Of a stretch of 64,000 bases of DNA, positions 1 through 64,000 are shown in pieces. The translations under genes and the position numbers were made by a program. Below the pieces are notes generated by a model, which saw only the letters and a list, made by a program, of their open reading frames with translations, was not told where the DNA came from and made no database searches. Origin of the DNA: Steroidobacteraceae bacterium (lineage in GTDB: Bacteria > Pseudomonadota > Gammaproteobacteria > Steroidobacterales > Steroidobacteraceae); contig JABAQU010000001.1 of NCBI GenBank assembly GCA_019187185.1, positions 248,001 through 312,000 of the forward strand, given 5' to 3'. The stretch's first letter is position 1. Every line of letters starts with the position of its first letter.

Positions 1-1024
1 CGAGGCGGCAGATTTCTTCGGTGTGCGCCACCGCACGATCCGCGTCGGTGAGGGCGATATCCGGGCGGGCTTCGTCGAGACCGTCTACCGCGCCGAGACG
101 CCGTTCCTGCGCTGCGCGCCGATCCCGTTAATGGCTCTGTCACGTCTCGCGCACGCGAATGATTGCAAGGTCGTGATGACGGGCGAAGGTTCGGATGAGG
201 TCTTCGGCGGCTACGATCTTTTCAAGGAAGCGAAGATCCGCCGCTTCTGGGCGCGGCAGTCGGCGTCGAAGTGGCGCCCACGGCTCCTGCAGCGACTCTA
301 CCCATACCTCGATATCACGTCCGCTCGTGGCCAGGCCTACAGTGAAGCATTTTTCGGGGCGGGTCTCGCCGAGGCCGGCGCGGCGTTTTTTGCCCACGAG
401 CCGCGCTGGCGGACGACCGCGCAGGGCAAGGCATTGTTCTCGGACGAGACGCGGCAGGCGATTCGCGAAGATGCCGTAGGACAGTTCGGGCGTTCACTGC
501 CACGGGAGTTCGCGAGCTGGGACCCGTTCAACCAGTCGCAGTACGTCGAGGCGAAGACGCTGCTCGCGAACTACCTGCTGTCGACACAGGGCGACCGGAT
601 GTTGATGGCGAACAGTGTCGAGGGCCGGTTCCCGTATCTCGATCATCGCGTGATCGAATTCGCGAATGCACTCGATCCGCGCCTGAAGATGCATGTGCTG
701 AACGAGAAATACCTCCTCAAGAAGGCGGTGGGTGCGCGATTGCCACCGGCGATACTCGCCCGCAAGAAGCAGCCGTATCGCAGCCCCGACAGCCGGGCCT
801 TCGAGGCCGTACGCGACGATTTCGTCGCGGAGGCGCTGTCGGAGGCCAGCCTGCGGCGGGCAGGCTATTTCGATGCAGCTCGCACGCAGCTGCTCGTGCG
901 TAAAGTTCGGGCCGGGCGTGCGGTAAGCTATAAGGACAGCATGACGTTCATCGGTGTCCTGTCCACGCAGGTCTGGCACGCCCTATTTGTGGAGGGCGTC
1001 ACTCCCGGGGGCGGCAGGCTATAG
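1..1024 (+). CDS. Asparagine synthase (glutamine-hydrolysing) family protein, C-terminal part
   Basis: The gene enters from the left edge in frame 2, so its start, its N-terminal glutaminase domain and the PP-loop are outside the window. What remains (about 340 residues) is the synthetase domain: GEGSDEVFGGY about 60 residues in, then the helical C-terminal half with EGRFPYLDHRV and a lysine-rich stretch (LNEKYLLKKAV). Family members use glutamine-derived ammonia and ATP to amidate a carboxylate through an acyl-AMP intermediate. The acyl carrier protein 33 bp downstream, followed by an acyl-AMP ligase and a NadE-like enzyme, suggests that this copy works in a specialised surface-polysaccharide or small-molecule pathway rather than in asparagine supply. 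The family is clear; the substrate is unknown. Confidence 0.9.
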   Translation, partial: EAADFFGVRHRTIRVGEGDIRAGFVETVYRAETPFLRCAPIPLMALSRLAHANDCKVVMTGEGSDEVFGGYDLFKEAKIRRFWARQSASKWRPRLLQRLYPYLDITSARGQAYSEAFFGAGLAEAGAAFFAHEPRWRTTAQGKALFSDETRQAIREDAVGQFGRSLPREFASWDPFNQSQYVEAKTLLANYLLSTQGDRMLMANSVEGRFPYLDHRVIEFANALDPRLKMHVLNEKYLLKKAVGARLPPAILARKKQPYRSPDSRAFEAVRDDFVAEALSEASLRRAGYFDAARTQLLVRKVRAGRAVSYKDSMTFIGVLSTQVWHALFVEGVTPGGGRL

Positions 1025-1057
1025 TCAAATGCGATGTTCGTGGCAAGGGAGCAGCCG

Positions 1058-1303
1058 ATGTCGGCAGGCGAGCAGGTCAGACAATACATCCTCGAAAACT
1101 TCCTTTTCAGCACCGATACATCGCTGCTCGGAATGGACGATTCGTTTCTCGGACGCGGACTCATCGATTCGACGGGCATGCTCGAGGTGCTGCTGTTTCT
1201 CGAAGAGACGTTCGGCATCAAGGTGGCGGACAACGAGATGGTCCCCGAGAACCTGGACTCGGTGAACCGGATCGCGGCTTTCGTCGCGCGCAAGAAGGCA
1301 TGA
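1058..1303 (+). CDS. Stand-alone acyl carrier protein
   Basis: This 81-residue acidic protein has the phosphopantetheine attachment motif in GLIDSTGMLEVL, where the serine of DS would carry the 4'-phosphopantetheine arm. The ATG at 1058 is preferred over the one at 1034 because an AAGGGAG ribosome-binding site lies six bases upstream and because the usual ACP length then results. It sits 4 bp ahead of an acyl-AMP ligase, the normal layout for a loader-carrier pair. It is not in a fatty-acid context (no fabD, fabG or fabF), so it probably carries a dedicated acyl or aminoacyl group for the pathway of this locus. Confidence 0.88.
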   Translation: MSAGEQVRQYILENFLFSTDTSLLGMDDSFLGRGLIDSTGMLEVLLFLEETFGIKVADNEMVPENLDSVNRIAAFVARKKA

Positions 1304-1307
1304 ACCC

Positions 1308-2846
1308 ATGATCACCGGCCCGACCGGCCTCGTGGACCTGTTGCGCGAGTCGGCGCGGCGGTTTGCGGACCGGGAGGCGATCCGCCATCGTGGAACTGCG
1401 ACGACGTACGGGGAGCTCTGGCGCAGTGTACTCGCGGTGTCGCGCGCCCTGCGTGTCCATGGGCTCGGGCAGGGCGAGCGCGTTGCGCTGCTGATCGACA
1501 ATTCACCCGAGTATGTGGCGGCTTACTATGCGGTGCTGCACGCGGGCGGAGTGGTCGTCGGCCTCAACACGGCGCTGCGCGGCGCGGAACTCGCGCGCCA
1601 GATCAGGAGCTGCGGAGCTGCGGCGTTGATCGCCGCGCCCGATCATCCGGATCTCGCAAGTGTCGTTGGTGCAGGCAATACGATTCGCATGGTTTCGTGC
1701 ACCGCTTCACAGGCCGATCGGGCAGCACCACCGGGCGCGCATGCGTGGGGTGACTGGGCGAGTGCGACCGATGCGCCCGACGATTCGCCCGCGATCGATG
1801 CATCGCATCCTGCGGCGATCATCTACACCTCGGGTACGACCGGCGATCCCCGTGGGGTCACGCTGAGTCACTGCAACCTCGTCGCCAACACGCAGTCGAT
1901 CCTCGGCTACCTCGGGCTTACGGCGGCGGACCGCATCGTCAATGTGCTGCCGTTCTATTACTCCTACGGCAATTCGGTCCTGCACACGCACTTGGCCGTC
2001 GGCGGTTCGATCGTGCTCGAGAACTCGCTGACGTACCCGCATCTGGTCGTGCAGACGATGGCGCAGGAGAGTGCGACCGGCTTTTCCGGCGTGCCGTCGA
2101 CCTTTGCACTGCTCCTGCAGCGCGTGACACTCGCCGACTACGATCTTGCGTCGCTGCGCTACCTGACGCAGGCTGGAGGTGCGATGGCGCCTGCGCTGAC
2201 CCAGCGGTTGCGCGCGGCGCTGCCGCGCGCGCGCCTCTTCGTGATGTACGGCCAGACGGAGGCGACAGCGCGCATCAGCTACCTGCCACCCGAGCGCCTC
2301 AACGACAAGATGGGCACGGTGGGCATCGGCATTCCGGGCGTCACGATCGAGGTGCGCGACGAAGCCGATGCGCGCGTGCCGGCCGGTACTGCGGGCGAGG
2401 TTTGTGTGCGCGGCGACAATGTGATGCTCGGTTACTGGGAGAATCCGCAGGCCACGGCTCGAGTCCTGCGCGACGGGTGGTTGCACACCGGCGACATCGG
2501 CCGCATGGACGCAGAGGGTTACCTGTCGCTCGTGGGTCGATCATCCGACATGATCAAGACGGGCGCCCATCGCGTGAGCCCGCTCGAGATCGAGGAAGTC
2601 CTGCTCGAACTCGATGGGATCAGCGAATGTGCCGCTCTCGGCATCGCGGACGAAATCCTGGGAGAAGTCATCAAGGTATTCATCGTGCCGTGCGCTGGTG
2701 CCGCGCTCGATGCGCGAGCGGTGCAGGCCCATTGCCGCGCAAGGCTCGCGGCGTACAAGGTGCCAAAAGAAGTGACGTTCGTCGCGGGCCTCCCGCGAAC
2801 CGCGTCCGGCAAGGTCAAACGTTTCATGCTGAAGGAAGCAGGATGA
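1308..2846 (+). CDS. Acyl-AMP ligase (ANL superfamily, class I adenylate-forming)
   Basis: This 512-residue AMP-binding enzyme should activate a carboxylic acid with ATP and pass it to CoA or, given the adjacent ACP, to a phosphopantetheine thiol. The P-loop motif is IIYTSGTTGDPRGVTLSH near residue 170, the adenine motif is VMYGQTEAT near 312, the hinge GWLHTGDIGRMDAEGYL is near 392, and the C-terminal catalytic lysine region is RTASGKVKRF. Length matches stand-alone acyl-CoA synthetases. Its stop overlaps the start of the NadE-like gene as ATGA, which indicates translational coupling. The acid used cannot be read from the sequence. Confidence 0.9.
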   Translation: MITGPTGLVDLLRESARRFADREAIRHRGTATTYGELWRSVLAVSRALRVHGLGQGERVALLIDNSPEYVAAYYAVLHAGGVVVGLNTALRGAELARQIRSCGAAALIAAPDHPDLASVVGAGNTIRMVSCTASQADRAAPPGAHAWGDWASATDAPDDSPAIDASHPAAIIYTSGTTGDPRGVTLSHCNLVANTQSILGYLGLTAADRIVNVLPFYYSYGNSVLHTHLAVGGSIVLENSLTYPHLVVQTMAQESATGFSGVPSTFALLLQRVTLADYDLASLRYLTQAGGAMAPALTQRLRAALPRARLFVMYGQTEATARISYLPPERLNDKMGTVGIGIPGVTIEVRDEADARVPAGTAGEVCVRGDNVMLGYWENPQATARVLRDGWLHTGDIGRMDAEGYLSLVGRSSDMIKTGAHRVSPLEIEEVLLELDGISECAALGIADEILGEVIKVFIVPCAGAALDARAVQAHCRARLAAYKVPKEVTFVAGLPRTASGKVKRFMLKEAG

Positions 2847-3835
2847 TGGCAACGAAGCCGCTCAGCGCGGAGCGCGCGTTCGCGCTCGACTACACGGCCG
2901 AGGCCGACCGCATCGAAGCGCGTCTGCGTGAGGTGCTGACGAAGGACCTCAACCGCCGCGGGCTCGTGGTCGCGATCTCGGGCGGTATCGACAGCTCGGT
3001 GAGCGCAGCGCTCGCGGTGCGTGCCGTGGGCCCGAAGCGGGTCTACGGATTGCTGCTGCCGGAGAGGGTGTCTTCGCCCCAGAGCACGCATCGCGGGCGA
3101 CTGCTCGCGACGCACCTCGGCATCGAGCACGAGGTCTTCGACATCGCGCCGGCGCTCGAGGCGCTCGGCTGCTATGCGCGCATCGACGAGGTGTGCAAGG
3201 CGGTGCATCCGGACTACGGCGCCGGGTGGAAGAACAAGATCGTCCTCGAGGGCGGCCTGCAGGGCCGCTACAACCACTTCAAGCTGGTTGCGCAGGATCC
3301 GGCGGGCGCATTGCACGAGGCGCGGCTCGAGTACCGCCAGTACCTGCAGATCGTCGCGGCGACGAACTTCAAGCAGCGCGTCAGGAAGACGATGGAGTAC
3401 TACCACGCCGACCGGCTGAACTACGCGGTCGTCGGCACGCCGAACCGGCTCGAGTACGACCAGGGCTTCTTCGTGAAGAACGGCGACGGGTCGGCCGACG
3501 TCAAGCCGATTGCGCACCTCTACAAGTCGCAGGTCTACGCGATGGCGCGCTTTATGAAGCTGCCGGACGAGATCTGCAATGCAATCCCGACGACAGATAC
3601 CTACAGCCTTGCGCAGGGGCAGGACGAGTTCTACTTCGGCCTGCCGTACGCGCAGATGGACCTCGCGCTCTGGGCCTACGAGCACGGCGAGAGCACGGCC
3701 ACGCTCGGCGCGGCGCTCGGCATTTCCGCCGATGCGGCGAAAGCGGTCTACGCGGATATCGAGGCGAAGCGGCGTGCGACGAAGTACCTCGGCGGCGCGC
3801 CGATCCTGATGGGATGCTCCGTCAGCGCGGACTAA
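2843..3835 (+). CDS. NadE-like PP-loop ATP-dependent amide ligase
   Basis: This 330-residue protein belongs to the NAD synthase (NadE) family of N-type ATP pyrophosphatases. The PP-loop is AISGGIDSSVSAAL near residue 45, and the later motifs GTPNRLEYDQGFF and NGDGSADVKPIAHLYKSQV match the NadE deamido-NAD/ATP region. It has no glutaminase domain. About 45 extra residues separate the PP-loop from the helix FKQRVRKTMEYY compared with the ~270-residue ammonia-dependent NadE, and the usual motif after GT is altered. Such copies occur in polysaccharide or secondary-metabolite loci, where they may amidate another carboxylate. Start: ATG 2843 overlapping the ligase stop; ATG 2846 is also possible. 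Base composition is host-like. Confidence 0.75.
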   Translation: MMATKPLSAERAFALDYTAEADRIEARLREVLTKDLNRRGLVVAISGGIDSSVSAALAVRAVGPKRVYGLLLPERVSSPQSTHRGRLLATHLGIEHEVFDIAPALEALGCYARIDEVCKAVHPDYGAGWKNKIVLEGGLQGRYNHFKLVAQDPAGALHEARLEYRQYLQIVAATNFKQRVRKTMEYYHADRLNYAVVGTPNRLEYDQGFFVKNGDGSADVKPIAHLYKSQVYAMARFMKLPDEICNAIPTTDTYSLAQGQDEFYFGLPYAQMDLALWAYEHGESTATLGAALGISADAAKAVYADIEAKRRATKYLGGAPILMGCSVSAD

Positions 3836-3895
3836 CATGACTATCGCCTGACGGTGTCCGGAAGGCGTGGTATTGTCGAGCGGACGGGGAGCGTC

Positions 3896-5311
3896 ATGAG
3901 AGTCAGTTTCGTCGGACATGCCTCCATCCTGATTGACGTAGGAGGCGCAACGATCTTGTCAGACCCTTGGTGGCGGGCGCCCTGCTTTGGTGCGCAGTGG
4001 TGGAATTATCCTCCAGCTCATATCGATGCCATCTCGGGCCGCCATATTGACTTCATATATATCTCGCACGGGCATCACGATCACTTCCATTCCGGCACGC
4101 TCAATACTTTGAATCGCGACGCCAGGATCCTGGTGTCGCGCAAGACAGGTCTCGGCGCGGCGGCGAGGGAATTGGGTTTCGAGGTCGTCGAGCTCGACGA
4201 CGACGAGGAGTATTCACTGACCGCGGGCGTCACTTGCCGTGTAATGGAGACACACGCCGGAGACACATTGATGGCGGTGACCGACGGCAAGGAAGTCTGT
4301 ATCAACCTCAACGACGCACTTCATTCTGCACCACAGGACGTCCAGGCCCGTTTCATTGAGCATTTGAGGGCGCTCTATCCGACAATCGATTACGTGTTCT
4401 GTGGTTACGGCGTAGCTTCCCATTTCCCAAACTGCTACCAGATTCCCGGCAAGAGCCGCGTGGCGACGGCAGCGCGGCGCCAGGCATATTTCAATCGGCA
4501 ATGGGTGCGATTGGTCGCCGGGCTGAAGCCACGATATGCATTTCCGTTCGCGGCAGATGTGGTATTCCTCGAAGAGGACCTCTTTTGGGTGAATGAGCCC
4601 ACTCACAATAGTGAGCGCCCAACAGCTGCATTTGGTGCCCTCTGCCCAGAGTCTACTGTCAAGGTTGTCGACATCGCCCCTGGGTTTGTGATCGACGATG
4701 GCGTGATAGTCAATGCAGTGCTTCGTCAGCCGGTACGCGCGGCGGACCTTCGAGCGAATTGCACAGACGAGATCGAGCGCGCAAATCGCTATGGCAGTGT
4801 CAGGGAGTCGGATGTCAATTCAGTGGCCGAATTGCTTCGGGAGAACCTGTCCATCTGCTCGGACTATCTCCTCAGTTACGTGGGTGACTACAGGTTCCTG
4901 ATTGGGCTGCGCAATAGTCAATGGGGCATTTGTGTCGAGAAGAAGGGGAGGTCGGTCGACTTGGCTGTTGTCAGTGGAGAAGCGGTAGATGCCGCAAGCT
5001 ACGACGTGACTTATACGACGCGCTTGCCGTACCTCAGGCGGAGCCTCGTGAGAGAATTTGGCGATGAAGTCCTGTTCGTCGGCTCCGGCGGGATATTCGA
5101 GTACGCGGATCAGGCCAAGGCGCGACGGAATCTCCACCGCGAGCTCATGCCGTTGCTGAGAAAGAATGACCAACCCCCGCGAGCGCGCTACGGTAAGTCC
5201 TCAAGGCAGGTTTTCAGGATCAAGCAGATGGCAAAGCGACTGCTGGGCAGGGTCGAACAGGATCTGTACGATTTGGGAACCTGGACCGTATTCGACCGCG
5301 TACGTCCGTGA
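3896..5311 (+). CDS. Metallo-beta-lactamase-fold protein, CMAH/UlaG-like
   Basis: This 471-residue protein begins with the MBL fold: VSFVGHASILIDVGG, LSDPWW, and the metal motif SHGHHDHFH near residue 57. The 'DPWW...FG..WW.YPP' layout recalls the hydrolase-like domain of CMP-N-acetylneuraminate hydroxylase relatives and UlaG-type proteins, but no Rieske iron-sulfur domain is visible. The C-terminal half (from about residue 300) is unrecognised. ATG 3896 is chosen because GGGGAG lies just upstream. Third-position GC is visibly lower than in the flanking genes (for example the run around 4020-4100), which points to recent acquisition. It follows the NadE-like gene by 60 bp and is probably part of the same pathway. 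Its substrate is unknown. Confidence 0.75.
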   Translation: MRVSFVGHASILIDVGGATILSDPWWRAPCFGAQWWNYPPAHIDAISGRHIDFIYISHGHHDHFHSGTLNTLNRDARILVSRKTGLGAAARELGFEVVELDDDEEYSLTAGVTCRVMETHAGDTLMAVTDGKEVCINLNDALHSAPQDVQARFIEHLRALYPTIDYVFCGYGVASHFPNCYQIPGKSRVATAARRQAYFNRQWVRLVAGLKPRYAFPFAADVVFLEEDLFWVNEPTHNSERPTAAFGALCPESTVKVVDIAPGFVIDDGVIVNAVLRQPVRAADLRANCTDEIERANRYGSVRESDVNSVAELLRENLSICSDYLLSYVGDYRFLIGLRNSQWGICVEKKGRSVDLAVVSGEAVDAASYDVTYTTRLPYLRRSLVREFGDEVLFVGSGGIFEYADQAKARRNLHRELMPLLRKNDQPPRARYGKSSRQVFRIKQMAKRLLGRVEQDLYDLGTWTVFDRVRP

Positions 5312-5403
5312 TTTCACCGGACTGCGATTGCTCCCGGCGTGAAGTGAACGCCATGCTTTCGTGTGGGCAAATGTCGATCGGCAATTGAGCGCAGACGAGC
5401 CGA

Positions 5404-6723
5404 TCACCGCTGCTTGAAATCCTCCGGCGTCAACTGATGCCGCCCGAGGAGCTTGTAGAAATCGGTGCGGTTCCTCTTGGCGAGCCGCGCCGCCTGCGAC
5501 ACGTTGCCACCCGTGATCTGCAGGATCTGCGACAGATAACTGCGCGTGAATTCATCGCGCGCCTCGTCGAACGACACCATGCGCCCCGGTGAGCCACCGA
5601 GCGACTGCTGCACGAGTTCGACCGGCATGATGGGGGTCTGCGACAGCGCGACGTTCTGCCGCACCACGTTCGCGAGCTGGCGCACGTTGCCGGGCCACTC
5701 GGCGGTGGCGAGCAGTTCGACCGCCTCGGGGGCATAGATCCGGCGCATGCCGGTCTCGGCCGAGAGCCGCGCGAGAAAATGCGCGACGAGGAGGGGAATG
5801 TCTTCGCGGCGGCGCGCGAGCGGCGGCACCTCGATGTGCACGACGTTCAGTCGGTAGTAGAGGTCTTCGCGGAAGGTGCCTGCCGCGACGAGTGCCTGTG
5901 GATCCTTCGCGGTGCTCGCGATCACGCGCACGTTCGCGGTGGCGCCGGCCGTGTCCTGCGTCGGGCTGTCGGGCAGGAAGCGCAGCAGCTTCGCCTGCAG
6001 CGCGAGCGGCAGGTCGGCGATTTCGTCGAGCAGCAGCGTGCCGCCCTCGGCGGCGGCCATTGCGCCGCCCTCGCCGAAGAGCGCCGTGTCGAGCGCCGCC
6101 TCGTCGCTGCCGCTGCAGCTGACGACGATGAAGGCCTTGTTCCGCCTCGGACTCGCCGCGTGGATTGCCTGCGCGAGCAGTTCCTTGCCCGTGCCGCTTT
6201 CGCCCGTGATCAGCACGCGCGCATCGGTGCCCGCCACCATGTGCGCCTGCGCGAGCTTTTCCTCCATCAGCGAGCTGCGCGTGACGATGCCCGCGCGCCA
6301 GTCCTCGTCCGACCCGGCGAACCCCGAGATCCGCAGCGCCTTCTGCACGTGATCGAGCAGCTCCTGCTTGTCGACGGGCTTGGTGAGAAACCCGAATGCG
6401 CCCATCTGCGTCGCCTGCACCGCGTCGGGGATCGTGCCGTGGGCAGTGAGCAGGATCACCTTGAGCCCGGGCCAGCGGCTCTGCAGTTCCTTCAGGAGGC
6501 CAATGCCGTCCATCTGGTCCATGCGCAGGTCGGTGATCACGAGGTCCGGCCGGAAGCGGCTCGCGGCCGCGACCGCGGCGACCCCGTTTTCGACGGCCTC
6601 GACCTCGTAGTTCTCGGCGCGCAGCCGAATGGTCAGCAGGCGCAGCAGCCCCGGATCGTCGTCGACGACGAGGATCCTGGCCTTGCGCTTGCCGGATGTG
6701 TCGTTGCGGGCGGCCTGGTTCAT
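5404..6723 (-). CDS. glrR: GlrR/QseF-like AAA+ response regulator lacking GAFTGA
   Basis: This 439-residue NtrC-family regulator has a receiver domain with phospho-acceptor D65 (VITDLRM), an AAA+ domain with Walker A GESGTGKE and Walker B LLLDEIADL, an arginine-finger region (FREDLYYRLN), and a Fis-type helix-turn-helix (GNVSQAARLAKRNRTDFYKLL). Third gene of a glrK-qseG-glrR set, it should be phosphorylated by the kinase encoded upstream. The stretch between ALFGEG and AAEGGTLLLDE is only a few residues long, so L1 and its GAFTGA motif, which contacts sigma54, are absent. E. coli GlrR has it. This protein therefore probably does not activate sigma54 promoters in the usual way. ATG 6723 overlaps the preceding stop. 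Confidence 0.88.
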   Translation of the reverse strand: MNQAARNDTSGKRKARILVVDDDPGLLRLLTIRLRAENYEVEAVENGVAAVAAASRFRPDLVITDLRMDQMDGIGLLKELQSRWPGLKVILLTAHGTIPDAVQATQMGAFGFLTKPVDKQELLDHVQKALRISGFAGSDEDWRAGIVTRSSLMEEKLAQAHMVAGTDARVLITGESGTGKELLAQAIHAASPRRNKAFIVVSCSGSDEAALDTALFGEGGAMAAAEGGTLLLDEIADLPLALQAKLLRFLPDSPTQDTAGATANVRVIASTAKDPQALVAAGTFREDLYYRLNVVHIEVPPLARRREDIPLLVAHFLARLSAETGMRRIYAPEAVELLATAEWPGNVRQLANVVRQNVALSQTPIMPVELVQQSLGGSPGRMVSFDEARDEFTRSYLSQILQITGGNVSQAARLAKRNRTDFYKLLGRHQLTPEDFKQR

Positions 6724-7349
6724 GGCGTGCGTCCTTCGGGCTGGGGCTTGCGTTCGGTGATCGTGCGCTCGATGTTGGCGATCGCATCGAGCTTTTTCTG
6801 GGCGTCCTCGAGCGCGCGCCGGAGGCGCGCGTTCTCGTCGAGCTCGGCCTGCAGGCGCCGGCTCGCCGTCGTGTTGCGGTCGCGCTCGGCCCGATCGACC
6901 GCGGCCTGCAGGCGGCGATTCTCGGCGGCGAGCAGCGACTGGCGCTCGAGCTGCGACAGCTCGAGACGCGCGAGGGCGCGCTCGGCCGGCACCAGCGATT
7001 CGGGGGTGGCGGTGAGTTCGCGCAGCAGCCGCTCGGCCTCGGTGGTGTCGGTCGAGGCATGCCCGGGCGTGGCGAGGATGAGGGCATAGCGCAGCTGGCG
7101 GCTGGGTGTCGCGGCCTCCTCGAACTCGCGCTTCGCCGTCGCGACGATTTCCGCCTGTTCGGCGGGCCGGCTCGACAGCAGGCGCTGCAGCACCTCGAGG
7201 TGGCCGGAGACGAGCAGCGCCTGCGCCTGCGCGCGATCGACGACCGGCGGGGGCGGGGCGGAGCGGCCTGAGAGGCCGCCGAGCGAGCCGCAACCGCCGA
7301 GCGCGAGCGCGGTGGCGGCCAGGCAGGCACGGGACGCGTTACGCGGCAT
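6720..7349 (-). CDS. qseG: QseG/YfhG-like outer-membrane lipoprotein
   Basis: The 209-residue product starts with a lipoprotein signal (LALGGCGSLGG), with the lipobox cysteine near residue 20. It continues as an all-helical protein ending in a long coiled coil rich in Arg, Glu and Ala (LERQSLLAAENRRLQAAVDRA and beyond). Its position between a sensor kinase and an NtrC-type regulator is that of E. coli qseG/yfhG between glrK and glrR, where the lipoprotein activates the kinase. It overlaps the upstream kinase gene by 11 bp and the downstream regulator by 3 bp. Sequence conservation in this family is low, so the name rests on gene order, lipobox and coiled coil. Confidence 0.75.
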   Translation of the reverse strand: MPRNASRACLAATALALGGCGSLGGLSGRSAPPPPVVDRAQAQALLVSGHLEVLQRLLSSRPAEQAEIVATAKREFEEAATPSRQLRYALILATPGHASTDTTEAERLLRELTATPESLVPAERALARLELSQLERQSLLAAENRRLQAAVDRAERDRNTTASRRLQAELDENARLRRALEDAQKKLDAIANIERTITERKPQPEGRTP

Positions 7350-8805
7350 GGGCCTGCTCCGTCGCCTCGGTCTGCACAGCGCGCTGCGGCAGGCGCACGC
7401 AGAAATGCGCGCCCGGGTACTCGCCGTCGACGATCTCGATCATGCCGCCATGCGCGTTCACGAACTCGAGCACGACGGAGAGCCCGATGCCGGTGCCCTT
7501 GACGTGGCCGCCGGGCACACGCTGGCCAGTGTAGAACGCATCGAAGATGCGCGCGCGCTCCTCGAGCGGGATGCCGACGCCGCTGTCGGCGACGTCGAGC
7601 TGCCAGTTCTCGTCGTGGGCGCGCGCGTGCAGGTGGATGGCGCCGCCCTTCGGCGAGTACTTGATCGCATTCGACAACAGGTTCTCGAGGATCAGCCGCA
7701 GCTTGCTGCGATCGGCGACGAGCGTGAGGTCGTCGATGTGCACGTCGAGCCGCACCCGTTGGGACAGCAACGTGAGCTGCTGGTTCTCGAGCACCTGCTT
7801 GACGAGTGGCCGCAGGCGAAACTCGCTGACGTCGAGCGTCGCGCTCTGGCTCTGCCAGGCGCTGAAGGACAAGAGGTTCTCGATGAGCCGCTGCAGCTTG
7901 ATGCCGTTCTCCCGCAGGATCGCCGTGACCTCGCGCTGGGCGCTGTCGAGCTCGCCGACCGCGCCGTCCATCAGCAGTTCCGTGCCCTCGCGGATGTTCG
8001 CGAGCGGGGTCTTGAGCTCGTGCGACATGTGACGGAGGAAGCGGTTGCGCTCCTGCGCGAGTTCGAGCAGGCGCATGCGCAGCCATTCGAGCTGGTGGCC
8101 GAGGCGCTCGAGGTCGCGCGGGCCCGCAACTGCGATCGGGTGCGTGAAGGTGCCGCGGCCGAGTTCGCTGATCGCGCGGTCGATCTGTCGCAGCGGTCGG
8201 GCGATCGACAGCGTGAGGGCGAGGATCGCGATGAGCGACAGTGGGACGAGCAGGGAACTCTGCACGAGGAGGCGGCGCTGGGCGCGCCGGGTCTGCTCGC
8301 GCAGTTCGGTGAGCTCGGCATCGATCTGGGCATTGCCGGTGGCGGCGATGCGCGCGGCGGAGTCCTGCATCAGGTCGAGGAGGCCGAGCAGCGAGGCGAA
8401 GGTCGCGTCGGTGGGCGAGGGTTGCGCGAGCCCGTCACGCAGCTCGCGCTGGGCCGCGGCGAGATCGGCGAGTGCCTTCGTCGCCTCGGGGCTGCGCAGG
8501 TGCCGATCGAGCTCGGTCCGCGTCGCCGTGAGCCGCGACTCGCTGCGGGTGATCGATTCGGTCAGCTTCGGGTCCCGCAGCACCTGGTAGACGCGGGTGC
8601 CGCGTTCGACCGCCGCGATCTCGGCGAAGAGTTCCTGCGTCGCGCGTGTCGCCCGCACGCTCTCGACGACCAGTTTCTCGCTGGTGGCGGCGATCTGGCG
8701 CATCTGCACGGCCGCATTCAGCACGGCCACGAGCAGCGGGATCGCGATGAGCGCGAGCCCGAGCAGCATGAGGCTGGAAAGGGACTTGGGACGAGCCCAA
8801 CGCAT
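7339..8805 (-). CDS. glrK: GlrK/QseE-like sensor histidine kinase
   Basis: This 488-residue membrane kinase has a first membrane segment at about residues 10-30, a helical periplasmic sensor of about 150 residues, a second membrane segment (SSLLVPLSLIAILALTLSI, about 190-210), a HAMP linker, a dimerisation domain with phospho-acceptor H262 in MSHELKTPLANIREG, and an ATP-binding domain (ENLLSNAIKYSP, DSGVGIPLEE, GTGIGLSVV). It is the partner of the GlrR-like regulator downstream. In Enterobacteria this pair governs glmY and the rpoE envelope response. It lies 43 bp after galE on the same strand, so it may be cotranscribed with it; no clear separate promoter was found. Confidence 0.88.
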   Translation of the reverse strand: MRWARPKSLSSLMLLGLALIAIPLLVAVLNAAVQMRQIAATSEKLVVESVRATRATQELFAEIAAVERGTRVYQVLRDPKLTESITRSESRLTATRTELDRHLRSPEATKALADLAAAQRELRDGLAQPSPTDATFASLLGLLDLMQDSAARIAATGNAQIDAELTELREQTRRAQRRLLVQSSLLVPLSLIAILALTLSIARPLRQIDRAISELGRGTFTHPIAVAGPRDLERLGHQLEWLRMRLLELAQERNRFLRHMSHELKTPLANIREGTELLMDGAVGELDSAQREVTAILRENGIKLQRLIENLLSFSAWQSQSATLDVSEFRLRPLVKQVLENQQLTLLSQRVRLDVHIDDLTLVADRSKLRLILENLLSNAIKYSPKGGAIHLHARAHDENWQLDVADSGVGIPLEERARIFDAFYTGQRVPGGHVKGTGIGLSVVLEFVNAHGGMIEIVDGEYPGAHFCVRLPQRAVQTEATEQAHAA

Positions 8806-8848
8806 CCCCCCATTCTAGCCCGTGCGCCCGCCGTGCGCCGCGCCCGCA

Positions 8849-9844
8849 TCAGCCCCAGGGTGTCTCGATCAGGCGACGCTCCCAGGCGAGGGTCGTGCCG
8901 ACGATCGTGTCGAGGTCATCGAGCGCCGGACGCCAGCCGAGCAGCTGGCGGATGCGATCTGCGCGTGCGATCAGCTGCGGCGGATCGCCCGCGCGGCGTG
9001 GCTCCTCGCGTACCGCGAGCGGTCGGCCCGCAATGCGCGCGACGCTCGCGAGCACCTCGCGCACGCTGTAGCCGTGGCCGTAGCCGACGTTGAGCGTCTC
9101 GGACCGGCCGCCGGCGCGCAGGTAATCGAGCGCGTCGAGGTGCGCGCGCGCGAGGTCCTCGACATGGATGTAGTCGCGCACGCCGGTGCCGTCGGGCGTC
9201 GCGTAGTCGGTACCGAAGATCGACACATGGGGGCGCTTGCCGACGGCCGACTCGCAGGCCACTTTCACGAGCAGGGTGGCCTGGCGGGTCGACTGGCCGA
9301 TGCGGCCCTTCGGGTCGGAGCCGGCGACGTTGAAATAGCGCAGCGCCACGTAGCGCAGGGCCGACGACGCGGCGAGGTCCCGCAGCATCCACTCCGACAT
9401 CAGCTTCGAGGTCCCGTACGGGTTGATCGGCGCCGTGGGCGCCGCCTCGTCGGCATAGCCGCCGGCCGGAATCCCGTAGACCGCCGCGGTCGAGGAAAAG
9501 ACGACATGCGCGATACCTGCGCCTGCGCAGGTCTCGAGCAGCGAGCGCGTCGCGCAGGTGTTGTTGCGGTAGTACTTCAGCGGATCCGCGACCGACTCGG
9601 GCACGATCGTGTGCGCCGCGAAATGCAGCACGGTGTCGATGTCGTGTTCGGCGAGCACGCGGCGCACGAGCGCGCCGTCGCCGACATCCCCGACGACGAG
9701 CGGCGTATCGAGCACCGCCTCGCGAAAGCCGGTCGAGAGGTTGTCGAGCACGACAACCCGCTCGCCGCGTTCGCGCAAGAGCAGCGCCGTATGGCTGCCG
9801 ATGTAACCGGCGCCGCCGGTGACTAGAATTCCCCGATGTCCCAT
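8849..9844 (-). CDS. galE: UDP-glucose 4-epimerase
   Basis: This 331-residue extended short-chain dehydrogenase begins with the Rossmann motif LVTGGAGYIGSHTALLL and has the catalytic pair Y..K in YGTSKLMSEW together with FSSTAAVYG. RYFNVAGSDPKGRIGQ is the GalE substrate loop. It interconverts UDP-glucose and UDP-galactose for surface polysaccharide. The start at 9844 is forced: the Rossmann strand begins only five residues later and no other in-frame start lies between. As a result its first codons overlap the divergent srkA start by 9 bp. It heads the minus-strand run galE-glrK-qseG-glrR. Confidence 0.93.
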   Translation of the reverse strand: MGHRGILVTGGAGYIGSHTALLLRERGERVVVLDNLSTGFREAVLDTPLVVGDVGDGALVRRVLAEHDIDTVLHFAAHTIVPESVADPLKYYRNNTCATRSLLETCAGAGIAHVVFSSTAAVYGIPAGGYADEAAPTAPINPYGTSKLMSEWMLRDLAASSALRYVALRYFNVAGSDPKGRIGQSTRQATLLVKVACESAVGKRPHVSIFGTDYATPDGTGVRDYIHVEDLARAHLDALDYLRAGGRSETLNVGYGHGYSVREVLASVARIAGRPLAVREEPRRAGDPPQLIARADRIRQLLGWRPALDDLDTIVGTTLAWERRLIETPWG

Positions 9845-10822
9845 GTGTCCCCGACTCCGTTTGCGAACCTGACCCCGGACCTCGTTCTCGACGCGGTGGC
9901 GGGGTGCGGCATCGATGTCGACGGGCGGCTCTTCGCCCTCAACAGTTACGAGAACCGCGTCTACCGTGTGGGCACCGCGCAGGGGGCGCCGCTCGTCGCG
10001 AAATTCTACCGGGCCCGGCGCTGGTCCGACGAGCAGATCGTCGAGGAACACGACTTCGCGCGCGAACTCGCCGCGCGCGACCTCGCGGTGGCCGTGCCGA
10101 TCGCGTTCGACGGCGCGACGCTGCTCAGGCACGACGAGTTCCGTTTCGCCCTGTTCCCGTGGCTGGGCGGGCGCGGCGCAGAGCTGGATTCGGATGCGGA
10201 TTTCGCGCTGCTCGGGCGCACGCTCGGGCGGCTGCACGCCGTCGGCGCCGTGCGCCGGTTTCGCGTGCGGCCCACGCTCACGCCCGAACGGCTCGGCGCG
10301 GCCGCCCGGGAACAGGTCCTCGAAAGCGGCTACGTGCCACCCGAACTCGAAGACCGCTATGCAGAGGTTTCGGCAGAGCTCCTCGCAGCAGTCGAACGCG
10401 ACTGGGAGGCGGCCGCCGGCGTGGCGACCATCCGCCTGCACGGCGACTGCCACCTCGGCAATCTCCTGTGGGGCGAGCAGGGGCCGGTGTTCGTGGACCT
10501 CGACGATTGCATGACCGGGCCGGCCATCCAGGACCTGTGGATGCTGCTCCCCGGCGGGGCGGACGCCCGCCGCGCCTGGGAAGCGCTCGCGGCCGGCTAC
10601 GGGGAGTTCGCCGACTTCGATTATCGCGAACTGCGTCTCGTCGAGCCGCTGCGCGCCCTGCGCATGATCCATCACACGGCCTGGCTCGCGCACCGCTGGG
10701 ACGACCCGGCGTTCCCGCGGGCCTTCCCGTGGTTCGGCGAGCGGCGGTACTGGGAACGGCATATCCTCGACCTGCTCGAGCAGCGCGCGGCGATCGACGA
10801 ACCGCCGCTCCTTGCGATGTGA
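9836..10822 (+). CDS. srkA: Stress response serine/threonine kinase SrkA (YihE)
   Basis: This 328-residue aminoglycoside-phosphotransferase-fold kinase is strongly SrkA-like: LNSYENRVYRVGT, VAKFYRARRWSDEQIVEEH, the catalytic loop LHGDCHLGNLLW near residue 203, and the metal segment VFVDLDDCMTGP. E. coli SrkA (YihE) is a cytosolic kinase that protects against stress-induced death. The residues before FANLTPDLVLDAV match the usual N-terminal length, which supports ATG 9836. That codon lies inside the divergent galE start, so no intergenic space exists and each promoter must sit inside the opposite gene. E. coli srkA precedes dsbA; here dsbB is 22 kb away. Confidence 0.9.
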   Translation: MSHVSPTPFANLTPDLVLDAVAGCGIDVDGRLFALNSYENRVYRVGTAQGAPLVAKFYRARRWSDEQIVEEHDFARELAARDLAVAVPIAFDGATLLRHDEFRFALFPWLGGRGAELDSDADFALLGRTLGRLHAVGAVRRFRVRPTLTPERLGAAAREQVLESGYVPPELEDRYAEVSAELLAAVERDWEAAAGVATIRLHGDCHLGNLLWGEQGPVFVDLDDCMTGPAIQDLWMLLPGGADARRAWEALAAGYGEFADFDYRELRLVEPLRALRMIHHTAWLAHRWDDPAFPRAFPWFGERRYWERHILDLLEQRAAIDEPPLLAM

Positions 10823-10874
10823 AGGCCGGGTGCCTGTGATAACGTGCGCGCAGTTCGAGGGGGCGGGTTTCTGC

Positions 10875-11411
10875 ATGTCCTACAGGGTCGTTGGAACGCT
10901 GATCGCGCTCTTGTGCCTCGGCGCGTGCGACCGTACGCCCGATGCCGCTGCGCCCGCCGCCACGCCCGCGTCCGCCAAGGCGCCGCGCCAGGCGCCACTG
11001 TCGCCCGACATGGTGTCGGCCGTGTCCGGCAGCAAGTCCGATGCCGCCGTCGATCTCAAGTTTGCGCTCCTGTCGCGGCCGGAACCGGGGCGCGCCCTCG
11101 ATATCGACCTCGCCGTGATTCCGCTCGACCGGTCTGCGACCATCCGCGTGATCGTGCAGAACACCGACGGTCTCACGATCACGGCAGGGCAGGAAATGAC
11201 CGTGCCGCGCGACGCCGAGGCGGGTGTTCCGCTGATCCATCGCGTCACGATCGTGCCCGCGCGCGACGGGGTGTTCTCGCTGTCGGCGGTCGCGCTCGTC
11301 GACACCGACAAGTCGTCGGTCACCCGCACCTTCGCGATCCCCATCATCGTCGGCGAAGGCGTCACGCCCGCCGAACTCACGCCCGAAGCTCCGGCCGCCA
11401 AAGCCGACTGA
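10875..11411 (+). CDS. Uncharacterised lipoprotein
   Basis: This 178-residue protein has a type II signal peptide (IALLCLGACDR; lipobox cysteine near residue 16), then an Ala/Pro-rich linker and a beta-rich domain of about 110 residues (DLKFALLSRPEPGRALDID and onward) that resembles an immunoglobulin-like sandwich. I recognise no catalytic motif. ATG 10875 is chosen because it places the signal peptide at the N-terminus; an earlier in-frame ATG at 10812 would add charged residues. It follows srkA by 52 bp. Function unknown. Confidence 0.72.
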   Translation: MSYRVVGTLIALLCLGACDRTPDAAAPAATPASAKAPRQAPLSPDMVSAVSGSKSDAAVDLKFALLSRPEPGRALDIDLAVIPLDRSATIRVIVQNTDGLTITAGQEMTVPRDAEAGVPLIHRVTIVPARDGVFSLSAVALVDTDKSSVTRTFAIPIIVGEGVTPAELTPEAPAAKAD

Positions 11412-11476
11412 TATTGTGAAATCGGGAGGCAGGTCACGCGCAGGATGCGCGGCCACCCCTATGATTTTTCGTATGG

Positions 11477-14400
11477 ATGGCGACTGACATTATGTCAAAT
11501 TCAGCCCCGGTGCTGCGGAGCAAGGAACTGGATGCGACCACGACCGTCGTGCGCACGGGCGCCGTGCCCGCGCCGGCCGTCGACGCCTTCCTGCGCGACG
11601 TGCATCCGCAGTTACGCCGCCAGGTCGAGCAGTTGCGTACCGGGACCGAGCGCGACGTCGATTTGCGCGCGCTGCTCGCCGTCGTGAGCGATTACTACGA
11701 GCAGGTCGACGAGGAGCGCCGGGGCATCGTGCGCTCGATGCAGCTGATGTCGGACGAGGCGCGCTCGCTGACGCGCGAAATCACCGAACAGTCGAGCGGC
11801 CACCTGCAGCTGATCCTCGACAACATCAAGGATGTCGTGATCACCGTCGACAGCGACGGGGCGATCGAGTCGTTCAATCCGACCGGCGAACGCGTGTTCG
11901 GCTACTCGCAGACGGAGGTCATCGGCCGGCGCATCGACCTGCTGCTGCCGGCGCTCGCCGAGCAGCATGCGAGCGTCGTGGCGGGGCTGCGCCGGCTCGC
12001 CGCGAGCAGCGAGGACACGCACATCGACCTCGCGGCGAGCGAGGCCTGGGCACGGCACAAGGACGGCAGCCCGATTCCGGTCGACATGGCGGTCAGCCGC
12101 GCGAGGATCAACCGCCGCGAGCTGTTCGTCGTGTGCGTGCGCGATGCGACCGAGCGGCGCCAGTCCGAGAGCGCCCTCAGGGAGAGCGAGGCACGCTACC
12201 GCACGCTCGTCGATCACGCGCCCGAGGCGATCGTCGTGATCGACGCCGACACGCTGCGCTTCATCGACGTCAACGAGAACGCCGAGCGCTTCTTCAAGAT
12301 GACGCGCGAGCAGCTGCTCGCGGCCGGCCCCGAGCAGCTGTCGCCGCCCACGCAGGCCGACGGCCTGCCGTCGCAGGGCCCGACCCGCGGCAACGTGGGG
12401 CGCGCACTCGCGGGCGAGCCGCAGACGTTCGAATGGACCCACCGCGATGCGCTCGGCAACGACATTCCGTGCGAAGTGCGCCTCGTGCGCCTGCCGGATT
12501 CGCAGCGCCAGATCATTCGCGGCAGCATCACCGATATCACCGAGCGCCAGCGCGCCCAGCGCATTGCGCGCGGCGAGCGGGCCGTGCTCGAACACATCGC
12601 GGGCAATTCGCCGCTCGTTTCGGTGCTGACCTCGATCGTGGAGATGGTCGAATCGGTCGGGGATCGCCGCCATTGCGTGATCAGCGTGCTCGCGCCCGAT
12701 GGCCGATCGTTCGAGGACCTGATCGCGCCGCGCCTGCCCGAGCGGCTGCGCGCGGTGCTCGACGGCTCGTCGGTCGACATCCGCAACGGGTCGTGCGCCG
12801 CGTCGGTGTACCTCGGCCGCCAGGTGCTGGTCGCGGACCTCGCGAACGACCCGTTCTGGCAGTCGCGCCGCGCGGTCGCACTCGAGTGCGGCGTGCGCTC
12901 GACGGTGTCTATCCCGATCAAGGCGGGCTCGGGCCGGGTGCTCGGCGCTCTCGGCGCCTATCGCCAGGACGCTGGGCTGCCGAATCGCGGCGAGTTGCAG
13001 CTGATCGAGGATGCCGCGCAGCTCGCGGGCATCGCGATCGAGCGGCGCGCGAGCGATGCGGCGCTGCGCGCGAGCGAGGCCAAGTTCCGCCAGCTGTTCG
13101 AAAACGCCATGGAAGGCGTGTACCAGAGCTCGCGCGACGGGCGGCTGCTGTCGGTGAACCCGGCCTTCGTGCGCATGCTCGGCTATTCCTCGGCCGAGGA
13201 GCTCTACGCGCTGCCGAGCGCCGCGATGTGTTACTGGTACCCCGCCGACCGCGCCGAGTTCGCGCGGCGCCTCGAGAGCGAAGGCAAGATCAGGAACGCC
13301 GAGTTCCGCCTGCGCCGGCGCGACGGCCAGCAAATCGTGGTGCTCGAGAGCGCGCATGCGATGCGCGACGACGCAGGCCACATCATCGGCTACGAGGGCA
13401 CGATCGCCGACATCACCGAGCGCAAGCAGGCCGAGCAGGCGATGTTTGCCGAAAAGGAGCGCGCGCAGGTCACGCTGCAGTCGATCGGTGACGCGGTGAT
13501 TTCGACCGACGCGGAAGGCAACATCGATTACCTCAATCCGATTGCGGGGGCCCTGACGGGCTGGTCCGTCGACGAGGCGCGCGGCCGGCCGATCGGCGAT
13601 GTGCTGTCGATCGTCAGCGAGGCGACCCGCACGCCGATCGAGAACCCGGTGCTCGTCGCGCTGCGCTCGGGCGAGCAGGTGGGCCCGGGCGAACAGAGCG
13701 TGCTGACGAGCCGCAACGGGCAGTCGATCGCGATCCAGGATTCGGCTTCGCCGATTCGCGACCGGCTCGGCAAGATCATCGGCGCCGTGATTGTGTTCCA
13801 CGATGTCACGAAGGAACGGCGGCTGAAGAGGGCGCTCGCGTACCAGGCGAGTCACGATGCGCTCACCGGCCTCATCAATCGTCGCGAGTTCGACAACCGC
13901 CTGCACGAGGCCGTGCAGGCCGCGCGTCAGAGCGGGGCGCACTATGCGCTGCTGTACGTCGACCTCGACCAGTTCAAGCTCGTCAACGATACCTGCGGCC
14001 ACCCGGCCGGCGACCGGCTGATCCGCGACATCACCGGGCTCCTGCAGACGCGCGTGCGCGCGTCCGACACGATCGCCCGCCTCGGCGGCGACGAGTTCGG
14101 CGTGCTGCTCGAGAACTGCACCCTCGAGCAGGCGGGCGTGATCGCCGAGAGCGTGCGCCAGGCCGTGCGCGACTACCGCTTCGTCTGGGGCTCGGCGAGC
14201 CTGTCGGTCGGCGCGAGCATCGGCGTCGTCGAGATCGGCACGGAGACCGAGAGTGCGGCGAGCGTGCTGTCGGCCGCCGACATCGCCTGCTACTCGGCCA
14301 AGGACCAGGGCCGCAACCGCATCCATCTCTACGACGGTGGCGGCACCGCGACCCGCCACCGCGAAATGCACTGGGTCGCACAGGTCACGCGCGCGGTCGA

Positions 14401-15118
14401 CGAGGGGCGCCTCGACCTGTGCTTCCAGACGATCCGGCCGATCGGCCCGTCGCCGCTCTCGCAACCGTTCGCGGAACTGACCGTGCGCCTGCGCGACGAC
14501 ACGGGCGACATCGTGCCGCCGAGCCAGTTCATTCCCGCGGCCGAGCGGTACAACGTGATGAGCATGATCGACCGCTGGGTCGTGCAGCGCACGGTCGACC
14601 TGCTGCGCGAGCACCGCGGCGCCGCTCCCTTGTTCGCGGTCAACCTCTCGGGTACGTCGCTCAACGACCAGGGCTTCCTCGACTACGTGCTCGGCCGCAT
14701 CGACGACGACGCGATCGCGCGCGGCCTGTGCTTCGAGATCACCGAGACGGCGGCGGTCGCGAACCTGCAGAGCGCGAGCTACTTCATGCAGGAGCTGCGC
14801 GCGCGCGGCTGCCGCTTCTCGCTCGACGATTTCGGCAGCGGCCTGTCGTCGTTCCGCTATCTCAAGACGCTGCCGGTCGACTTCCTGAAGATCGACGGCG
14901 ATTTCATCGCCAATGTCGCGCAGGACGCCGTCGACCGGAGCATGGTCGAGGCGATCAGCCAGGTCGGGCGCACGCTCGGCATCGCGACCGTCGCCGAGCG
15001 TGTCGAGAGCGAGGCGGTGCTCGCCGCACTCGGCCGGATCGGCATCGATTTCGCGCAGGGTTTCTTTCTGTCGCAGCCGCTGCCGATCGCGGACCTCGCG
15101 ACGTTCCTGACGAAGTGA
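11477..15118 (+). CDS. PAS/GAF-sensing GGDEF-EAL cyclic-di-GMP protein
   Basis: This 1213-residue cytosolic regulator has, in order, an N-terminal helical region, PAS domains from about residues 108 and 235, a GAF domain (370-525), two more PAS domains (from about 533 and 663), GGDEF (about 790-950, intact RLGGDEFG at 870) and EAL (about 970-1213). The EAL signature reads ELT at E1000, but the other catalytic residues are visible (VNLSG, FEITET, SLDDFGSG, KIDG, VAERVE). GGDEF domains make cyclic-di-GMP and EAL domains degrade it, so both activities look possible. No membrane segment is visible. The start is uncertain: ATG 11477 or ATG 11492; neither has a good ribosome-binding site. Confidence 0.9.
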   Translation: MATDIMSNSAPVLRSKELDATTTVVRTGAVPAPAVDAFLRDVHPQLRRQVEQLRTGTERDVDLRALLAVVSDYYEQVDEERRGIVRSMQLMSDEARSLTREITEQSSGHLQLILDNIKDVVITVDSDGAIESFNPTGERVFGYSQTEVIGRRIDLLLPALAEQHASVVAGLRRLAASSEDTHIDLAASEAWARHKDGSPIPVDMAVSRARINRRELFVVCVRDATERRQSESALRESEARYRTLVDHAPEAIVVIDADTLRFIDVNENAERFFKMTREQLLAAGPEQLSPPTQADGLPSQGPTRGNVGRALAGEPQTFEWTHRDALGNDIPCEVRLVRLPDSQRQIIRGSITDITERQRAQRIARGERAVLEHIAGNSPLVSVLTSIVEMVESVGDRRHCVISVLAPDGRSFEDLIAPRLPERLRAVLDGSSVDIRNGSCAASVYLGRQVLVADLANDPFWQSRRAVALECGVRSTVSIPIKAGSGRVLGALGAYRQDAGLPNRGELQLIEDAAQLAGIAIERRASDAALRASEAKFRQLFENAMEGVYQSSRDGRLLSVNPAFVRMLGYSSAEELYALPSAAMCYWYPADRAEFARRLESEGKIRNAEFRLRRRDGQQIVVLESAHAMRDDAGHIIGYEGTIADITERKQAEQAMFAEKERAQVTLQSIGDAVISTDAEGNIDYLNPIAGALTGWSVDEARGRPIGDVLSIVSEATRTPIENPVLVALRSGEQVGPGEQSVLTSRNGQSIAIQDSASPIRDRLGKIIGAVIVFHDVTKERRLKRALAYQASHDALTGLINRREFDNRLHEAVQAARQSGAHYALLYVDLDQFKLVNDTCGHPAGDRLIRDITGLLQTRVRASDTIARLGGDEFGVLLENCTLEQAGVIAESVRQAVRDYRFVWGSASLSVGASIGVVEIGTETESAASVLSAADIACYSAKDQGRNRIHLYDGGGTATRHREMHWVAQVTRAVDEGRLDLCFQTIRPIGPSPLSQPFAELTVRLRDDTGDIVPPSQFIPAAERYNVMSMIDRWVVQRTVDLLREHRGAAPLFAVNLSGTSLNDQGFLDYVLGRIDDDAIARGLCFEITETAAVANLQSASYFMQELRARGCRFSLDDFGSGLSSFRYLKTLPVDFLKIDGDFIANVAQDAVDRSMVEAISQVGRTLGIATVAERVESEAVLAALGRIGIDFAQGFFLSQPLPIADLATFLTK

Positions 15119-15119
15119 G

Positions 15120-15746
15120 CTACGGCAACCGCCGGTCGCGCGACCAGGCGCGCGGCAGGTGCCAGTCGTAACGGATCGCGAGCATCCGCAGCGCAAAGCA
15201 CAGCACGGCACCGGCGAGTGCCGTCGCCGTTTGTGGCAGCGCAAGGGCCGCGCCGATCACGACGACGCCGGCGCCGGCGAGCGCCGCGACGGCGTAGAGG
15301 TCCGACCGGAGCACCGCGGGCACTTCGGCGAGCAGGATGTCGCGCAGCATGCCGCCGCCGATGCCGGTCAGCATGCCGAGCAGGGCCGCCGCAAACGGAT
15401 GCAGGCCGTAGGCGAGCGATTTTCCCGCGCCGGCCACCGCGAACAGCGCGAGACCCGCGGCGTCGAACATGCGCACGGGCGTGCGCAGGCGCTCGATGGT
15501 CGGGTACCACAGGAAGGTGACGAGTCCCGCGAGCATGGCGGTGGCGAAATAGCGCCAGTCGCTGAGCGCCGCCGGGGGCACGGCACCGATCAGCAGGTCG
15601 CGCGCCACGCCGCCCGCACTCGCGGTGACGAAGGACAGCACGAGCACGCCGAAGATGTCGAGGCGGCGGCGCACGCCGGCCGTGGCGCCGGCGAGTGCGA
15701 ACACGAAGGTGCCGACGAGGTCGAGTGCGAGGATCAATGCCTTCAC
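15120..15746 (-). CDS. TRIC-type (YicG/UPF0126) membrane channel
   Basis: This 208-residue protein has about seven hydrophobic helices in two similar halves with glycine motifs (SAGGVARDLLIG in the first half, GIGGGMLRDILLAEVP in the second), the signature of bacterial trimeric intracellular cation channels. Bacterial members conduct monovalent cations and some related YadS/UPF0126 proteins are linked to glycine uptake. It is convergent with the GGDEF-EAL gene, with a single base between the stops. Its ATG overlaps the stop of the upstream small membrane protein as ATGA. Confidence 0.88.
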   Translation of the reverse strand: MKALILALDLVGTFVFALAGATAGVRRRLDIFGVLVLSFVTASAGGVARDLLIGAVPPAALSDWRYFATAMLAGLVTFLWYPTIERLRTPVRMFDAAGLALFAVAGAGKSLAYGLHPFAAALLGMLTGIGGGMLRDILLAEVPAVLRSDLYAVAALAGAGVVVIGAALALPQTATALAGAVLCFALRMLAIRYDWHLPRAWSRDRRLP

Positions 15747-16006
15747 GGGGGGCTCGGCGGCGTACGCGAGTCGGCGCCTTGCGCTGTGGGGTGGGCCGCC
15801 GTCGCGCGCGCTGCGGCCGCACGCTCAGCGTCCGCGCGCTTCTCGCGCCGCACCGTCAGCACGACGCTCAACATGGCCGCGCCGACGAGCGCGATCATCG
15901 CGGCCATGATCACGACGAGCCCACCCGCGAGGCGCCAGCCTTCGTACAGGCCGAGCGCGAGCCCGATCGGAGTCGTGACGATGAAGAAGGGCTTGGCGAT
16001 GCGCAT
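15743..16006 (-). CDS. Small two-helix membrane protein
   Basis: This 87-residue product has two membrane segments, IVTTPIGLALGLYEGW and GLVVIMAAMIALVGAAML, followed by a charged Arg/Ala-rich tail. No family was recognised. It is translationally coupled (ATGA overlap) to the TRIC-type channel gene downstream on the minus strand, so the two are probably made together. It may be an accessory subunit, but this rests only on the overlap. It is divergent from the FAH-family gene, with 26 bp between the starts. Confidence 0.65.
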   Translation of the reverse strand: MRIAKPFFIVTTPIGLALGLYEGWRLAGGLVVIMAAMIALVGAAMLSVVLTVRREKRADAERAAAARATAAHPTAQGADSRTPPSPP

Positions 16007-16032
16007 GAGACTCGATCATATAGAATCGCCGG

Positions 16033-16722
16033 ATGCCGCAGTTCGTCATTGCGCCTCCGCCGCAGGCTGTCGTTCCGGTCACGGGACGCGACGCGGTTTT
16101 CCCCGTGCGCCGCATCTATTGCGTCGGTCGCAACTACGCCGCGCACGCACGCGAACTCGGCAACGATGCGCGCGAGCCGCCGTTTTTCTTCCAGAAGCCC
16201 GCCGATGCGGTGGTGGCGAGCGGCAGCACGATTGCCTATCCGCCCGCGACGCAGGACCTGCACCACGAGGTCGAACTCGTGCTGGCGATCGGCGTGGGCG
16301 GGGTCGACATCGCACCAGGGGCGGCACGCGCCCACGTGTTCGGCGTGGCCGTCGGCATCGATCTCACGCGCCGCGACCTGCAGAACGCTGCGAAGGCGGC
16401 CAGGCGACCCTGGGAGTGCGCCAAGGCGTTCGATGCCTCGGCACCCGTCGGCGCGATCGTCGAGTGGCCGGCCACGGCGAGACTGCCCACATCTGGCCGG
16501 ATCACGCTCGACGTCAATGGCGTTCGCCGGCAGGACGGAAATATTGCCGATATGACATGGGGTTGCGCGGAAATCATCACAGAGCTCTCGATGCTGTTCC
16601 GGCTCGAACCGGGCGACCTGATCTTTACCGGAACCCCCGCTGGCGTGGGGCCGATCTCCCGCGGGGACACCGTGGTGGGCGAGATCGAGGGTGTCGGTTC
16701 GGTGACCCTGCGTGTCAATTGA
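16033..16722 (+). CDS. Fumarylacetoacetate hydrolase family protein
   Basis: This 229-residue protein has the FAH fold motifs: CVGRNYAAHARELG, FFFQKPADAVV, the metal-ligand segment HHEVELVLAIG, VGIDLTRRDLQ and LIFTGTPAGVG. Relatives include acylpyruvases and oxaloacetate decarboxylases of the FAHD1/YcgM group, which hydrolyse carbon-carbon bonds in 2,4-dioxo acids with a divalent metal. Length matches that group. No catabolic operon surrounds it. Its last codons overlap the promoter of bfd. Confidence 0.9.
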   Translation: MPQFVIAPPPQAVVPVTGRDAVFPVRRIYCVGRNYAAHARELGNDAREPPFFFQKPADAVVASGSTIAYPPATQDLHHEVELVLAIGVGGVDIAPGAARAHVFGVAVGIDLTRRDLQNAAKAARRPWECAKAFDASAPVGAIVEWPATARLPTSGRITLDVNGVRRQDGNIADMTWGCAEIITELSMLFRLEPGDLIFTGTPAGVGPISRGDTVVGEIEGVGSVTLRVN

Positions 16723-16748
16723 CAACGATTCTCATTAGCGTTCAGAAT
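16719..16748 (+). promoter_or_regulatory. Fur-box promoter of bfd-bfr
   Basis: A consensus -35 TTGACA (16719-16724) and a weak -10 CAGAAT (16743-16748, 18-bp spacing) flank a sequence reading ACAACGATTCTCATTAGCG (16722-16740). The core GATTCTCATT matches the Fur box. Fur bound here would cover the -35 and the spacer and block transcription when iron is plentiful. This fits the downstream bacterioferritin-associated ferredoxin, which releases stored iron under starvation. Confidence 0.75.
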
Positions 16749-16771
16749 GGCGGCCTCTGGAGAGGGCCGCC

Positions 16772-16960
16772 ATGTATATCTGCGTGTGCCATGCCGTGAG
16801 CGATCGGGACCTGCGCAAAGCCGTGGACAACGGCGCATCGTCGTTTTACGACGTGCAGTGCAGATTGCCGGTGGGCAGCTGCTGCGGGCGCTGCGAGAGC
16901 ACGGCGCGCGAATTCGTCGAGGAATGCGTCGAGGAGCGCCGCGGCGCGCAGGCCGCCTGA
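16772..16960 (+). CDS. bfd: Bacterioferritin-associated ferredoxin
   Basis: This 62-residue protein holds the four cysteines of the Bfd [2Fe-2S] cluster: [15 protein letters not shown] and, after about 28 residues, [13 protein letters not shown]. Bfd docks on bacterioferritin and passes electrons to the heme so that ferric iron is released. GGAGAGGG lies just upstream of the ATG. It is 73 bp from bfr, and both follow a Fur-box promoter. Confidence 0.93.
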
Positions 16961-17033
16961 CCTCACCGGCGTTGCGAAGCCGCCCGTCCGGGTTCACGAT
17001 GCCAAGCTCCGTATTGCGACAGGAGCGAGGGCC

Positions 17034-17504
17034 ATGAAGGGTGATCCCGGGATCCTGCAGCATCTGAATCGCGCGCTGAAGAACGAGCTCACCGCGATCA
17101 ACCAGTATTTCCTGCACGCGCGGATGTTCGGCAACTGGGGCCTCGAGCGGCTCGAGTCGCACGAGAAGGGCGAATCCATCGACGAGATGAAGCACGCCGA
17201 TCGTCTGATCGAGCGCATCCTCTTCCTCGACGGCCTGCCGAACCTGCAGGACCTCGGCAAGCTGCTGATCGGCGAGAGCGTCAAGGAATGCCTCGAGTGC
17301 GACCTGAAGCTCGAGCTCGCGGGCCGCAAGGACCTGCTGGTGGCGATCGCGGACTGCGAGAAGGCGGCGGATTACGTTTCGCGGGAGATTTTCGAGCGCA
17401 TCCTCGAATCCGAGGAGTCACACATCGATTTCCTCGAGACACAGCTCGACCTGATCGCGCGTGTCGGGCTCGAGAATTACCTGCAGGAGCAGATGCGGTC
17501 GTAA
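17034..17504 (+). CDS. bfr: Bacterioferritin
   Basis: This 156-residue iron-storage subunit has every expected ligand at canonical numbering: E18, E51, H54, E94, E127 and H130 for the di-iron ferroxidase centre and M52 (DEMKHAD) for the intersubunit heme. The protein assembles a 24-mer shell, oxidises Fe(II) and stores the mineral. AGGAG precedes the ATG. It lies directly behind bfd, the usual pairing in Proteobacteria. A separate promoter in the 73-bp gap was not evident. Confidence 0.95.
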
Positions 17505-17670
17505 TGGCGGAGAGTTGGCGCGCCACCTGGCACTGTGTGCGCCGCGGCGGCGCGTGTGGGGGCCACCGCGGGCACAGTTCCTCGACCACGCACATCAGGT
17601 CCTGCAGCGCTTCATAGGGGTCGCGCTCGACTGGTGATACCAGGTTCTTTTGCTGTTCAATCCTGTTCAT
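17505..17670 (-). pseudogene. Remnant of the second gene of a two-gene accessory module
   Basis: From ATG 17670 on the minus strand a reading frame gives MNRIEQQKNLVSPVER followed by DPYEALQDLMCVVEELCPRW and a short tail before it runs antisense into bfr. The DPxxALxDLMxVVExLCP pattern looks like a real short protein rather than chance, but I cannot name its family. Its start overlaps the end of the decayed nucleotidyltransferase frame by 14 bp, the layout of a coupled two-gene operon. No stop occurs before bfr (the frame closes at 17281), so the 3' end was probably lost. Confidence 0.4.
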
Positions 17671-17863
17671 TCGACAGCTCGGCGAGCGCGTCTTCGCGCA
17701 CGAACAATCGAAGTATTCGCGAACTTCGTCGAGGTTGAGCGACGCGCCATTGGCGCGTAGCAGGGCACGGATGTCCTCCAGATCCTGGGTCCGGCGTGGC
17801 ATCGACCAGGAGATCCACATCTGCCGTGGCTCGAACGACCTTCGAGCCGGGACACGAGCGCAT
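17657..17863 (-). pseudogene. Decayed nucleotidyltransferase (AbiEii/DUF6036-like) gene
   Basis: Two frames on the minus strand together give pieces of one protein: RATADVDLLVDA (the GS/DxD-type nucleotidyltransferase motif region) in one frame, RTQDLEDIRALLRANGAS and LDEVREYF in a second, then RLFVREDALAELSNEQD back in the first. In full-length relatives the first two pieces are separated by roughly a hundred residues, so the gene has an internal deletion plus at least two frameshifts. Intact relatives often act as antitoxin-like nucleotidyltransferases. The whole 17505-17950 stretch contains nothing else recognisable. Confidence 0.6.
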
Positions 17864-17950
17864 TGCGCCACGCGGCGCGCGATGACGTCAAGCCGTGGAG
17901 ATGGATCGGGCATCGGGTATGCTTGCCGCCATCGGTTGTAGGAGAACAAC

Positions 17951-19411
17951 ATGAAAAACCCGTCGGCCCGCTTGTCGTGGATTGCAGCACTGGCGGTCAC
18001 GGCACTGCCGGCACCTCTCGTCGCGCAAGGTGCGCACTATCAGGTGGAGGCGCGCGAGGTCTATGCGCGGATCATCGGGTTTCGCACGGCAGCCGGGCAG
18101 CATCAGACGGCCACAATGGCGGACTATCTCGCCGGCGTGCTGAAGGCGGGCGGGGTACCGGCCGCAGACGTCGCGACGCTCGAGGCGGGCGGGGCGACCG
18201 CGATGATCGTGCGCATTCCGGGCCGTACGGCGCCTGGCCGAAAGGCGGCGCGGCCGATCCTCTTTTCCGCGCACATGGATGTCGTCGATGCGCGGCCCTC
18301 CGACTGGCAGCGCGATCCCTTTACGCTCATCGAGGAGGGCGGCAACTTCTACGGGCGCGGCACCATGGACAACAAGGCCGGTGTCACGGCGCTCGTATCG
18401 ACGATCCTGCGCTTCACCGCGGAGCGGTTGCAGCCCGCGCGCACGCTCGTGTTCGCCTTCGTCGGCGACGAGGAAACGGGCATGGAGACGACCCGCGCCA
18501 TTGCCGCGCATCCCTGGGTGAAGGATGCCGAGTTTGCGATCAACACCGATGCGGGCGGCGGCGCACTCGACAACGCGACCGGCAAGCCGCTCATCTACCT
18601 CGTGCAGGGCGCCGAGAAGACCTACGCGACGTTTGATGTCACGGTCACGAACCCGGGCGGACACAGTTCGCGACCGCGCGCCGACAATGCGATCTACCAG
18701 CTCGCGCACGCGCTCGACAGAATCGAGGCGCACCACTTTCCCGTGATGGCGAATGACCTGACGCGCGCGTACCTCGGCGCGATGGGTCGCGCGCAATCGG
18801 GCGCAGTTGGTGAGGCGCTGCGGCGCTTCGCGGCGAATCCCGACGACGCGGCGGCAGCCGATACCCTCGCGCAGTCACCCGAGTTTGTCGGCACGACCCG
18901 CACGACCTGTGTCGCGACGATGGTCGAGGCGGGCCACGCGGAGAATGCCTTGCCGCAGAAGGCGACTGCGGCGATCAATTGCCGCATTTTCCCGGGCGTG
19001 GCCGTCGACACGGTGCGCGACGAACTCGTGCGCACGATCGCCGATCCGGCGGTCCACGTTACCGTGCGCGACACGCCGGCCGCGAGCCCGGTATCGGACA
19101 TGCGTCCCGACGTGATGGCCGCGATCACGCGCGCCGTGCACATCGATCATCCGGGCGTCGCCGTCGTCCCGTACCTCGAATCGGGCGGCACCGACGGCAA
19201 AGTCTACCGGACCGCTGGCATACCGACCTTCGCGTCGTCGGGGCTGTTCTCGAAGCCCTCCGAGATGTTCGCGCACGGGCTCAACGAGCGATTGCCGGTC
19301 GCGTCGTTCTACCAGGGGCTCGATCACGTCTACCGGCTCGCGGTCGATCTTGGGGGCGCCGGCCGTGGTCGCGCGGCGTCGTCACGATATACGCCCGCTC
19401 AAAGGCCGTAG
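17951..19411 (+). CDS. Secreted M20-family metallopeptidase
   Basis: The 486-residue protein begins with a cleavable signal peptide (ALAVTALPAPLVAQG, cleavage near residue 26) and so acts outside the cytoplasm. Zinc-site motifs are LFSAHMDVVDA, GRGTMDNKAG and GDEETGM, and the dimerisation domain insert begins near TVTNPGGHSSRPRA. It belongs to the carboxypeptidase/aminoacylase branch of M20, cleaving peptide or N-acyl amino acid bonds. AGGAG lies ten bases before the ATG. Its 3' end overlaps the convergent SnoaL-like gene by 13 bp. The substrate is unknown. Confidence 0.9.
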   Translation: MKNPSARLSWIAALAVTALPAPLVAQGAHYQVEAREVYARIIGFRTAAGQHQTATMADYLAGVLKAGGVPAADVATLEAGGATAMIVRIPGRTAPGRKAARPILFSAHMDVVDARPSDWQRDPFTLIEEGGNFYGRGTMDNKAGVTALVSTILRFTAERLQPARTLVFAFVGDEETGMETTRAIAAHPWVKDAEFAINTDAGGGALDNATGKPLIYLVQGAEKTYATFDVTVTNPGGHSSRPRADNAIYQLAHALDRIEAHHFPVMANDLTRAYLGAMGRAQSGAVGEALRRFAANPDDAAAADTLAQSPEFVGTTRTTCVATMVEAGHAENALPQKATAAINCRIFPGVAVDTVRDELVRTIADPAVHVTVRDTPAASPVSDMRPDVMAAITRAVHIDHPGVAVVPYLESGGTDGKVYRTAGIPTFASSGLFSKPSEMFAHGLNERLPVASFYQGLDHVYRLAVDLGGAGRGRAASSRYTPAQRP

Positions 19412-19863
19412 GCGTGTGCGAGATTCTCGAACACGGCCTTCTCCACCCGCGACGCGATACGCCACCCGGCCGGTGTCCGGACGTATCGCGTGCGGTAGTA
19501 GCCGGCCGTCGTGCCCTGGCGGACGTGCCCCGACTTGTCCTTCATGGAGTGTCGGAACTCGAAGAAGACGAGTGACGACGCCTCGTCGCCCGAGATCTCG
19601 AGCCTGGGCGGATGCATGTAGTGCAGGCCCTGCCACTCCTCGTTGATCTTTTCGCAGAAGCCCCGCAGGGCAAGGTGGCCTTCCACGCGCAGCGGCTGCA
19701 TGTCGCCGGCGGCCAGCATTTCGAAGGTGCCGCCCTCGGTGAAGAGTCCTGCCCACGCTTCGGCACGGCCAAAATCCCAGGCGGCGGCGTACGCTGCCTC
19801 CAGGTCGAGCAGGGCGATGCGGTCCTCGATCGTTCGCAGTCGCTGCTCAATGTTCGCGGTCAT
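19399..19863 (-). CDS. SnoaL-like / NTF2-fold protein
   Basis: This 154-residue protein has the alpha+beta cone fold typical of the SnoaL-like_4 group: an N-terminal helix (IALLDLEAAYAAAWDFGR), the segment WAGLFTEGGTFEM, and a terminal strand with GWRIASRVEKAVFE. Relatives include dehydratases, isomerases and ring-hydroxylating dioxygenase beta subunits, so the activity is open. CAGGAG precedes the ATG at good spacing. An imperfect copy of its last ~46 bases occurs 94 bp upstream of its start, see the repeat entry. Confidence 0.75.
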   Translation of the reverse strand: MTANIEQRLRTIEDRIALLDLEAAYAAAWDFGRAEAWAGLFTEGGTFEMLAAGDMQPLRVEGHLALRGFCEKINEEWQGLHYMHPPRLEISGDEASSLVFFEFRHSMKDKSGHVRQGTTAGYYRTRYVRTPAGWRIASRVEKAVFENLAHAYGL

Positions 19864-19956
19864 GTTCGTGTCTCCTGTTGCGCAGGCATGTAGTGTGGCG
19901 TAAAGATTCCCTCGAAGGCCATGCGCGAGCGGCACTGCGCGCCCCCTCGAATCCCT

Positions 19957-20002
19957 GGGCGTGCGCGAGATTCTCGAATACACCCTTCTCCATACGCGAC
20001 GC
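19957..20002 (-). repeat. Partial duplicate of the 3' end of the SnoaL-like gene
   Basis: Bases 19957-20002 match 19410-19455, the last codons of the SnoaL-like gene, at about 39 of 46 positions by hand alignment, in the same orientation. Shared blocks include GCGAGATTCTCGAA. The equivalent of the stop codon is lost (TCG for TCA on the plus strand). This looks like the tail of a former tandem paralogue of which the rest has been deleted. Apart from it the 19864-20052 gap shows only the ribosome-binding site of the SnoaL-like gene. Confidence 0.65.
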
Positions 20003-20052
20003 CAGTCAGCGAGGGCGTAGAGCCGACGATGGACGGAAGCGAAGACAAACGG

Positions 20053-20448
20053 TCAGACCGTCGCAAATCCGGCGAGCCTCAGCGCTTTCACATCGCACGT
20101 CGCCGTGGCTTCGCAGCCCAGCCGTCGATTGCGCGCTTCGAGATGGCAATCGGCGAAGTCGGCGACAGAATCCTTCCAGGAGTAGAGGGTCTGCTCGACG
20201 GATGGCTCGTCCTCGAACGCCAGATCTGTCGTTTCGAGCAACGCGGAAAATGCCGAGGCAATCTCGGGCTTCGGAAGTCCGTACCGACTGCGCAGCACCC
20301 GCTCGGTCTCGAGCAGTACCCGAGGGCTGATCAGGACACGTGTGCCCGTGTCGGATGCGCGCTTGAACAGTCTCCTGGCTTTTTCGAACTGGAGCGGATC
20401 ATCGCGAACCAGATGTCGAACCAGGACATTGGTGTCCAGACCGAGCAT
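20053..20448 (-). CDS. vapC: VapC-type PIN-domain ribonuclease toxin
   Basis: This 131-residue PIN-domain protein keeps the acidic residues of the nuclease site: LDTNVLVRHL at the N-terminus, an internal glutamate in LLETERVL, VADFADCHLE near residue 97, and a final aspartate in ATCDVKAL. VapC toxins cut specific RNAs unless bound by the antitoxin. Its ATG follows the stop of the AbrB-type gene with no gap, the usual antitoxin-toxin order. It is part of the accessory patch 17505-20733. Confidence 0.85.
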   Translation of the reverse strand: MLGLDTNVLVRHLVRDDPLQFEKARRLFKRASDTGTRVLISPRVLLETERVLRSRYGLPKPEIASAFSALLETTDLAFEDEPSVEQTLYSWKDSVADFADCHLEARNRRLGCEATATCDVKALRLAGFATV

Positions 20449-20733
20449 TTACCGCGACAGCTGCTCGATGGGCACGGGCTTCCGGCCTTTCCTGTGCAGC
20501 GGCCCCGCCAGATCTGCGGCACGCTGGTTCTTCACGCGCATGAGCACGACCCCGTCCGGCATCAGTGTGAAAGTCATGCGGTCGCCAGGCTGCATTTGCA
20601 GGCTGTCGCGAATGACCGTCGGGATCGTTGTCTGGCCCTTACTGGTCTGGGTCGCCTCGGTGCAAGCACGGGGCGGCGGCGCCCTATGTCTTTTGGCATT
20701 GTCGATCGAGTCGTCTCGCAGCAACCGGTACAC
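20449..20733 (-). CDS. vapB: AbrB/MazE-type antitoxin of the VapC toxin
   Basis: The C-terminal two thirds carry a SpoVT-AbrB DNA-binding motif, TSKGQTTIPTVIRDSL then GDRMTFTLMPDGVVLM, and an Arg/Lys-rich tail that would bind the toxin. Such proteins usually start only a few residues before TSKGQ. Here the only usable in-frame start is GTG 20733, giving 94 residues with a ~27-residue extension of unusual composition; a frameshift or sequence change near the 5' end is possible. The gene is divergent from dusA, with 32 bp between the starts, and should autoregulate its own promoter. Confidence 0.7.
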   Translation of the reverse strand: MYRLLRDDSIDNAKRHRAPPPRACTEATQTSKGQTTIPTVIRDSLQMQPGDRMTFTLMPDGVVLMRVKNQRAADLAGPLHRKGRKPVPIEQLSR

Positions 20734-20765
20734 TTTCGCGGATGCGCAGAAATGCGACAGACCAG

Positions 20766-21833
20766 ATGCCGCTAAAAGACGCAGACCTCATGGGCGTTGA
20801 TCGCCGCCTCTCCGTCGCTCCCATGATGGACTGGACGGACCGCCACTGCCGCTATTTCCTGCGCGGCTTCTCGCCGCGCGTGCTGCTCTACACGGAAATG
20901 ATCACCGCTGCGGCCGTGCTGCGCGGTGACCGACGGCGCCTGCTCGGCTTCCATCCCGACGAGCGTCCGCTCGCGCTGCAACTCGGCGGCAGCGATCCGG
21001 CGCAGCTCGCGGCGGCCGCGCGCGCCGGAGAGGACGCGGGCTACGACGAGGTGAATCTCAATTGCGGCTGCCCGAGCGATCGCGTGAGCGCCGGCGCGTT
21101 CGGCGCGTGCCTGATGGGAGAGCCGGCGCTCGTCGCCGACTGCGTCGCAGCGATGCGCGAGGCGGTGGGCATCCCCGTGACCGTGAAGCTGCGCATCGGC
21201 ATCGTGGAAGCGGGACGGCGCGCCGCGGCGCTCGCCGCCACGGCCGCATACACCGATGATGATTTCGCGCGCCTGCACGACTTCGCGCGCGGTGTCGTCG
21301 ATGCGGGTTCGGCGGCGCTCATCGTCCACGCGCGCAAGGCCGTGCTCGGCGGGCTCTCGCCGAAGGACAATCGCGAGGTGCCGCCGCTGCGGTTCGACGT
21401 CGTGCGGCGGCTGCGCGCGGCGCTGCCTGGCGTCCCGCTCGTGCTGAACGGTGGCCTGCGCATCGCGCAGGCGGCCGCGCAGGAACTCGCGTGGTGCGAC
21501 GGGGTGATGCTCGGACGCGAGGCCTATCATCGCCCGCAGGTGCTCAGCGAGTTGCACCACCTCGCGTGGCCGCACGATAGTTGGCGCGCGTCGTCGCGCC
21601 GCGCAATGGCCGAGCGCATGGCGGAATATGCGGCGCGGGAGCTGTCGCGCGGGGCGCGGCTCAGCGCGATTGCGCGCCATGCACTCGGGCTCTACGCACA
21701 CGAGCCGGGGGCGCGCGAGTTCCGTCGCGCGTTGAGCGAGGGGGCACGCGCGCCCGATGCGAATGCCTCCTTGTTCGTCGCGGCGGCCCAACGGGCCGAA
21801 ATCGCTTGCTATAATCGCGTCGCGCCCGCATAA
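20766..21833 (+). CDS. dusA: tRNA-dihydrouridine synthase A
   Basis: The 355-residue FMN-dependent TIM-barrel enzyme reduces uridines in the tRNA D-loop. Motifs are VAPMMDWTDRHCRYFLR, LQLGGSDPAQ, VNLNCGCPSDRV, the catalytic-cysteine segment FGACLM and LNGGLR. The MMDWTDRHCR segment and the insertion near KAVLGGLSPKDNR are DusA-specific. ATG 20766 is chosen; ATG 20790, nearer the conserved barrel start, is also possible and neither has a strong ribosome-binding site. Confidence 0.93.
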   Translation: MPLKDADLMGVDRRLSVAPMMDWTDRHCRYFLRGFSPRVLLYTEMITAAAVLRGDRRRLLGFHPDERPLALQLGGSDPAQLAAAARAGEDAGYDEVNLNCGCPSDRVSAGAFGACLMGEPALVADCVAAMREAVGIPVTVKLRIGIVEAGRRAAALAATAAYTDDDFARLHDFARGVVDAGSAALIVHARKAVLGGLSPKDNREVPPLRFDVVRRLRAALPGVPLVLNGGLRIAQAAAQELAWCDGVMLGREAYHRPQVLSELHHLAWPHDSWRASSRRAMAERMAEYAARELSRGARLSAIARHALGLYAHEPGAREFRRALSEGARAPDANASLFVAAAQRAEIACYNRVAPA

Positions 21834-21842
21834 GAAAGCGTC

Positions 21843-22748
21843 ATGGGCAAGGATATCGAGCTCGCCATACTGTTCGCCGACGTCGTCGGGTCCACGCGCC
21901 TGTTCGAGGAGCTCGGGGACGCGCGCGCGCGCGACACGATCGCCACCTGCATCGACGTGATGCGTACCGCGACCGAGCGGCACAACGGCACGGTGATCAA
22001 GACGATGGGCGACGAGGTCATGGCGACCTTCCCGTCGGCCGACGAGGCGCTGAATGCCGCGGCCGAGATGCAGCAGCAGATTTCCGTGCACGCGCACCTC
22101 AAGCACGACGGTCATCCGGTCGCGATCCGCATCGGCTGCCATTTCGGGCCCGTGGTACTCGAGAATCGGGACGTGTTCGGTGCGACCGTGCACACCGCGA
22201 ACCGCATGACGAGCCAGGCGAAGGCGGGCCAGATCGTCACCACGGCCACCACCGTCGACCAGCTCTCGCCCGAGTGGCGGGCCTCGGTGCGCCAGATCGA
22301 CGTCGCGATGCTGAAGGGCCAGGGCAACGAGGTCACGCTGTTCGAGGTGCTGTGGCAGACCGAGGACGTGACGAGCATGATCCCGGCGATCGCACTCGCG
22401 GGGCGCGATGCGCGCCGACCCGTGCGGCTGCGCCTGCGCACGCCGGACAGCGAGGTGATGCTCGATGAGCAGCGGCCCTACGCGTCGCTCGGCCGCGCGG
22501 AGGACAACGATCTCGTTGTCAAGGGCAACCTGATTTCGCGGCTGCACGCCCGCATCGAGATCAATCGAGGCAAGTTCGTGCTGATCGACCAGAGCACGAA
22601 CGGCACGTTCGTGCAGGGCACGGGGGGCGAGGAAGCCTTCGTGCGGCGCGACAGCATGCAGTTGAAGGGCGAGGGGCTCATCGGCCTCGGCCGCACACCC
22701 GAGCCGGGCGCGCCGGGGGTGATCCGCTTCAGTTGCGAGGAGGGCTGA
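21843..22748 (+). CDS. Class III nucleotide cyclase fused to an FHA domain
   Basis: This 301-residue soluble protein has an N-terminal class III cyclase catalytic domain (residues 1-175) with both metal aspartates (LFADVVGST, KTMGDEVMATF), and a C-terminal FHA domain (about 205-295: SLGRAEDNDLVV, ISRLHARIEI, DQSTNGTFVQ) that binds phosphothreonine. The segment normally reading VNxAxR is VHTANR, so the transition-state asparagine is replaced by histidine while the arginine remains; activity may be weak or altered. It starts 9 bp after dusA. It probably links a Ser/Thr kinase signal to cyclic nucleotide output. Confidence 0.85.
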   Translation: MGKDIELAILFADVVGSTRLFEELGDARARDTIATCIDVMRTATERHNGTVIKTMGDEVMATFPSADEALNAAAEMQQQISVHAHLKHDGHPVAIRIGCHFGPVVLENRDVFGATVHTANRMTSQAKAGQIVTTATTVDQLSPEWRASVRQIDVAMLKGQGNEVTLFEVLWQTEDVTSMIPAIALAGRDARRPVRLRLRTPDSEVMLDEQRPYASLGRAEDNDLVVKGNLISRLHARIEINRGKFVLIDQSTNGTFVQGTGGEEAFVRRDSMQLKGEGLIGLGRTPEPGAPGVIRFSCEEG

Positions 22749-22815
22749 GGCACCGAAGCGGGGGCACGGATTCGCGCAGCCCCGTCATCGGCGTTCGCGG
22801 GCATCGGTCGGATGA

Positions 22816-23589
22816 TCAGACACCGTAGCCGCCCGCGACCGCGATGCGCTGCCCCGTGACATAGGCGGCACGCGTCGAGGCGAGGAATACGGCCGCGTAG
22901 CCGACCTCTTCCGGCTTGCCCCAGCGCTTCAGTGCAAGCGACTTGCGCACCGCACGCACCCATTTGTCGTCGAACTCGCCCCGCCGCGTCAGTTCGAGGA
23001 ACATGCCCGCCTCGACGACGCCGATCAGGACGCTGTTCGCGCGGATGCCGTGCCGGCCTTCTTCGCGCGCGATGCCGGTGACCAGCGCTTCGATCGCCGC
23101 CTTCGGCGCCACGGACAACACGTCGCCGTCGGGCCAGCGCAGCTGCCCGGCCGAGCCGAGATGCACGTACGAGCCGCCGCCCCAGGCCCTGAGGCGTGGC
23201 AGGGTCGCATGCACGATGTAGTAGAAACCGTTCAGGTCCTGTTCGACGACGGTCGTCCACTGTTCGCGGCTCATGTCCGCGACCCGGACCTGGGTCGCGA
23301 GGGTACCGGCACCAGCGAGCACCGTGTGCAGCCGCCCGTGCGCGCGCGCCGCCTCGTCGACGACCGCTTCGACGCGCACAGGATCACCGATCGTGAGTTG
23401 ATGGACGCTCGCCCTGCGGCCGAGCGCCTCGACCTCGGCAGCCACCTGATCGGCCGTGTTCCGCTTCCGGTGATAGGTCAGCGCAACGTCCGAGCCGGCC
23501 CTCGCGAACTCGACGCAGACTGCCCGGCCGATACCTCCGCTGCCGCCGACGACGAGCACCGCGCCGTCGGGGAAGAGGCGATCCGTCAT
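22816..23589 (-). CDS. SDR-family oxidoreductase without the catalytic tyrosine
   Basis: This 257-residue short-chain dehydrogenase fold has the nucleotide-binding motif VVGGSGGIGRA, a serine in VHLGSAGQ and the C-terminal strand GQRIAVAGGYGV. At the YxxxK site the sequence is SVAPK (in VLSVAPKAAIEAL), so the lysine is present but the tyrosine is a serine. A standard hydride-transfer mechanism is therefore doubtful. It lies downstream of the universal stress protein gene on the same strand (35 bp gap), so the two may share the FNR-linked control region. Confidence 0.85.
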   Translation of the reverse strand: MTDRLFPDGAVLVVGGSGGIGRAVCVEFARAGSDVALTYHRKRNTADQVAAEVEALGRRASVHQLTIGDPVRVEAVVDEAARAHGRLHTVLAGAGTLATQVRVADMSREQWTTVVEQDLNGFYYIVHATLPRLRAWGGGSYVHLGSAGQLRWPDGDVLSVAPKAAIEALVTGIAREEGRHGIRANSVLIGVVEAGMFLELTRRGEFDDKWVRAVRKSLALKRWGKPEEVGYAAVFLASTRAAYVTGQRIAVAGGYGV

Positions 23590-23624
23590 GTCACCTTCCT
23601 CCTGGCCGGAGTGTCCGGCTGCGA

Positions 23625-24071
23625 TCAGCGTGTCACCAGCACCGGCAACTTCGAATGCGCCAGCACGCGGTTCGTGACGCTGCCGAGCAGCGCGCTCACG
23701 ACAGCCCCGCGACCGTGCGATGCCATCGCAATCGCATCACACTTCGAGCCCCGCGCAACCTTCAGGATGCCCTCGTGTACCTTCGGCGCCGTGAGGAAGC
23801 GCGTGCGGCACATCACGTGCGCCTGTTCGGCTTCGGCTGCCACGGCCTCGAGCGCCTTGCGCGCCGCCGCTTCGGACGCCCGCCGGTAGTCCGGCAGCGT
23901 GAACATCGGCGCATAGGCGGAAGCCTCGCTGGACGCGACGGGAATGAATGGCGGAATGACATACACGGCTGTCACGCGTGCCCCGAGTGCCTTCGCGAGC
24001 CGGATCCCGGCCTTTGCGCCCTTCAGCGCGAGCTTCGAGCCATCCGTCGGAATCAGGATGTTCTTGAACAT
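23625..24071 (-). CDS. Universal stress protein (UspA family, ATP-binding type)
   Basis: The 148-residue single-domain Usp starts with ILIPTDGSKLALKGAKAGI and ends with the ATP-binding loop ASHGRGAVVSALLGSVTNRVL (G-x-G then GS at the expected spacing). GGAGG lies about eight bases before the ATG. Upstream, between it and the divergent hsp20, is a perfect FNR/ANR palindrome; Usp genes of this type are common members of oxygen-limitation regulons. Confidence 0.9.
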   Translation of the reverse strand: MFKNILIPTDGSKLALKGAKAGIRLAKALGARVTAVYVIPPFIPVASSEASAYAPMFTLPDYRRASEAAARKALEAVAAEAEQAHVMCRTRFLTAPKVHEGILKVARGSKCDAIAMASHGRGAVVSALLGSVTNRVLAHSKLPVLVTR

Positions 24072-24125
24072 CGGAAAAATGCCTCCATTAATGGCGCAAG
24101 TGTGGAGCGGACGTGTGGCCGTGCC

Positions 24126-24139
24126 TTGATCTGGATCAA
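24126..24139. promoter_or_regulatory. FNR/ANR-type binding site
   Basis: TTGATCTGGATCAA is an exact match to the FNR/ANR consensus TTGAT-N4-ATCAA. It lies between the divergent usp (start 24071) and hsp20 (start 24197) genes, about 61 and 64 bp from the two start codons, so it could serve either or both. I could not place a convincing -10 at the class II distance on either side, so the controlled direction is unresolved. Confidence 0.8.
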
Positions 24140-24196
24140 CGGTCCGGCCGGAGGGTTTGCTCCGTCGGAGTTGTGCAACTGCCCAGGAGGAGTGCC

Positions 24197-24619
24197 ATGG
24201 CCAACGTGACCCGTTATACGCCGTTCGAGGACCTGTTCAATGAGATGACGAGAGGCTTTTTCGTCAAGCCGCTGACGATGCAGGGCGGCCAGGAATTGAC
24301 GCTGAAGATCGACGTCAAGGAGGACGACAAGGCCTACACCGTTCATGCCGACATTCCCGGCGTGAAGAAGGAAGACATCCAGGTCGATCTCGATGGCAAC
24401 GTCGTGTCCGTACGCGTCGAGGCGAAGAGGGACAAGGAAGAGAAGAAGGGCGAGAAGGTGATCTACAGCGAGCGCAGCTATGGCCTCGTGAGCCGCAGCT
24501 TCACGCTGCCGCACGAGGTCGATTCGCAGGGCGCACGCGCCGAGTACAAGGACGGCGTGCTGAACCTCACGCTGCCGAAGAAGGCCGACAGCGGCGGCAA
24601 GCGCATCAGCGTGTTCTGA
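24197..24619 (+). CDS. Hsp20/alpha-crystallin small heat shock protein
   Basis: This 140-residue chaperone has the alpha-crystallin domain: YTVHADIPGVKKEDIQVDLDG, a KEEKKGEKVIYSERSYG connector, and the closing GVLNLTLPKK. It holds unfolded proteins for refolding by DnaK. A strong AGGAGGAG ribosome-binding site sits just before ATG 24197; the open frame extends further upstream, but without support. It is divergent from usp and shares the FNR-type site. A strong hairpin follows the stop. Confidence 0.93.
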   Translation: MANVTRYTPFEDLFNEMTRGFFVKPLTMQGGQELTLKIDVKEDDKAYTVHADIPGVKKEDIQVDLDGNVVSVRVEAKRDKEEKKGEKVIYSERSYGLVSRSFTLPHEVDSQGARAEYKDGVLNLTLPKKADSGGKRISVF

Positions 24620-24632
24620 TCGCGTGCACAAA

Positions 24633-24655
24633 CCCCGGCCCGCCTCGGGCCGGGG
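24633..24655. terminator. GC-rich hairpin between hsp20 and pckG
   Basis: A perfect 10-bp stem, CCCCGGCCCG pairing with CGGGCCGGGG, closes a three-base loop 13 bp after the hsp20 stop and 70 bp from the convergent pckG stop. There is no T-run after it on the plus strand and only a short A-run (AAA before the stem, T-rich on the minus strand) on the other side. It is probably a bidirectional transcription-end hairpin, but a pure rho-independent terminator is not proven. Confidence 0.5.
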
Positions 24656-24725
24656 CAGTCCGCGACGCGTCGTCTCGCCGGCTGCGGCGGGCGCGCGCAG
24701 TCTCGTGCCGGGTGGTGAGGAGTTC

Positions 24726-26501
24726 CTAGGCCCCGAGCTTCTCGTCGAGCCGGTCGAGCTCCGCGAGCATCGCCTTCGGTACGTGGGTGCCGAATTCGCC
24801 GAGGTAGGCGCGGATTTCCGCGGCCTCCTTGCGCCATTCCCCGGCATCGACCCTGAGCAGCGCATCGAGCGTCGCCGGGGCGATGTCGAGTCCCGCGAGG
24901 TTCAGGTCGCCGGGGCGCGGCAGATTGCCGATCGGCGTCTCGACGGCGCCGCCGCGGCCGCTGCAGCGATCGAGCATCCATGCGAGCACGCGCAGGTTGT
25001 CGCCGAAACCCGGCCAGAGGAACTTGCCGTCGGCGTCGCGACGGAACCAGTTGACGTGATAGATGCGCGGCGGGTTCGCGAGCTTCGAGCCGACTTCGAT
25101 CCAGTGCGCGAAGTAGTCGCCGAAGTTGTAGCCGCAGAACGGTTTCATCGCCATCGAGTCGCGGCGGACCATGCCGACTTTCCCCTCGGCGGCCGCGGTC
25201 TGTTCCGAGGCCATGCCCGCACCGACCAGCACGCCGTGCGTGAAGTCGCGCGCTTCGTACACGAGCGGCGCGACACTGCGGCGGCGGCCGCCGAACACGA
25301 TGGCCGAGATCGGCACACCCTGCGGGTCTTCCGAGTGCGGCGACCAGGCCGGGTTCTGCGTGGCGGCGACCGTGAAGCGCGAATTCGGGTGCGCCGCAGG
25401 ACCGTGCTTGGCGTCGTACGGGCGACCCTGCCAGTCGGTCACCGGTGTGCCGCTCTCGAGTCCTTCCCACCACGGCTCGTTGTCGGCGGTGACCGCGACA
25501 TTCGTGAAGAGCGTGTCGCGGCGGATCATGTCGTAGGCATTGCGATTCGTCTTCGGGTTCGTGCCGGGCACGACGCCGAAGTATCCCGCCTCGGGATTGA
25601 TCGCCCACAGGCGGCCATCCGGGCCCGGGTGCAGCCACGCGATGTCGTCGCCGATGGTCGTAACCTTCCAGCCCTTCAGCGAGTCGGGCGGGATCAGCAT
25701 CGCGAGATTGGTCTTGCCGCAGGCGGACGGGAAGGCCGCCGCGATGTAGTGCTGCTCGCCCGTGGGGCTCTCGAGCCCGACGATCAGCATGTGCTCGGCG
25801 AGCCAGCCCTCCTGGCGCGCTTGCCAGCTCGCGATGCGCAGCGCATGGCACTTCTTGCCGAGGAGCGCATTGCCGCCGTAGCCCGAACCGAAGCTCTCGA
25901 TCGTGAGCTCCTCCGGGAAATGCATGATGAAGCGGCGATTCGGGTCGAGTTCGCCGATCGAATGCAGGCCGCGCACGAAGGTCTCGCCGCCGGCGATGCG
26001 CTCGAGTGCGGCACGACCCATGCGGGTCATGATCGCCATGTTGAGCACCACATAGGCGCTGTCGGTGATCTCGACGCCGCAGCGGGCGTGCGGCGAGTCG
26101 ATCGGGCCCATGCAGTACGGCACGACATACAGGGTGCGCCCCTTCATGCAGCCGTTGAACAGGGCCCGCATCCGCGCGTGGCCTTCGGCAGGGGCGAGCC
26201 ACAGGTTGTTCGGCCCGGCATCCTCCTGCTTCGACGTGCAGATGAACGTGACCTTCTCGACGCGCGCGACGTCTGAAGGATTCGAGCGGTAGAGGTCACA
26301 TCCGGGAAAGGACTTCGGGTCGAGCGGCAACAGTTCGCCCGAGGCGACGAGTTCCTTGCGCAGGCGGCGGATCTCTTCGGCAGACCCGTCGCACCAGTGG
26401 ATGCGGTCGGGATTCGTGAGGCTGGCGACGCTCGCCACCCAGTCGGCTACCGCCGATGACAGTTGCGGAAGCGCGGTGAGTGTGCGGGGCGCTGTGGCCA
26501 T
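24726..26501 (-). CDS. pckG: Phosphoenolpyruvate carboxykinase (GTP)
   Basis: The 591-residue enzyme converts oxaloacetate and GTP to PEP, CO2 and GDP, the entry step of gluconeogenesis. It is the GTP-dependent type: length about 600, the P-loop with hyper-reactive cysteine in FPSACGKTNLAML, and conserved segments GYGGNALLGKKC and FGGRRRSVAPLVYE. ATG 26501 follows GAGGA at good spacing. A perfect -10 lies 29 bp upstream. It is divergent from the DinG-family helicase. Confidence 0.95.
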   Translation of the reverse strand: MATAPRTLTALPQLSSAVADWVASVASLTNPDRIHWCDGSAEEIRRLRKELVASGELLPLDPKSFPGCDLYRSNPSDVARVEKVTFICTSKQEDAGPNNLWLAPAEGHARMRALFNGCMKGRTLYVVPYCMGPIDSPHARCGVEITDSAYVVLNMAIMTRMGRAALERIAGGETFVRGLHSIGELDPNRRFIMHFPEELTIESFGSGYGGNALLGKKCHALRIASWQARQEGWLAEHMLIVGLESPTGEQHYIAAAFPSACGKTNLAMLIPPDSLKGWKVTTIGDDIAWLHPGPDGRLWAINPEAGYFGVVPGTNPKTNRNAYDMIRRDTLFTNVAVTADNEPWWEGLESGTPVTDWQGRPYDAKHGPAAHPNSRFTVAATQNPAWSPHSEDPQGVPISAIVFGGRRRSVAPLVYEARDFTHGVLVGAGMASEQTAAAEGKVGMVRRDSMAMKPFCGYNFGDYFAHWIEVGSKLANPPRIYHVNWFRRDADGKFLWPGFGDNLRVLAWMLDRCSGRGGAVETPIGNLPRPGDLNLAGLDIAPATLDALLRVDAGEWRKEAAEIRAYLGEFGTHVPKAMLAELDRLDEKLGA

Positions 26502-26529
26502 CCTGAGTCCTCGTGAAGGTGAGCTCCGC

Positions 26530-26559
26530 ATTATAGCGACGCGATCGAAGCAGTATGAA
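26530..26559 (-). promoter_or_regulatory. Promoter of pckG
   Basis: On the minus strand a perfect TATAAT lies at 26535-26530, with TTCATA at 26559-26554 as a moderate -35 at 18-bp spacing. The predicted transcript would start near 26523, giving a leader of about 22 bases that contains the GAGGA ribosome-binding site. Confidence 0.6.
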
Positions 26560-26670
26560 TGGTGCAGCGCAACACGTCAATGGATCGCTCCCGCCGGAGC
26601 GGGTCATGCACCGATTGCAGCCCCTGTTTGCGCCTCGACAGCCCTTGCTCCCCCGGCTAGCGTTACCCGC

Positions 26671-28617
26671 ATGACAGACATCGGAGAACTGTTTGCCGCC
26701 GGTGGGCCACTGGCCCGTGCGCTGCCGGGGTATGCGCCGCGGCGCTCGCAGCAACGCATGGCGATTCGCATTGCCGAGGCGATCGAGGCCCGTGAGGCGC
26801 TGCTCGTCGAGGCGGGCACCGGGACCGGCAAGACGTTCGCCTATCTCGCGCCGGCGTTGCTGTCGGGCCGCCGCGTGATCATCTCGACCGGTACACGCAC
26901 CCTGCAGGACCAGCTCTTCTCGAAGGACCTGCCACTCGTCGCGGCGGCCATCGGCCGGCCCATGCGCGTTGCGCTCCTCAAGGGGCGGGCGAATTACCTG
27001 TGCCGGCATCGCCTGAACCTCGCCACCTCGCAGCGTGCGCTCGCCGGCTTCGAGAGCGGGAGCCTCGCGCCGATCGAGCGCTGGGCCGCGGTCACCGTCA
27101 CGGGCGATCTCGCGGAGGTTCCTGCACTCGCCGATGCCGGCGCCGTCCGCGGCGCCGTCACGTCGACGCGCGAGAATTGCCTCGGACAACGTTGCCCGGA
27201 ATGGTCGCGCTGCCATGTCGTCGCGGCGCGTCGCGCGGCGAACGACGCCGACCTCGTGATCGTCAATCATCATCTGCTGCTCGCCGATCTTGCGCTCAAG
27301 GAAGACGGTTTCGGCGACCTGCTCGGCACCGCGGATGCCGTCATTCTCGATGAGGCACACCAGTTGCCCGATCTCGTGACGCAGTTCTTCGGCATCGAGC
27401 TCGCGAGCCGGCAGATCGAGCACCTGCTGACCGACGCGCGCGCCGAGCTCGCCCGCGTGGGCGGCGCGGCGGCGCTCGCGGCACACCTCGACACAGCCGC
27501 GGCGGCGCTCGCTGCGGCGCGGGATTGCCTGCCCGCACGCGGCGGAGCAGGCAATGCACGGACAGCCTGGAACGAGGCGCCGGTGGCGCTCGAGACGGCG
27601 CTCGATGCACTCGCCGCGGCGCTCGATCAGCTGCACAGCGCGCTCGCCGAAGAAGCGGACGCCGATGCGCCGGCCATCGCACATGCGGCACTGCGCGCCG
27701 CACGTTTCTCTGAGACGCTGCAGCGCATGTCCCATGCCCGCGATGACGAGGCGGCGCGCAGCATCGAGCGCGACGCGCGCGGGTTCACGCTGTCGATGCT
27801 GCCGTTCGATGTCGCGCCGCGCTTTCGCGCCATCGTCGATGCGCGCCCCTGCGCCTGGATCTTCACGTCGGCGACCTTGTCGGTCGGCGACGACTTCAGC
27901 CACTTCGCGTCGCGCCTGGGTCTTGCGGACGCGGCGACCCTGCGCATCGACAGTCCGTTCGATTTCGAGCGCCAGGGGCTGCTGTACCTGCCGCAGGACA
28001 TGCCGGAGCCGGCCTCGGCCGACTATCTCGCGGCGGTGCTCGCCGAGGCCCTGCCGCTGATCGCGGCGGCGCGGGGCGGGGCGTTCCTGCTGTTCACGAG
28101 CCACCGGGCCCTCGGCCGCATCGCGGATCTCCTGCGCGCCCGCGCCGAGGGGCCGCTCGAGTATCCGCTGCTCGTGCAGGGAACCGCGCCGCGCGAGCAG
28201 CTGTTGCGCGAGTTCCGTGCGCTCGGCAACGCCGTCCTGCTCGGAACCGCGAGTTTCTGGGAAGGCGTCGACGTGAAGGGCGAAGCGTTGCGGCTCGTCG
28301 TGATCGAGAAACTGCCGTTCGCGTCCCCGGAAGACCCGATCGTGAAGGCCCGCATCGCGCATCTCGAGGCGACGGGCGGCAATGCATTTCGCGACTACCA
28401 GCTGCCCGAGGCGGCGCTCGCGCTGAAGCAGGGCGTCGGGCGCCTGATCCGGAGCGAAGAGGATCATGGCGTCGTCGCGATCTGCGACCCACGCCTCGTG
28501 TCGCGCAGCTACGGCCGCGTGCTGCGTGCGAGCCTGCCGCCGCTGACGGTGACTCGCGAACAGGACGAATCGTGCCGCTTCCTCGCGCGGCACGCGCCCG
28601 CGGGCGCGCGTGCATGA
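26671..28617 (+). CDS. DinG/YoaA-family ATP-dependent DNA helicase
   Basis: This 648-residue superfamily 2 (XPD-like) helicase has Walker A VEAGTGTGKTFAYL near residue 50, an iron-sulfur cysteine set (NYLCRHRL, then CLGQRCPEWSRC), the DEAH box VILDEAHQLPD, and motifs FTSATL, GTASFWEGVDVKGEALRLV and QGVGRLIRSEEDHG. The family unwinds 5'-3' and acts in repair and replication-fork processing; length is nearer YoaA than DinG. Its stop overlaps tsaB (ATGA), as often seen for yoaA-tsaB in gammaproteobacteria. Confidence 0.92.
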   Translation: MTDIGELFAAGGPLARALPGYAPRRSQQRMAIRIAEAIEAREALLVEAGTGTGKTFAYLAPALLSGRRVIISTGTRTLQDQLFSKDLPLVAAAIGRPMRVALLKGRANYLCRHRLNLATSQRALAGFESGSLAPIERWAAVTVTGDLAEVPALADAGAVRGAVTSTRENCLGQRCPEWSRCHVVAARRAANDADLVIVNHHLLLADLALKEDGFGDLLGTADAVILDEAHQLPDLVTQFFGIELASRQIEHLLTDARAELARVGGAAALAAHLDTAAAALAAARDCLPARGGAGNARTAWNEAPVALETALDALAAALDQLHSALAEEADADAPAIAHAALRAARFSETLQRMSHARDDEAARSIERDARGFTLSMLPFDVAPRFRAIVDARPCAWIFTSATLSVGDDFSHFASRLGLADAATLRIDSPFDFERQGLLYLPQDMPEPASADYLAAVLAEALPLIAAARGGAFLLFTSHRALGRIADLLRARAEGPLEYPLLVQGTAPREQLLREFRALGNAVLLGTASFWEGVDVKGEALRLVVIEKLPFASPEDPIVKARIAHLEATGGNAFRDYQLPEAALALKQGVGRLIRSEEDHGVVAICDPRLVSRSYGRVLRASLPPLTVTREQDESCRFLARHAPAGARA

Positions 28618-29312
28618 AGCTGCTCGCGCTCGACACGGCGACGGAGGCCTGCTCGGTGGCGCTGTGGCTCGACGGCCGCTTCGACGTCGACACGGTCGAA
28701 CTCGCGCACGGCCACGCCTCGCGCCTGCTGCCGATGATCGACGCGCGCCTTGCGGCGCACGGCCTGCGTCTCGCCGATCTCGACGCGATTGCCGTCGGCC
28801 GGGGGCCCGGCGGGTTCACGGGCCTGCGCCTCGGGGTCAGCGTGGCGCAAGGGCTCGCCTTCGGCGCCGATCTGCCGGCGATCGGCATCTCGAATCTCGC
28901 GGCCGTCGCGCAGGCGATGCTCGCGCGCGATGCCGCGGTGACCCACGTGCTCGTCGCGAACGATGCCCGCATGAAAGAGGTGTACACGGCGCTCTACCGG
29001 CGCGGCGAGGACGGGCTCGCGGCGCTCGTGGGCACGGAGCGCGTCGCGAGCCCCGACAGCGTCACGATCGAGGCGCCGCGTGGCGCGCGGATCGTCGGGG
29101 CAGGGCGGGGCTTTCGCGCGTACCCGCAGCTCGCCGGTCGCCTGCGCGGGCAGCTCGATGCGATCGACGATGCGATCCTCCCCGATGCCGGGGCGATCGC
29201 AACGCTCGCCGCGGCGGCGGTACGCGCAGGTCGGGCGGGCCCGCCCGAGAGCCTGCAACCCGTCTATCTGCGCGACAACGTCGCCGTCCCGGCTGTCACG
29301 GTTCTGCAATAA
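28614..29312 (+). CDS. tsaB: tRNA threonylcarbamoyladenosine biosynthesis protein TsaB
   Basis: This 232-residue ASKHA-fold protein starts with LLALDTATEACSVAL and has the motifs VELAHGHASRLLPMI and VGRGPGGFTGLRLG. TsaB pairs with TsaD and TsaE to make the t6A37 modification of ANN-decoding tRNAs. It is coupled by a 4-bp overlap to the helicase upstream. The last 20 bases contain the Pho box of the phoB promoter. Confidence 0.93.
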   Translation: MKLLALDTATEACSVALWLDGRFDVDTVELAHGHASRLLPMIDARLAAHGLRLADLDAIAVGRGPGGFTGLRLGVSVAQGLAFGADLPAIGISNLAAVAQAMLARDAAVTHVLVANDARMKEVYTALYRRGEDGLAALVGTERVASPDSVTIEAPRGARIVGAGRGFRAYPQLAGRLRGQLDAIDDAILPDAGAIATLAAAAVRAGRAGPPESLQPVYLRDNVAVPAVTVLQ

Positions 29313-29326
29313 TCCCGCGCTGTAAT
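29293..29326 (+). promoter_or_regulatory. Pho-box promoter of phoB
   Basis: CTGTCAC (29293-29299), four bases, CTGCAAT (29304-29310), ten bases, then TGTAAT (29321-29326) as -10. This is the textbook PhoB-dependent promoter: two 7-mers at 11-bp phasing, ending 10 bp ahead of the -10. It overlaps the tsaB stop. Transcription would start near 29333, which matters for the choice of the phoB start. Confidence 0.7.
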
Positions 29327-29333
29327 GCAGCGC

Positions 29334-30029
29334 ATGGCCGGCAGACAGATCCTGATCGTCGAAGACGAGCGCCCGATCCGTGAAATGATCGCCTACGGCC
29401 TGCGGCGCGCGGGCTTCGACGTGCGCGAGGCGGAGGATTGCCGCACCGCGCGCACGGAGATCGCCAACCGCGCGCCGGACCTCCTGGTGCTCGACTGGAT
29501 GCTGCCCGACATGAGCGGGCTCGAGCTCGCGAGGCAGCTGAAGCGCGACAAGGACACGCGGGAGCTGCCGATCATCCTGCTCACCGCGCGCGCCGAGGAG
29601 AGCGACAAGGTCGCCGGACTCGACGCCGGCGCCGACGATTACCTGACGAAGCCGTTCTCGCCGCGCGAACTCGTCGCGCGCATCCATGCGGTGCTGCGGC
29701 GATCGGAGCCCGCGGGTGGCGAGGAGCGCATCGAGTTCGAGGGTCTCGTGCTCGACCGGGGCAGTCATCGCGTGACCGCCGGTGACCGCACGGTGTCTCT
29801 CGGACCGACCGAGTTCCGGATGCTCGAGTTCTTCATGACGCATCCCGAGCGTGTGTACTCGCGCGACCAGCTGCTCGACCGGATCTGGGGCGGCAACGTC
29901 TACGTCGATGAGCGCACGATCGATGTGCATATCCGACGCCTGCGCAAGGCGCTCGAGGAGCACGGCTGCGACCGGCTCGTGCAGACCGTGCGCGGCGCGG
30001 GCTACCGCTTCTCGGCGCTCGCCCATTGA
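29334..30029 (+). CDS. phoB: Phosphate regulon response regulator PhoB
   Basis: This 231-residue OmpR-family regulator has a receiver domain with phospho-acceptor D54 ([10 protein letters not shown]), switch residues (LTARAEE, DYLTKPF), and a winged-helix DNA-binding domain ([34 protein letters not shown]-type end). The family start MxxRxILIVEDExPIREM fits ATG 29334. The in-frame ATG 29325 overlaps the predicted -10, so it is unlikely. From the Pho-box promoter the mRNA would begin at or within a base or two of ATG 29334, giving a leaderless message. Confidence 0.93.
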
Positions 30030-31375
30030 CAGCGCCGCGCGCATCCCGGCCGCGCCTTGCGCTGACCCTGCGGATGTGGGGCTTCGCCGTGGTTCGGCTG
30101 GCCATTGCCCTCGGCCTCGGATTCGGCGCCGGCCTGATCGCAGGTCGACCCTGGATCGGGCTGTGCACGGTGCTCCTTCTGTACGCGGGCTGGCAGCTCG
30201 TCAATCTGCTGCGGCTCGATCACTGGCTGCGCCATCGCAGCCTCATGGATCCGCCGGTGCTCACCGGCGTGTGGGACGACGTCGTGACGCAGGTCGTGCG
30301 CATCTATCGGCGCAAGCGCTACCACAAGCAGCGGCTCGTGTCGCTGCTGCGCGAGTTGCGCGATTCGACCGCGGCACTGCCGGACGGCGTGGTCGCGCTG
30401 GACGAGCATGGGCAGATCGCGTGGTTCAATCTGCGGGCGCAGCAACTCCTCGGGCTGCGCGCCCGTCACGATGTCGGCCTGCGCATCGACAGCCTCGTGC
30501 GCCAGCCGGAGTTCGCCCGCTACCTAGCGGGCGACCATCACGCGCAGCCGCTCGTGCTGCACGTCGACGCATCGCCCGACGTGGATCTGTCGCTGCATGT
30601 GCTGCCCTACGGCGAGGGGCGTCGCATGCTGCTCGTCCGCGACGTGACCCGTCAGGCGCGGATCGAGGCAATGCGCAAGGACTTCGTGGCGAACGCTTCG
30701 CACGAACTGCGCTCGCCGCTCACCGTGATCGCAGGCTACCTCGAGGAACTCGCGGACGACGCGGCGCTCGATCCGACGCTCGCCCCGCCCGTCGCCGAGA
30801 TGCGTCGTCAGGCGGCACGCATGGGGACCATCATCGGCGATCTGCTGGTGCTCTCGCGACTTGAGGCGAAGGAAGGCCGGGTCGAGGGTGAACCGATCGA
30901 CATCGGTGCAATGCTCGCACTGCTGCGCAAGGACGTGCTCGCACGAGTGCAGCACCCCGCGGAAGTCGCGCTGTCGATCGAAACGCATGCCTGGCTTCGC
31001 GGCGAGGAATCCGAAATCCATTCGGCGTTCGCCAATCTCGTGGACAACGCCGCCAAGTACACGCCGCCCGAGGGCCGTGTCGCGCTCCGGTGGTGGGCGG
31101 ACAACGAGGGCGCCCATTTCGCCGTCACCGATACGGGCCCCGGCATTCCCCACGAAGCCATTCCGCGTCTCACGGAGCGCTTCTACCGCGTCGATGCCGG
31201 CCGCTCGCGGGCGACCGGAGGTTCGGGACTCGGGCTCGCGATCGTCAAGCACGTACTGCAGCGCCACGGCGCGACGCTCGACATCGTGAGCACCGTGGGG
31301 CGAGGCAGTACTTTCACCTGTCATTTCCCGCCACAGCGCGTCGTCGCCGATCGGGGCGTCGGCCCGTCCGGCTGA
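30026..31375 (+). CDS. phoR: Phosphate regulon sensor kinase PhoR
   Basis: The 449-residue kinase has two close N-terminal membrane helices (residues 20-60), a linker, a PAS domain (about 105-200), the phospho-acceptor H226 in [20 protein letters not shown], and an ATP-binding domain ([42 protein letters not shown]). As in other PhoR proteins there is no periplasmic sensor; phosphate status comes from PstSCAB through PhoU. The start is TTG 30026 overlapping the phoB stop (TTGA), so translation is coupled. Confidence 0.93.
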
Positions 31376-31390
31376 GATATCATCGAGCAC

Positions 31391-32125
31391 ATGGAAAAGC
31401 ACGATCCGTCGCCCCACATATCGAGCCGGTTCAACGAGGATCTCGAAGCCGTGCGCGCACACCTGCTCGGCATGGGCGGCCTCGTCGAGGAGCAACTCCG
31501 GCGCAGCCTTGCGTCCCTGGCCGACGCCGACAGTGCGCTCGCCGGCGAAGTCGTGCGCAATGACGCACAGGTGAACGGGATGGAGCTCGCGATCGACGGG
31601 GAATGCCTGCGCATCCTCGCGACGCGCGCGCCGGCGGCGCGCGACCTGCGGCTGATCGTCGCGATCATCAAGGCGATCACGGACCTCGAGCGCATCGGCG
31701 ACGAGGCGCGCAAGATTGCCCACATCGCGCTGCGGCTCGCATCTCTCGAGCGCCCTGCCGACCGCTACCGCGAAGTGCGGCATCTCGGCCGCCTCGTCGA
31801 ACTGATGGTGCACGAAGCGCTCGATGCCTTCGCGCGCATGGACGTGGAGGCCGCGCTGCGCGTGCCGCACCACGACCGCCAGGTCGACGAGGAATACGAG
31901 TCGATCCAGCGCCAGTGCGTCACGTTCATGATGGAAGACCCGCGGCAAATACGCCGCATGCTGGACCTCACCTGGGCGGCGCGCGCGCTCGAGCGGGTCG
32001 GGGATCATGCCAAGAACATCGCGGAGTATGTCGTCTACATGGTTCACGGACAGGACATTCGCCACACGAGGCCCGAAGAGGTCGAGGATCGGCTGCGCTC
32101 GCGCGCGAACGCGGGAGCCGCGTGA
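31391..32125 (+). CDS. phoU: Phosphate transport system regulator PhoU
   Basis: The 244-residue all-helical protein has two PhoU repeats with acidic metal-binding motifs (LERIGDEARKIAH in the first repeat, LERVGDHAKNIAEY in the second). PhoU relays the PstSCAB state to PhoR and keeps the system off when phosphate is plentiful. It is placed with phoBR here rather than at the end of pstSCAB as in E. coli. It lies 15 bp after phoR. Confidence 0.95.
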   Translation: MEKHDPSPHISSRFNEDLEAVRAHLLGMGGLVEEQLRRSLASLADADSALAGEVVRNDAQVNGMELAIDGECLRILATRAPAARDLRLIVAIIKAITDLERIGDEARKIAHIALRLASLERPADRYREVRHLGRLVELMVHEALDAFARMDVEAALRVPHHDRQVDEEYESIQRQCVTFMMEDPRQIRRMLDLTWAARALERVGDHAKNIAEYVVYMVHGQDIRHTRPEEVEDRLRSRANAGAA

Positions 32126-32622
32126 TGCCGCTGCAGGGTCGCTCCGGGAACCTCCTGGGCGCCGTGGCCTGCGCCGCCATGCTCGCCTACGCCCTCTACG
32201 CGGAAAAGGTGCTCGGGCTCGCGCCGTGTCCGCTGTGCATGTTCCAGCGCGTGGGCGTGGCGGCGGTGGGGGTCGTGTTCGCGCTGGCGGCGCTGCACGG
32301 GCCGGGCCGTGCCGGCGCACGCGTCTATGCCGTGTTGCTGGTCCTCGCGGCGGCGACCACGGTCGCGGTCGCCGCGCGCCACGTCTACGTGCAGGCGCTG
32401 CCGCCCGGCACGGTGCCGGCCTGCGGTGCGACGCTCGATTTCCTGCTCGAGGCCTTTCCGCTGCTCGAAGTGATACGCAAGGTGATGACCGGCGGCGGCG
32501 AGTGCGCGCGCATCGACTGGCGCTTCGTCGGCCTGTCGATGCCGGCGTGGGTGCTCATCGCGTCGACTGCGCTCGGGGTATACGGCGCTTACGTCAACAG
32601 CGACCGCAGGATGCCGAGATAG
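32125..32622 (+). CDS. dsbB: Disulfide bond formation protein DsbB
   Basis: This 165-residue inner-membrane protein has four membrane helices and both redox cysteine pairs: [10 protein letters not shown] in the first loop, and PACGA with GGECAR in the second. DsbB reoxidises DsbA and passes electrons to quinone. ATG 32125 overlaps the phoU stop by one base. Its 3' end overlaps the convergent dapE by 34 bp. Confidence 0.93.
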
Positions 32623-33716
32623 ATCCGGTGCAGGGCGTCGACGTCCGCGACGCGCACGCACTCGTTCACCTTGTGTATCGTCGCGTTGACGACGCCGAGC
32701 TCGACGACCTGCGCGCCGAGCGGCGCGATGAAGCGCCCGTCCGAGGTGCCGCCACCGGTCGACAGCTTCGGTTCCGCTCCGCATTCGGTGCGGACCGCCG
32801 CCGCGGCTGCGCGGGACAACTCGGCAGGGGGCGTGAAGAACGGCTCGCCCGACACATACCATTCGAGCGTGTAGCGCACGCCATGCTTTTTCAGGATGCC
32901 CTCGACCGTCTCGCGCAGGCCCTCGATCGTCTGCACCGGTGAATAGCGCAGGTTGAAACGCGCCTTGAGTTCGCCCGGAATCACGTTCGGCGCACCGGTG
33001 CCGGCGTTGAAATTCGAGACCTGGAAGGAAGTCGGCTGGAAGTGCTCGTTGCCGGCATCCCAGGCGCGGCCTGTCAACTCGGCGAGCGCGGGCGCGAAGG
33101 TGTGCACGGGGTTTTCCGCGAGCTGCGGATACGCGATGTGGCCCTGGATTCCGTGCACGGTGAGCCGGCCGGACAGGGAACCGCGCCGGCCGATCTTGAT
33201 CGTGTCGCCGATCGCCTGTTCGCTCGAGGGTTCTCCGACGACGCACCAGTCGATGCGCTCGCCGCGGTCGCGCAGGGTCTCGACGACGCGTTTGGTGCCG
33301 TCGACCGACGGTCCTTCCTCGTCGCTCGTGATCAGGAACGCGATCGAGCCGCGATGGCGCGGGTGCTCCCGCACGAATGCTTCGGTCGCCGTGACCATCG
33401 CGGCAAGACCGCTTTTCATGTCGGCGGCGCCCCGCCCGTACAACATGCCGTCGCGGATCTCGGGACGAAATGGGTCCGACGACCACTCCTCGAGCGGGCC
33501 GGTCGGCACGACATCGGTGTGGCCGGCGAAGCAGAACACGGGCCCGCCGGATCCGCGCTTCGCCCAGAAATTTTCGACCACGCCATAGCGCAGCGGCTCG
33601 ACGGCAAATCCGGCGGCCGCGAGTCTTGCCGCCATCACCTGCTGGCAGCCGCCGTCCGCCGGCGTGACGGAGGGGCGCGACATCAGGTCGAGGGTCAGGT
33701 CGAGGGTGTCGGACAT
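32589..33716 (-). CDS. dapE: Succinyl-diaminopimelate desuccinylase
   Basis: This 375-residue M20 metallohydrolase removes succinate from N-succinyl-LL-diaminopimelate in lysine and peptidoglycan synthesis. Zinc-site motifs are [25 protein letters not shown] and ITSDEEGPS, and the DapE-specific [11 protein letters not shown] lies near the end. ATG 33716 gives the normal length. dapD and dapC of the same pathway are 6-10 kb away on the same strand. Confidence 0.94.
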
Positions 33717-33767
33717 AGGGCAGTGGCTGCGCCTTATACGGGGCGCGCCGCCGCGCCGCAAGTCCCG

Positions 33768-33823
33768 CTGTCATCCAGTTGCCGCGCGAGTGTCACGGAG
33801 CTGCCATGCGGGCTCCGTATAAA
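33768..33823 (+). promoter_or_regulatory. Double Pho-box promoter of the porin gene
   Basis: Four 7-mers repeat every 11 bp: CTGTCAT (33768), TTGCCGC (33779), GTGTCAC (33790) and CTGCCAT (33801), with four-base spacers. Ten bases after the last is TATAAA (33818-33823). This is two PhoB boxes in tandem at the ideal distance from a good -10. The predicted transcript starts near 33830, 26 bases before the GTG start. Confidence 0.85.
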
Positions 33824-33855
33824 ACCGGCCGACCACCACACATCCGGAGACACTC

Positions 33856-35178
33856 GTGAGAACACCCATCGCCCTCGCCGTCGGCGCCCTGCTCGCGGCG
33901 CCTGCCATCGCCCAGCAGACGCCCGCAGCGGCGACGATCGACGACCTGCGTCGCGACCTCGAGGCACTGACGCAGCGGCTCGAGCGAGTCGAGTCGGAGA
34001 ATGCCTATCTCAGGGACCATGCCCGGGCGACCCGCAAGGAGATGGCCGGGGCGGATGTCGCCCTCGCAAAGCTCCCGGCAATCGAGAAGGACGCGAAGGC
34101 GGTCGACTGGGCATCGAAGGTCCGGTTGAAGGGCGATTTTCGCTACCGCCACGAGCGGATCGAGAACGAACTCGCCAGCGGCGCAACCAGCGACCGGCTG
34201 CGCCATCGCGTGCGCGTGCGCCTCGGTGTCGAGGCCAAGGTCACGGACACGGTCAAGGCGGTCGTGCAGGTCGCGACGGCCGGCGACGACCGCGACCCGC
34301 GTTCGACCAACCAGACGCTCGGGGAGGGTGCGACACGCAAGGCGCTCGGTCTCGATCTCGCCTACGCAGACTGGACGCCCGTGCAGGGCTTCAACGTGCA
34401 GCTCGGCAAGATCCCGTACGCCTGGCAGCGCGTGGGCAGCTACTTCTGGGACGGCGATATCACCTGGGAAGGCGGCGCGGCGCGGCTCGCGCGCGGCCCG
34501 TTCTTCGCGAGCGCCATCGGCGCGTGGCTCTCCGAGTCCGACTCGGGTGCCGACGCCAATCTCTTCGGCGGCCAGATCGGCTTCAAGTCGAAGGTCGGTG
34601 GGCGGCTCGGCCTGACGGCGGCGATCGGCTACTTCGATGCAGGTGCCGTGCAGGACGAGGTTACGCTCACATCGGCGACACCCGCCTGCACGGCGAACAG
34701 CCTGTTCTTCGGCGGCGCCCAGGGAAATCGTACCGAGGTCGTGGGGGGCTGCCGGCGCCTGCGTGACGACTACGACATGGTCGAAGCGCTGGCGCAGGTC
34801 GACGTCGAGGTCGGCAGACTGCCGCTCGCGGTGTTCGCGGACTACATCCGCAACCACGGTGCGCTCGACAACGACACGGGCTATTCGTTCGGGCTGACGC
34901 TCGGCAAGGCATCGAATGCCCGCAGCTGGGAGATCTCGTGGATCTACCAGGACCTGGAGCAGAACGCCCAGTTCGGCCAGTTCGTCGACTCCGACTTCGG
35001 CGGCGGCATCACCTGGTCGAAGGGCAGTGTGATCAAGGCGGCCTGGGTCCCGGCCAAGAACTGGACGATCAACGGCACGTATTTCCTGAACGAGCGCGTG
35101 CTCGCCGGCGCCGGATCCGTCACCGAGACATGGCGCGATTACGACCGCGTGCAATTCGACCTGAACTACAGATTCTGA
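33856..35178 (+). CDS. Pho-regulated putative porin (OprP/OprO-like)
   Basis: The 440-residue outer-membrane protein has a signal peptide ([15 protein letters not shown]), a short coiled-coil segment ([19 protein letters not shown]) and then a beta barrel of alternating strands ending with the C-terminal aromatic FDLNYRF. The N-terminal coiled coil followed by a barrel is the layout of phosphate-selective OprP/OprO, though I cannot align the lysine ladder by eye. The GTG start at 33856 follows GGAGA. The double Pho box in front and pstS behind support a role in phosphate entry across the outer membrane. Confidence 0.82.
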
Positions 35179-35219
35179 CGGCCGACTGTCACGGAACCGT
35201 CACAGACCGGCCCTAGCAT
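35175..35219 (+). promoter_or_regulatory. Pho-box promoter of pstSCAB
   Basis: CTGTCAC (35186-35192) and CCGTCAC (35197-35203), separated by GGAA, are followed after ten bases by TAGCAT (35214-35219) as -10. A weaker third repeat, CTGACGG, lies 11 bp upstream at 35175 and overlaps the porin stop. The predicted start near 35226 leaves a short leader containing GGAGAG ahead of pstS. Confidence 0.8.
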
Positions 35220-35244
35220 TGACCCGAACATGGAGAGAGCATTC

Positions 35245-36246
<1,002 letters not shown>

Positions 36247-36259
36247 GCACGGGCGCCGC

Positions 36260-37183
36260 GTGAATCCGCAGCAGACCATCCCTGCGTCGTTCCGGGCCTC
36301 GATCCGGCGGCGCAGGGCGCGGGACCGCGTGATCGAAACGCTGCTGCTCGCCGCGGGGCTCGCAGCCGTCTTCGCGACCGCCGCCATCGTCTGGATTCTC
36401 GTCAGCGAGGCCCTGCCGTTCTTCGAGCACGTGCCGGTCAGGGACTTCCTGACCGACACCCTTTGGACGCCGCTGTTCGCCGAGCCGCGCTACGGCATCA
36501 TGCCGCTCGTCGCCGGCACGCTCGTCACGACCTTCGTCGCGCTGCTGGTCGCGATGCCCGCGGGTACCGTGATCGCCATCTACCTGTCCGAGTTCGCGAG
36601 CCACCGGCTGCGGGAAGTGGTGAAGCCCGCGCTCGAGATGCTCGGCGCCGTGCCGACGGTCGTCTACGGCTACTTCGCGCTCGCGATGGTGACGCCGTTC
36701 CTGCAGAAGCTGATACCGGGATTGCCGGGATTCAACATGCTGTCCGCCGGCCTCGTGATCGGCATCATGATCGTGCCGTACGTCGCCTCCGTGAGCGAGG
36801 ATGCGATGCGCGCGGTGCCGAATGACATGCGCGAGGGCAGCTATGCGATGGGTGCGACGCGCTTCCAGACCGCGACACGCGTCGTGGTGCCCGGGGCACT
36901 CTCCGGCATCGCCGCGGCCTATATCCTCGGCATCTCCCGCGCGGTCGGCGAGACGATGGTGGTCGCGGTGGCCGCGGGCCTGCAGCCGAACCTGACCTGG
37001 AACCCGACCGAGCCTGCCGCGACGATCACGTCATTCATCGTGCAGGTGAGCCTCGGCGACCTGCCGCACGACAGCATCGGTTACCAGTCGATCTTTGCCG
37101 CGGGACTCGTGCTGCTCGTCATCACGCTCGCCTTCAACATTGCCGGTTTCGTGCTGACTCGCCGGTTCCGGGAGACGTACTGA
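36260..37183 (+). CDS. pstC: Phosphate ABC transporter permease PstC
   Basis: The 307-residue inner-membrane permease has six hydrophobic helices and the permease signature in MREGSYAMGATRFQTATRVVVPGALSG (the EAA loop that docks on PstB). GTG 36260 is chosen because it lies 13 bp after pstS and gives the usual length with a short cytoplasmic N-terminus. It forms the channel with PstA. Confidence 0.92.
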   Translation: MNPQQTIPASFRASIRRRRARDRVIETLLLAAGLAAVFATAAIVWILVSEALPFFEHVPVRDFLTDTLWTPLFAEPRYGIMPLVAGTLVTTFVALLVAMPAGTVIAIYLSEFASHRLREVVKPALEMLGAVPTVVYGYFALAMVTPFLQKLIPGLPGFNMLSAGLVIGIMIVPYVASVSEDAMRAVPNDMREGSYAMGATRFQTATRVVVPGALSGIAAAYILGISRAVGETMVVAVAAGLQPNLTWNPTEPAATITSFIVQVSLGDLPHDSIGYQSIFAAGLVLLVITLAFNIAGFVLTRRFRETY

Positions 37184-38079
37184 TGGGGAACATCGAGCGC
37201 CGCAAGCTCATGGACCGGGTCTTCGTGATCGTCGGCCTGTTCGCGCTGATCGCTGCGCTGGCGGTGCTGTTCGCGCTGTTCGCCGACCTCGTGGTGCAGG
37301 GCGCGCCGCGGCTCGACGCGGGTTTCCTGACTTCGTTCGCGTCGCGCAAGCCGGCGGAGGCGGGCATCCTCGCGGCCTGGGTGGGCACGGCGCTCATCAT
37401 GCTGGTCACCGCATGCGTCGCGATGCCGTTGGGTGTGGCCGCCGCGATCTATCTCGAGGAGTACGCGCCGAAGAACGGGTTCACCGCGATCATCGAGGTG
37501 AACGTGACCAATCTCGCGGGGGTGCCGTCGATCATCTACGGCCTGCTGGCCCTCGGCCTGTTCGTCTACAGGTTCAACTTCGGCCAGAGCATCCTCGCGG
37601 CCGGCTCTACGCTCGCGCTGCTGATACTGCCGATCGTGATCGTCGCGACGCGCGAGGCGGTCCGCGCCGTGCCGCGACCGATCCGCGAAGCCGCGTACGC
37701 ACTCGGCGCGACCCGCTGGGAGGTCACGGCGCACCATGTGCTGCCGTATTCCATGGGTGGCGTGCTGACCGGCATGATCATCGGCCTGTCGCGCGCCATC
37801 GGCGAGACCGCGCCGATCATCACGATCGGCGCGCTCTCGTTCATCGCGTTCCTGCCGGCCTCGCCGTTCACGAGCGAGTTCCCGTTCCTGTCATTCGCAT
37901 GGCTGAAGGATCCGTTCACCGCGATGCCCATCCAGATGTTCAACTGGGTGTCGCGCCCGGACCCGGATTTTCGCGTCAATGCAGCCGCCGCGGGCGCCAT
38001 CCTGCTCGGCATGACGCTGCTGATGAACGGCCTCGCGATCTGGCTGCGCTTCCGTTTCCGCAAGAGGATCTACTGGTGA
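37183..38079 (+). CDS. pstA: Phosphate ABC transporter permease PstA
   Basis: The 298-residue permease has six membrane helices and the EAA loop [22 protein letters not shown]. Conserved PstA segments are [11 protein letters not shown] and [16 protein letters not shown]. Its ATG shares one base with the pstC stop, so translation is coupled. Confidence 0.95.
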
Positions 38080-38083
38080 GGCC

Positions 38084-38908
38084 ATGTCCACGACGACCCG
38101 CATAGCGGCGCCGGCTCCGCCGGTCGCGCGTCCCGTCACGCAGGACGCGCCCGTCAAGGCGCGCACCCGCAAGCTCAATTTCTTCTACGGTGACCGGCAC
38201 GCGCTCAAGGACCTCGATCTCGAGATCCGCGACCGGCGGGTGACCGCGCTGATCGGACCGTCCGGCTGCGGCAAGAGCACATTGCTGCGTTGCTTCAACC
38301 GCATGCACGACCTCACGCCGCACACGCGCTACGAGGGGTCGATCCACCTTTTTCCCGACGGGGTCGACCTCGTGTCGAGCAGCCTCGACCCGATCGAAGT
38401 GCGCATGCGCATCGGCATGGTGTTCCAGAAGCCGAATCCGTTCCCGAAGTCGATTTTCGAGAATGTCGCCTACGGGCTGCGCGTGCGCGGCATGCGCTCG
38501 AGGGTGCTGATCGAGGAAGAGGTCGAGAAGGCGCTGCGCGAGGCGGCGTTGTGGGACGAGGTCAAGGATCGCCTGCACACGTCCGGTCTTTCGTTGTCCG
38601 GCGGGCAGCAGCAGCGCCTGTGCATTGCGCGGGCGCTGGCGACCAGCCCCGAAATGCTGCTGTTCGACGAGCCGACCTCGGCGCTCGATCCGATCGCGAC
38701 CGCGCGCATCGAGGAGCTGATCGGCACGCTGCGCGAGCGTGTCACGGTGCTGATCGTGACGCACAACATGCAGCAGGCCGCACGGGTGTCGGACTACACG
38801 GCTTTCATGTATTTGGGCGAGCTGGTCGAGTTCGACGCGACGAGCAGGCTGTTCACGAACCCCGGCAGGAAGGCGACGGAAGACTACATCACGGGCCGTT
38901 ACGGCTGA
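38084..38908 (+). CDS. pstB: Phosphate ABC transporter ATPase PstB
   Basis: The 274-residue ATPase has Walker [21 protein letters not shown], the Q-loop [17 protein letters not shown], the signature [15 protein letters not shown] and Walker [13 protein letters not shown]. It drives phosphate import through PstCA. The N-terminus has a ~20-residue Ala/Pro-rich extension. It starts 4 bp after pstA. The 139 bp between its stop and the convergent dapD stop show nothing recognisable. Confidence 0.95.
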
Positions 38909-39047
38909 CACTGCTGCCGGATTGCCGTCCCGGCCCCTGCCGGCCGTCGACGCGGCGGTCTCGATGCTCCGCCTCGGGGTGTTCGAGATGGGTGGGCTCG
39001 AGTCGCCGCGCGGCCTGCGCGCGGTCGCGCAGCCCCGGCGTTGCAGG

Positions 39048-39878
<831 letters not shown>

Positions 39879-39978
39879 GGCGCGCTCCGGTGGGCGAGCG
39901 CGCATCGTGCCGACCTCGGCGGCGAGTCGCAACCCGGGCGGGCGGATCGATGCGCCGGCGGTCGTGAGCCGGTGCGTC

Positions 39979-42264
39979 TCAGGGGTGCAGCGCGACGCGG
40001 GCGGGACGGGCGGGCGGCGGCTGCGATGCTGCGTCCGCGAGCCCGGCGAGCACGATGTCGAGGGGTACCGGCGCACCGAATGCATAGCCCTGGCCGTACG
40101 TGACGCCGAGCGAACGCAGGCGCTCGGCGATCGCGTCGGTCTCGACATACTCGGCGACCGTGTCGAGGCCGAGCTGACCCGCGATCTGCAGCACCGCCCG
40201 CACCACGCCCTCGGAGCGGTCGTCGGTGAGGATGTCGCGCACGAAGGAGCCGTCGATCTTGAGCGCCGAGACCGGCAGCGATTTCAGGTAGGCGAGCGAG
40301 GAGAAGCCGGTGCCGAAATCGTCGAGCGCAAAGTGCACGCCGAGCGCGCCGACGCGCTCGATGAAGCGCTGCGCGGCAGCGATGTCCGATATGGCGGCGC
40401 TCTCGGTGAACTCGAAGACGAGGAGTTCCGGCGGCACCGCGGCGCCCTTCAATGCAGTGCGCACGAAGTCGGCGAAATCCGGCTGCACGAGCGATTGCGC
40501 GGAGACATTGATCGAGAAGCAGACATTGCGGGAGCGCAGCACCGCCGCGTGCGGATCGAGCATCGCGATCGCGCGGCCCACCACCCAGCGGTCGAGTTGC
40601 GGCAGCAGCTGATAGCGCGTGGCCGCGGAGATGAAGCGCGACGGCGAGACCGGCGCCCCCGCCTGGTCGCGCATGCGGATCAGAATCTCGTGCCGTCGCG
40701 GCCGCGTCGGGTCCCACAGCGATTCGATCGGCTGCGCGTACAGCACGAAGCGGTTCTGCGCGAACGCGTCGGTCAGGTCGCGGAATACCTGCAGGTCGTC
40801 GCGCCGCTGCACGAGGCTCGCATCGTTCTGCGCAAAGAGCTCGACACGGTTCCGGCCGCGATCCTTGGCCGCCTTGCAGGCCGTCTCGGCGATCGCGAGC
40901 ACGTGCTCGGGCGACTCGCCGGAAACTGCCGCGGCGACGCCGAAGCTCGCGGTGACGCGCAGTCCCGAGTGCGCCGGCGGCGGCGGCAATGCTTCGACGG
41001 CCTGGCGCGCCGCCTCGGCCCAGACGCGGCCCTGGTTCAGCGTGCAGTCGCGCAGCAGCGCGACGAAGCGGTCGCCCGCGAAACGGCTCGCCATGTCGAC
41101 GCGCAGGCCGCCGTAGTCGTGCCACAGTGCGGCGACGCTGCGCAGGATCTCGTCCCCGGCCGCAAAGCCGAAGAGGTCGTTGGTCACGTGCAGCTGGTCG
41201 AGGTCGGCGTAGACGACGCAGACATTCGCGCCGGGCGCCGCGAGCACTCCGCGCAGGCGCTCCTCGAACACGTGGCGCGCGGGCAGACTCGTCAGCGGGT
41301 CGTGCTCGATCTCGGTCGCCGCCAGCACGCGCGGGATGATGTGCTCGAGGCGGCGCGCGTCGCGAGGCGTGAGCCGGCGGCTTTCGCGCAGCGCGAAGGC
41401 CATGATGAGGCCGTGATGCACGCCGCCGGACTCCACGGGGGAGGCGATCACGGTCCAGGGCAGCAGGTCGGAATCGGGCGTCTCGCGCAGCCTGGCGACG
41501 ATCGTCGTGCGACGACGGGCCGCGACTTCTTCGGACAGCGAGCCGCGCGCGAGGCGGCGCAGTGTTTCGAGCTCGGTCTGCGGAATCGATCGGCGGGTCA
41601 CGCAGCGCTCGAGTTGGCGGTCGGCGAGCCAGAGCAGCACGCCGTCGCAGCCGAGGTGCGCGGCGCGGGCATCGAGCGTCGCCTCGAGCCGGTCGGCACC
41701 GGCGCTGCGGCCGGCATGACTCGAGGTGGCGAGCAGCCAGCGCAGCTCCGCGGTCTGTTCGGCGGCCTGCAGGCTGGCGAAGCGCTGGCGCCGCAGTTGG
41801 GCGGAAGCGGCCACTTCACGCGCGAGCAGCAGGAGGACGGGGCGCAGCGACTGCGAGAGCGCGGCGCCGTCCGGGTCGGCCGCGCTGCGCGATGCGGGGC
41901 CGATGAGGCCGAGCCAGGCGAGCGGTGGCTTGCCTTCCTCGCCGACAGGCAGCAGCAGGCCGGTCGCGGGGTCGGCGCTGCGGGCGAGCGCGAGCGCAGC
42001 GGCGATGTCGCGCTGGCGCATGAGGGCGAGCACCTGCTCGAGGCCTGCGCGCAGGTCGAGCGCATCGGTGCCGTCCTCGCTCCACCACAGGCGCCCGTCG
42101 GGCCCATAGAGGATGACGCGACGGGTGCGCGGGAACAGCGAACGCACGATCTGTGCGTGGGGGGCTGCGTCGAAGGGCTGCGCCGCCAAGGCATCCCGTC
42201 CATGTGAATTATGACAAGCGGATTGTGCGGCCTGTCCGCGGAGGGCGACCGCGACGCGAGTCAC
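39979..42264 (-). CDS. Cyclic-di-GMP phosphodiesterase with degenerate GGDEF
   Basis: This 761-residue protein has a ~330-residue N-terminal sensory region without membrane helices (a GAF-like part around residues 180-300), a degenerate GGDEF domain (AGDRF near residue 396 in place of GGDEF) and an EAL domain from about residue 500 (EIL near 526, [31 protein letters not shown]). It should bind or degrade rather than make cyclic-di-GMP. It interrupts the dapD-dapC-glnD neighbourhood. The first ~40 residues are poorly supported and the start could be further downstream. Confidence 0.87.
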
Positions 42265-42285
42265 GAATTTCCGGCGGGGAGCGTG

Positions 42286-43479
42286 CTACCGGTCGAAAAA
42301 GGCCCGGATGCGGCCTGCGGCCTCCACGCATTCCGCCAGCGGCGCGACAAGTGAAATGCGCACCCGCCGGGCGCCCGGATTGACGCCGTGCGCCTCGCGC
42401 GCGAGGTAACTGCCCGGCAGGATCGTGACGTTCTGTGCCGCATGCAGCGCGCGCGTGACGGTCGTGTCGTCTTCAAGCACGTCGGGCCAGAGGTAGAACC
42501 CGCCATCGGGTGCCGCCACGTCGAGCACCGGCGCGAGCAGCGGCACGACGCGTGCGAATTTCTCGCGGTACAGTGCGCGGTTTGCCGCCGCGTGCGCATC
42601 GTCGCTCCACGCCTCGATGCTCGCGAGTTGCGTCGGCACCGGCATCGCGCAGCCGTGATAGGTGCGATAGCGGAGGAATGCCCGGATCAGGGCAGGATCG
42701 CCGGCCACGAAGCCCGAGCGCAGCCCGGGCACGCTCGAGCGCTTCGAGAGGCTGTGAAAGACGATGCAACGCTCGAAGCGGTCGCGACCCGTGGCGCGCG
42801 CTGCCTCGAGCAGGGACGGCGGCGGCCGCGCCTCGTCGAGCCACAGGTCGGCGTAGCACTCGTCGAGCGCGATCACGAAGTCGTGTCGCTCCGCGAGCGC
42901 GAGCGCCTGCTCGAGATACGCGCGCGACAGCACGGCGCCGGTCGGGTTGCCGGGGGAACACAGCACGAGGATCTGCACGTCGCGCCACACGTGGACGGGC
43001 ACGGCATCGAGGTCCGGTACGTAACGTGTCGCGGCGGTCGTGTTGAGGAAGTAGGGTGTCGCGCCCGCGAGCAGCGCCGCGCCCTCGTAGATCTGGTAGA
43101 ACGGATTCGGCATCGCGACGAGGGCGGGCCGGGTGCCGTCGATCGCGGCCTGCACGAATGCGAACAGCGCCTCGCGCGTGCCGTTGACCGGCAGCACCAT
43201 GGTCTCGCCATCGACCGTCCCCGCGCCGAGCGCGAAGCGGCGTTCGAGCCAGCGTGCCGCGGCCGCGCGCAGCGCGGGCAGTCCCACCGTCGACGGATAG
43301 CTGCCGAGTGCGCCGAGTGCGCCGCGCAGTGCCTCCACCACGAAAGCGGGCGGCTCGTGCTTCGGTTCGCCGATCGACAGTGCGATGTGCGCGAGGTCGG
43401 CGGGAGGCTGGTTGCCGGCGAGGAGCGCCGCGAGCTTCTCGAACGGATAGGTGTGCAGCCGTGCGATGCGCGGGTTCAT
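42286..43479 (-). CDS. dapC: Succinyldiaminopimelate transaminase (DapC type)
   Basis: The 397-residue PLP-dependent class I/II aminotransferase has SIGEPKHEPP at the N-terminus, the cofactor-binding lysine in FHSLSKRSSVPGLRSGFVAG, and LCSPGNPTGAVLS. SIGEPKH near the N-terminus is typical of proteobacterial DapC, which makes N-succinyl-diaminopimelate between DapD and DapE. Its start overlaps the glnD stop (ATGA). Another aminotransferase role cannot be excluded, but dapD and dapE nearby support DapC. Confidence 0.88.
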   Translation of the reverse strand: MNPRIARLHTYPFEKLAALLAGNQPPADLAHIALSIGEPKHEPPAFVVEALRGALGALGSYPSTVGLPALRAAAARWLERRFALGAGTVDGETMVLPVNGTREALFAFVQAAIDGTRPALVAMPNPFYQIYEGAALLAGATPYFLNTTAATRYVPDLDAVPVHVWRDVQILVLCSPGNPTGAVLSRAYLEQALALAERHDFVIALDECYADLWLDEARPPPSLLEAARATGRDRFERCIVFHSLSKRSSVPGLRSGFVAGDPALIRAFLRYRTYHGCAMPVPTQLASIEAWSDDAHAAANRALYREKFARVVPLLAPVLDVAAPDGGFYLWPDVLEDDTTVTRALHAAQNVTILPGSYLAREAHGVNPGARRVRISLVAPLAECVEAAGRIRAFFDR

Positions 43480-46166
43480 GCCGCGCGCCTGCGTTCGAGC
43501 GCATCGGCGAGGCGCTGCTGCAGCCGCTCCGCCGCGACCGCGTCGAGTGGCTTGTTCAGCGCGTCGGTGACGTAGAACACGTCCTCGGCGCGCTCGCCCA
43601 CCGTCATGATGCGCGCATTCAGCAGGTGCACGCGCTCTTCCATCAAGACCTTGCCGACATCGCACAGGAGCCCGGGCCGGTCACCGGCGGTCAGCTCGAT
43701 CACGGAGCGACGGTGGCGCTCGTCCGTGCTGACGGCAATCTGGGTCGGGGTGTGGAACATGCGTGTCTGTCGCGGCGCGCGCCGGTACACCGCGGGCGTC
43801 TCGCCTGCGGGCGATTGCAGGGAACGCCACAGCGCCTGTTCGATCTCGCCGAGGCGTTCCACATCGTTGATCGGCGCGCCGTCGTCCTCGAGGACGTGGT
43901 AGACGTCGAGGCTGTGGCCGTCTTCCGTCGGCGAGATGTGCGCATCGACGATCGTGAGCCCGAGCTGGTCGAGCACGGCCGTTGCGCGTGCAAAGCCATG
44001 GTGGCGATGCGGCGCGAACGTGAAGATGGCCGTCGTGCCGCGGACGCTGCGCGGATCGAGCGCGACGACCGGCGCCTCGTCGCGCGCGTCGCGGTCGGCG
44101 AGCAGCCGCGTGTGCCACGTGATCTCGTCGGCGCTGTTGCGCAGGAAATAGCCGGGCGTCAGTCGTGCCCACACCGCGTCGACCTGCGCCTCGCTGCAGC
44201 CGCCCGCGAGGAGCGCGCTGCGCGCCGCGGCCTGTGCGTCGCGGATCAGCTCGTCCTGGTCGATCGGCGTCTCGAGGCCCCGCCGCAGCGCCCTGCGGGT
44301 GCGCTCGTAGAAGGTGTGGAAGAGCGACGCTTTCCACGAATTCCACAGCTTCGGGTTGGTGCCGCGCACATCCGCGCAGGTGAGCACATAGAGATAGTCG
44401 AGGTGGGTCTCGTCGCCGACCCGGAGCGCGAAATCGTTCACGACCTCCGGCTCGGAGATGTCCTGCTTCTGCGCGGTCACGGACAGGATCAGGTGGTTCC
44501 TCACGAGCCAGGCGACGAGCCGCGCGTCGTAGCGCGTGAGCCCCTGCTCGAGGCAGAACGCCTCGGCATCGACGGCGCCGAGTTCCGAGTGATCGCCGCC
44601 GCGGCCCTTGGCGATGTCGTGGAAGAGCGCGGCGAGGTAGGCGAGTTCGGGCTTCGGCAGTTCGCGGAACACGGCCGAGACTTGCGGCAGTTCGTGGTCG
44701 TAGCGCGAGATCGCGAGGCGACGCAGGTTGCTGACCACGAACAGCGTGTGCGCGTCCACCGTGTAGGTGTGGAAGAGGTCATACTGCATGCGGCCGACGA
44801 TCCGGCCGAAAGCCGGGATGTAGCGGCCGAGCACGCCGTAGGTATTCATGCGCCGCAGTTCGTGGGTCACGCCGACCGGCGCGCGCAGGATCTCGAGGAA
44901 CAGGCGATGGTGACGCGGGTTCTGGCGGAACTCCTCGTCGATCAGCCACAGCGAGCGGCCGATCTCGCGGATGGTTTCGGCACGCACGCCGCGGATCTGG
45001 GGATGCTGCTGCAGCAGCACGAACAGTTCGAGCAGCGCGGACGGGGAGCGCGCGAACACATCGTCGTGCACGGTCTCGAGGTAGTCGCTGCGCACCTGGA
45101 AGCGCGCATTGAGCGGCGTGGGCGGTGCGCCTTCGGTCAGGATCGCTTCGCGGAAGAGCTGCAGCAGCAGTTCATTCAGCAGGCTCACGTCCATCACCGT
45201 GCGGTAATAGCGCTGCATGAACTGTTCGACCGCCAGCGTGTAGGAGGCATCCTCGTAGCCGAAATCCTTCGCGAGACGGATCTGGTGATCGAAGAGGAGG
45301 CGGTCTTCGCGGCGACCGGTGAGCAGGTGCAGTCCGCAGCGCACCTTCCACAGGAAGGCCTGTGCCTGCTTCAGCTTGCGCAGTTCCGACGGCGCGAGAA
45401 AGCCGTGCGTGACGAGCTCGTCGAGCGTCGCGACGCCGAAGTGGCGCTTGGCGACCCAGGCGATCGTCTGGATGTCGCGCAGCCCGCCCGGTGCCGTCTT
45501 GACGTTCGGCTCGAGATTGTAGGCGGTGTCGTTGGCCTTCAGGTGCCGTTCGGTCTGCTCGCGCACCTTGGCCTCGAAGAACTCGCGTACCGGCCAGAGC
45601 CGCTGCGGCGCGAGCGCCGCGCGCATCGCCTGCGTGAGCGCCTCGTCGCCTGCGAGATGCCGCGCCTCGACGAGGGAAGTCATCACCGACACGTCGGCCG
45701 CGCCCTCGGTGACACACTCGGCGACCGTGCGCACGCTGTTGCCGATCTCGAGGCCGATGTCCCACAGGAACGCGACGAGCGCACCGACGGGACCGCGCTC
45801 GGCGGCCGCAAGGGGCGCCGGCACGAGGATCAGCACGTCGACGTCGGAGCACGGCGCGAGTTCCTCGCGACCGTAGCCACCGACGGCCACCAGTGCCCAG
45901 AGGTCCGCAGTACCGAGGTGCGCGCGCCAGGCGGCGCGGAGCACGACATCGATCAATTGCGCGCGCGCATGCACGATCGCCTCGACCGATTCCTCGGCGT
46001 GGAATCGCGCGGCGAGCTCGGCGTGCGCTTCGCGCAGCGCGTCGCGATAGAGCGGCGCGGAGAGCGGATCGGCGGCGAGGCGCCCTGCCAGCCGCTCGAG
46101 CAACGGCCAGTGCAGCTCCCGGGCGGCGGCGGGCCCGCTGTCTTCCAGGCTGTCTGCGGAGGGCAT
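43476..46166 (-). CDS. glnD: Bifunctional PII uridylyltransferase/uridylyl-removing enzyme
   Basis: This 896-residue nitrogen sensor has a nucleotidyltransferase domain (VGGYGREELAPCSDVDVLIL near residue 95), a helical linker with NLEPNVKTAPGGLRDIQ, an HD hydrolase domain (ALFHDIAKGRGGDHSELG), and two C-terminal ACT domains that bind glutamine (the second begins VIELTAGDRPGLLCDVG). It uridylylates PII when glutamine is low and removes UMP when it is high. Its start shares one base with the map stop. Confidence 0.95.
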   Translation of the reverse strand: MPSADSLEDSGPAAARELHWPLLERLAGRLAADPLSAPLYRDALREAHAELAARFHAEESVEAIVHARAQLIDVVLRAAWRAHLGTADLWALVAVGGYGREELAPCSDVDVLILVPAPLAAAERGPVGALVAFLWDIGLEIGNSVRTVAECVTEGAADVSVMTSLVEARHLAGDEALTQAMRAALAPQRLWPVREFFEAKVREQTERHLKANDTAYNLEPNVKTAPGGLRDIQTIAWVAKRHFGVATLDELVTHGFLAPSELRKLKQAQAFLWKVRCGLHLLTGRREDRLLFDHQIRLAKDFGYEDASYTLAVEQFMQRYYRTVMDVSLLNELLLQLFREAILTEGAPPTPLNARFQVRSDYLETVHDDVFARSPSALLELFVLLQQHPQIRGVRAETIREIGRSLWLIDEEFRQNPRHHRLFLEILRAPVGVTHELRRMNTYGVLGRYIPAFGRIVGRMQYDLFHTYTVDAHTLFVVSNLRRLAISRYDHELPQVSAVFRELPKPELAYLAALFHDIAKGRGGDHSELGAVDAEAFCLEQGLTRYDARLVAWLVRNHLILSVTAQKQDISEPEVVNDFALRVGDETHLDYLYVLTCADVRGTNPKLWNSWKASLFHTFYERTRRALRRGLETPIDQDELIRDAQAAARSALLAGGCSEAQVDAVWARLTPGYFLRNSADEITWHTRLLADRDARDEAPVVALDPRSVRGTTAIFTFAPHRHHGFARATAVLDQLGLTIVDAHISPTEDGHSLDVYHVLEDDGAPINDVERLGEIEQALWRSLQSPAGETPAVYRRAPRQTRMFHTPTQIAVSTDERHRRSVIELTAGDRPGLLCDVGKVLMEERVHLLNARIMTVGERAEDVFYVTDALNKPLDAVAAERLQQRLADALERRRAA

Positions 46167-46933
46167 CAGTGCCGGTCCGCGGCACCGAGCGTCAGTACCT
46201 CGACGCCGCTTTCAGTGACGAGCACTGTGTGCTCCCACTGCGCCGACAGCGAATGATCCTTCGTGACGACCGTCCAGCCGTCCTTCAGCACGGCGACGTG
46301 GCGCTTGCCGGCGTTGACCATCGGCTCGATCGTGAACGTCATTCCCGGCTCGAGCACGAGACCGGTGCCCGGGGTGCCGTAGTGCAGCACCTGCGGGTCT
46401 TCGTGGTACACGCGACCGATGCCGTGACCGCAGTATTCGCGCACGACCGAGAAATTCCGTTCCTCGACGTACGACTGGATCGCGTGACCGATGTCCCCGA
46501 GGCGCGCGCCGGGCCGCACCTGCCCGATGCCCTGCCACATCGCCTCGAAACAGGTCTGCGTGAGCCGCTGCGCCTGGATGCCGGGCTTGCCGACGTAGTA
46601 CATGCGGCTGGTGTCGCCGTGAAAGCCGTCGCGGATCACCGTGACATCGATGTTGACGATGTCGCCCGCCTTCAGCAGCTTGTCGTTCGGGATGCCGTGG
46701 CAGACGACATGGTTCACGGACGTGCAGATCGTCTTCGGGAAGCCGCGGTAATTCAGGTTCGCCGGCACGGTGCGCTGCACGTCGACGATGAACGTGTGGC
46801 AGATCCGGTCGAGTTCGCCGGTGGTGATGCCGGGCTGCACGTGCTCCGCGATCATGTCGAGGACATCGCCGGCGAGGCGGCCGGCCGTGCGCATTTTCTC
46901 CTGTTCTTCCGGGGTCTTGATCGATACGGGCAT
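46166..46933 (-). CDS. map: Methionine aminopeptidase, type I
   Basis: The 255-residue enzyme removes N-terminal methionine. Metal ligands are visible in VNIDVTVIRDGFHGDTSRM, the histidine in YCGHGIGRVYHEDPQVLHYG, and glutamates in FTIEPM and SAQWEHTVLVTESG. ATG 46933 gives the E. coli length. It is divergent from rpsB, the usual arrangement, with 184 bp between. Confidence 0.95.
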   Translation of the reverse strand: MPVSIKTPEEQEKMRTAGRLAGDVLDMIAEHVQPGITTGELDRICHTFIVDVQRTVPANLNYRGFPKTICTSVNHVVCHGIPNDKLLKAGDIVNIDVTVIRDGFHGDTSRMYYVGKPGIQAQRLTQTCFEAMWQGIGQVRPGARLGDIGHAIQSYVEERNFSVVREYCGHGIGRVYHEDPQVLHYGTPGTGLVLEPGMTFTIEPMVNAGKRHVAVLKDGWTVVTKDHSLSAQWEHTVLVTESGVEVLTLGAADRH

Positions 46934-46959
46934 CAGCGGGGCAGGATTGGTGTAAGGCG

Positions 46960-46988
46960 TTGTTTTCGCGAGAAACACATGGTATAAA
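46960..46988 (+). promoter_or_regulatory. Sigma70 promoter of rpsB-tsf
   Basis: TTGTTT (46960-46965) and TATAAA (46983-46988) are separated by exactly 17 bp. The transcript would start near 46995, leaving an rpsB leader of about 123 bases. Confidence 0.7.
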
Positions 46989-47038
46989 GCGCGGCCTTTT
47001 TTGGCAACGCAATCCACACGCGCAACCATTTCACTTCC

Positions 47039-47103
47039 GGTTGGGTGTTCCCGCAGGCATGTTCCCGCGGGGATGGCCGGAAGGGCGGCGCGGAGGCCCA
47101 ACC
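47039..47103 (+). promoter_or_regulatory. Structured rpsB leader, probable S2 autoregulatory element
   Basis: GGTTGGG (47039-47045) can pair with CCCAACC (47097-47103), closing a ~50-base domain rich in GC that contains two TTCCCGC segments and complementary G-rich runs. It ends just before the AGGAG of rpsB. In E. coli and other gammaproteobacteria the rpsB leader is folded and bound by S2 to repress rpsB-tsf. The match here is by position and pairing, not by a verified consensus. Confidence 0.5.
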
Positions 47104-47117
47104 CGACAGGAGTATGT

Positions 47118-48164
47118 ATGTCCGGCGTGTCCATGAGACAGATGCTGGAAGCGGGCGTCCATTTCGGACACCAGACCCGCTTCTGGAACCCGAAGATGGC
47201 TCCCTTCATCTTCGGCGAGCGCAACCGTATCCACATCATCAACCTCGAGAAGACGCAGCCTCTCTACCAGGAAGCGGCGAACTTCGTGAAGGGCGTCGTC
47301 GCCGACGGCGGCACGGTGCTGTTCGTCGGCACCAAGCGCTCGGCGCGCGACGCGGTGCAGGCGGAAGCCGCGCGCTGCACGATGCCGTACGTCAACCAGC
47401 GCTGGCTCGGCGGCATGCTCACCAACTTCAAGACGATCCGCCAGTCGATCAAGCGGCTCGCCGACCTGAATGAAATGCGCGAGAGCGGCCTGCTCGACAA
47501 GCGCGGCAAGAAGGAAGCGACGCAGCTGCGGCGCGAGATGGACAAGCTCGAACGCAGCCTCGGCGGCATCAAGGACATGGAATCGCTGCCCGACGCACTG
47601 TTCGTAATCGACGTCGGTCACGAGAACATCGCGATCCACGAGGCGAGGAAGCTCGGCATTCCGGTCGTCGCGATCGTCGACACGAACTGCTCGCCCGACG
47701 GCATCGACTTCGTGGTGCCGGGCAACGACGACGCGATGCGCGCAATCCAGTTGTATGCGAGCGGCATCGCGGATGCCGTTCTCGAAGGCAAGGCCTCGGT
47801 GCCTCAGGTCGCGGTCGGCGAGGACGAATTCGTCGAACTCGATGCCGAAGGCAATCCGAAGAAGAAATCCGGCCGCGGCCGCAGACCGACCGCCGCCGCG
47901 GTGCGTCACCGCAAGGCGCCTCCGGCCCGGCGTCGTCCGGCGGCGACGCCATCTGCCGTCGGCGCGGCACCTGCCGCCGGTTCGGCGCAGGTCCCGGCTG
48001 CCGGCGAGGCGAGCGAGCAGGCCATCGACGCGGTCATCGGCGAGGCCGAGGCGCTGGAGGACGTGGTGGTCGGCCAGGACGACGGCGAACGCAGCGTGAG
48101 TGGCTCGGCCACGCGCCGCCGCGCGCCTGCCGGCGGAGCGCGCCGTCCCGGCGCGAAGGCCTGA
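47118..48164 (+). CDS. rpsB: 30S ribosomal protein S2 with long C-terminal extension
   Basis: The first ~240 residues are standard S2: [63 protein letters not shown] and [20 protein letters not shown]. The protein is 348 residues against 241 in E. coli. The extra ~100 residues form a low-complexity Ala/Arg/Pro tail ([20 protein letters not shown]) with an acidic patch, then a basic end. ATG 47118 is chosen over an out-of-frame ATG at 47114; ACAGGAG lies upstream. The reading frame runs cleanly to 2 bp before tsf. Confidence 0.95.
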
Positions 48165-48166
48165 TC

Positions 48167-49072
48167 ATGAGCGTTACTGCAGAAACGGTCAGGCAGCTGC
48201 GCGAGCGCACCGGCGCCGGCATGATGGAGTGCAAGCGCGCGCTCGTCGAGACGGGCGGCGATCTCGACGCCGCCGCCGAACTGATGCGCAAGCAGGGTCT
48301 CGCGAAGGCCGACAAGAAGGCCGCGCGGGTCGCGGCCGAGGGCGTGATCGTGGTCGAGAAGTCGGCCGACGGCCACGCGGCCGCGATGGTCGAGGTGAAC
48401 TGCGAGACCGATTTCGTCGCGCGCGAGCAGGATTTCCGGGGCTTCGCCGCGGACGTCGCGCGCGCCGCGCTCGCTGCGCGCACGAGTTCGCTCGAAGCGC
48501 TGCTTGCGGCGACACTGCCGTCCGGCGAGAGCGTCGACGAGCGCCGTCGGGCGCTGATCGCCAAGATCGGCGAGAACATCTCGGTGCGCCGGGTCGTCTT
48601 CGTCCAGGGGCAAGGCCCCCTCGGCGCGTATGTCCACGGCACGCGCATCGGTTCGCTCGTTGCCCTCGAGGCCGGCGACGCCGAACTCGCGCGCGACCTC
48701 GCGATGCATGTCGCGGCGAGCAATCCGAAGTACCTGTCGGCCGCGCAGGTGCCGGCGGACGAAGTGGCGAAGGAGCGCGAGATCCTCACCGAACAGGCGA
48801 AGGCCGACCCGAAGAACCAGGGCAAGCCCGACAACATTCTCGCGCAGATCGTCGAGGGCAAGGTCAGGAAGGCGCTCTCGGAGATCACGCTCCACGGGCA
48901 GCCGTTCGTGCGCGACGACAAGGTCACCGTCGAGAAGCTGCTCGCGGGTGCCAAGGCCCGGGTCGCCTCGTTCGAGCGCTTCGAAGTGGGCGCCGGCATC
49001 GAGAAGAGGCAGGACGACTTCGTCGCCGAGGTCATGGCCCAGGTGAAGGGCGCCGCGGGCGGCAAGCACTGA
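48167..49072 (+). CDS. tsf: Elongation factor Ts
   Basis: The 301-residue guanine-nucleotide exchange factor for EF-Tu starts with [19 protein letters not shown] and contains the second signature [11 protein letters not shown]. Length is close to the E. coli 283. It is cotranscribed with rpsB, 2 bp downstream, and is followed by a rho-independent terminator. Confidence 0.96.
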
Positions 49073-49090
49073 CGGGCGAGGCCCGACGAG

Positions 49091-49118
49091 AAAACCCCGC
49101 CGCAAGCGGGGTTTCTTT
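49091..49118 (+). terminator. Rho-independent terminator after tsf
   Basis: AAACCCCGC (49092-49100) pairs with GCGGGGTTT (49106-49114) around a five-base CGCAA loop, followed by CTTTC. It begins 19 bp after the tsf stop and separates rpsB-tsf from pyrH-frr. Confidence 0.85.
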
Positions 49119-49130
49119 CATGGGGAAGCA

Positions 49131-49868
49131 ATGCAAGTGACCACAGCCAGCCACACAGCGCGCTACGCACGCATCCTCGTCAAGCTCTCGGGAGAGGCGC
49201 TGCTCGGCAGCGCGGATTACGGCATCGACCCGGTGGTGCTGAAGCGCATCGCGCTCGAGATCAAGGACGTCGCAGGCCTCGGCGTGCAGGTGGCGGTGGT
49301 GATCGGCGGCGGCAACATCTTCCGCGGCGCGGGACTCGCACGCTCCGGCATGGACCGAGTGACGGCCGACCAGATGGGCATGCTCGCGACGGTGATGAAC
49401 GCCCTCGCGATGCAGGACGCGCTGGAGGGCGTCGGCATGCACGCACGCGTGCAGAGCGCCATCCGCATCAACGAGGTCTGCGAGGACTTCATCCGCCGTC
49501 GCGCCGTGCGCCACCTCGAAAAGGGGCGCATCGTGATCTTCGCGGGCGGCACCGGCAATCCGTTCTTCACGACGGACACCGCCGCGTCGCTGCGCGCGAT
49601 CGAGATCGAGGCCGACGTGCTGCTGAAGGCGACCAAGGTGAACGGCATCTACTCGGCGGACCCCGTCACCCATCCGGGTGCCCAGCGCTACGCGCGCCTC
49701 ACGTTCGATCGCGTGCTGGCGGAGCGGCTGAACGTGATGGACGCGACGGCGATCGTGATGTGCCGCGACAACGGCTTGCCTTTGCAGGTGTTCAATCTCA
49801 ACAATGCCGGTGACCTGATGCGCATCGTGCGCGGCGAGGACGTCGGCACGGTGGTCACGAACGACTGA
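49131..49868 (+). CDS. pyrH: UMP kinase
   Basis: The 245-residue amino-acid-kinase-fold enzyme phosphorylates UMP to UDP. Motifs are [56 protein letters not shown] and [21 protein letters not shown] site precedes ATG 49131. It starts a second transcription unit after the tsf terminator; no clear promoter fits in the 16 bp between them, so the promoter may lie inside tsf or read-through may occur. Confidence 0.96.
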
Positions 49869-49881
49869 CACGGGAGCGGAC

Positions 49882-50439
49882 ATGCTCGACGACCTGAAGA
49901 AAGATGCCGCGGCACGCATGGCGAAATGCGTCCAGACCTTCCAGGCGGACGTCAAGAAGCTGCGCACGGGCCGTGCCCACCCGAGCCTCGTCGAACACCT
50001 GAAGGTCGACTATTACGGCACGGACGTGCCGCTGTCGCAGGTGTCGAACATCACGATCGAGGATGCGAGGACGATCGCCATCACGCCCTGGGAGAAGACC
50101 ATGGTGCAGGTGATCGAAAAGGCGATCCACAAGTCGGACCTCGGACTCACGCCGATGACGGCGGGCGCGGTGATCCGCGTGCCGCTGCCGCCGCTGACCG
50201 AGGAGCGGCGCCGCGACATCACGAAAGTGGTGCGTCAGGATGCCGAGAACGCGCGCGTCGCCGTGCGCAACGTGCGTCGCGACGTGCTGGCGGACTCGAA
50301 GGAACTGCTGAAGGAGAAGCTGATCACGCAGGACGACGAGAAGCGCATCGAGGCGGAGATCCAGAAGCTCACCGACAAGCACGTCGCGGACATCGACCAG
50401 CAGCTCGCCGCCAAAGAAAAAGAAATCATGCAGGTCTAG
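49882..50439 (+). CDS. frr: Ribosome recycling factor
   Basis: The 185-residue protein has the RRF signature KLRTGRAHPSLVEHLKVDYYG and the closing helix SKELLKEKLITQDDEKRIE. It splits post-termination ribosomes with EF-G. Length is identical to E. coli RRF. It lies 13 bp after pyrH. Confidence 0.96.
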   Translation: MLDDLKKDAAARMAKCVQTFQADVKKLRTGRAHPSLVEHLKVDYYGTDVPLSQVSNITIEDARTIAITPWEKTMVQVIEKAIHKSDLGLTPMTAGAVIRVPLPPLTEERRRDITKVVRQDAENARVAVRNVRRDVLADSKELLKEKLITQDDEKRIEAEIQKLTDKHVADIDQQLAAKEKEIMQV

Positions 50440-50442
50440 CGC

Positions 50443-51174
50443 GTGGGCGCGATCCTGCCACGTCACGTCGCGATCATCATGGACGGCAATGGCCGCTGGG
50501 CCGAGCGGCGCGGGCTCGCGCGCCATGCCGGCCATCGCGAGGGCGTGCCCGTCGTGCGCCTGTGCGTCGAGGAGTGCGTGCGGCGCGGCATCGGGGCGCT
50601 GACACTGTTCGCGTTCAGCAGCGAGAACTGGCGCCGGCCCGAGGTGGAAGTGGCGAACCTGATGACCCTGTTCTTCGACGCGCTCGAGAGGGAGGTCGCC
50701 GAGCTCGATGCGAACGGCGTGCGCCTGCGCGTCATCGGCGATCGTCATGCGCTCAGCGTGCGGTTGCAGGCGCGGGTCGCGGAGGCGGAGCGGCGCACCG
50801 CGGGCAATACGCGGCTCGACCTGCAGATTGCGGTCAGTTACGGCGGGCGCTGGGACATCGTGCAGGCGGCCCGCAAACTCGCGGCGGAAGTCGCGACGGG
50901 TTCGCTGCGTGCGGCAGACATCGACGAAGCGCGCTTCGGCGGCGCGCTCGCGCTCGCCGACCTGCCGGATCCGGACCTGTTCATCCGCACGGGCGGCGAG
51001 CGGCGCATCAGCAATTTCCTGCTGTGGAACCTCGCGTACACCGAGCTGTGGTTCACCGACACACTGTGGCCCGACTTCGATGTGGCTGCATTCGAGTCCG
51101 CGCTCGAGGCCTTTGCGCTGCGCGAGCGGCGCTTCGGTCTCGCGGCGGCGCCAGGCGAGCGCGATCGTGCTTAG
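50443..51174 (+). CDS. uppS: Undecaprenyl diphosphate synthase
   Basis: The 243-residue cis-prenyltransferase makes the C55 lipid carrier for peptidoglycan and surface polysaccharide. Motifs are IIMDGNGRWAERRGLARHAGH, LFAFSSENWRRP and DLFIRTGGERRISNFLLWN. The GTG start is 3 bp after frr; its stop lies inside the start of cdsA. Confidence 0.95.
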   Translation: MGAILPRHVAIIMDGNGRWAERRGLARHAGHREGVPVVRLCVEECVRRGIGALTLFAFSSENWRRPEVEVANLMTLFFDALEREVAELDANGVRLRVIGDRHALSVRLQARVAEAERRTAGNTRLDLQIAVSYGGRWDIVQAARKLAAEVATGSLRAADIDEARFGGALALADLPDPDLFIRTGGERRISNFLLWNLAYTELWFTDTLWPDFDVAAFESALEAFALRERRFGLAAAPGERDRA

Positions 51175-51976
51175 ACAGCGTGTCGTGACGGCACTCGCGC
51201 TCGGCGCCTTCATCATCGTCGTGCTCTTCCTGCTGCCCGCGTGGGCGGCGGTTGCCGTGATCACGGCCGCGATCCTCGCGGGCGCGTGGGAATGGTCGGC
51301 CTTCATCGGATCGGGCGGGCGGGTGTCGACGATCGCGCGACTCGCGTTCGTTGCCGTCGTGATCGCGCTCATCGCGGCGCTCGCGTTGCCGGCTGCGCCG
51401 CCGCTCCCCGGCCGCAGCGTGCTCGCGATCGCGATCGCCTGGTGGGTCGTGGCGCTCGGCTGGATCACGCTCGCGCCGGCCGTGGCGCCGCGCCCGACCG
51501 GCGCGATCGCGGGGTTCCTGACGCTCGTGCCGGCCTGGTATGCGCTCGTGCACCTGCGCACCGACGTCGCCGCGGGCGCGCAGTGGGTGCTATTCCTGCT
51601 GATCCTCGTGACGGCGACGGATTCCGGCGCGTATTTCACGGGGCGGCGATTCGGGCGCGTCAAGCTCGCGCCACGCGTATCGCCGGGCAAGACCTGGGAG
51701 GGCGTCATCGGTGGCTTCGTGGCCGGATGCGTCGCCGCGATCGCCGGCGCCGCGTGGTTCGGCCTGCCTCCCGGGCCCTTCGTGATGCTGGCGGCGACGG
51801 TGATCGTCTTTTCGATCGTCGGCGATCTGCTCGAGAGCCAGATGAAGCGCAGCGCCGGAGTGAAGGACAGCGGCACGCTGTTTCCGGGCCACGGGGGCAT
51901 GCTCGACCGGATCGACAGCCTGACCGCGGCCGCGCCCGTCCTGCTTGCAGGCCTCAACGTCCTCGGGCTCGCATGA
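51167..51976 (+). CDS. cdsA: Phosphatidate cytidylyltransferase
   Basis: The 269-residue membrane enzyme makes CDP-diacylglycerol from phosphatidate and CTP. It has about seven hydrophobic helices, [13 protein letters not shown] and the C-terminal signature [21 protein letters not shown] 51167 is chosen because [14 protein letters not shown] is the usual family start and it overlaps uppS by 8 bp. Confidence 0.94.
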
Positions 51977-51986
51977 GGAGGCTCAC

Positions 51987-53147
51987 GTGAAGGGGCTCGC
52001 GATCCTCGGCGCGACCGGGTCGGTCGGCGCGAGCACGCTCGATGTCGTTGCGCGCCATCCCGATCGCTTCCGCGTCGTGGCGCTCGGCGCGCAGCGGAGT
52101 ATCGGGCGGCTGCGCGAGCTGGTGGTGCGTTTCGAGCCCGACGTCGTGGCATTGGCGGATCCGGGGCCCGCGCAGGAACTTGCCGCCGACCTCGCGCGCG
52201 CAGGCGCCCGGACCCGTGTGCTCGCCGGCGCGGATGCGCTGACCGCGATCGCGACGCTGCCGGAGGTCGACTTCGTGATGGCCGCGATCGTCGGGGCCGC
52301 GGGACTGCCCTCGACACTCGCCGCCGCGCGGGCGGGCAAGCGCGTCATGCTCGCGAACAAGGAATCGCTCGTCATGGCCGGCCCGCTGCTGATGCAGGCC
52401 GTGCACGAGGGCGGGGCGACGCTCATACCGATCGACAGCGAGCACAACGCGATCTTCCAGTGCCTGCCGCGCGCCGCGGGTGCGTGTGCGGGCGTGCGTC
52501 GGGTCGTGCTCACGGCGTCGGGCGGCCCGTTTCGCAACCGTCCACGCGAGACGCTCGCCGCGGTCACGCCGGAGGAAGCCTGTGCGCACCCTGTCTGGTC
52601 GATGGGGCCCAAGATCTCGGTCGATTCCGCCACCCTGATGAACAAGGGGCTCGAGTTCATCGAGGCCTGCCTGCTGTTCGGACTGCGCCCTGACCAGGTC
52701 GACGTCGTGCTGCACCCGCAGAGCATCGTGCACTCGCTCGTCGAATACGCGGACGGTTCGCTGCTCGCCCAGCTCGGGGCGCCCGACATGCGCACGCCGA
52801 TCGCCTGCGCACTCGCGTGGCCGGAGAGGATCGCCTCCGGTGTAGAATTCCTCGACCTCGTGAAGGTGGCGAGGCTCGAGTTCGGTGCGCCCGATCTCGA
52901 ACGATTCCCGTGCCTCGCGCTCGGGCAGGCGGCGGCGCGGGCCGGCGGGCTGGTGCCGGCCGCGGTCAACGCGGCCAACGAGGTCGCGGTCGAGGGCTTC
53001 CTCGCCGGACGACTGAACTTTACCGGCATAGCCAAGGTCATTGAATCGGTCATGACGAGAGGGGCAAGGGGGCCGATCGGCTCAATCGACGACGTGCTGC
53101 GCGCCGACCGCGAAGCGCGGGCGCTCGCCCGTGAGGCATTGCCGTGA
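51987..53147 (+). CDS. dxr: 1-deoxy-D-xylulose 5-phosphate reductoisomerase
   Basis: The 386-residue NADPH enzyme makes methylerythritol phosphate, the first committed intermediate of the MEP isoprenoid pathway. Motifs are [39 protein letters not shown] and [23 protein letters not shown] 51987 follows an AGGAGG five bases upstream. It feeds isoprenoids to UppS in the same operon. Confidence 0.95.
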
Positions 53148-54523
53148 GTGCGCTCTGGTACGGCAAGCTGCTGTGGTTTCTCGTCGCGGTGAGCCTGCTG
53201 GTCACCGTGCACGAGTTCGGTCACTACTGGGTCGCTCGCCGGCTCGGCTTCAGGGTGCTGCGGTTCTCGGTCGGCTTCGGCCGCCCGCTGCTGAAGCGGG
53301 TCTGGGGTGCCGATCGCACCGAATACGTGCTCGCCGCCATCCCGCTCGGCGGCTATGTGAAGCTCCTCGATGAACGCGAAGGCAATGTCGCACCGGCCGA
53401 GGCGCACCGTTCGTTCACGCGGCGTCCGGTCTGGCAGCGCATCCTCGTGCTGCTCGCCGGCCCTGCCTTCAATGTCGGCTTCGCCATCCTCCTGCTGTGG
53501 GGCCTCCTGTGGGCATCGGGCATCACCGAAGTGCGCGCGGTCGTCGGCGACGTCAAGGCGGGCTCGCCCGCCGCAGCGGCTGGCATCGCGCACGGCGACG
53601 AGATCGTCGCGATCGATGGCCGGCCGGTTTCGGGCCAACGGGACGTGCTCTTCGGGTTGCTCGACGACCTGAGCGGCAGCGGGCGTGCCGGGCTCACGCT
53701 GCGCGATGCGCAGGGGGCGACGCGCACCACGGCGCTGGTCGTTGCCGACGCGGATGCACGGCGACGCCTGACCGAGCCGGAGCTGCTGTTCGACGGCATC
53801 GGGTTCCAGTTCTGGCAGCCGGTGATCCCGGCGGTCGTCGGTACCGTGACGCCGGGCGGGCCCGCGGACACGGCCGGCCTGCGTACGGGCGACGAAATCG
53901 TCTCGATCGACGGCGATCCCATCCCTGATTTCCGCGCGCTGGTCGCGCGCATTTCGTCCTCGCCGGGTGCGAGTGTCGCCGTAACGTATCGCCGCAACGG
54001 AGCCACGGCGAGCGTGCGCCTGACCATCGGCACCGAGCAGGTCGACGGCCGGGCGGTCGGGCGCATCCAGGTGACGCCGGCTGCGCGTGTCGGGTATCCC
54101 GACAGCATGCTGCACCACACCGACCTGTCGATGTTCGGCGCGCTCGGCCAGGCCACCCTCGAGGCGTGGGACATGACGGTGCTGCAGGCGCGCCTTTTCG
54201 CGCGCATGCTCGCCGGGCAGGTGTCGCTGAAGAATCTTTCGGGCCCGCTGTCGATCGCGGAATATGCCGGCGAATCGGCCGCGGCCGGTTTCAGCGCATT
54301 CGTCGGCTTTCTCGTGCTGATCAGCCTGTCGCTCGGTTTCCTGAACCTGCTGCCGATCCCGATCCTCGACGGCGGCCAGATCGTTTTCCAGTTGATCGAA
54401 GCGGCCAAGGGCAGCCCGCTGTCCGAGCGCGCCCAGGCGTTCGGGCAGCAGCTCGGCATACTGCTGCTGCTCGTGCTGATGGGCGTTGCGCTGTTCAACG
54501 ACTTCGCGCGGCAGTTCGGTTGA
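53144..54523 (+). CDS. rseP: Site-2 intramembrane protease RseP
   Basis: The 459-residue zinc metalloprotease has HEFGH at residues 23-27 in the first membrane helix, two central PDZ domains (segments around [16 protein letters not shown] and [16 protein letters not shown]), and the second zinc motif [11 protein letters not shown] near the C-terminus. It cuts RseA to release sigma E in the envelope stress response. GTG 53144 overlaps the dxr stop. Confidence 0.94.
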
Positions 54524-54554
54524 CGCTCCCCGACAAGAAACATGGTGGTCCCGC

Positions 54555-56969
54555 ATGAAGCGTAGCGTCGCGCTCGTCCTCTTCGCGCTTGCCCTGCAGT
54601 CGCGCCTCGCGCTCGCCCAGTCGGACGACGCATCGTTCACGGTCGGCGACATCCGGGTCGAGGGCCTGCAGCGCATCTCGGAGGGCACGGTCTACAACTA
54701 CCTGCCGGTCAACATCGGCGACCGTGTGGACCCGCAGCGCGTGCGCGAGGCGATCCGCGCGCTGTACGCCACCGGCTTCTTCCGCGACGTCGAGGTCCGC
54801 CGCGACGGCTCGACGCTCGTCGTCGTGGTGCTCGAACGGCCGTCGATCGAGAGTTTCGAGATCACCGGCAACAAGGACGTGAAGACCGAGGATCTCAACA
54901 AGTCGCTGCGCAACGTGGGCCTCGCGACGGGCAAGACCTTCGATCGTTCGGTGCTAGAGGACGTCAAGCAGTTCCTGACCGACCAGTACTTCAGCCGCGG
55001 CAAGTACGGCGTACGCATCGACACCAAGGTCGAAGACCAGCCGGGCAATCGCGTGAAGGTGAAGATCGACATCAAGGAAGGCAAGCGCGCGAAGATCCGT
55101 GCGATCAACATCGTCGGCAACACGGTGTATCGCGACAAGGCGCTGACCGAAGACTTCGAGCTGAAGACACCGAACTGGCTGTCCTGGTACAAGCAGGACG
55201 ACCGCTATTCGAAGGAGGCGCTGCAGGGTGACCTCGAGAAGCTGCGTTCCTATTACCAGGACCGCGGTTACGCGAACATGCAGATCGACTCGACGCAGGT
55301 CACGATCGCGCCCGAAAAGGACGACATGTTCATCACCGTGAACATCACCGAGGGCACGGTCTACAAGATCTCCGAGGTGAAGCTCGCGGGCAATTTCGTC
55401 GTGCCCGAAAGCGTGCTGAAGAAGTACCTGATCGTGCGTCCGGGGCAGACCTTCTCCCGCAAGTGGGTCACCTCGACGCAGGAACTGCTGCAGAACCGGC
55501 TCGGCGAAGAGGGCTACGCGTTCGCGAAGATCGACCCGGTGCCGACCGCCGACGAGGCGAAGAAGGAGATTTCACTCACCTTCTTCATCGATCCGGGCAA
55601 TCGCGTATACGTGCGCCACATCAGGTTCGAGGGCGTCGAGAAGACGAACGACGAGGTGCTGCGCCGCGAGATGCGCCAGCTCGAGGGCGGCTGGCTGTCG
55701 AACGCGCTGGTCGAACGCTCGAAGCAGCGCCTGCAGCGCCTGCCGTACATCGAGAAGGTCGAGTCCGAAACCACGCCGGTGCCTGGGGTGCCCGACATGG
55801 TGGACGTGACGTACACGATCAAGGAGGGGCCGTCCGCCCAGCTCGGCGGCGGCATCGGCTATTCCGAGACGCAGTCGTTCGTGCTGAACGCGAACTACGC
55901 CGACAGCAACTTCATGGGCCGCGGCGAGCGCGTCGCGATCGACCTGAACACCGGCCGGTACAGCAAGGTCTACGGCATCTCGTGGACCGATCCCTACCGG
56001 TCGATCGACGGCATCGCCCGTACGCTGTCGTTCACCTATCGCGACGTCACGCAGTTCGTGTCGGCGTCGTCGGACTTCTCGTCCGAGACATTGAGCGCCG
56101 GGGTCGACTATGGCTACCCGATCACCGAGTACCAGGCGGTGCGCTGGGGCGTATCGCTGCAGCGTTCGTCGCTGCTGACTTCCTCGATCGGCAGCGCCGA
56201 GCAAGCCACCGAGTGGGTGCGCAACAACGGCAATTCGCGCTCGACCCACATCGAGGACGACCCGTACTACGGCGACTACGACATCTACCGCACGAAGTTC
56301 GACACCGCCGAGCTGGTCGTCGGCTGGAGCTTCGATACGCGCAATCGCACGCTGTTCGCCGATCGCGGCATGCGCCACGCGGTGTCGCTCGCGTATACGG
56401 CGCCGGGCAGCGACGTCGAATACTACGTCGCGAACTACAGCTACCTGCAGTTCGTGCCGCTGTTCGGGCCGTTCACGCTCTCGCTCGACGCCGAGGTCGC
56501 CTACGGCATGGACATCGGCGACACGACGGCGCTGCCGCCGTACCGGCAGTTCTTCGCGGGCGGCCCGGAGACGGTGCGCGGGTACGAGTCGAGCCGCCTC
56601 GGCCCCAAGGACAATTTCGGCCGGCCGTTCGGCGGCAACCTGAAGGTGATCGGCCGCGCCGAACTCATCCTGCCGATGCCGGCCAAATTCCGCACGACCG
56701 CGCGGGCGAGCCTCTTCTACGACATCGGCAACGTGTTCCAGACGGGCAATCGCTACACGTTCCTGGGCCGGGACGGCGTGACACCGGTCGATTACAGCTT
56801 CAGTTATGATAAATTGAAGCATTCGGCGGGACTGTCGGTGAACTGGCTCGCGCCACTCGGGCTGTTCCGCTTCAGTTATGCCATCCCACTCAATGCCTAC
56901 AAGGGCGACAGCGTGCTCTTCCCGGACGACAAGGAATCGTTCCAGTTCTCGGTCGGCCAGGCGTTCTGA
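54555..56969 (+). CDS. bamA: Outer-membrane protein assembly factor BamA
   Basis: The 804-residue protein has a signal peptide ending at LALAQ (about residue 22), five POTRA domains (about 25-425, first FTVGDIRVEGLQRISEGTVYNYLP) and a C-terminal 16-strand barrel. The barrel contains GPETVRGYESSRLGP, where the conserved VRGF reads VRGY, and ends with FQFSVGQAF. It inserts barrel proteins into the outer membrane. ATG 54555 places the signal peptide correctly. Confidence 0.95.
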   Translation: MKRSVALVLFALALQSRLALAQSDDASFTVGDIRVEGLQRISEGTVYNYLPVNIGDRVDPQRVREAIRALYATGFFRDVEVRRDGSTLVVVVLERPSIESFEITGNKDVKTEDLNKSLRNVGLATGKTFDRSVLEDVKQFLTDQYFSRGKYGVRIDTKVEDQPGNRVKVKIDIKEGKRAKIRAINIVGNTVYRDKALTEDFELKTPNWLSWYKQDDRYSKEALQGDLEKLRSYYQDRGYANMQIDSTQVTIAPEKDDMFITVNITEGTVYKISEVKLAGNFVVPESVLKKYLIVRPGQTFSRKWVTSTQELLQNRLGEEGYAFAKIDPVPTADEAKKEISLTFFIDPGNRVYVRHIRFEGVEKTNDEVLRREMRQLEGGWLSNALVERSKQRLQRLPYIEKVESETTPVPGVPDMVDVTYTIKEGPSAQLGGGIGYSETQSFVLNANYADSNFMGRGERVAIDLNTGRYSKVYGISWTDPYRSIDGIARTLSFTYRDVTQFVSASSDFSSETLSAGVDYGYPITEYQAVRWGVSLQRSSLLTSSIGSAEQATEWVRNNGNSRSTHIEDDPYYGDYDIYRTKFDTAELVVGWSFDTRNRTLFADRGMRHAVSLAYTAPGSDVEYYVANYSYLQFVPLFGPFTLSLDAEVAYGMDIGDTTALPPYRQFFAGGPETVRGYESSRLGPKDNFGRPFGGNLKVIGRAELILPMPAKFRTTARASLFYDIGNVFQTGNRYTFLGRDGVTPVDYSFSYDKLKHSAGLSVNWLAPLGLFRFSYAIPLNAYKGDSVLFPDDKESFQFSVGQAF

Positions 56970-56997
56970 CGACAGCACATCCAGAGGAATCAACAGC

Positions 56998-57552
56998 GTG
57001 ACCGTGTTCAAATCGACATTCATTGCCCTCGCGGCACTCGGTGCCTTCGCGGCGGCCCCGGCCATGGCCCAGTCGAAGATCGGCGTCGTGGACTACGGTC
57101 GGCTGATGGAGGAATCGCCGCAGGCGAAGACCGCGCTCGAGGCGATCCGCACCGAATTCGCGCCGAAGCAGCGCGAGCTCACGACGCAGCAGCAGACCCT
57201 GAAGGCGAAGGAAGACAAGCTGCAGAAGGATGCCGCCACGATGTCGGCGGACCAGCGTGCGCGCACCGAGAAGGAGCTGCGGGACGGTTACCGCGACCTC
57301 GAGAGGAAGCGCCAGGAAATCCAGGACGATTTCAACGCGCGGCGCAACGAGGAAATGTCGCGCCTGCAGCGCACGCTGATCGAGGAAGTGCGCAGCTACG
57401 CCAAGACGCAAGGGTACGACCTGGTGCTCGCCGACGGCGTGCTGTTCGCGAATCCGTCGCTCGACATGACCGCGGCGGTGCTGACGAACCTGAAGGCGCG
57501 CGCCCCGGGGGCCGCGGCGGCGCCCGCCGTGCCCAAGCCCGCCGGCAAGTAA
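56998..57552 (+). CDS. skp: Periplasmic chaperone Skp/OmpH
   Basis: The 184-residue protein has a signal peptide (LAALGAFAAAPAMAQ), the start of the body domain SKIGVVDYGRLMEESPQAK, long coiled-coil tentacles (about residues 55-130) and VLADGVLFANPSLDMT. It carries unfolded outer-membrane proteins to BamA. The start is GTG 56998 after AGAGGAA. The C-terminal tail is Ala/Pro-rich. Confidence 0.92.
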   Translation: MTVFKSTFIALAALGAFAAAPAMAQSKIGVVDYGRLMEESPQAKTALEAIRTEFAPKQRELTTQQQTLKAKEDKLQKDAATMSADQRARTEKELRDGYRDLERKRQEIQDDFNARRNEEMSRLQRTLIEEVRSYAKTQGYDLVLADGVLFANPSLDMTAAVLTNLKARAPGAAAAPAVPKPAGK

Positions 57553-57565
57553 ACCGGGCACCCGG

Positions 57566-58594
57566 ATGCCGGTCTCGCTGGGCGAGCTCGCGGTCCGGTT
57601 CGGCTGCGAGCTGCGCGGCGACCCGGACCTTGCCGTCGAGCGGGTCGCGACACTCGCGACCGCGGGGCCCGACGCCGTCGCTTTCGTCGCCAATCCGAAG
57701 TACCGCGCGCAGCTCGCGACGACGCGTGCCGCCGCGGTCATCGTCGATGCCGCGACCGCGCAGGCGACCGGGCGGCCGGTGCTGATCGCGGCAAATCCCT
57801 ACGCAACGTATGCGCGCATCGCCGCGGTGCTGCATCCCGCGCCGCGCTTCGCGCCGGGGGCACACCCGACGGCATGGATCGCGCCGCTCGCACAGGTCGA
57901 CGGGAGCGCGCACATCGGCGCGCACGTGTCGATCGGCGAGGGCGTGCAGGTCGGCCCGCGGGTGGTCATCGGTCCGGGTTGCGTGATCGAGGACGGTTGC
58001 GAGCTCGCGGCCGACGTGCGGCTCGTCGCGCGCGTCACGGTTTGTCGCGGTACCCGCATCGGGGCGCGGACGCTCGTGCAACCGGGTGCCGTACTCGGCG
58101 CCGACGGCTTCGGTTTTGCGCCGGAGCGGGGCACGTGGGTAAAGGTGCCGCAGCTCGGCCGCACGCTGATCGGCGAGGACGTCGAGATCGGCGCGAACAC
58201 GACGATCGACCGGGGTGCGATCGGGGATACGGTGATCGAGGACGGCGTGAAGCTCGACAACCAGATCCAGATCGGGCACAACGTGCGCATCGGGGCGCAT
58301 TCGGCGCTGGCGGGTTGCGTCGGGGTGTCGGGGAGCGTGACGATCGGCAAGCGCTGCCAGCTCGGTGGCGCCGTCGGCGTCGCCGGCCACCTGACGATCT
58401 GCGACGATGTGGCCGTCACGGGCTATTCGCTCGTGTCGCATTCGATCACCGAGCCGGGAGTCTATTCGAGCGGCATGCCGGTGATCGCGGCGCAGGACTG
58501 GCGGCGTGCCGTGGCGCGCCTGCACCGGCTCGACCGTCTCGCCGGGCGCGTGCGGACGATCGAGCAGCAATTGGGCAAGGAACAAGATGACTGA
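57566..58594 (+). CDS. lpxD: UDP-3-O-acyl-glucosamine N-acyltransferase
   Basis: The 342-residue trimeric acyltransferase adds the N-linked hydroxy-acyl chain in lipid A synthesis. An N-terminal uridine-binding domain (residues 1-105) precedes hexapeptide repeats ([20 protein letters not shown] onward) and the catalytic-histidine segment [14 protein letters not shown]. It starts 13 bp after skp. Confidence 0.95.
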
Positions 58595-59051
58595 TCCCGC
58601 ATTCATGGACATCGCCGGCATCCTGCGCCGTCTGCCGCACCGCTATCCGTTCCTGCTGGTCGATCGGGTGCTCGCCTGCGAGCCGGGCAAGTCGATCCGC
58701 GCGGTGAAGAACGTGACCTGCAACGAGCCGCAGTTCACGGGGCACTTCCCCGATCGCCCCGTGATGCCGGGCGTGCTGATCATCGAGGCGCTCGCGCAGG
58801 CGGCAGGCCTGCTCGCGTTCGTCACGGTCGACGCGTCGCCGGGCGATCACGCGGGTCTCTATCTCGTCGGTGTGGACGAGGCGCGCTTTCGCAGCCCGGT
58901 GGAGCCTGGCGACCAGCTCATCCTCACGGCCGAGGTGGAGCGCGCCTTCAAGGGCATCTGGCGGTTCTCGGCGGTGGCGCTCGTCGGCGATCGCGAGGCG
59001 GCGACCGCGCGGATCATGGTGGCTGCGGAGACGAAGGCGGCAAAGGCATGA
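58587..59051 (+). CDS. fabZ: 3-hydroxyacyl-ACP dehydratase FabZ
   Basis: The 154-residue hot-dog-fold enzyme has [13 protein letters not shown], the catalytic-histidine segment [20 protein letters not shown] and [13 protein letters not shown]. It dehydrates 3-hydroxyacyl-ACP in fatty acid elongation. ATG 58587 follows AAGGAA and overlaps lpxD by 8 bp. Confidence 0.95.
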
Positions 59052-59818
59052 TCGACGCGCGTGCCATCGTATCGCCCGACGCGAAGCTCGCCGCGGACGT
59101 CACGGTCGGGCCGTTCGCGATCATCGGTCCCGGCGTCGAAATCGGGCCGGGCTCGTCCGTGGGGGCGCACGCCATGATCGAGCGCGACACGAAGCTCGGC
59201 GCCCGCAACAAGGTCCACCAGTTCGCGTCGCTCGGCAGCGCCCCGCAGGACAAGAGCTACAAGGGCGAGCCCACACGACTCGAGATCGGCGACGACAACG
59301 TGTTCCGCGAATTCTGCACGGTGAACCGCGGCACGACAAAGGAGCACGGCGTCACGCGCATCGGCAACCAGAACCTCTTCATGTCCTATTCGCACGTCGC
59401 CCACGACTGCGTGATCGGCGACAAGGTGGTGCTCGCCAATCTCGCGACACTCGGCGGTCACGTGCACCTCGGCGACTGGGTGATCATGGGCGGCTTCTCG
59501 GGCGTACACCAGTTCTGCAAGGTCGGTGCGCACGCGTTCATCGCGAACAATGCCGCAGTCACGCGCGACGTGCCGCCGTACGTGATGGCGGTCGGGCAGC
59601 CGGCGACGCCGCATTCGGTCAATGCCGAGGGTCTCAAGCGGCGCGGCTTCACGCCGGAAAACATCCGCAATATCAGGAACGCCTTCCGCACGCTCTATCG
59701 CGAGGACCGGCGGCTCGCGGACGCCCTCGAGGCGTTGCGCCAGCTCGCTGCCGCGCAACCCGAGATCGCGCCGTTCATCGACTTCATCGCGGCGTCGACG
59801 CGCAGCCTCGTCCGGTAG
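59048..59818 (+). CDS. lpxA: UDP-N-acetylglucosamine O-acyltransferase
   Basis: The 256-residue left-handed beta-helix enzyme catalyses the first step of lipid A synthesis. Hexapeptide repeats open with [20 protein letters not shown]-type sequence, the catalytic histidine lies in [19 protein letters not shown], and the helical C-terminus contains [20 protein letters not shown]. It overlaps fabZ by ATGA. Confidence 0.95.
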
Positions 59819-59833
59819 GGCCGGGGCGCCGCC

Positions 59834-60976
59834 GTGCAGCTTCGCGTCGGAATCGTGGCCGGCGAAGCGTCGGGCGATACGCTCGGCGCGGCCTTCATCG
59901 AGGCGCTGCGCGCGGGCGTGCCCGATGCCGAGTTCTTCGGCGTCGCGGGCCCGAAAATGGCGGCCGCCGGCTGCACGGCGTGGGAGACGTCCGATGCACT
60001 CGCGGTGATGGGCGTCACCGAGGTGCTCGCCCATCTGCCGCGGCTGTGGCGGCTGCGCCGGCGACTCACGCGGGAGTTTCTCGGGGCGCGTCCCGATGTC
60101 TTCATCGGCATCGACGCGCCGGAATTCAATCTCGGCCTGGAAAGGCGCCTGAAGGGCGCAATGCCCACCGTGCAGTACGTGAGTCCCCAGGTCTGGGCCT
60201 GGCGGCAGGGGCGGGTGCGCACGATCGGCGGCTCGTGCGACCTCGTGCTGTGCCTGCTGCCGTTCGAGACGCGCTTCTACGATGCGCACCACGTGCGCGC
60301 GGTTTTCGTCGGCCATCCGCTCGCCGACCGGATCCCGCTCGATGTCGATCGCGCCTCGGCGCGGCACGCACTCGGGCTGCCTGCCGCGGCGACAATCGTC
60401 GCGGTCCTGCCCGGCAGCCGCGCGGGCGAAGTGTCGCGCCTCGGCGCGGATTTCGCCCGTGGCTGTGCGCTGCTCGCGGCGCGCCGCCCGGACGTGGCTT
60501 TCGTCGCACCGATGGCCCATGCCGCGACGCGCGAGCTGTTTGCGGCCCAATGGCGCCGGGCGGCGGGCACGTTGCCGGTCTTGCTCACCGACGGCGGCGC
60601 CGACACCGCATTGATCGCCGCCGATGTAGTATTGGTCGCGTCCGGCACCGCGACGCTCGAGGCAGCGCTGTGCAAGCGGCCGATGGTGGTCGCGTACCGC
60701 CTTGGCGCGCTCACGGCGCTGCTCCTTCGCACCCTGGGACTCGTGAAAGTGCCGTACTTTTCGCAGCCCAACCTGCTCGCCGGCGAGAGGCTCGTGCCGG
60801 AGTTCTTCCAGGAGGCCGTGACGCCCGAGGCACTCGCGGGCGCGCTCGAGGCCGAGTTGACGGACCCGGCCCGCGTCGCGATGCTTGCCGCGAGGTTCCG
60901 GCAGATCCATGAGTCGCTGCGCGTCGATGCCGCGCGACGCGCAGCGGACGCCGTGCTGGCGCTCGTGACGCCGTGA
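59834..60976 (+). CDS. lpxB: Lipid A disaccharide synthase
   Basis: The 380-residue GT19 glycosyltransferase condenses UDP-diacylglucosamine with lipid X. Motifs are [18 protein letters not shown], the segment [28 protein letters not shown] and [22 protein letters not shown] 59834 gives the usual N-terminus. Confidence 0.95.
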
Positions 60977-61554
60977 CGCCCGCGCTGCGCATCGCCGGAG
61001 TCGACGAGGCCGGGCGAGGGCCGCTCGCCGGTCCCGTCGTCGCATCCGCGGTGATCCTCGATCCCCGGCGCCCCGTGCGCGGGCTCGCCGACTCGAAAGT
61101 GCTCGCGCCCGATGTGCGCACCCGGCTCGCGCGCCGGATCCGCGAGCGCGCGATCGCCTGGGCCGTCGCATGGGCCGATCCCTGCGAGATCGACTGCCTG
61201 AACATCCTCGAGGCGACGCACCTCGCGATGCGCCGGGCGCTCCTGCGCCTGCCCGTGCGGCCCTCCGGCGTGCTGATCGACGGCAATCGCCTGCCCGCAC
61301 TCGCCGATCTCGGCCTCACGGCGCGCGCCATCGTCCGGGGCGACGCGAGCGAGCCGGCGATCAGCGCCGCGTCGATTCTGGCGAAGACGTGGCGCGATGC
61401 CGAAATGGGACGCCTCGATGGGTGCTACCCGCACTTCGGCCTCGCCCTTCACAAGGGTTACCCGACGCCGGCGCACCGGGCGGCGCTCGAGGCCCGCGGG
61501 CCGTCGGCCATCCATCGGCGCACGTTCGCACCGTGCCGCGCGGAGGGCACGTGA
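60973..61554 (+). CDS. rnhB: Ribonuclease HII
   Basis: The 193-residue nuclease removes ribonucleotides from DNA. Catalytic acidic residues are in [20 protein letters not shown] and LIDGNRLP, and the later segment [20 protein letters not shown] completes the site. GTG 60973 overlaps the lpxB stop. Confidence 0.95.
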
Positions 61555-64000
61555 GCGCCACGGCCGGATTCGTGCACTTGCGGGTGCACACCGAATATTC
61601 GCTCGTCGACAGCGTCGTGCGCGTCCCGGCGCTCGTCGCAGCCGTCGCGGACGCCGGCATGCCGGCGGTGGCCGTCACCGACGAGTGCAATCTCTTCGCG
61701 ATGGTCAAGTTCTACCGGGCGGCGACCGCGGCCGGCGTCAAGCCGATCGTCGGTGTCGATCTCCTCGTGCGCGAGGCCGGCGAGCGTGTGCCGCCGAGTC
61801 GCGTGACATTGCTGTGCGGCAATGCACTCGGTTACGGCAACATCACGCGGCTCGTCAGCCGGGCGTACCGCGAAGGGCAGCGCGAGGGCGTGCCGCTGAT
61901 CGAACGTGACTGGCTCGATCGCGACAGTTGCGCAGGTCTCATTGCGCTCTCCGGCGCGACGCAGGGCGACATCGCCCGTGCGCTCGCCGGCGGGCGGGAG
62001 CGGGAGGCCGGCCGCAGCCTCGATGCGTGGCTCGCACTGTTCGGCGATCGCTTCTACATTGAGCTGCAGCGGATCGGCCGACCGGACGAGGAGGCCTACA
62101 TCGCCGCGGCCGTGGCGCTCGCGGCCCGGCGCGGTGTACCGGTGGCCGCGACGAACGATGTGCGATTCCTCGCGCCCGACGAGTTCGAATCGCACGAGGC
62201 GCGCGTGTGCATCCAGGAGGGCACGCTGCTCGCCGATCCCGGGCGTGTGCGGCGCTACACGGCGCAGCAGTCGCTGCGCACGCCCGCCGACATGGCGCGC
62301 GCGTTCGCGGATATCCCGGAGGCGCTCGCCAACACGGTCGAGATCGCGCGGCGCTGCAGCCTCGCGCTCAAGCTCGGCGAGGCGCGCCTGCCGGAGTACC
62401 CGGTGCCCGCGGGCGAAACCGTCGCCGGATTCCTGCATGCCGAGGCGGCACGCGGTCTCGAGGCGCACGTGGCCGCCCTGCCGGCCGGGGCGGACAGTGC
62501 GCGCTATCGCGCGCGGCTCGCGACGGAGCTCGATGTCATCTGCGAGATGGGCTTTGCCGGTTACTTCCTGATCGTCGCCGATTTCATCCGCTGGGCGCGC
62601 GGCCACGGCGTGCCGGTCGGCCCCGGGCGCGGCTCGGGAGCCGGGTCCGTCGTCGCGTGGGCGCTCGGCATCACCGACATCGACCCGCTGCGCTACGACC
62701 TGCTGTTCGAGCGCTTCCTCAATCCCGAGCGCGTGTCGATGCCGGACTTCGACGTCGATTTCTGCATGGAGGGACGGGATCGCGTCATCGACTATGTCGC
62801 GCAGAAATATGGTCGCGACCGGGTCTCGCAGATCATCACCTACGGCACGATGGCCGCCAAGGCGGTCGTGCGCGACGTCGGCCGAGTGCTCGGCCTCGCG
62901 TACGGCCACGTCGACCGGATCGCGAAGCTGATCCCGTTCGAGCTCGGCATCACGCTCGAGGATGCATTGAAGAAGGAGCCCGAACTCAGGCGGCTCTACG
63001 AGACCGACGAGGAAGTGGCGAACCTGATCGACCTCGCGCGCTCGCTCGAGGGCCTGACGCGCAGCGCCGGCACGCACGCGGGCGGTGTCGTGATCGCGCC
63101 GTCCATCCTGACGGACTTCGCGCCGCTTTATTGCGAACAGGGTGCGCAGAGCGTCGTCACCCAGTTCGACAAGGACGACGTCGAGGCCGCGGGGCTCGTC
63201 AAGTTCGACTTCCTCGGCCTGCGCACGCTCACGATCATCGATCGCGCGATCGCGACGATCAACGACCTGCGCGCCGCCCGTGGCGAGGCGCCGCTCGCAA
63301 TCGCGGACCTGCCGATGGACGACGCCGCGACTTATGCGCTCCTCAAGTCCTGCCGCACGACGGCCGTGTTCCAGCTCGAGTCGCGTGGCATGAAGGACCT
63401 GATCCGCCGCCTGCAGCCCGACTGCTTCGAGGACATCGTCGCGCTCGTGGCGCTCTTTCGCCCGGGCCCGCTGCAGTCGGGCATGGTGGACGACTTCATC
63501 GCGAGGAAACACAGCCCGGCGGGCACGGTCATCGATTACCTGCATCCCGACCTGCAGCCGGCGCTCGCGCCCACCTACGGCGTGATCCTCTACCAGGAAC
63601 AGGTGATGCAGATCGCGCAGGTGCTCGCGGGCTACACGCTCGGCGGCGCCGACCTGCTGCGCCGCGCGATGGGCAAGAAGAAGCCCGAGGAGATGGCGAA
63701 GCAGCGCTCGGTCTTCGTCGACGGTGCGACGGCGCGCGGCGTGCCGGCGCCGCAGGCGGCGCACATCTTCGACCTGATGGAGAAGTTCGCGGGTTACGGG
63801 TTCAACAAGTCGCATTCCGCGGCCTATGCGCTGCTGTCGTACCAGACTGCGTGGCTCAAGGCGCACTATCCGGCGGCCTTCATGGCGGCCGTGCTGTCCG
63901 CCGACATGGATCACACCGACAAGGTCGTCACGTTGATCGACGAATGTGCCCAGATCGAACTCGAGATCCAGCCGCCGCACGTCAACCATTCCAGTTACGC
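61551..64000 (+). CDS. dnaE: DNA polymerase III alpha subunit, N-terminal two thirds
   Basis: The replicative polymerase starts at GTG 61551, overlapping the rnhB stop, and runs off the right edge after about 816 codons of an expected ~1160. The PHP domain opens with [16 protein letters not shown]; the palm holds the catalytic aspartates D401 and D403 in PDFDVDF, the same numbering as E. coli. [20 protein letters not shown] and [12 protein letters not shown] are also visible. The fingers end, OB fold and clamp-binding parts are outside the window. Confidence 0.96.

Follow-up and report, generated by a model that had tools for sequence, protein, structure and literature searches.

The window analysed here, a stretch of 64,000 nucleotides, corresponds to positions 248001–312000 of contig 2 (C2) in a 3.55-Mb genome of a Steroidobacteraceae bacterium assembled into 45 contigs. 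Its left end is occupied by a single tight plus-strand run of four genes, which encode an AsnB-type amidotransferase, an acyl carrier protein (ACP), an acyl-AMP ligase and a NadE-like amidating ligase (Table 1). The stop of the ACP gene lies 4 bp from the start of the ligase gene, and the ligase stop and the NadE-like start overlap by 4 bp. Gene families were assigned with Pfam and NCBIfam profile searches. The matches bear out the families of these four genes and of the MBL-fold gene that follows them, and all five lie where an earlier note, made from the sequence, had placed them. The same note held that most of the locus lies to the left of the window. For the cassette itself only 917 bases (C2:247084–248000) are missing, and the sequence further to the left is a large glycan locus. 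Reading this upstream sequence, as the note had proposed, completes the AsnB frame and brings the glycan genes into view.

Table 1. Features of the cassette and its surroundings. Positions refer to the window, or to contig 2 where prefixed with C2.
Feature	Position	Strand or orientation	Remarks
AsnB-type amidotransferase, C-terminal part, 340 whole codons	1..1024 (ORF end 2–1024)	+	Asn_synthase domain; GEGSDEVFGGY motif
Acyl carrier protein (ACP), 81 aa	1058..1303	+	phosphopantetheine Ser codon 1169–1171 in GLIDSTG
Acyl-AMP ligase, 512 aa	1308..2846	+	AMP-binding and C-terminal domains; A4-region motif LPFYYSYG
NadE-like amidating ligase, 330 aa	2843..3835	+	PRK00876/NF002048; PP-loop SGGIDS; GTPNRLEYDQGFFVKNGDGSAD
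MBL-fold protein, cassette neighbour and non-member	3854..5311	+	GTG start 3854 or ATG 3896; HGHHDH metal motif
GlrRK-like two-component system	5404..8805		right of the cassette
GDSL-like protein, no Pfam family	C2:245393–246205	divergent from cassette	GDSL reading from a relative
Hexapeptide acetyltransferase	C2:246260–246808	divergent from cassette	
AsnB-type genes, glycan locus	C2:192894–194825; 198478–200367; 205149–206960; 227314–229035; 235320–237041; 247084–249024		

The full AsnB protein, which starts at C2:247084, has 646 amino acids and both parts of an amidotransferase. The N-terminal Cys glutaminase (MCG, GATase_7) and the SGGLDS motif (at 268) are intact and lie outside the window, and the ATP-PPi synthetase domain matches Asn_synthase with 205 bits (Pfam). 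The SGGxDS and GEG[AS]DE motifs are present in all cassette AsnBs compared. Against TIGR03108, the XrtA/PEP-CTERM amidotransferase model with a cut-off of 816.9, the cassette AsnB reaches 407 bits, whereas the paralogue at C2:198478 reaches 1039 bits. In the tree, the cassette AsnBs form one clade (100/100 branch), apart from the XrtA-type TIGR03108 amidotransferases, with WbpS outside the sampling. Altogether, at least five and probably six AsnB-type genes are located within one 56-kb stretch of the glycan locus. Two copies of 573 amino acids (C2:227314 and C2:235320) resemble diverged paralogues; the second, the only one of this pair searched against Pfam, gives a weak Asn_synthase match.

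The ACP has no Pfam match, and the several NCBIfam carrier-protein models that match it all stay under their cut-offs; it has the DSx phosphopantetheine site of a carrier protein and a size of roughly 80 amino acids. Translation from another in-frame start, at 1034, would yield 89 amino acids, and the 81-residue version is favoured because the proteins of four genus relatives have equal length. The ligase scores 387 bits against TIGR03098, the exosortase-associated ligase model (cut-off 592), compared with 760 bits for a neighbouring ligase at C2:243730. Alpha-amino-acid adenylating enzymes, such as the NRPS A domains and DltA, use an Asp in the A4 region to bind the amino group. The corresponding column holds Ser in the ligase of the window and Asp in the neighbouring TIGR03098 ligase (LPFSFDYG). 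The acid activated by the ligase of the window is thus, as judged from this motif, probably not an alpha-amino acid.

The NadE-like protein matches the 'NAD(+) synthase' model NF002048/PRK00876 with 468 bits (cut-off 313). Its family retains the PP-loop, with SGGxDS in 101 of 101 sequences, and a core, GTPNRxEYDQGFFVKxGDG, which matches the GTxNxxE of NadE. In the AlphaFold2 model (pLDDT 85), the best 50 Foldseek matches are all NAD/NMN synthetases, and the best PDB match is 2e18, with a TM-score of 0.82 by target length. A family-specific insert, at about residues 108–165, is predicted by the model to form three beta strands. The identity between the NadE-like proteins and the NadE of their own genomes is 19–24%. 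Of the cassette proteins, the NadE-like enzyme shows the strongest conservation, with a mean identity of 64% against 42% for the ligase. Such a difference suggests a constant substrate for the NadE-like enzyme and a varying one for the ligase, and hence the two enzymes may act on different molecules.

The fifth gene had been counted into the unit by the earlier note, and this assignment does not hold. It is absent from all relatives' cassettes compared and was not found in the other sampled genomes of the genus. The relatives are only distant, about 28–43% over part of the protein, and occur in 3 of 296 genomes of the order and 4 of 369 of the class, counting the protein itself. This absence, together with the rarity and distance of the relatives, rules out the gene as a fifth cassette member. 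The protein belongs to Pfam Lactamase_B_3 and has a C-terminal extension, and the local GC over window positions 3854–5311 falls to 0.60. Its MBL region with HxHxDH aligns to a Rieske-MBL protein (29% over 231 residues). The protein is thus a distant relative of Rieske-MBL (CMAH-type) hydroxylases, which with CmlA are its closest known counterparts, but it has no Rieske domain. A role as a CmlA-like hydroxylase of an ACP-bound acid was considered and rejected, since diiron monooxygenases are matched only weakly in the PDB (6e-6 over 100 residues), the Rieske-MBL (CMAH-type) relative is nearer, and the gene is missing from the other cassettes.

The NadE-like gene was found in 30 of the 296 genomes searched in the order, sporadically and over 11 genera. 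At least 553 relatives emerged when 84,980 species genomes were scanned, and the best 80 of them belong to Gamma-, Beta- and Deltaproteobacteria and Myxococcota. The four-gene set itself is represented in these groups. Among 100 non-redundant NadE-like loci, an ACP is a neighbour in 90, a ligase in 90 and an AsnB in 78, despite many contig ends. When the loci are limited to those with enough flank, defined as at least 6 kb before and at least 3 kb after the NadE-like gene, all four genes are present in 60 of 66, compared with no cassette partners at 12 canonical nadE loci taken from these genomes. The four-gene set is therefore not a product of chance, and the co-occurrence that the earlier note had proposed checking is found for the AsnB, ACP, ligase and NadE-like genes, which travel together. 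The order AsnB-ACP-ligase-NadE is kept in 51 of 71 complete sets, and ligase and ACP are swapped in a further 14. The recurrent neighbours, partly assigned by eye, include glycosyltransferases, polysaccharide deacetylases, and chain-length-type and acyltransferase-like proteins. KAS-III-like proteins lie near the cassette in nine loci (e.g., L111:2824–3792) and a second small ACP in eight, which suggests that the acyl group is lengthened in a few cases.

The cassette closes a roughly 75-kb exosortase/PEP-CTERM exopolysaccharide locus (C2 174–248 kb). The exosortase scores 187 bits against XrtA, just missing the 'exception' cut-off of 208, and 142 bits against the general EpsH model, above the cut-off. 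It is accompanied by PrsT, a TIGR03006 deacetylase, a TIGR03019 FemAB protein and a TIGR03013 sugar transferase, the set that defines an exosortase-A locus. Other genes of the locus encode TIGR03088 and TIGR04063 glycosyltransferases, a flippase and enzymes for sugar nucleotides, a UDP-sugar dehydrogenase among them; the TIGR03108 amidotransferase is also encoded here, as is an ACP accompanied by hydrolases 1 and 2. Glycosyltransferases and an exosortase, suggested earlier as genes to look for, are thus both present in this locus. The segment C2:204–217 kb, where glycan genes are found together with those of an AsnB, an ACP and hydrolases 1 and 2, has a GC of 0.55–0.58 against 0.62–0.69 around it and is perhaps a later acquisition. 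The genes immediately to the left, which diverge from the cassette, encode a hexapeptide acetyltransferase, a GDSL-like protein, a TIGR03098 ligase and a TIGR03099 decarboxylase. The GDSL-like gene stands beside the cassette in 13 of 100 loci and the hexapeptide acetyltransferase gene in six loci of the order, counting that of the window; by this recurrence both may act on the same product. The GlrRK-like two-component system on the right is found beside the cassette in four relatives from the genus as well. It has a small gene between regulator and kinase and is conserved in the genus, whereas the glycan genes on the opposite side are variable.

The connection with the exosortase extends beyond this genome. 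An exosortase is present in 27 of the 30 order genomes with the NadE-like gene and in 83 of the 266 without it (odds ratio 19.8, Fisher p 3.6e-10, values inflated by the relatedness of the genomes). In eight genomes the two genes share a contig, at distances of 10 to 71 kb. Given this relatedness and the three bearers without an exosortase, the association is best read as a link to a type of glycan locus rather than as an absolute dependence.

The cassettes fall into two subtypes according to the ligase. The A4 Asp is present in 15 of the 90 ligases scored, and the window belongs to the non-Asp subtype. A PrmC-like methyltransferase gene accompanies the first subtype: all 11 loci that have this gene and a scored ligase are Asp-type, and it occurs in none of the 75 non-Asp loci (p 3e-11, a value that overstates independence, as the loci share ancestry). 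At the four remaining Asp-type loci, one of them beside a contig end, the gene is not in view. The methyltransferase keeps the NPPY motif. This motif is that of PrmC, which methylates the glutamine side-chain amide, and is a signature of amide-N methylation. The usual presence of such a gene in the amino-acid ligase subtype fits an amide made by AsnB or by the NadE-like enzyme, and its confinement to one subtype is an independent pointer to amide chemistry. Because it goes with one ligase type only, it also connects the amide with the loaded acid. A GNAT-like gene follows the NadE-like gene directly in about 22 loci over both subtypes, frequently in the non-Asp one, and is absent from this position in the genome of the window.

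Two amidating PP-loop enzymes and a ligase-ACP pair thus belong together as a conserved unit, much as had been supposed, and this unit lies in a surface-polysaccharide locus that also encodes glycosyltransferases and an exosortase. The reading preferred here, at a probability of roughly 0.45, is that of a tailoring module which loads a carboxylic acid, amidates carboxylates and supplies the resulting group to a surface glycan. In this scheme, drawn from the enzyme families, the ligase would adenylate a carboxylic acid, probably not an alpha-amino acid, and load it onto the ACP through its phosphopantetheine arm. AsnB, with glutamine as the nitrogen donor, and the NadE-like enzyme, with ammonia, would convert carboxylates into carboxamides via acyl adenylates; the ammonia would possibly come from the glutaminase domain of AsnB. 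At least one amidation would modify the loaded acid or a precursor of it, giving one or two carboxamides. Finally, an acyltransferase would transfer the amidated acyl residue onto an amino sugar in the surface polymer. The XrtA FemAB-type protein of the locus is one candidate for this step, and the GNAT-like protein found in many relatives is another. It does not follow from the scheme that the substrate of either amidating enzyme is carried by the ACP. A more specific version, which is rather unlikely, is that a NadE-derived family was recruited to amidate an ACP- or sugar-bound carboxylate, and so would build a new carboxamide residue of exosortase-associated exopolysaccharides, possibly the PEP-CTERM attachment residue.

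The most serious alternative, unlikely though it is, divides the function. AsnB and/or the NadE-like enzyme would act on a uronic acid of the glycan, as a nucleotide sugar or a lipid-linked form, and turn it into a uronamide, while the ligase and ACP would separately load an unamidated acyl group for the N-acylation of the same sugar. In its favour, NadE naturally acts on a carboxylate linked to a nucleotide, its core motifs persist in the NadE-like family, and this family is far better conserved than the ligase; a UDP-sugar dehydrogenase is encoded within the locus, and uronamides are made by the AsnB-type WbpS/WbqG (PMC7468200). However, the cassette AsnBs form their own clade apart from the XrtA amidotransferases, in a tree that does not include WbpS, and the restriction of the PrmC-like methyltransferase to one ligase type ties the amide to the loaded acid.

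The tailoring of a surface glycan is also preferred to the production of a diffusible small molecule, with the glycan genes as incidental neighbours. This explanation is improbable. AMP ligases, ACPs, GNATs and KAS-III-like proteins (the latter in nine loci) are frequent in natural-product clusters, and the Asp-type ligases are similar to amino-acid adenylation domains, as seen for the TIGR03098 relative. Yet PKS/NRPS modules and exporters do not recur as neighbours in the loci compared, where glycan-type genes do, and the exosortase association is strong. Slightly less probable still is that the cassette makes the linking residue which joins PEP-CTERM proteins via the exosortase, by analogy to type IX secretion with its aminoacyl-uronamide linker. 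Such a linker is proposed for exosortase systems in PMC7468200, and it would agree with the exosortase co-occurrence and with the presence, within the locus, of a deacetylase and a FemAB protein (VimA-like family). Against it, 83 of the 110 exosortase genomes of the order have no cassette, 3 of the 30 cassette genomes have no exosortase, and the ligase of the window is not of the amino-acid type. The last explanation, a spare NAD synthetase with unrelated neighbours, has the database label and the shared fold on its side and is very improbable in view of the fixed association with AsnB, ACP and ligase, the family-specific insert, the sporadic occurrence in the order (30/296) and the separate canonical NadE in 26 of the 30 cassette genomes, that of the window included (C12:78127). 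The four others may be incomplete drafts. This paralogy and the gene context rule out the NadE-like enzyme as the housekeeping NAD synthetase, and its 'NAD synthase' label is probably wrong.

Several known systems share parts of the cassette. The closest is the XrtA/exosortase-A accessory set (TIGR03108, TIGR03098, the TIGR03099 decarboxylase, ACP, and hydrolases 1 and 2), which also combines an AsnB-type enzyme, an ACP and an acyl-AMP ligase and lies within the same single locus. The cassette differs in having the NadE-like enzyme and neither decarboxylase nor hydrolases, in an AsnB of a separate clade (407 of 817 bits) and in a ligase without the amino-acid-type Asp. NadE itself shares the fold, PP-loop and GTxNxxE core with the NadE-like member, which is set apart by its low identity (19–24%), its beta-strand insert, its fixed neighbours and its presence as an extra copy beside the housekeeping enzyme. 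In oxytetracycline biosynthesis, OxyD is an enzyme of the AsnB type. OxyD supplies the malonamate starter (PMC7749508), so that in OxyD/OxyP an amidotransferase provides a carboxamide-bearing acyl unit, as is proposed for the cassette, but in a polyketide synthase context and with no NadE-like partner. In the Wbp/Vim pathway of Porphyromonas gingivalis, as given in the excerpt of PMC7468200, an AsnB-type enzyme amidates an aminoacylated surface sugar: WbpS forms the uronamide, and an amino acid is added by VimA to the same type IX linking sugar. That excerpt names no ACP, ligase or NadE-like enzyme in the pathway, and the target of WbpS is the sugar's uronic acid. A published description of the four-gene cassette was not found in the open-licence literature searched, in line with the earlier note, which knew no named pathway with exactly this set. 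The parts belong to known families; as far as this literature shows, their combination appears to be new.

Biofilm mutants of Rubrivivax carry hits in AsnB-type genes of exosortase loci (PMC3684757), and such genes are reported as necessary for floc formation in work cited in PMC7662799. If the NadE-like family is read as proposed, hundreds of genes would carry a misleading NAD(+) synthase annotation, which is relevant to metabolic models. The compact four-gene cassette with its two ligase subtypes offers a testable enzyme set, and it bears on the chemistry of the exosortase-associated exopolysaccharides and on the moiety for the attachment of PEP-CTERM proteins.
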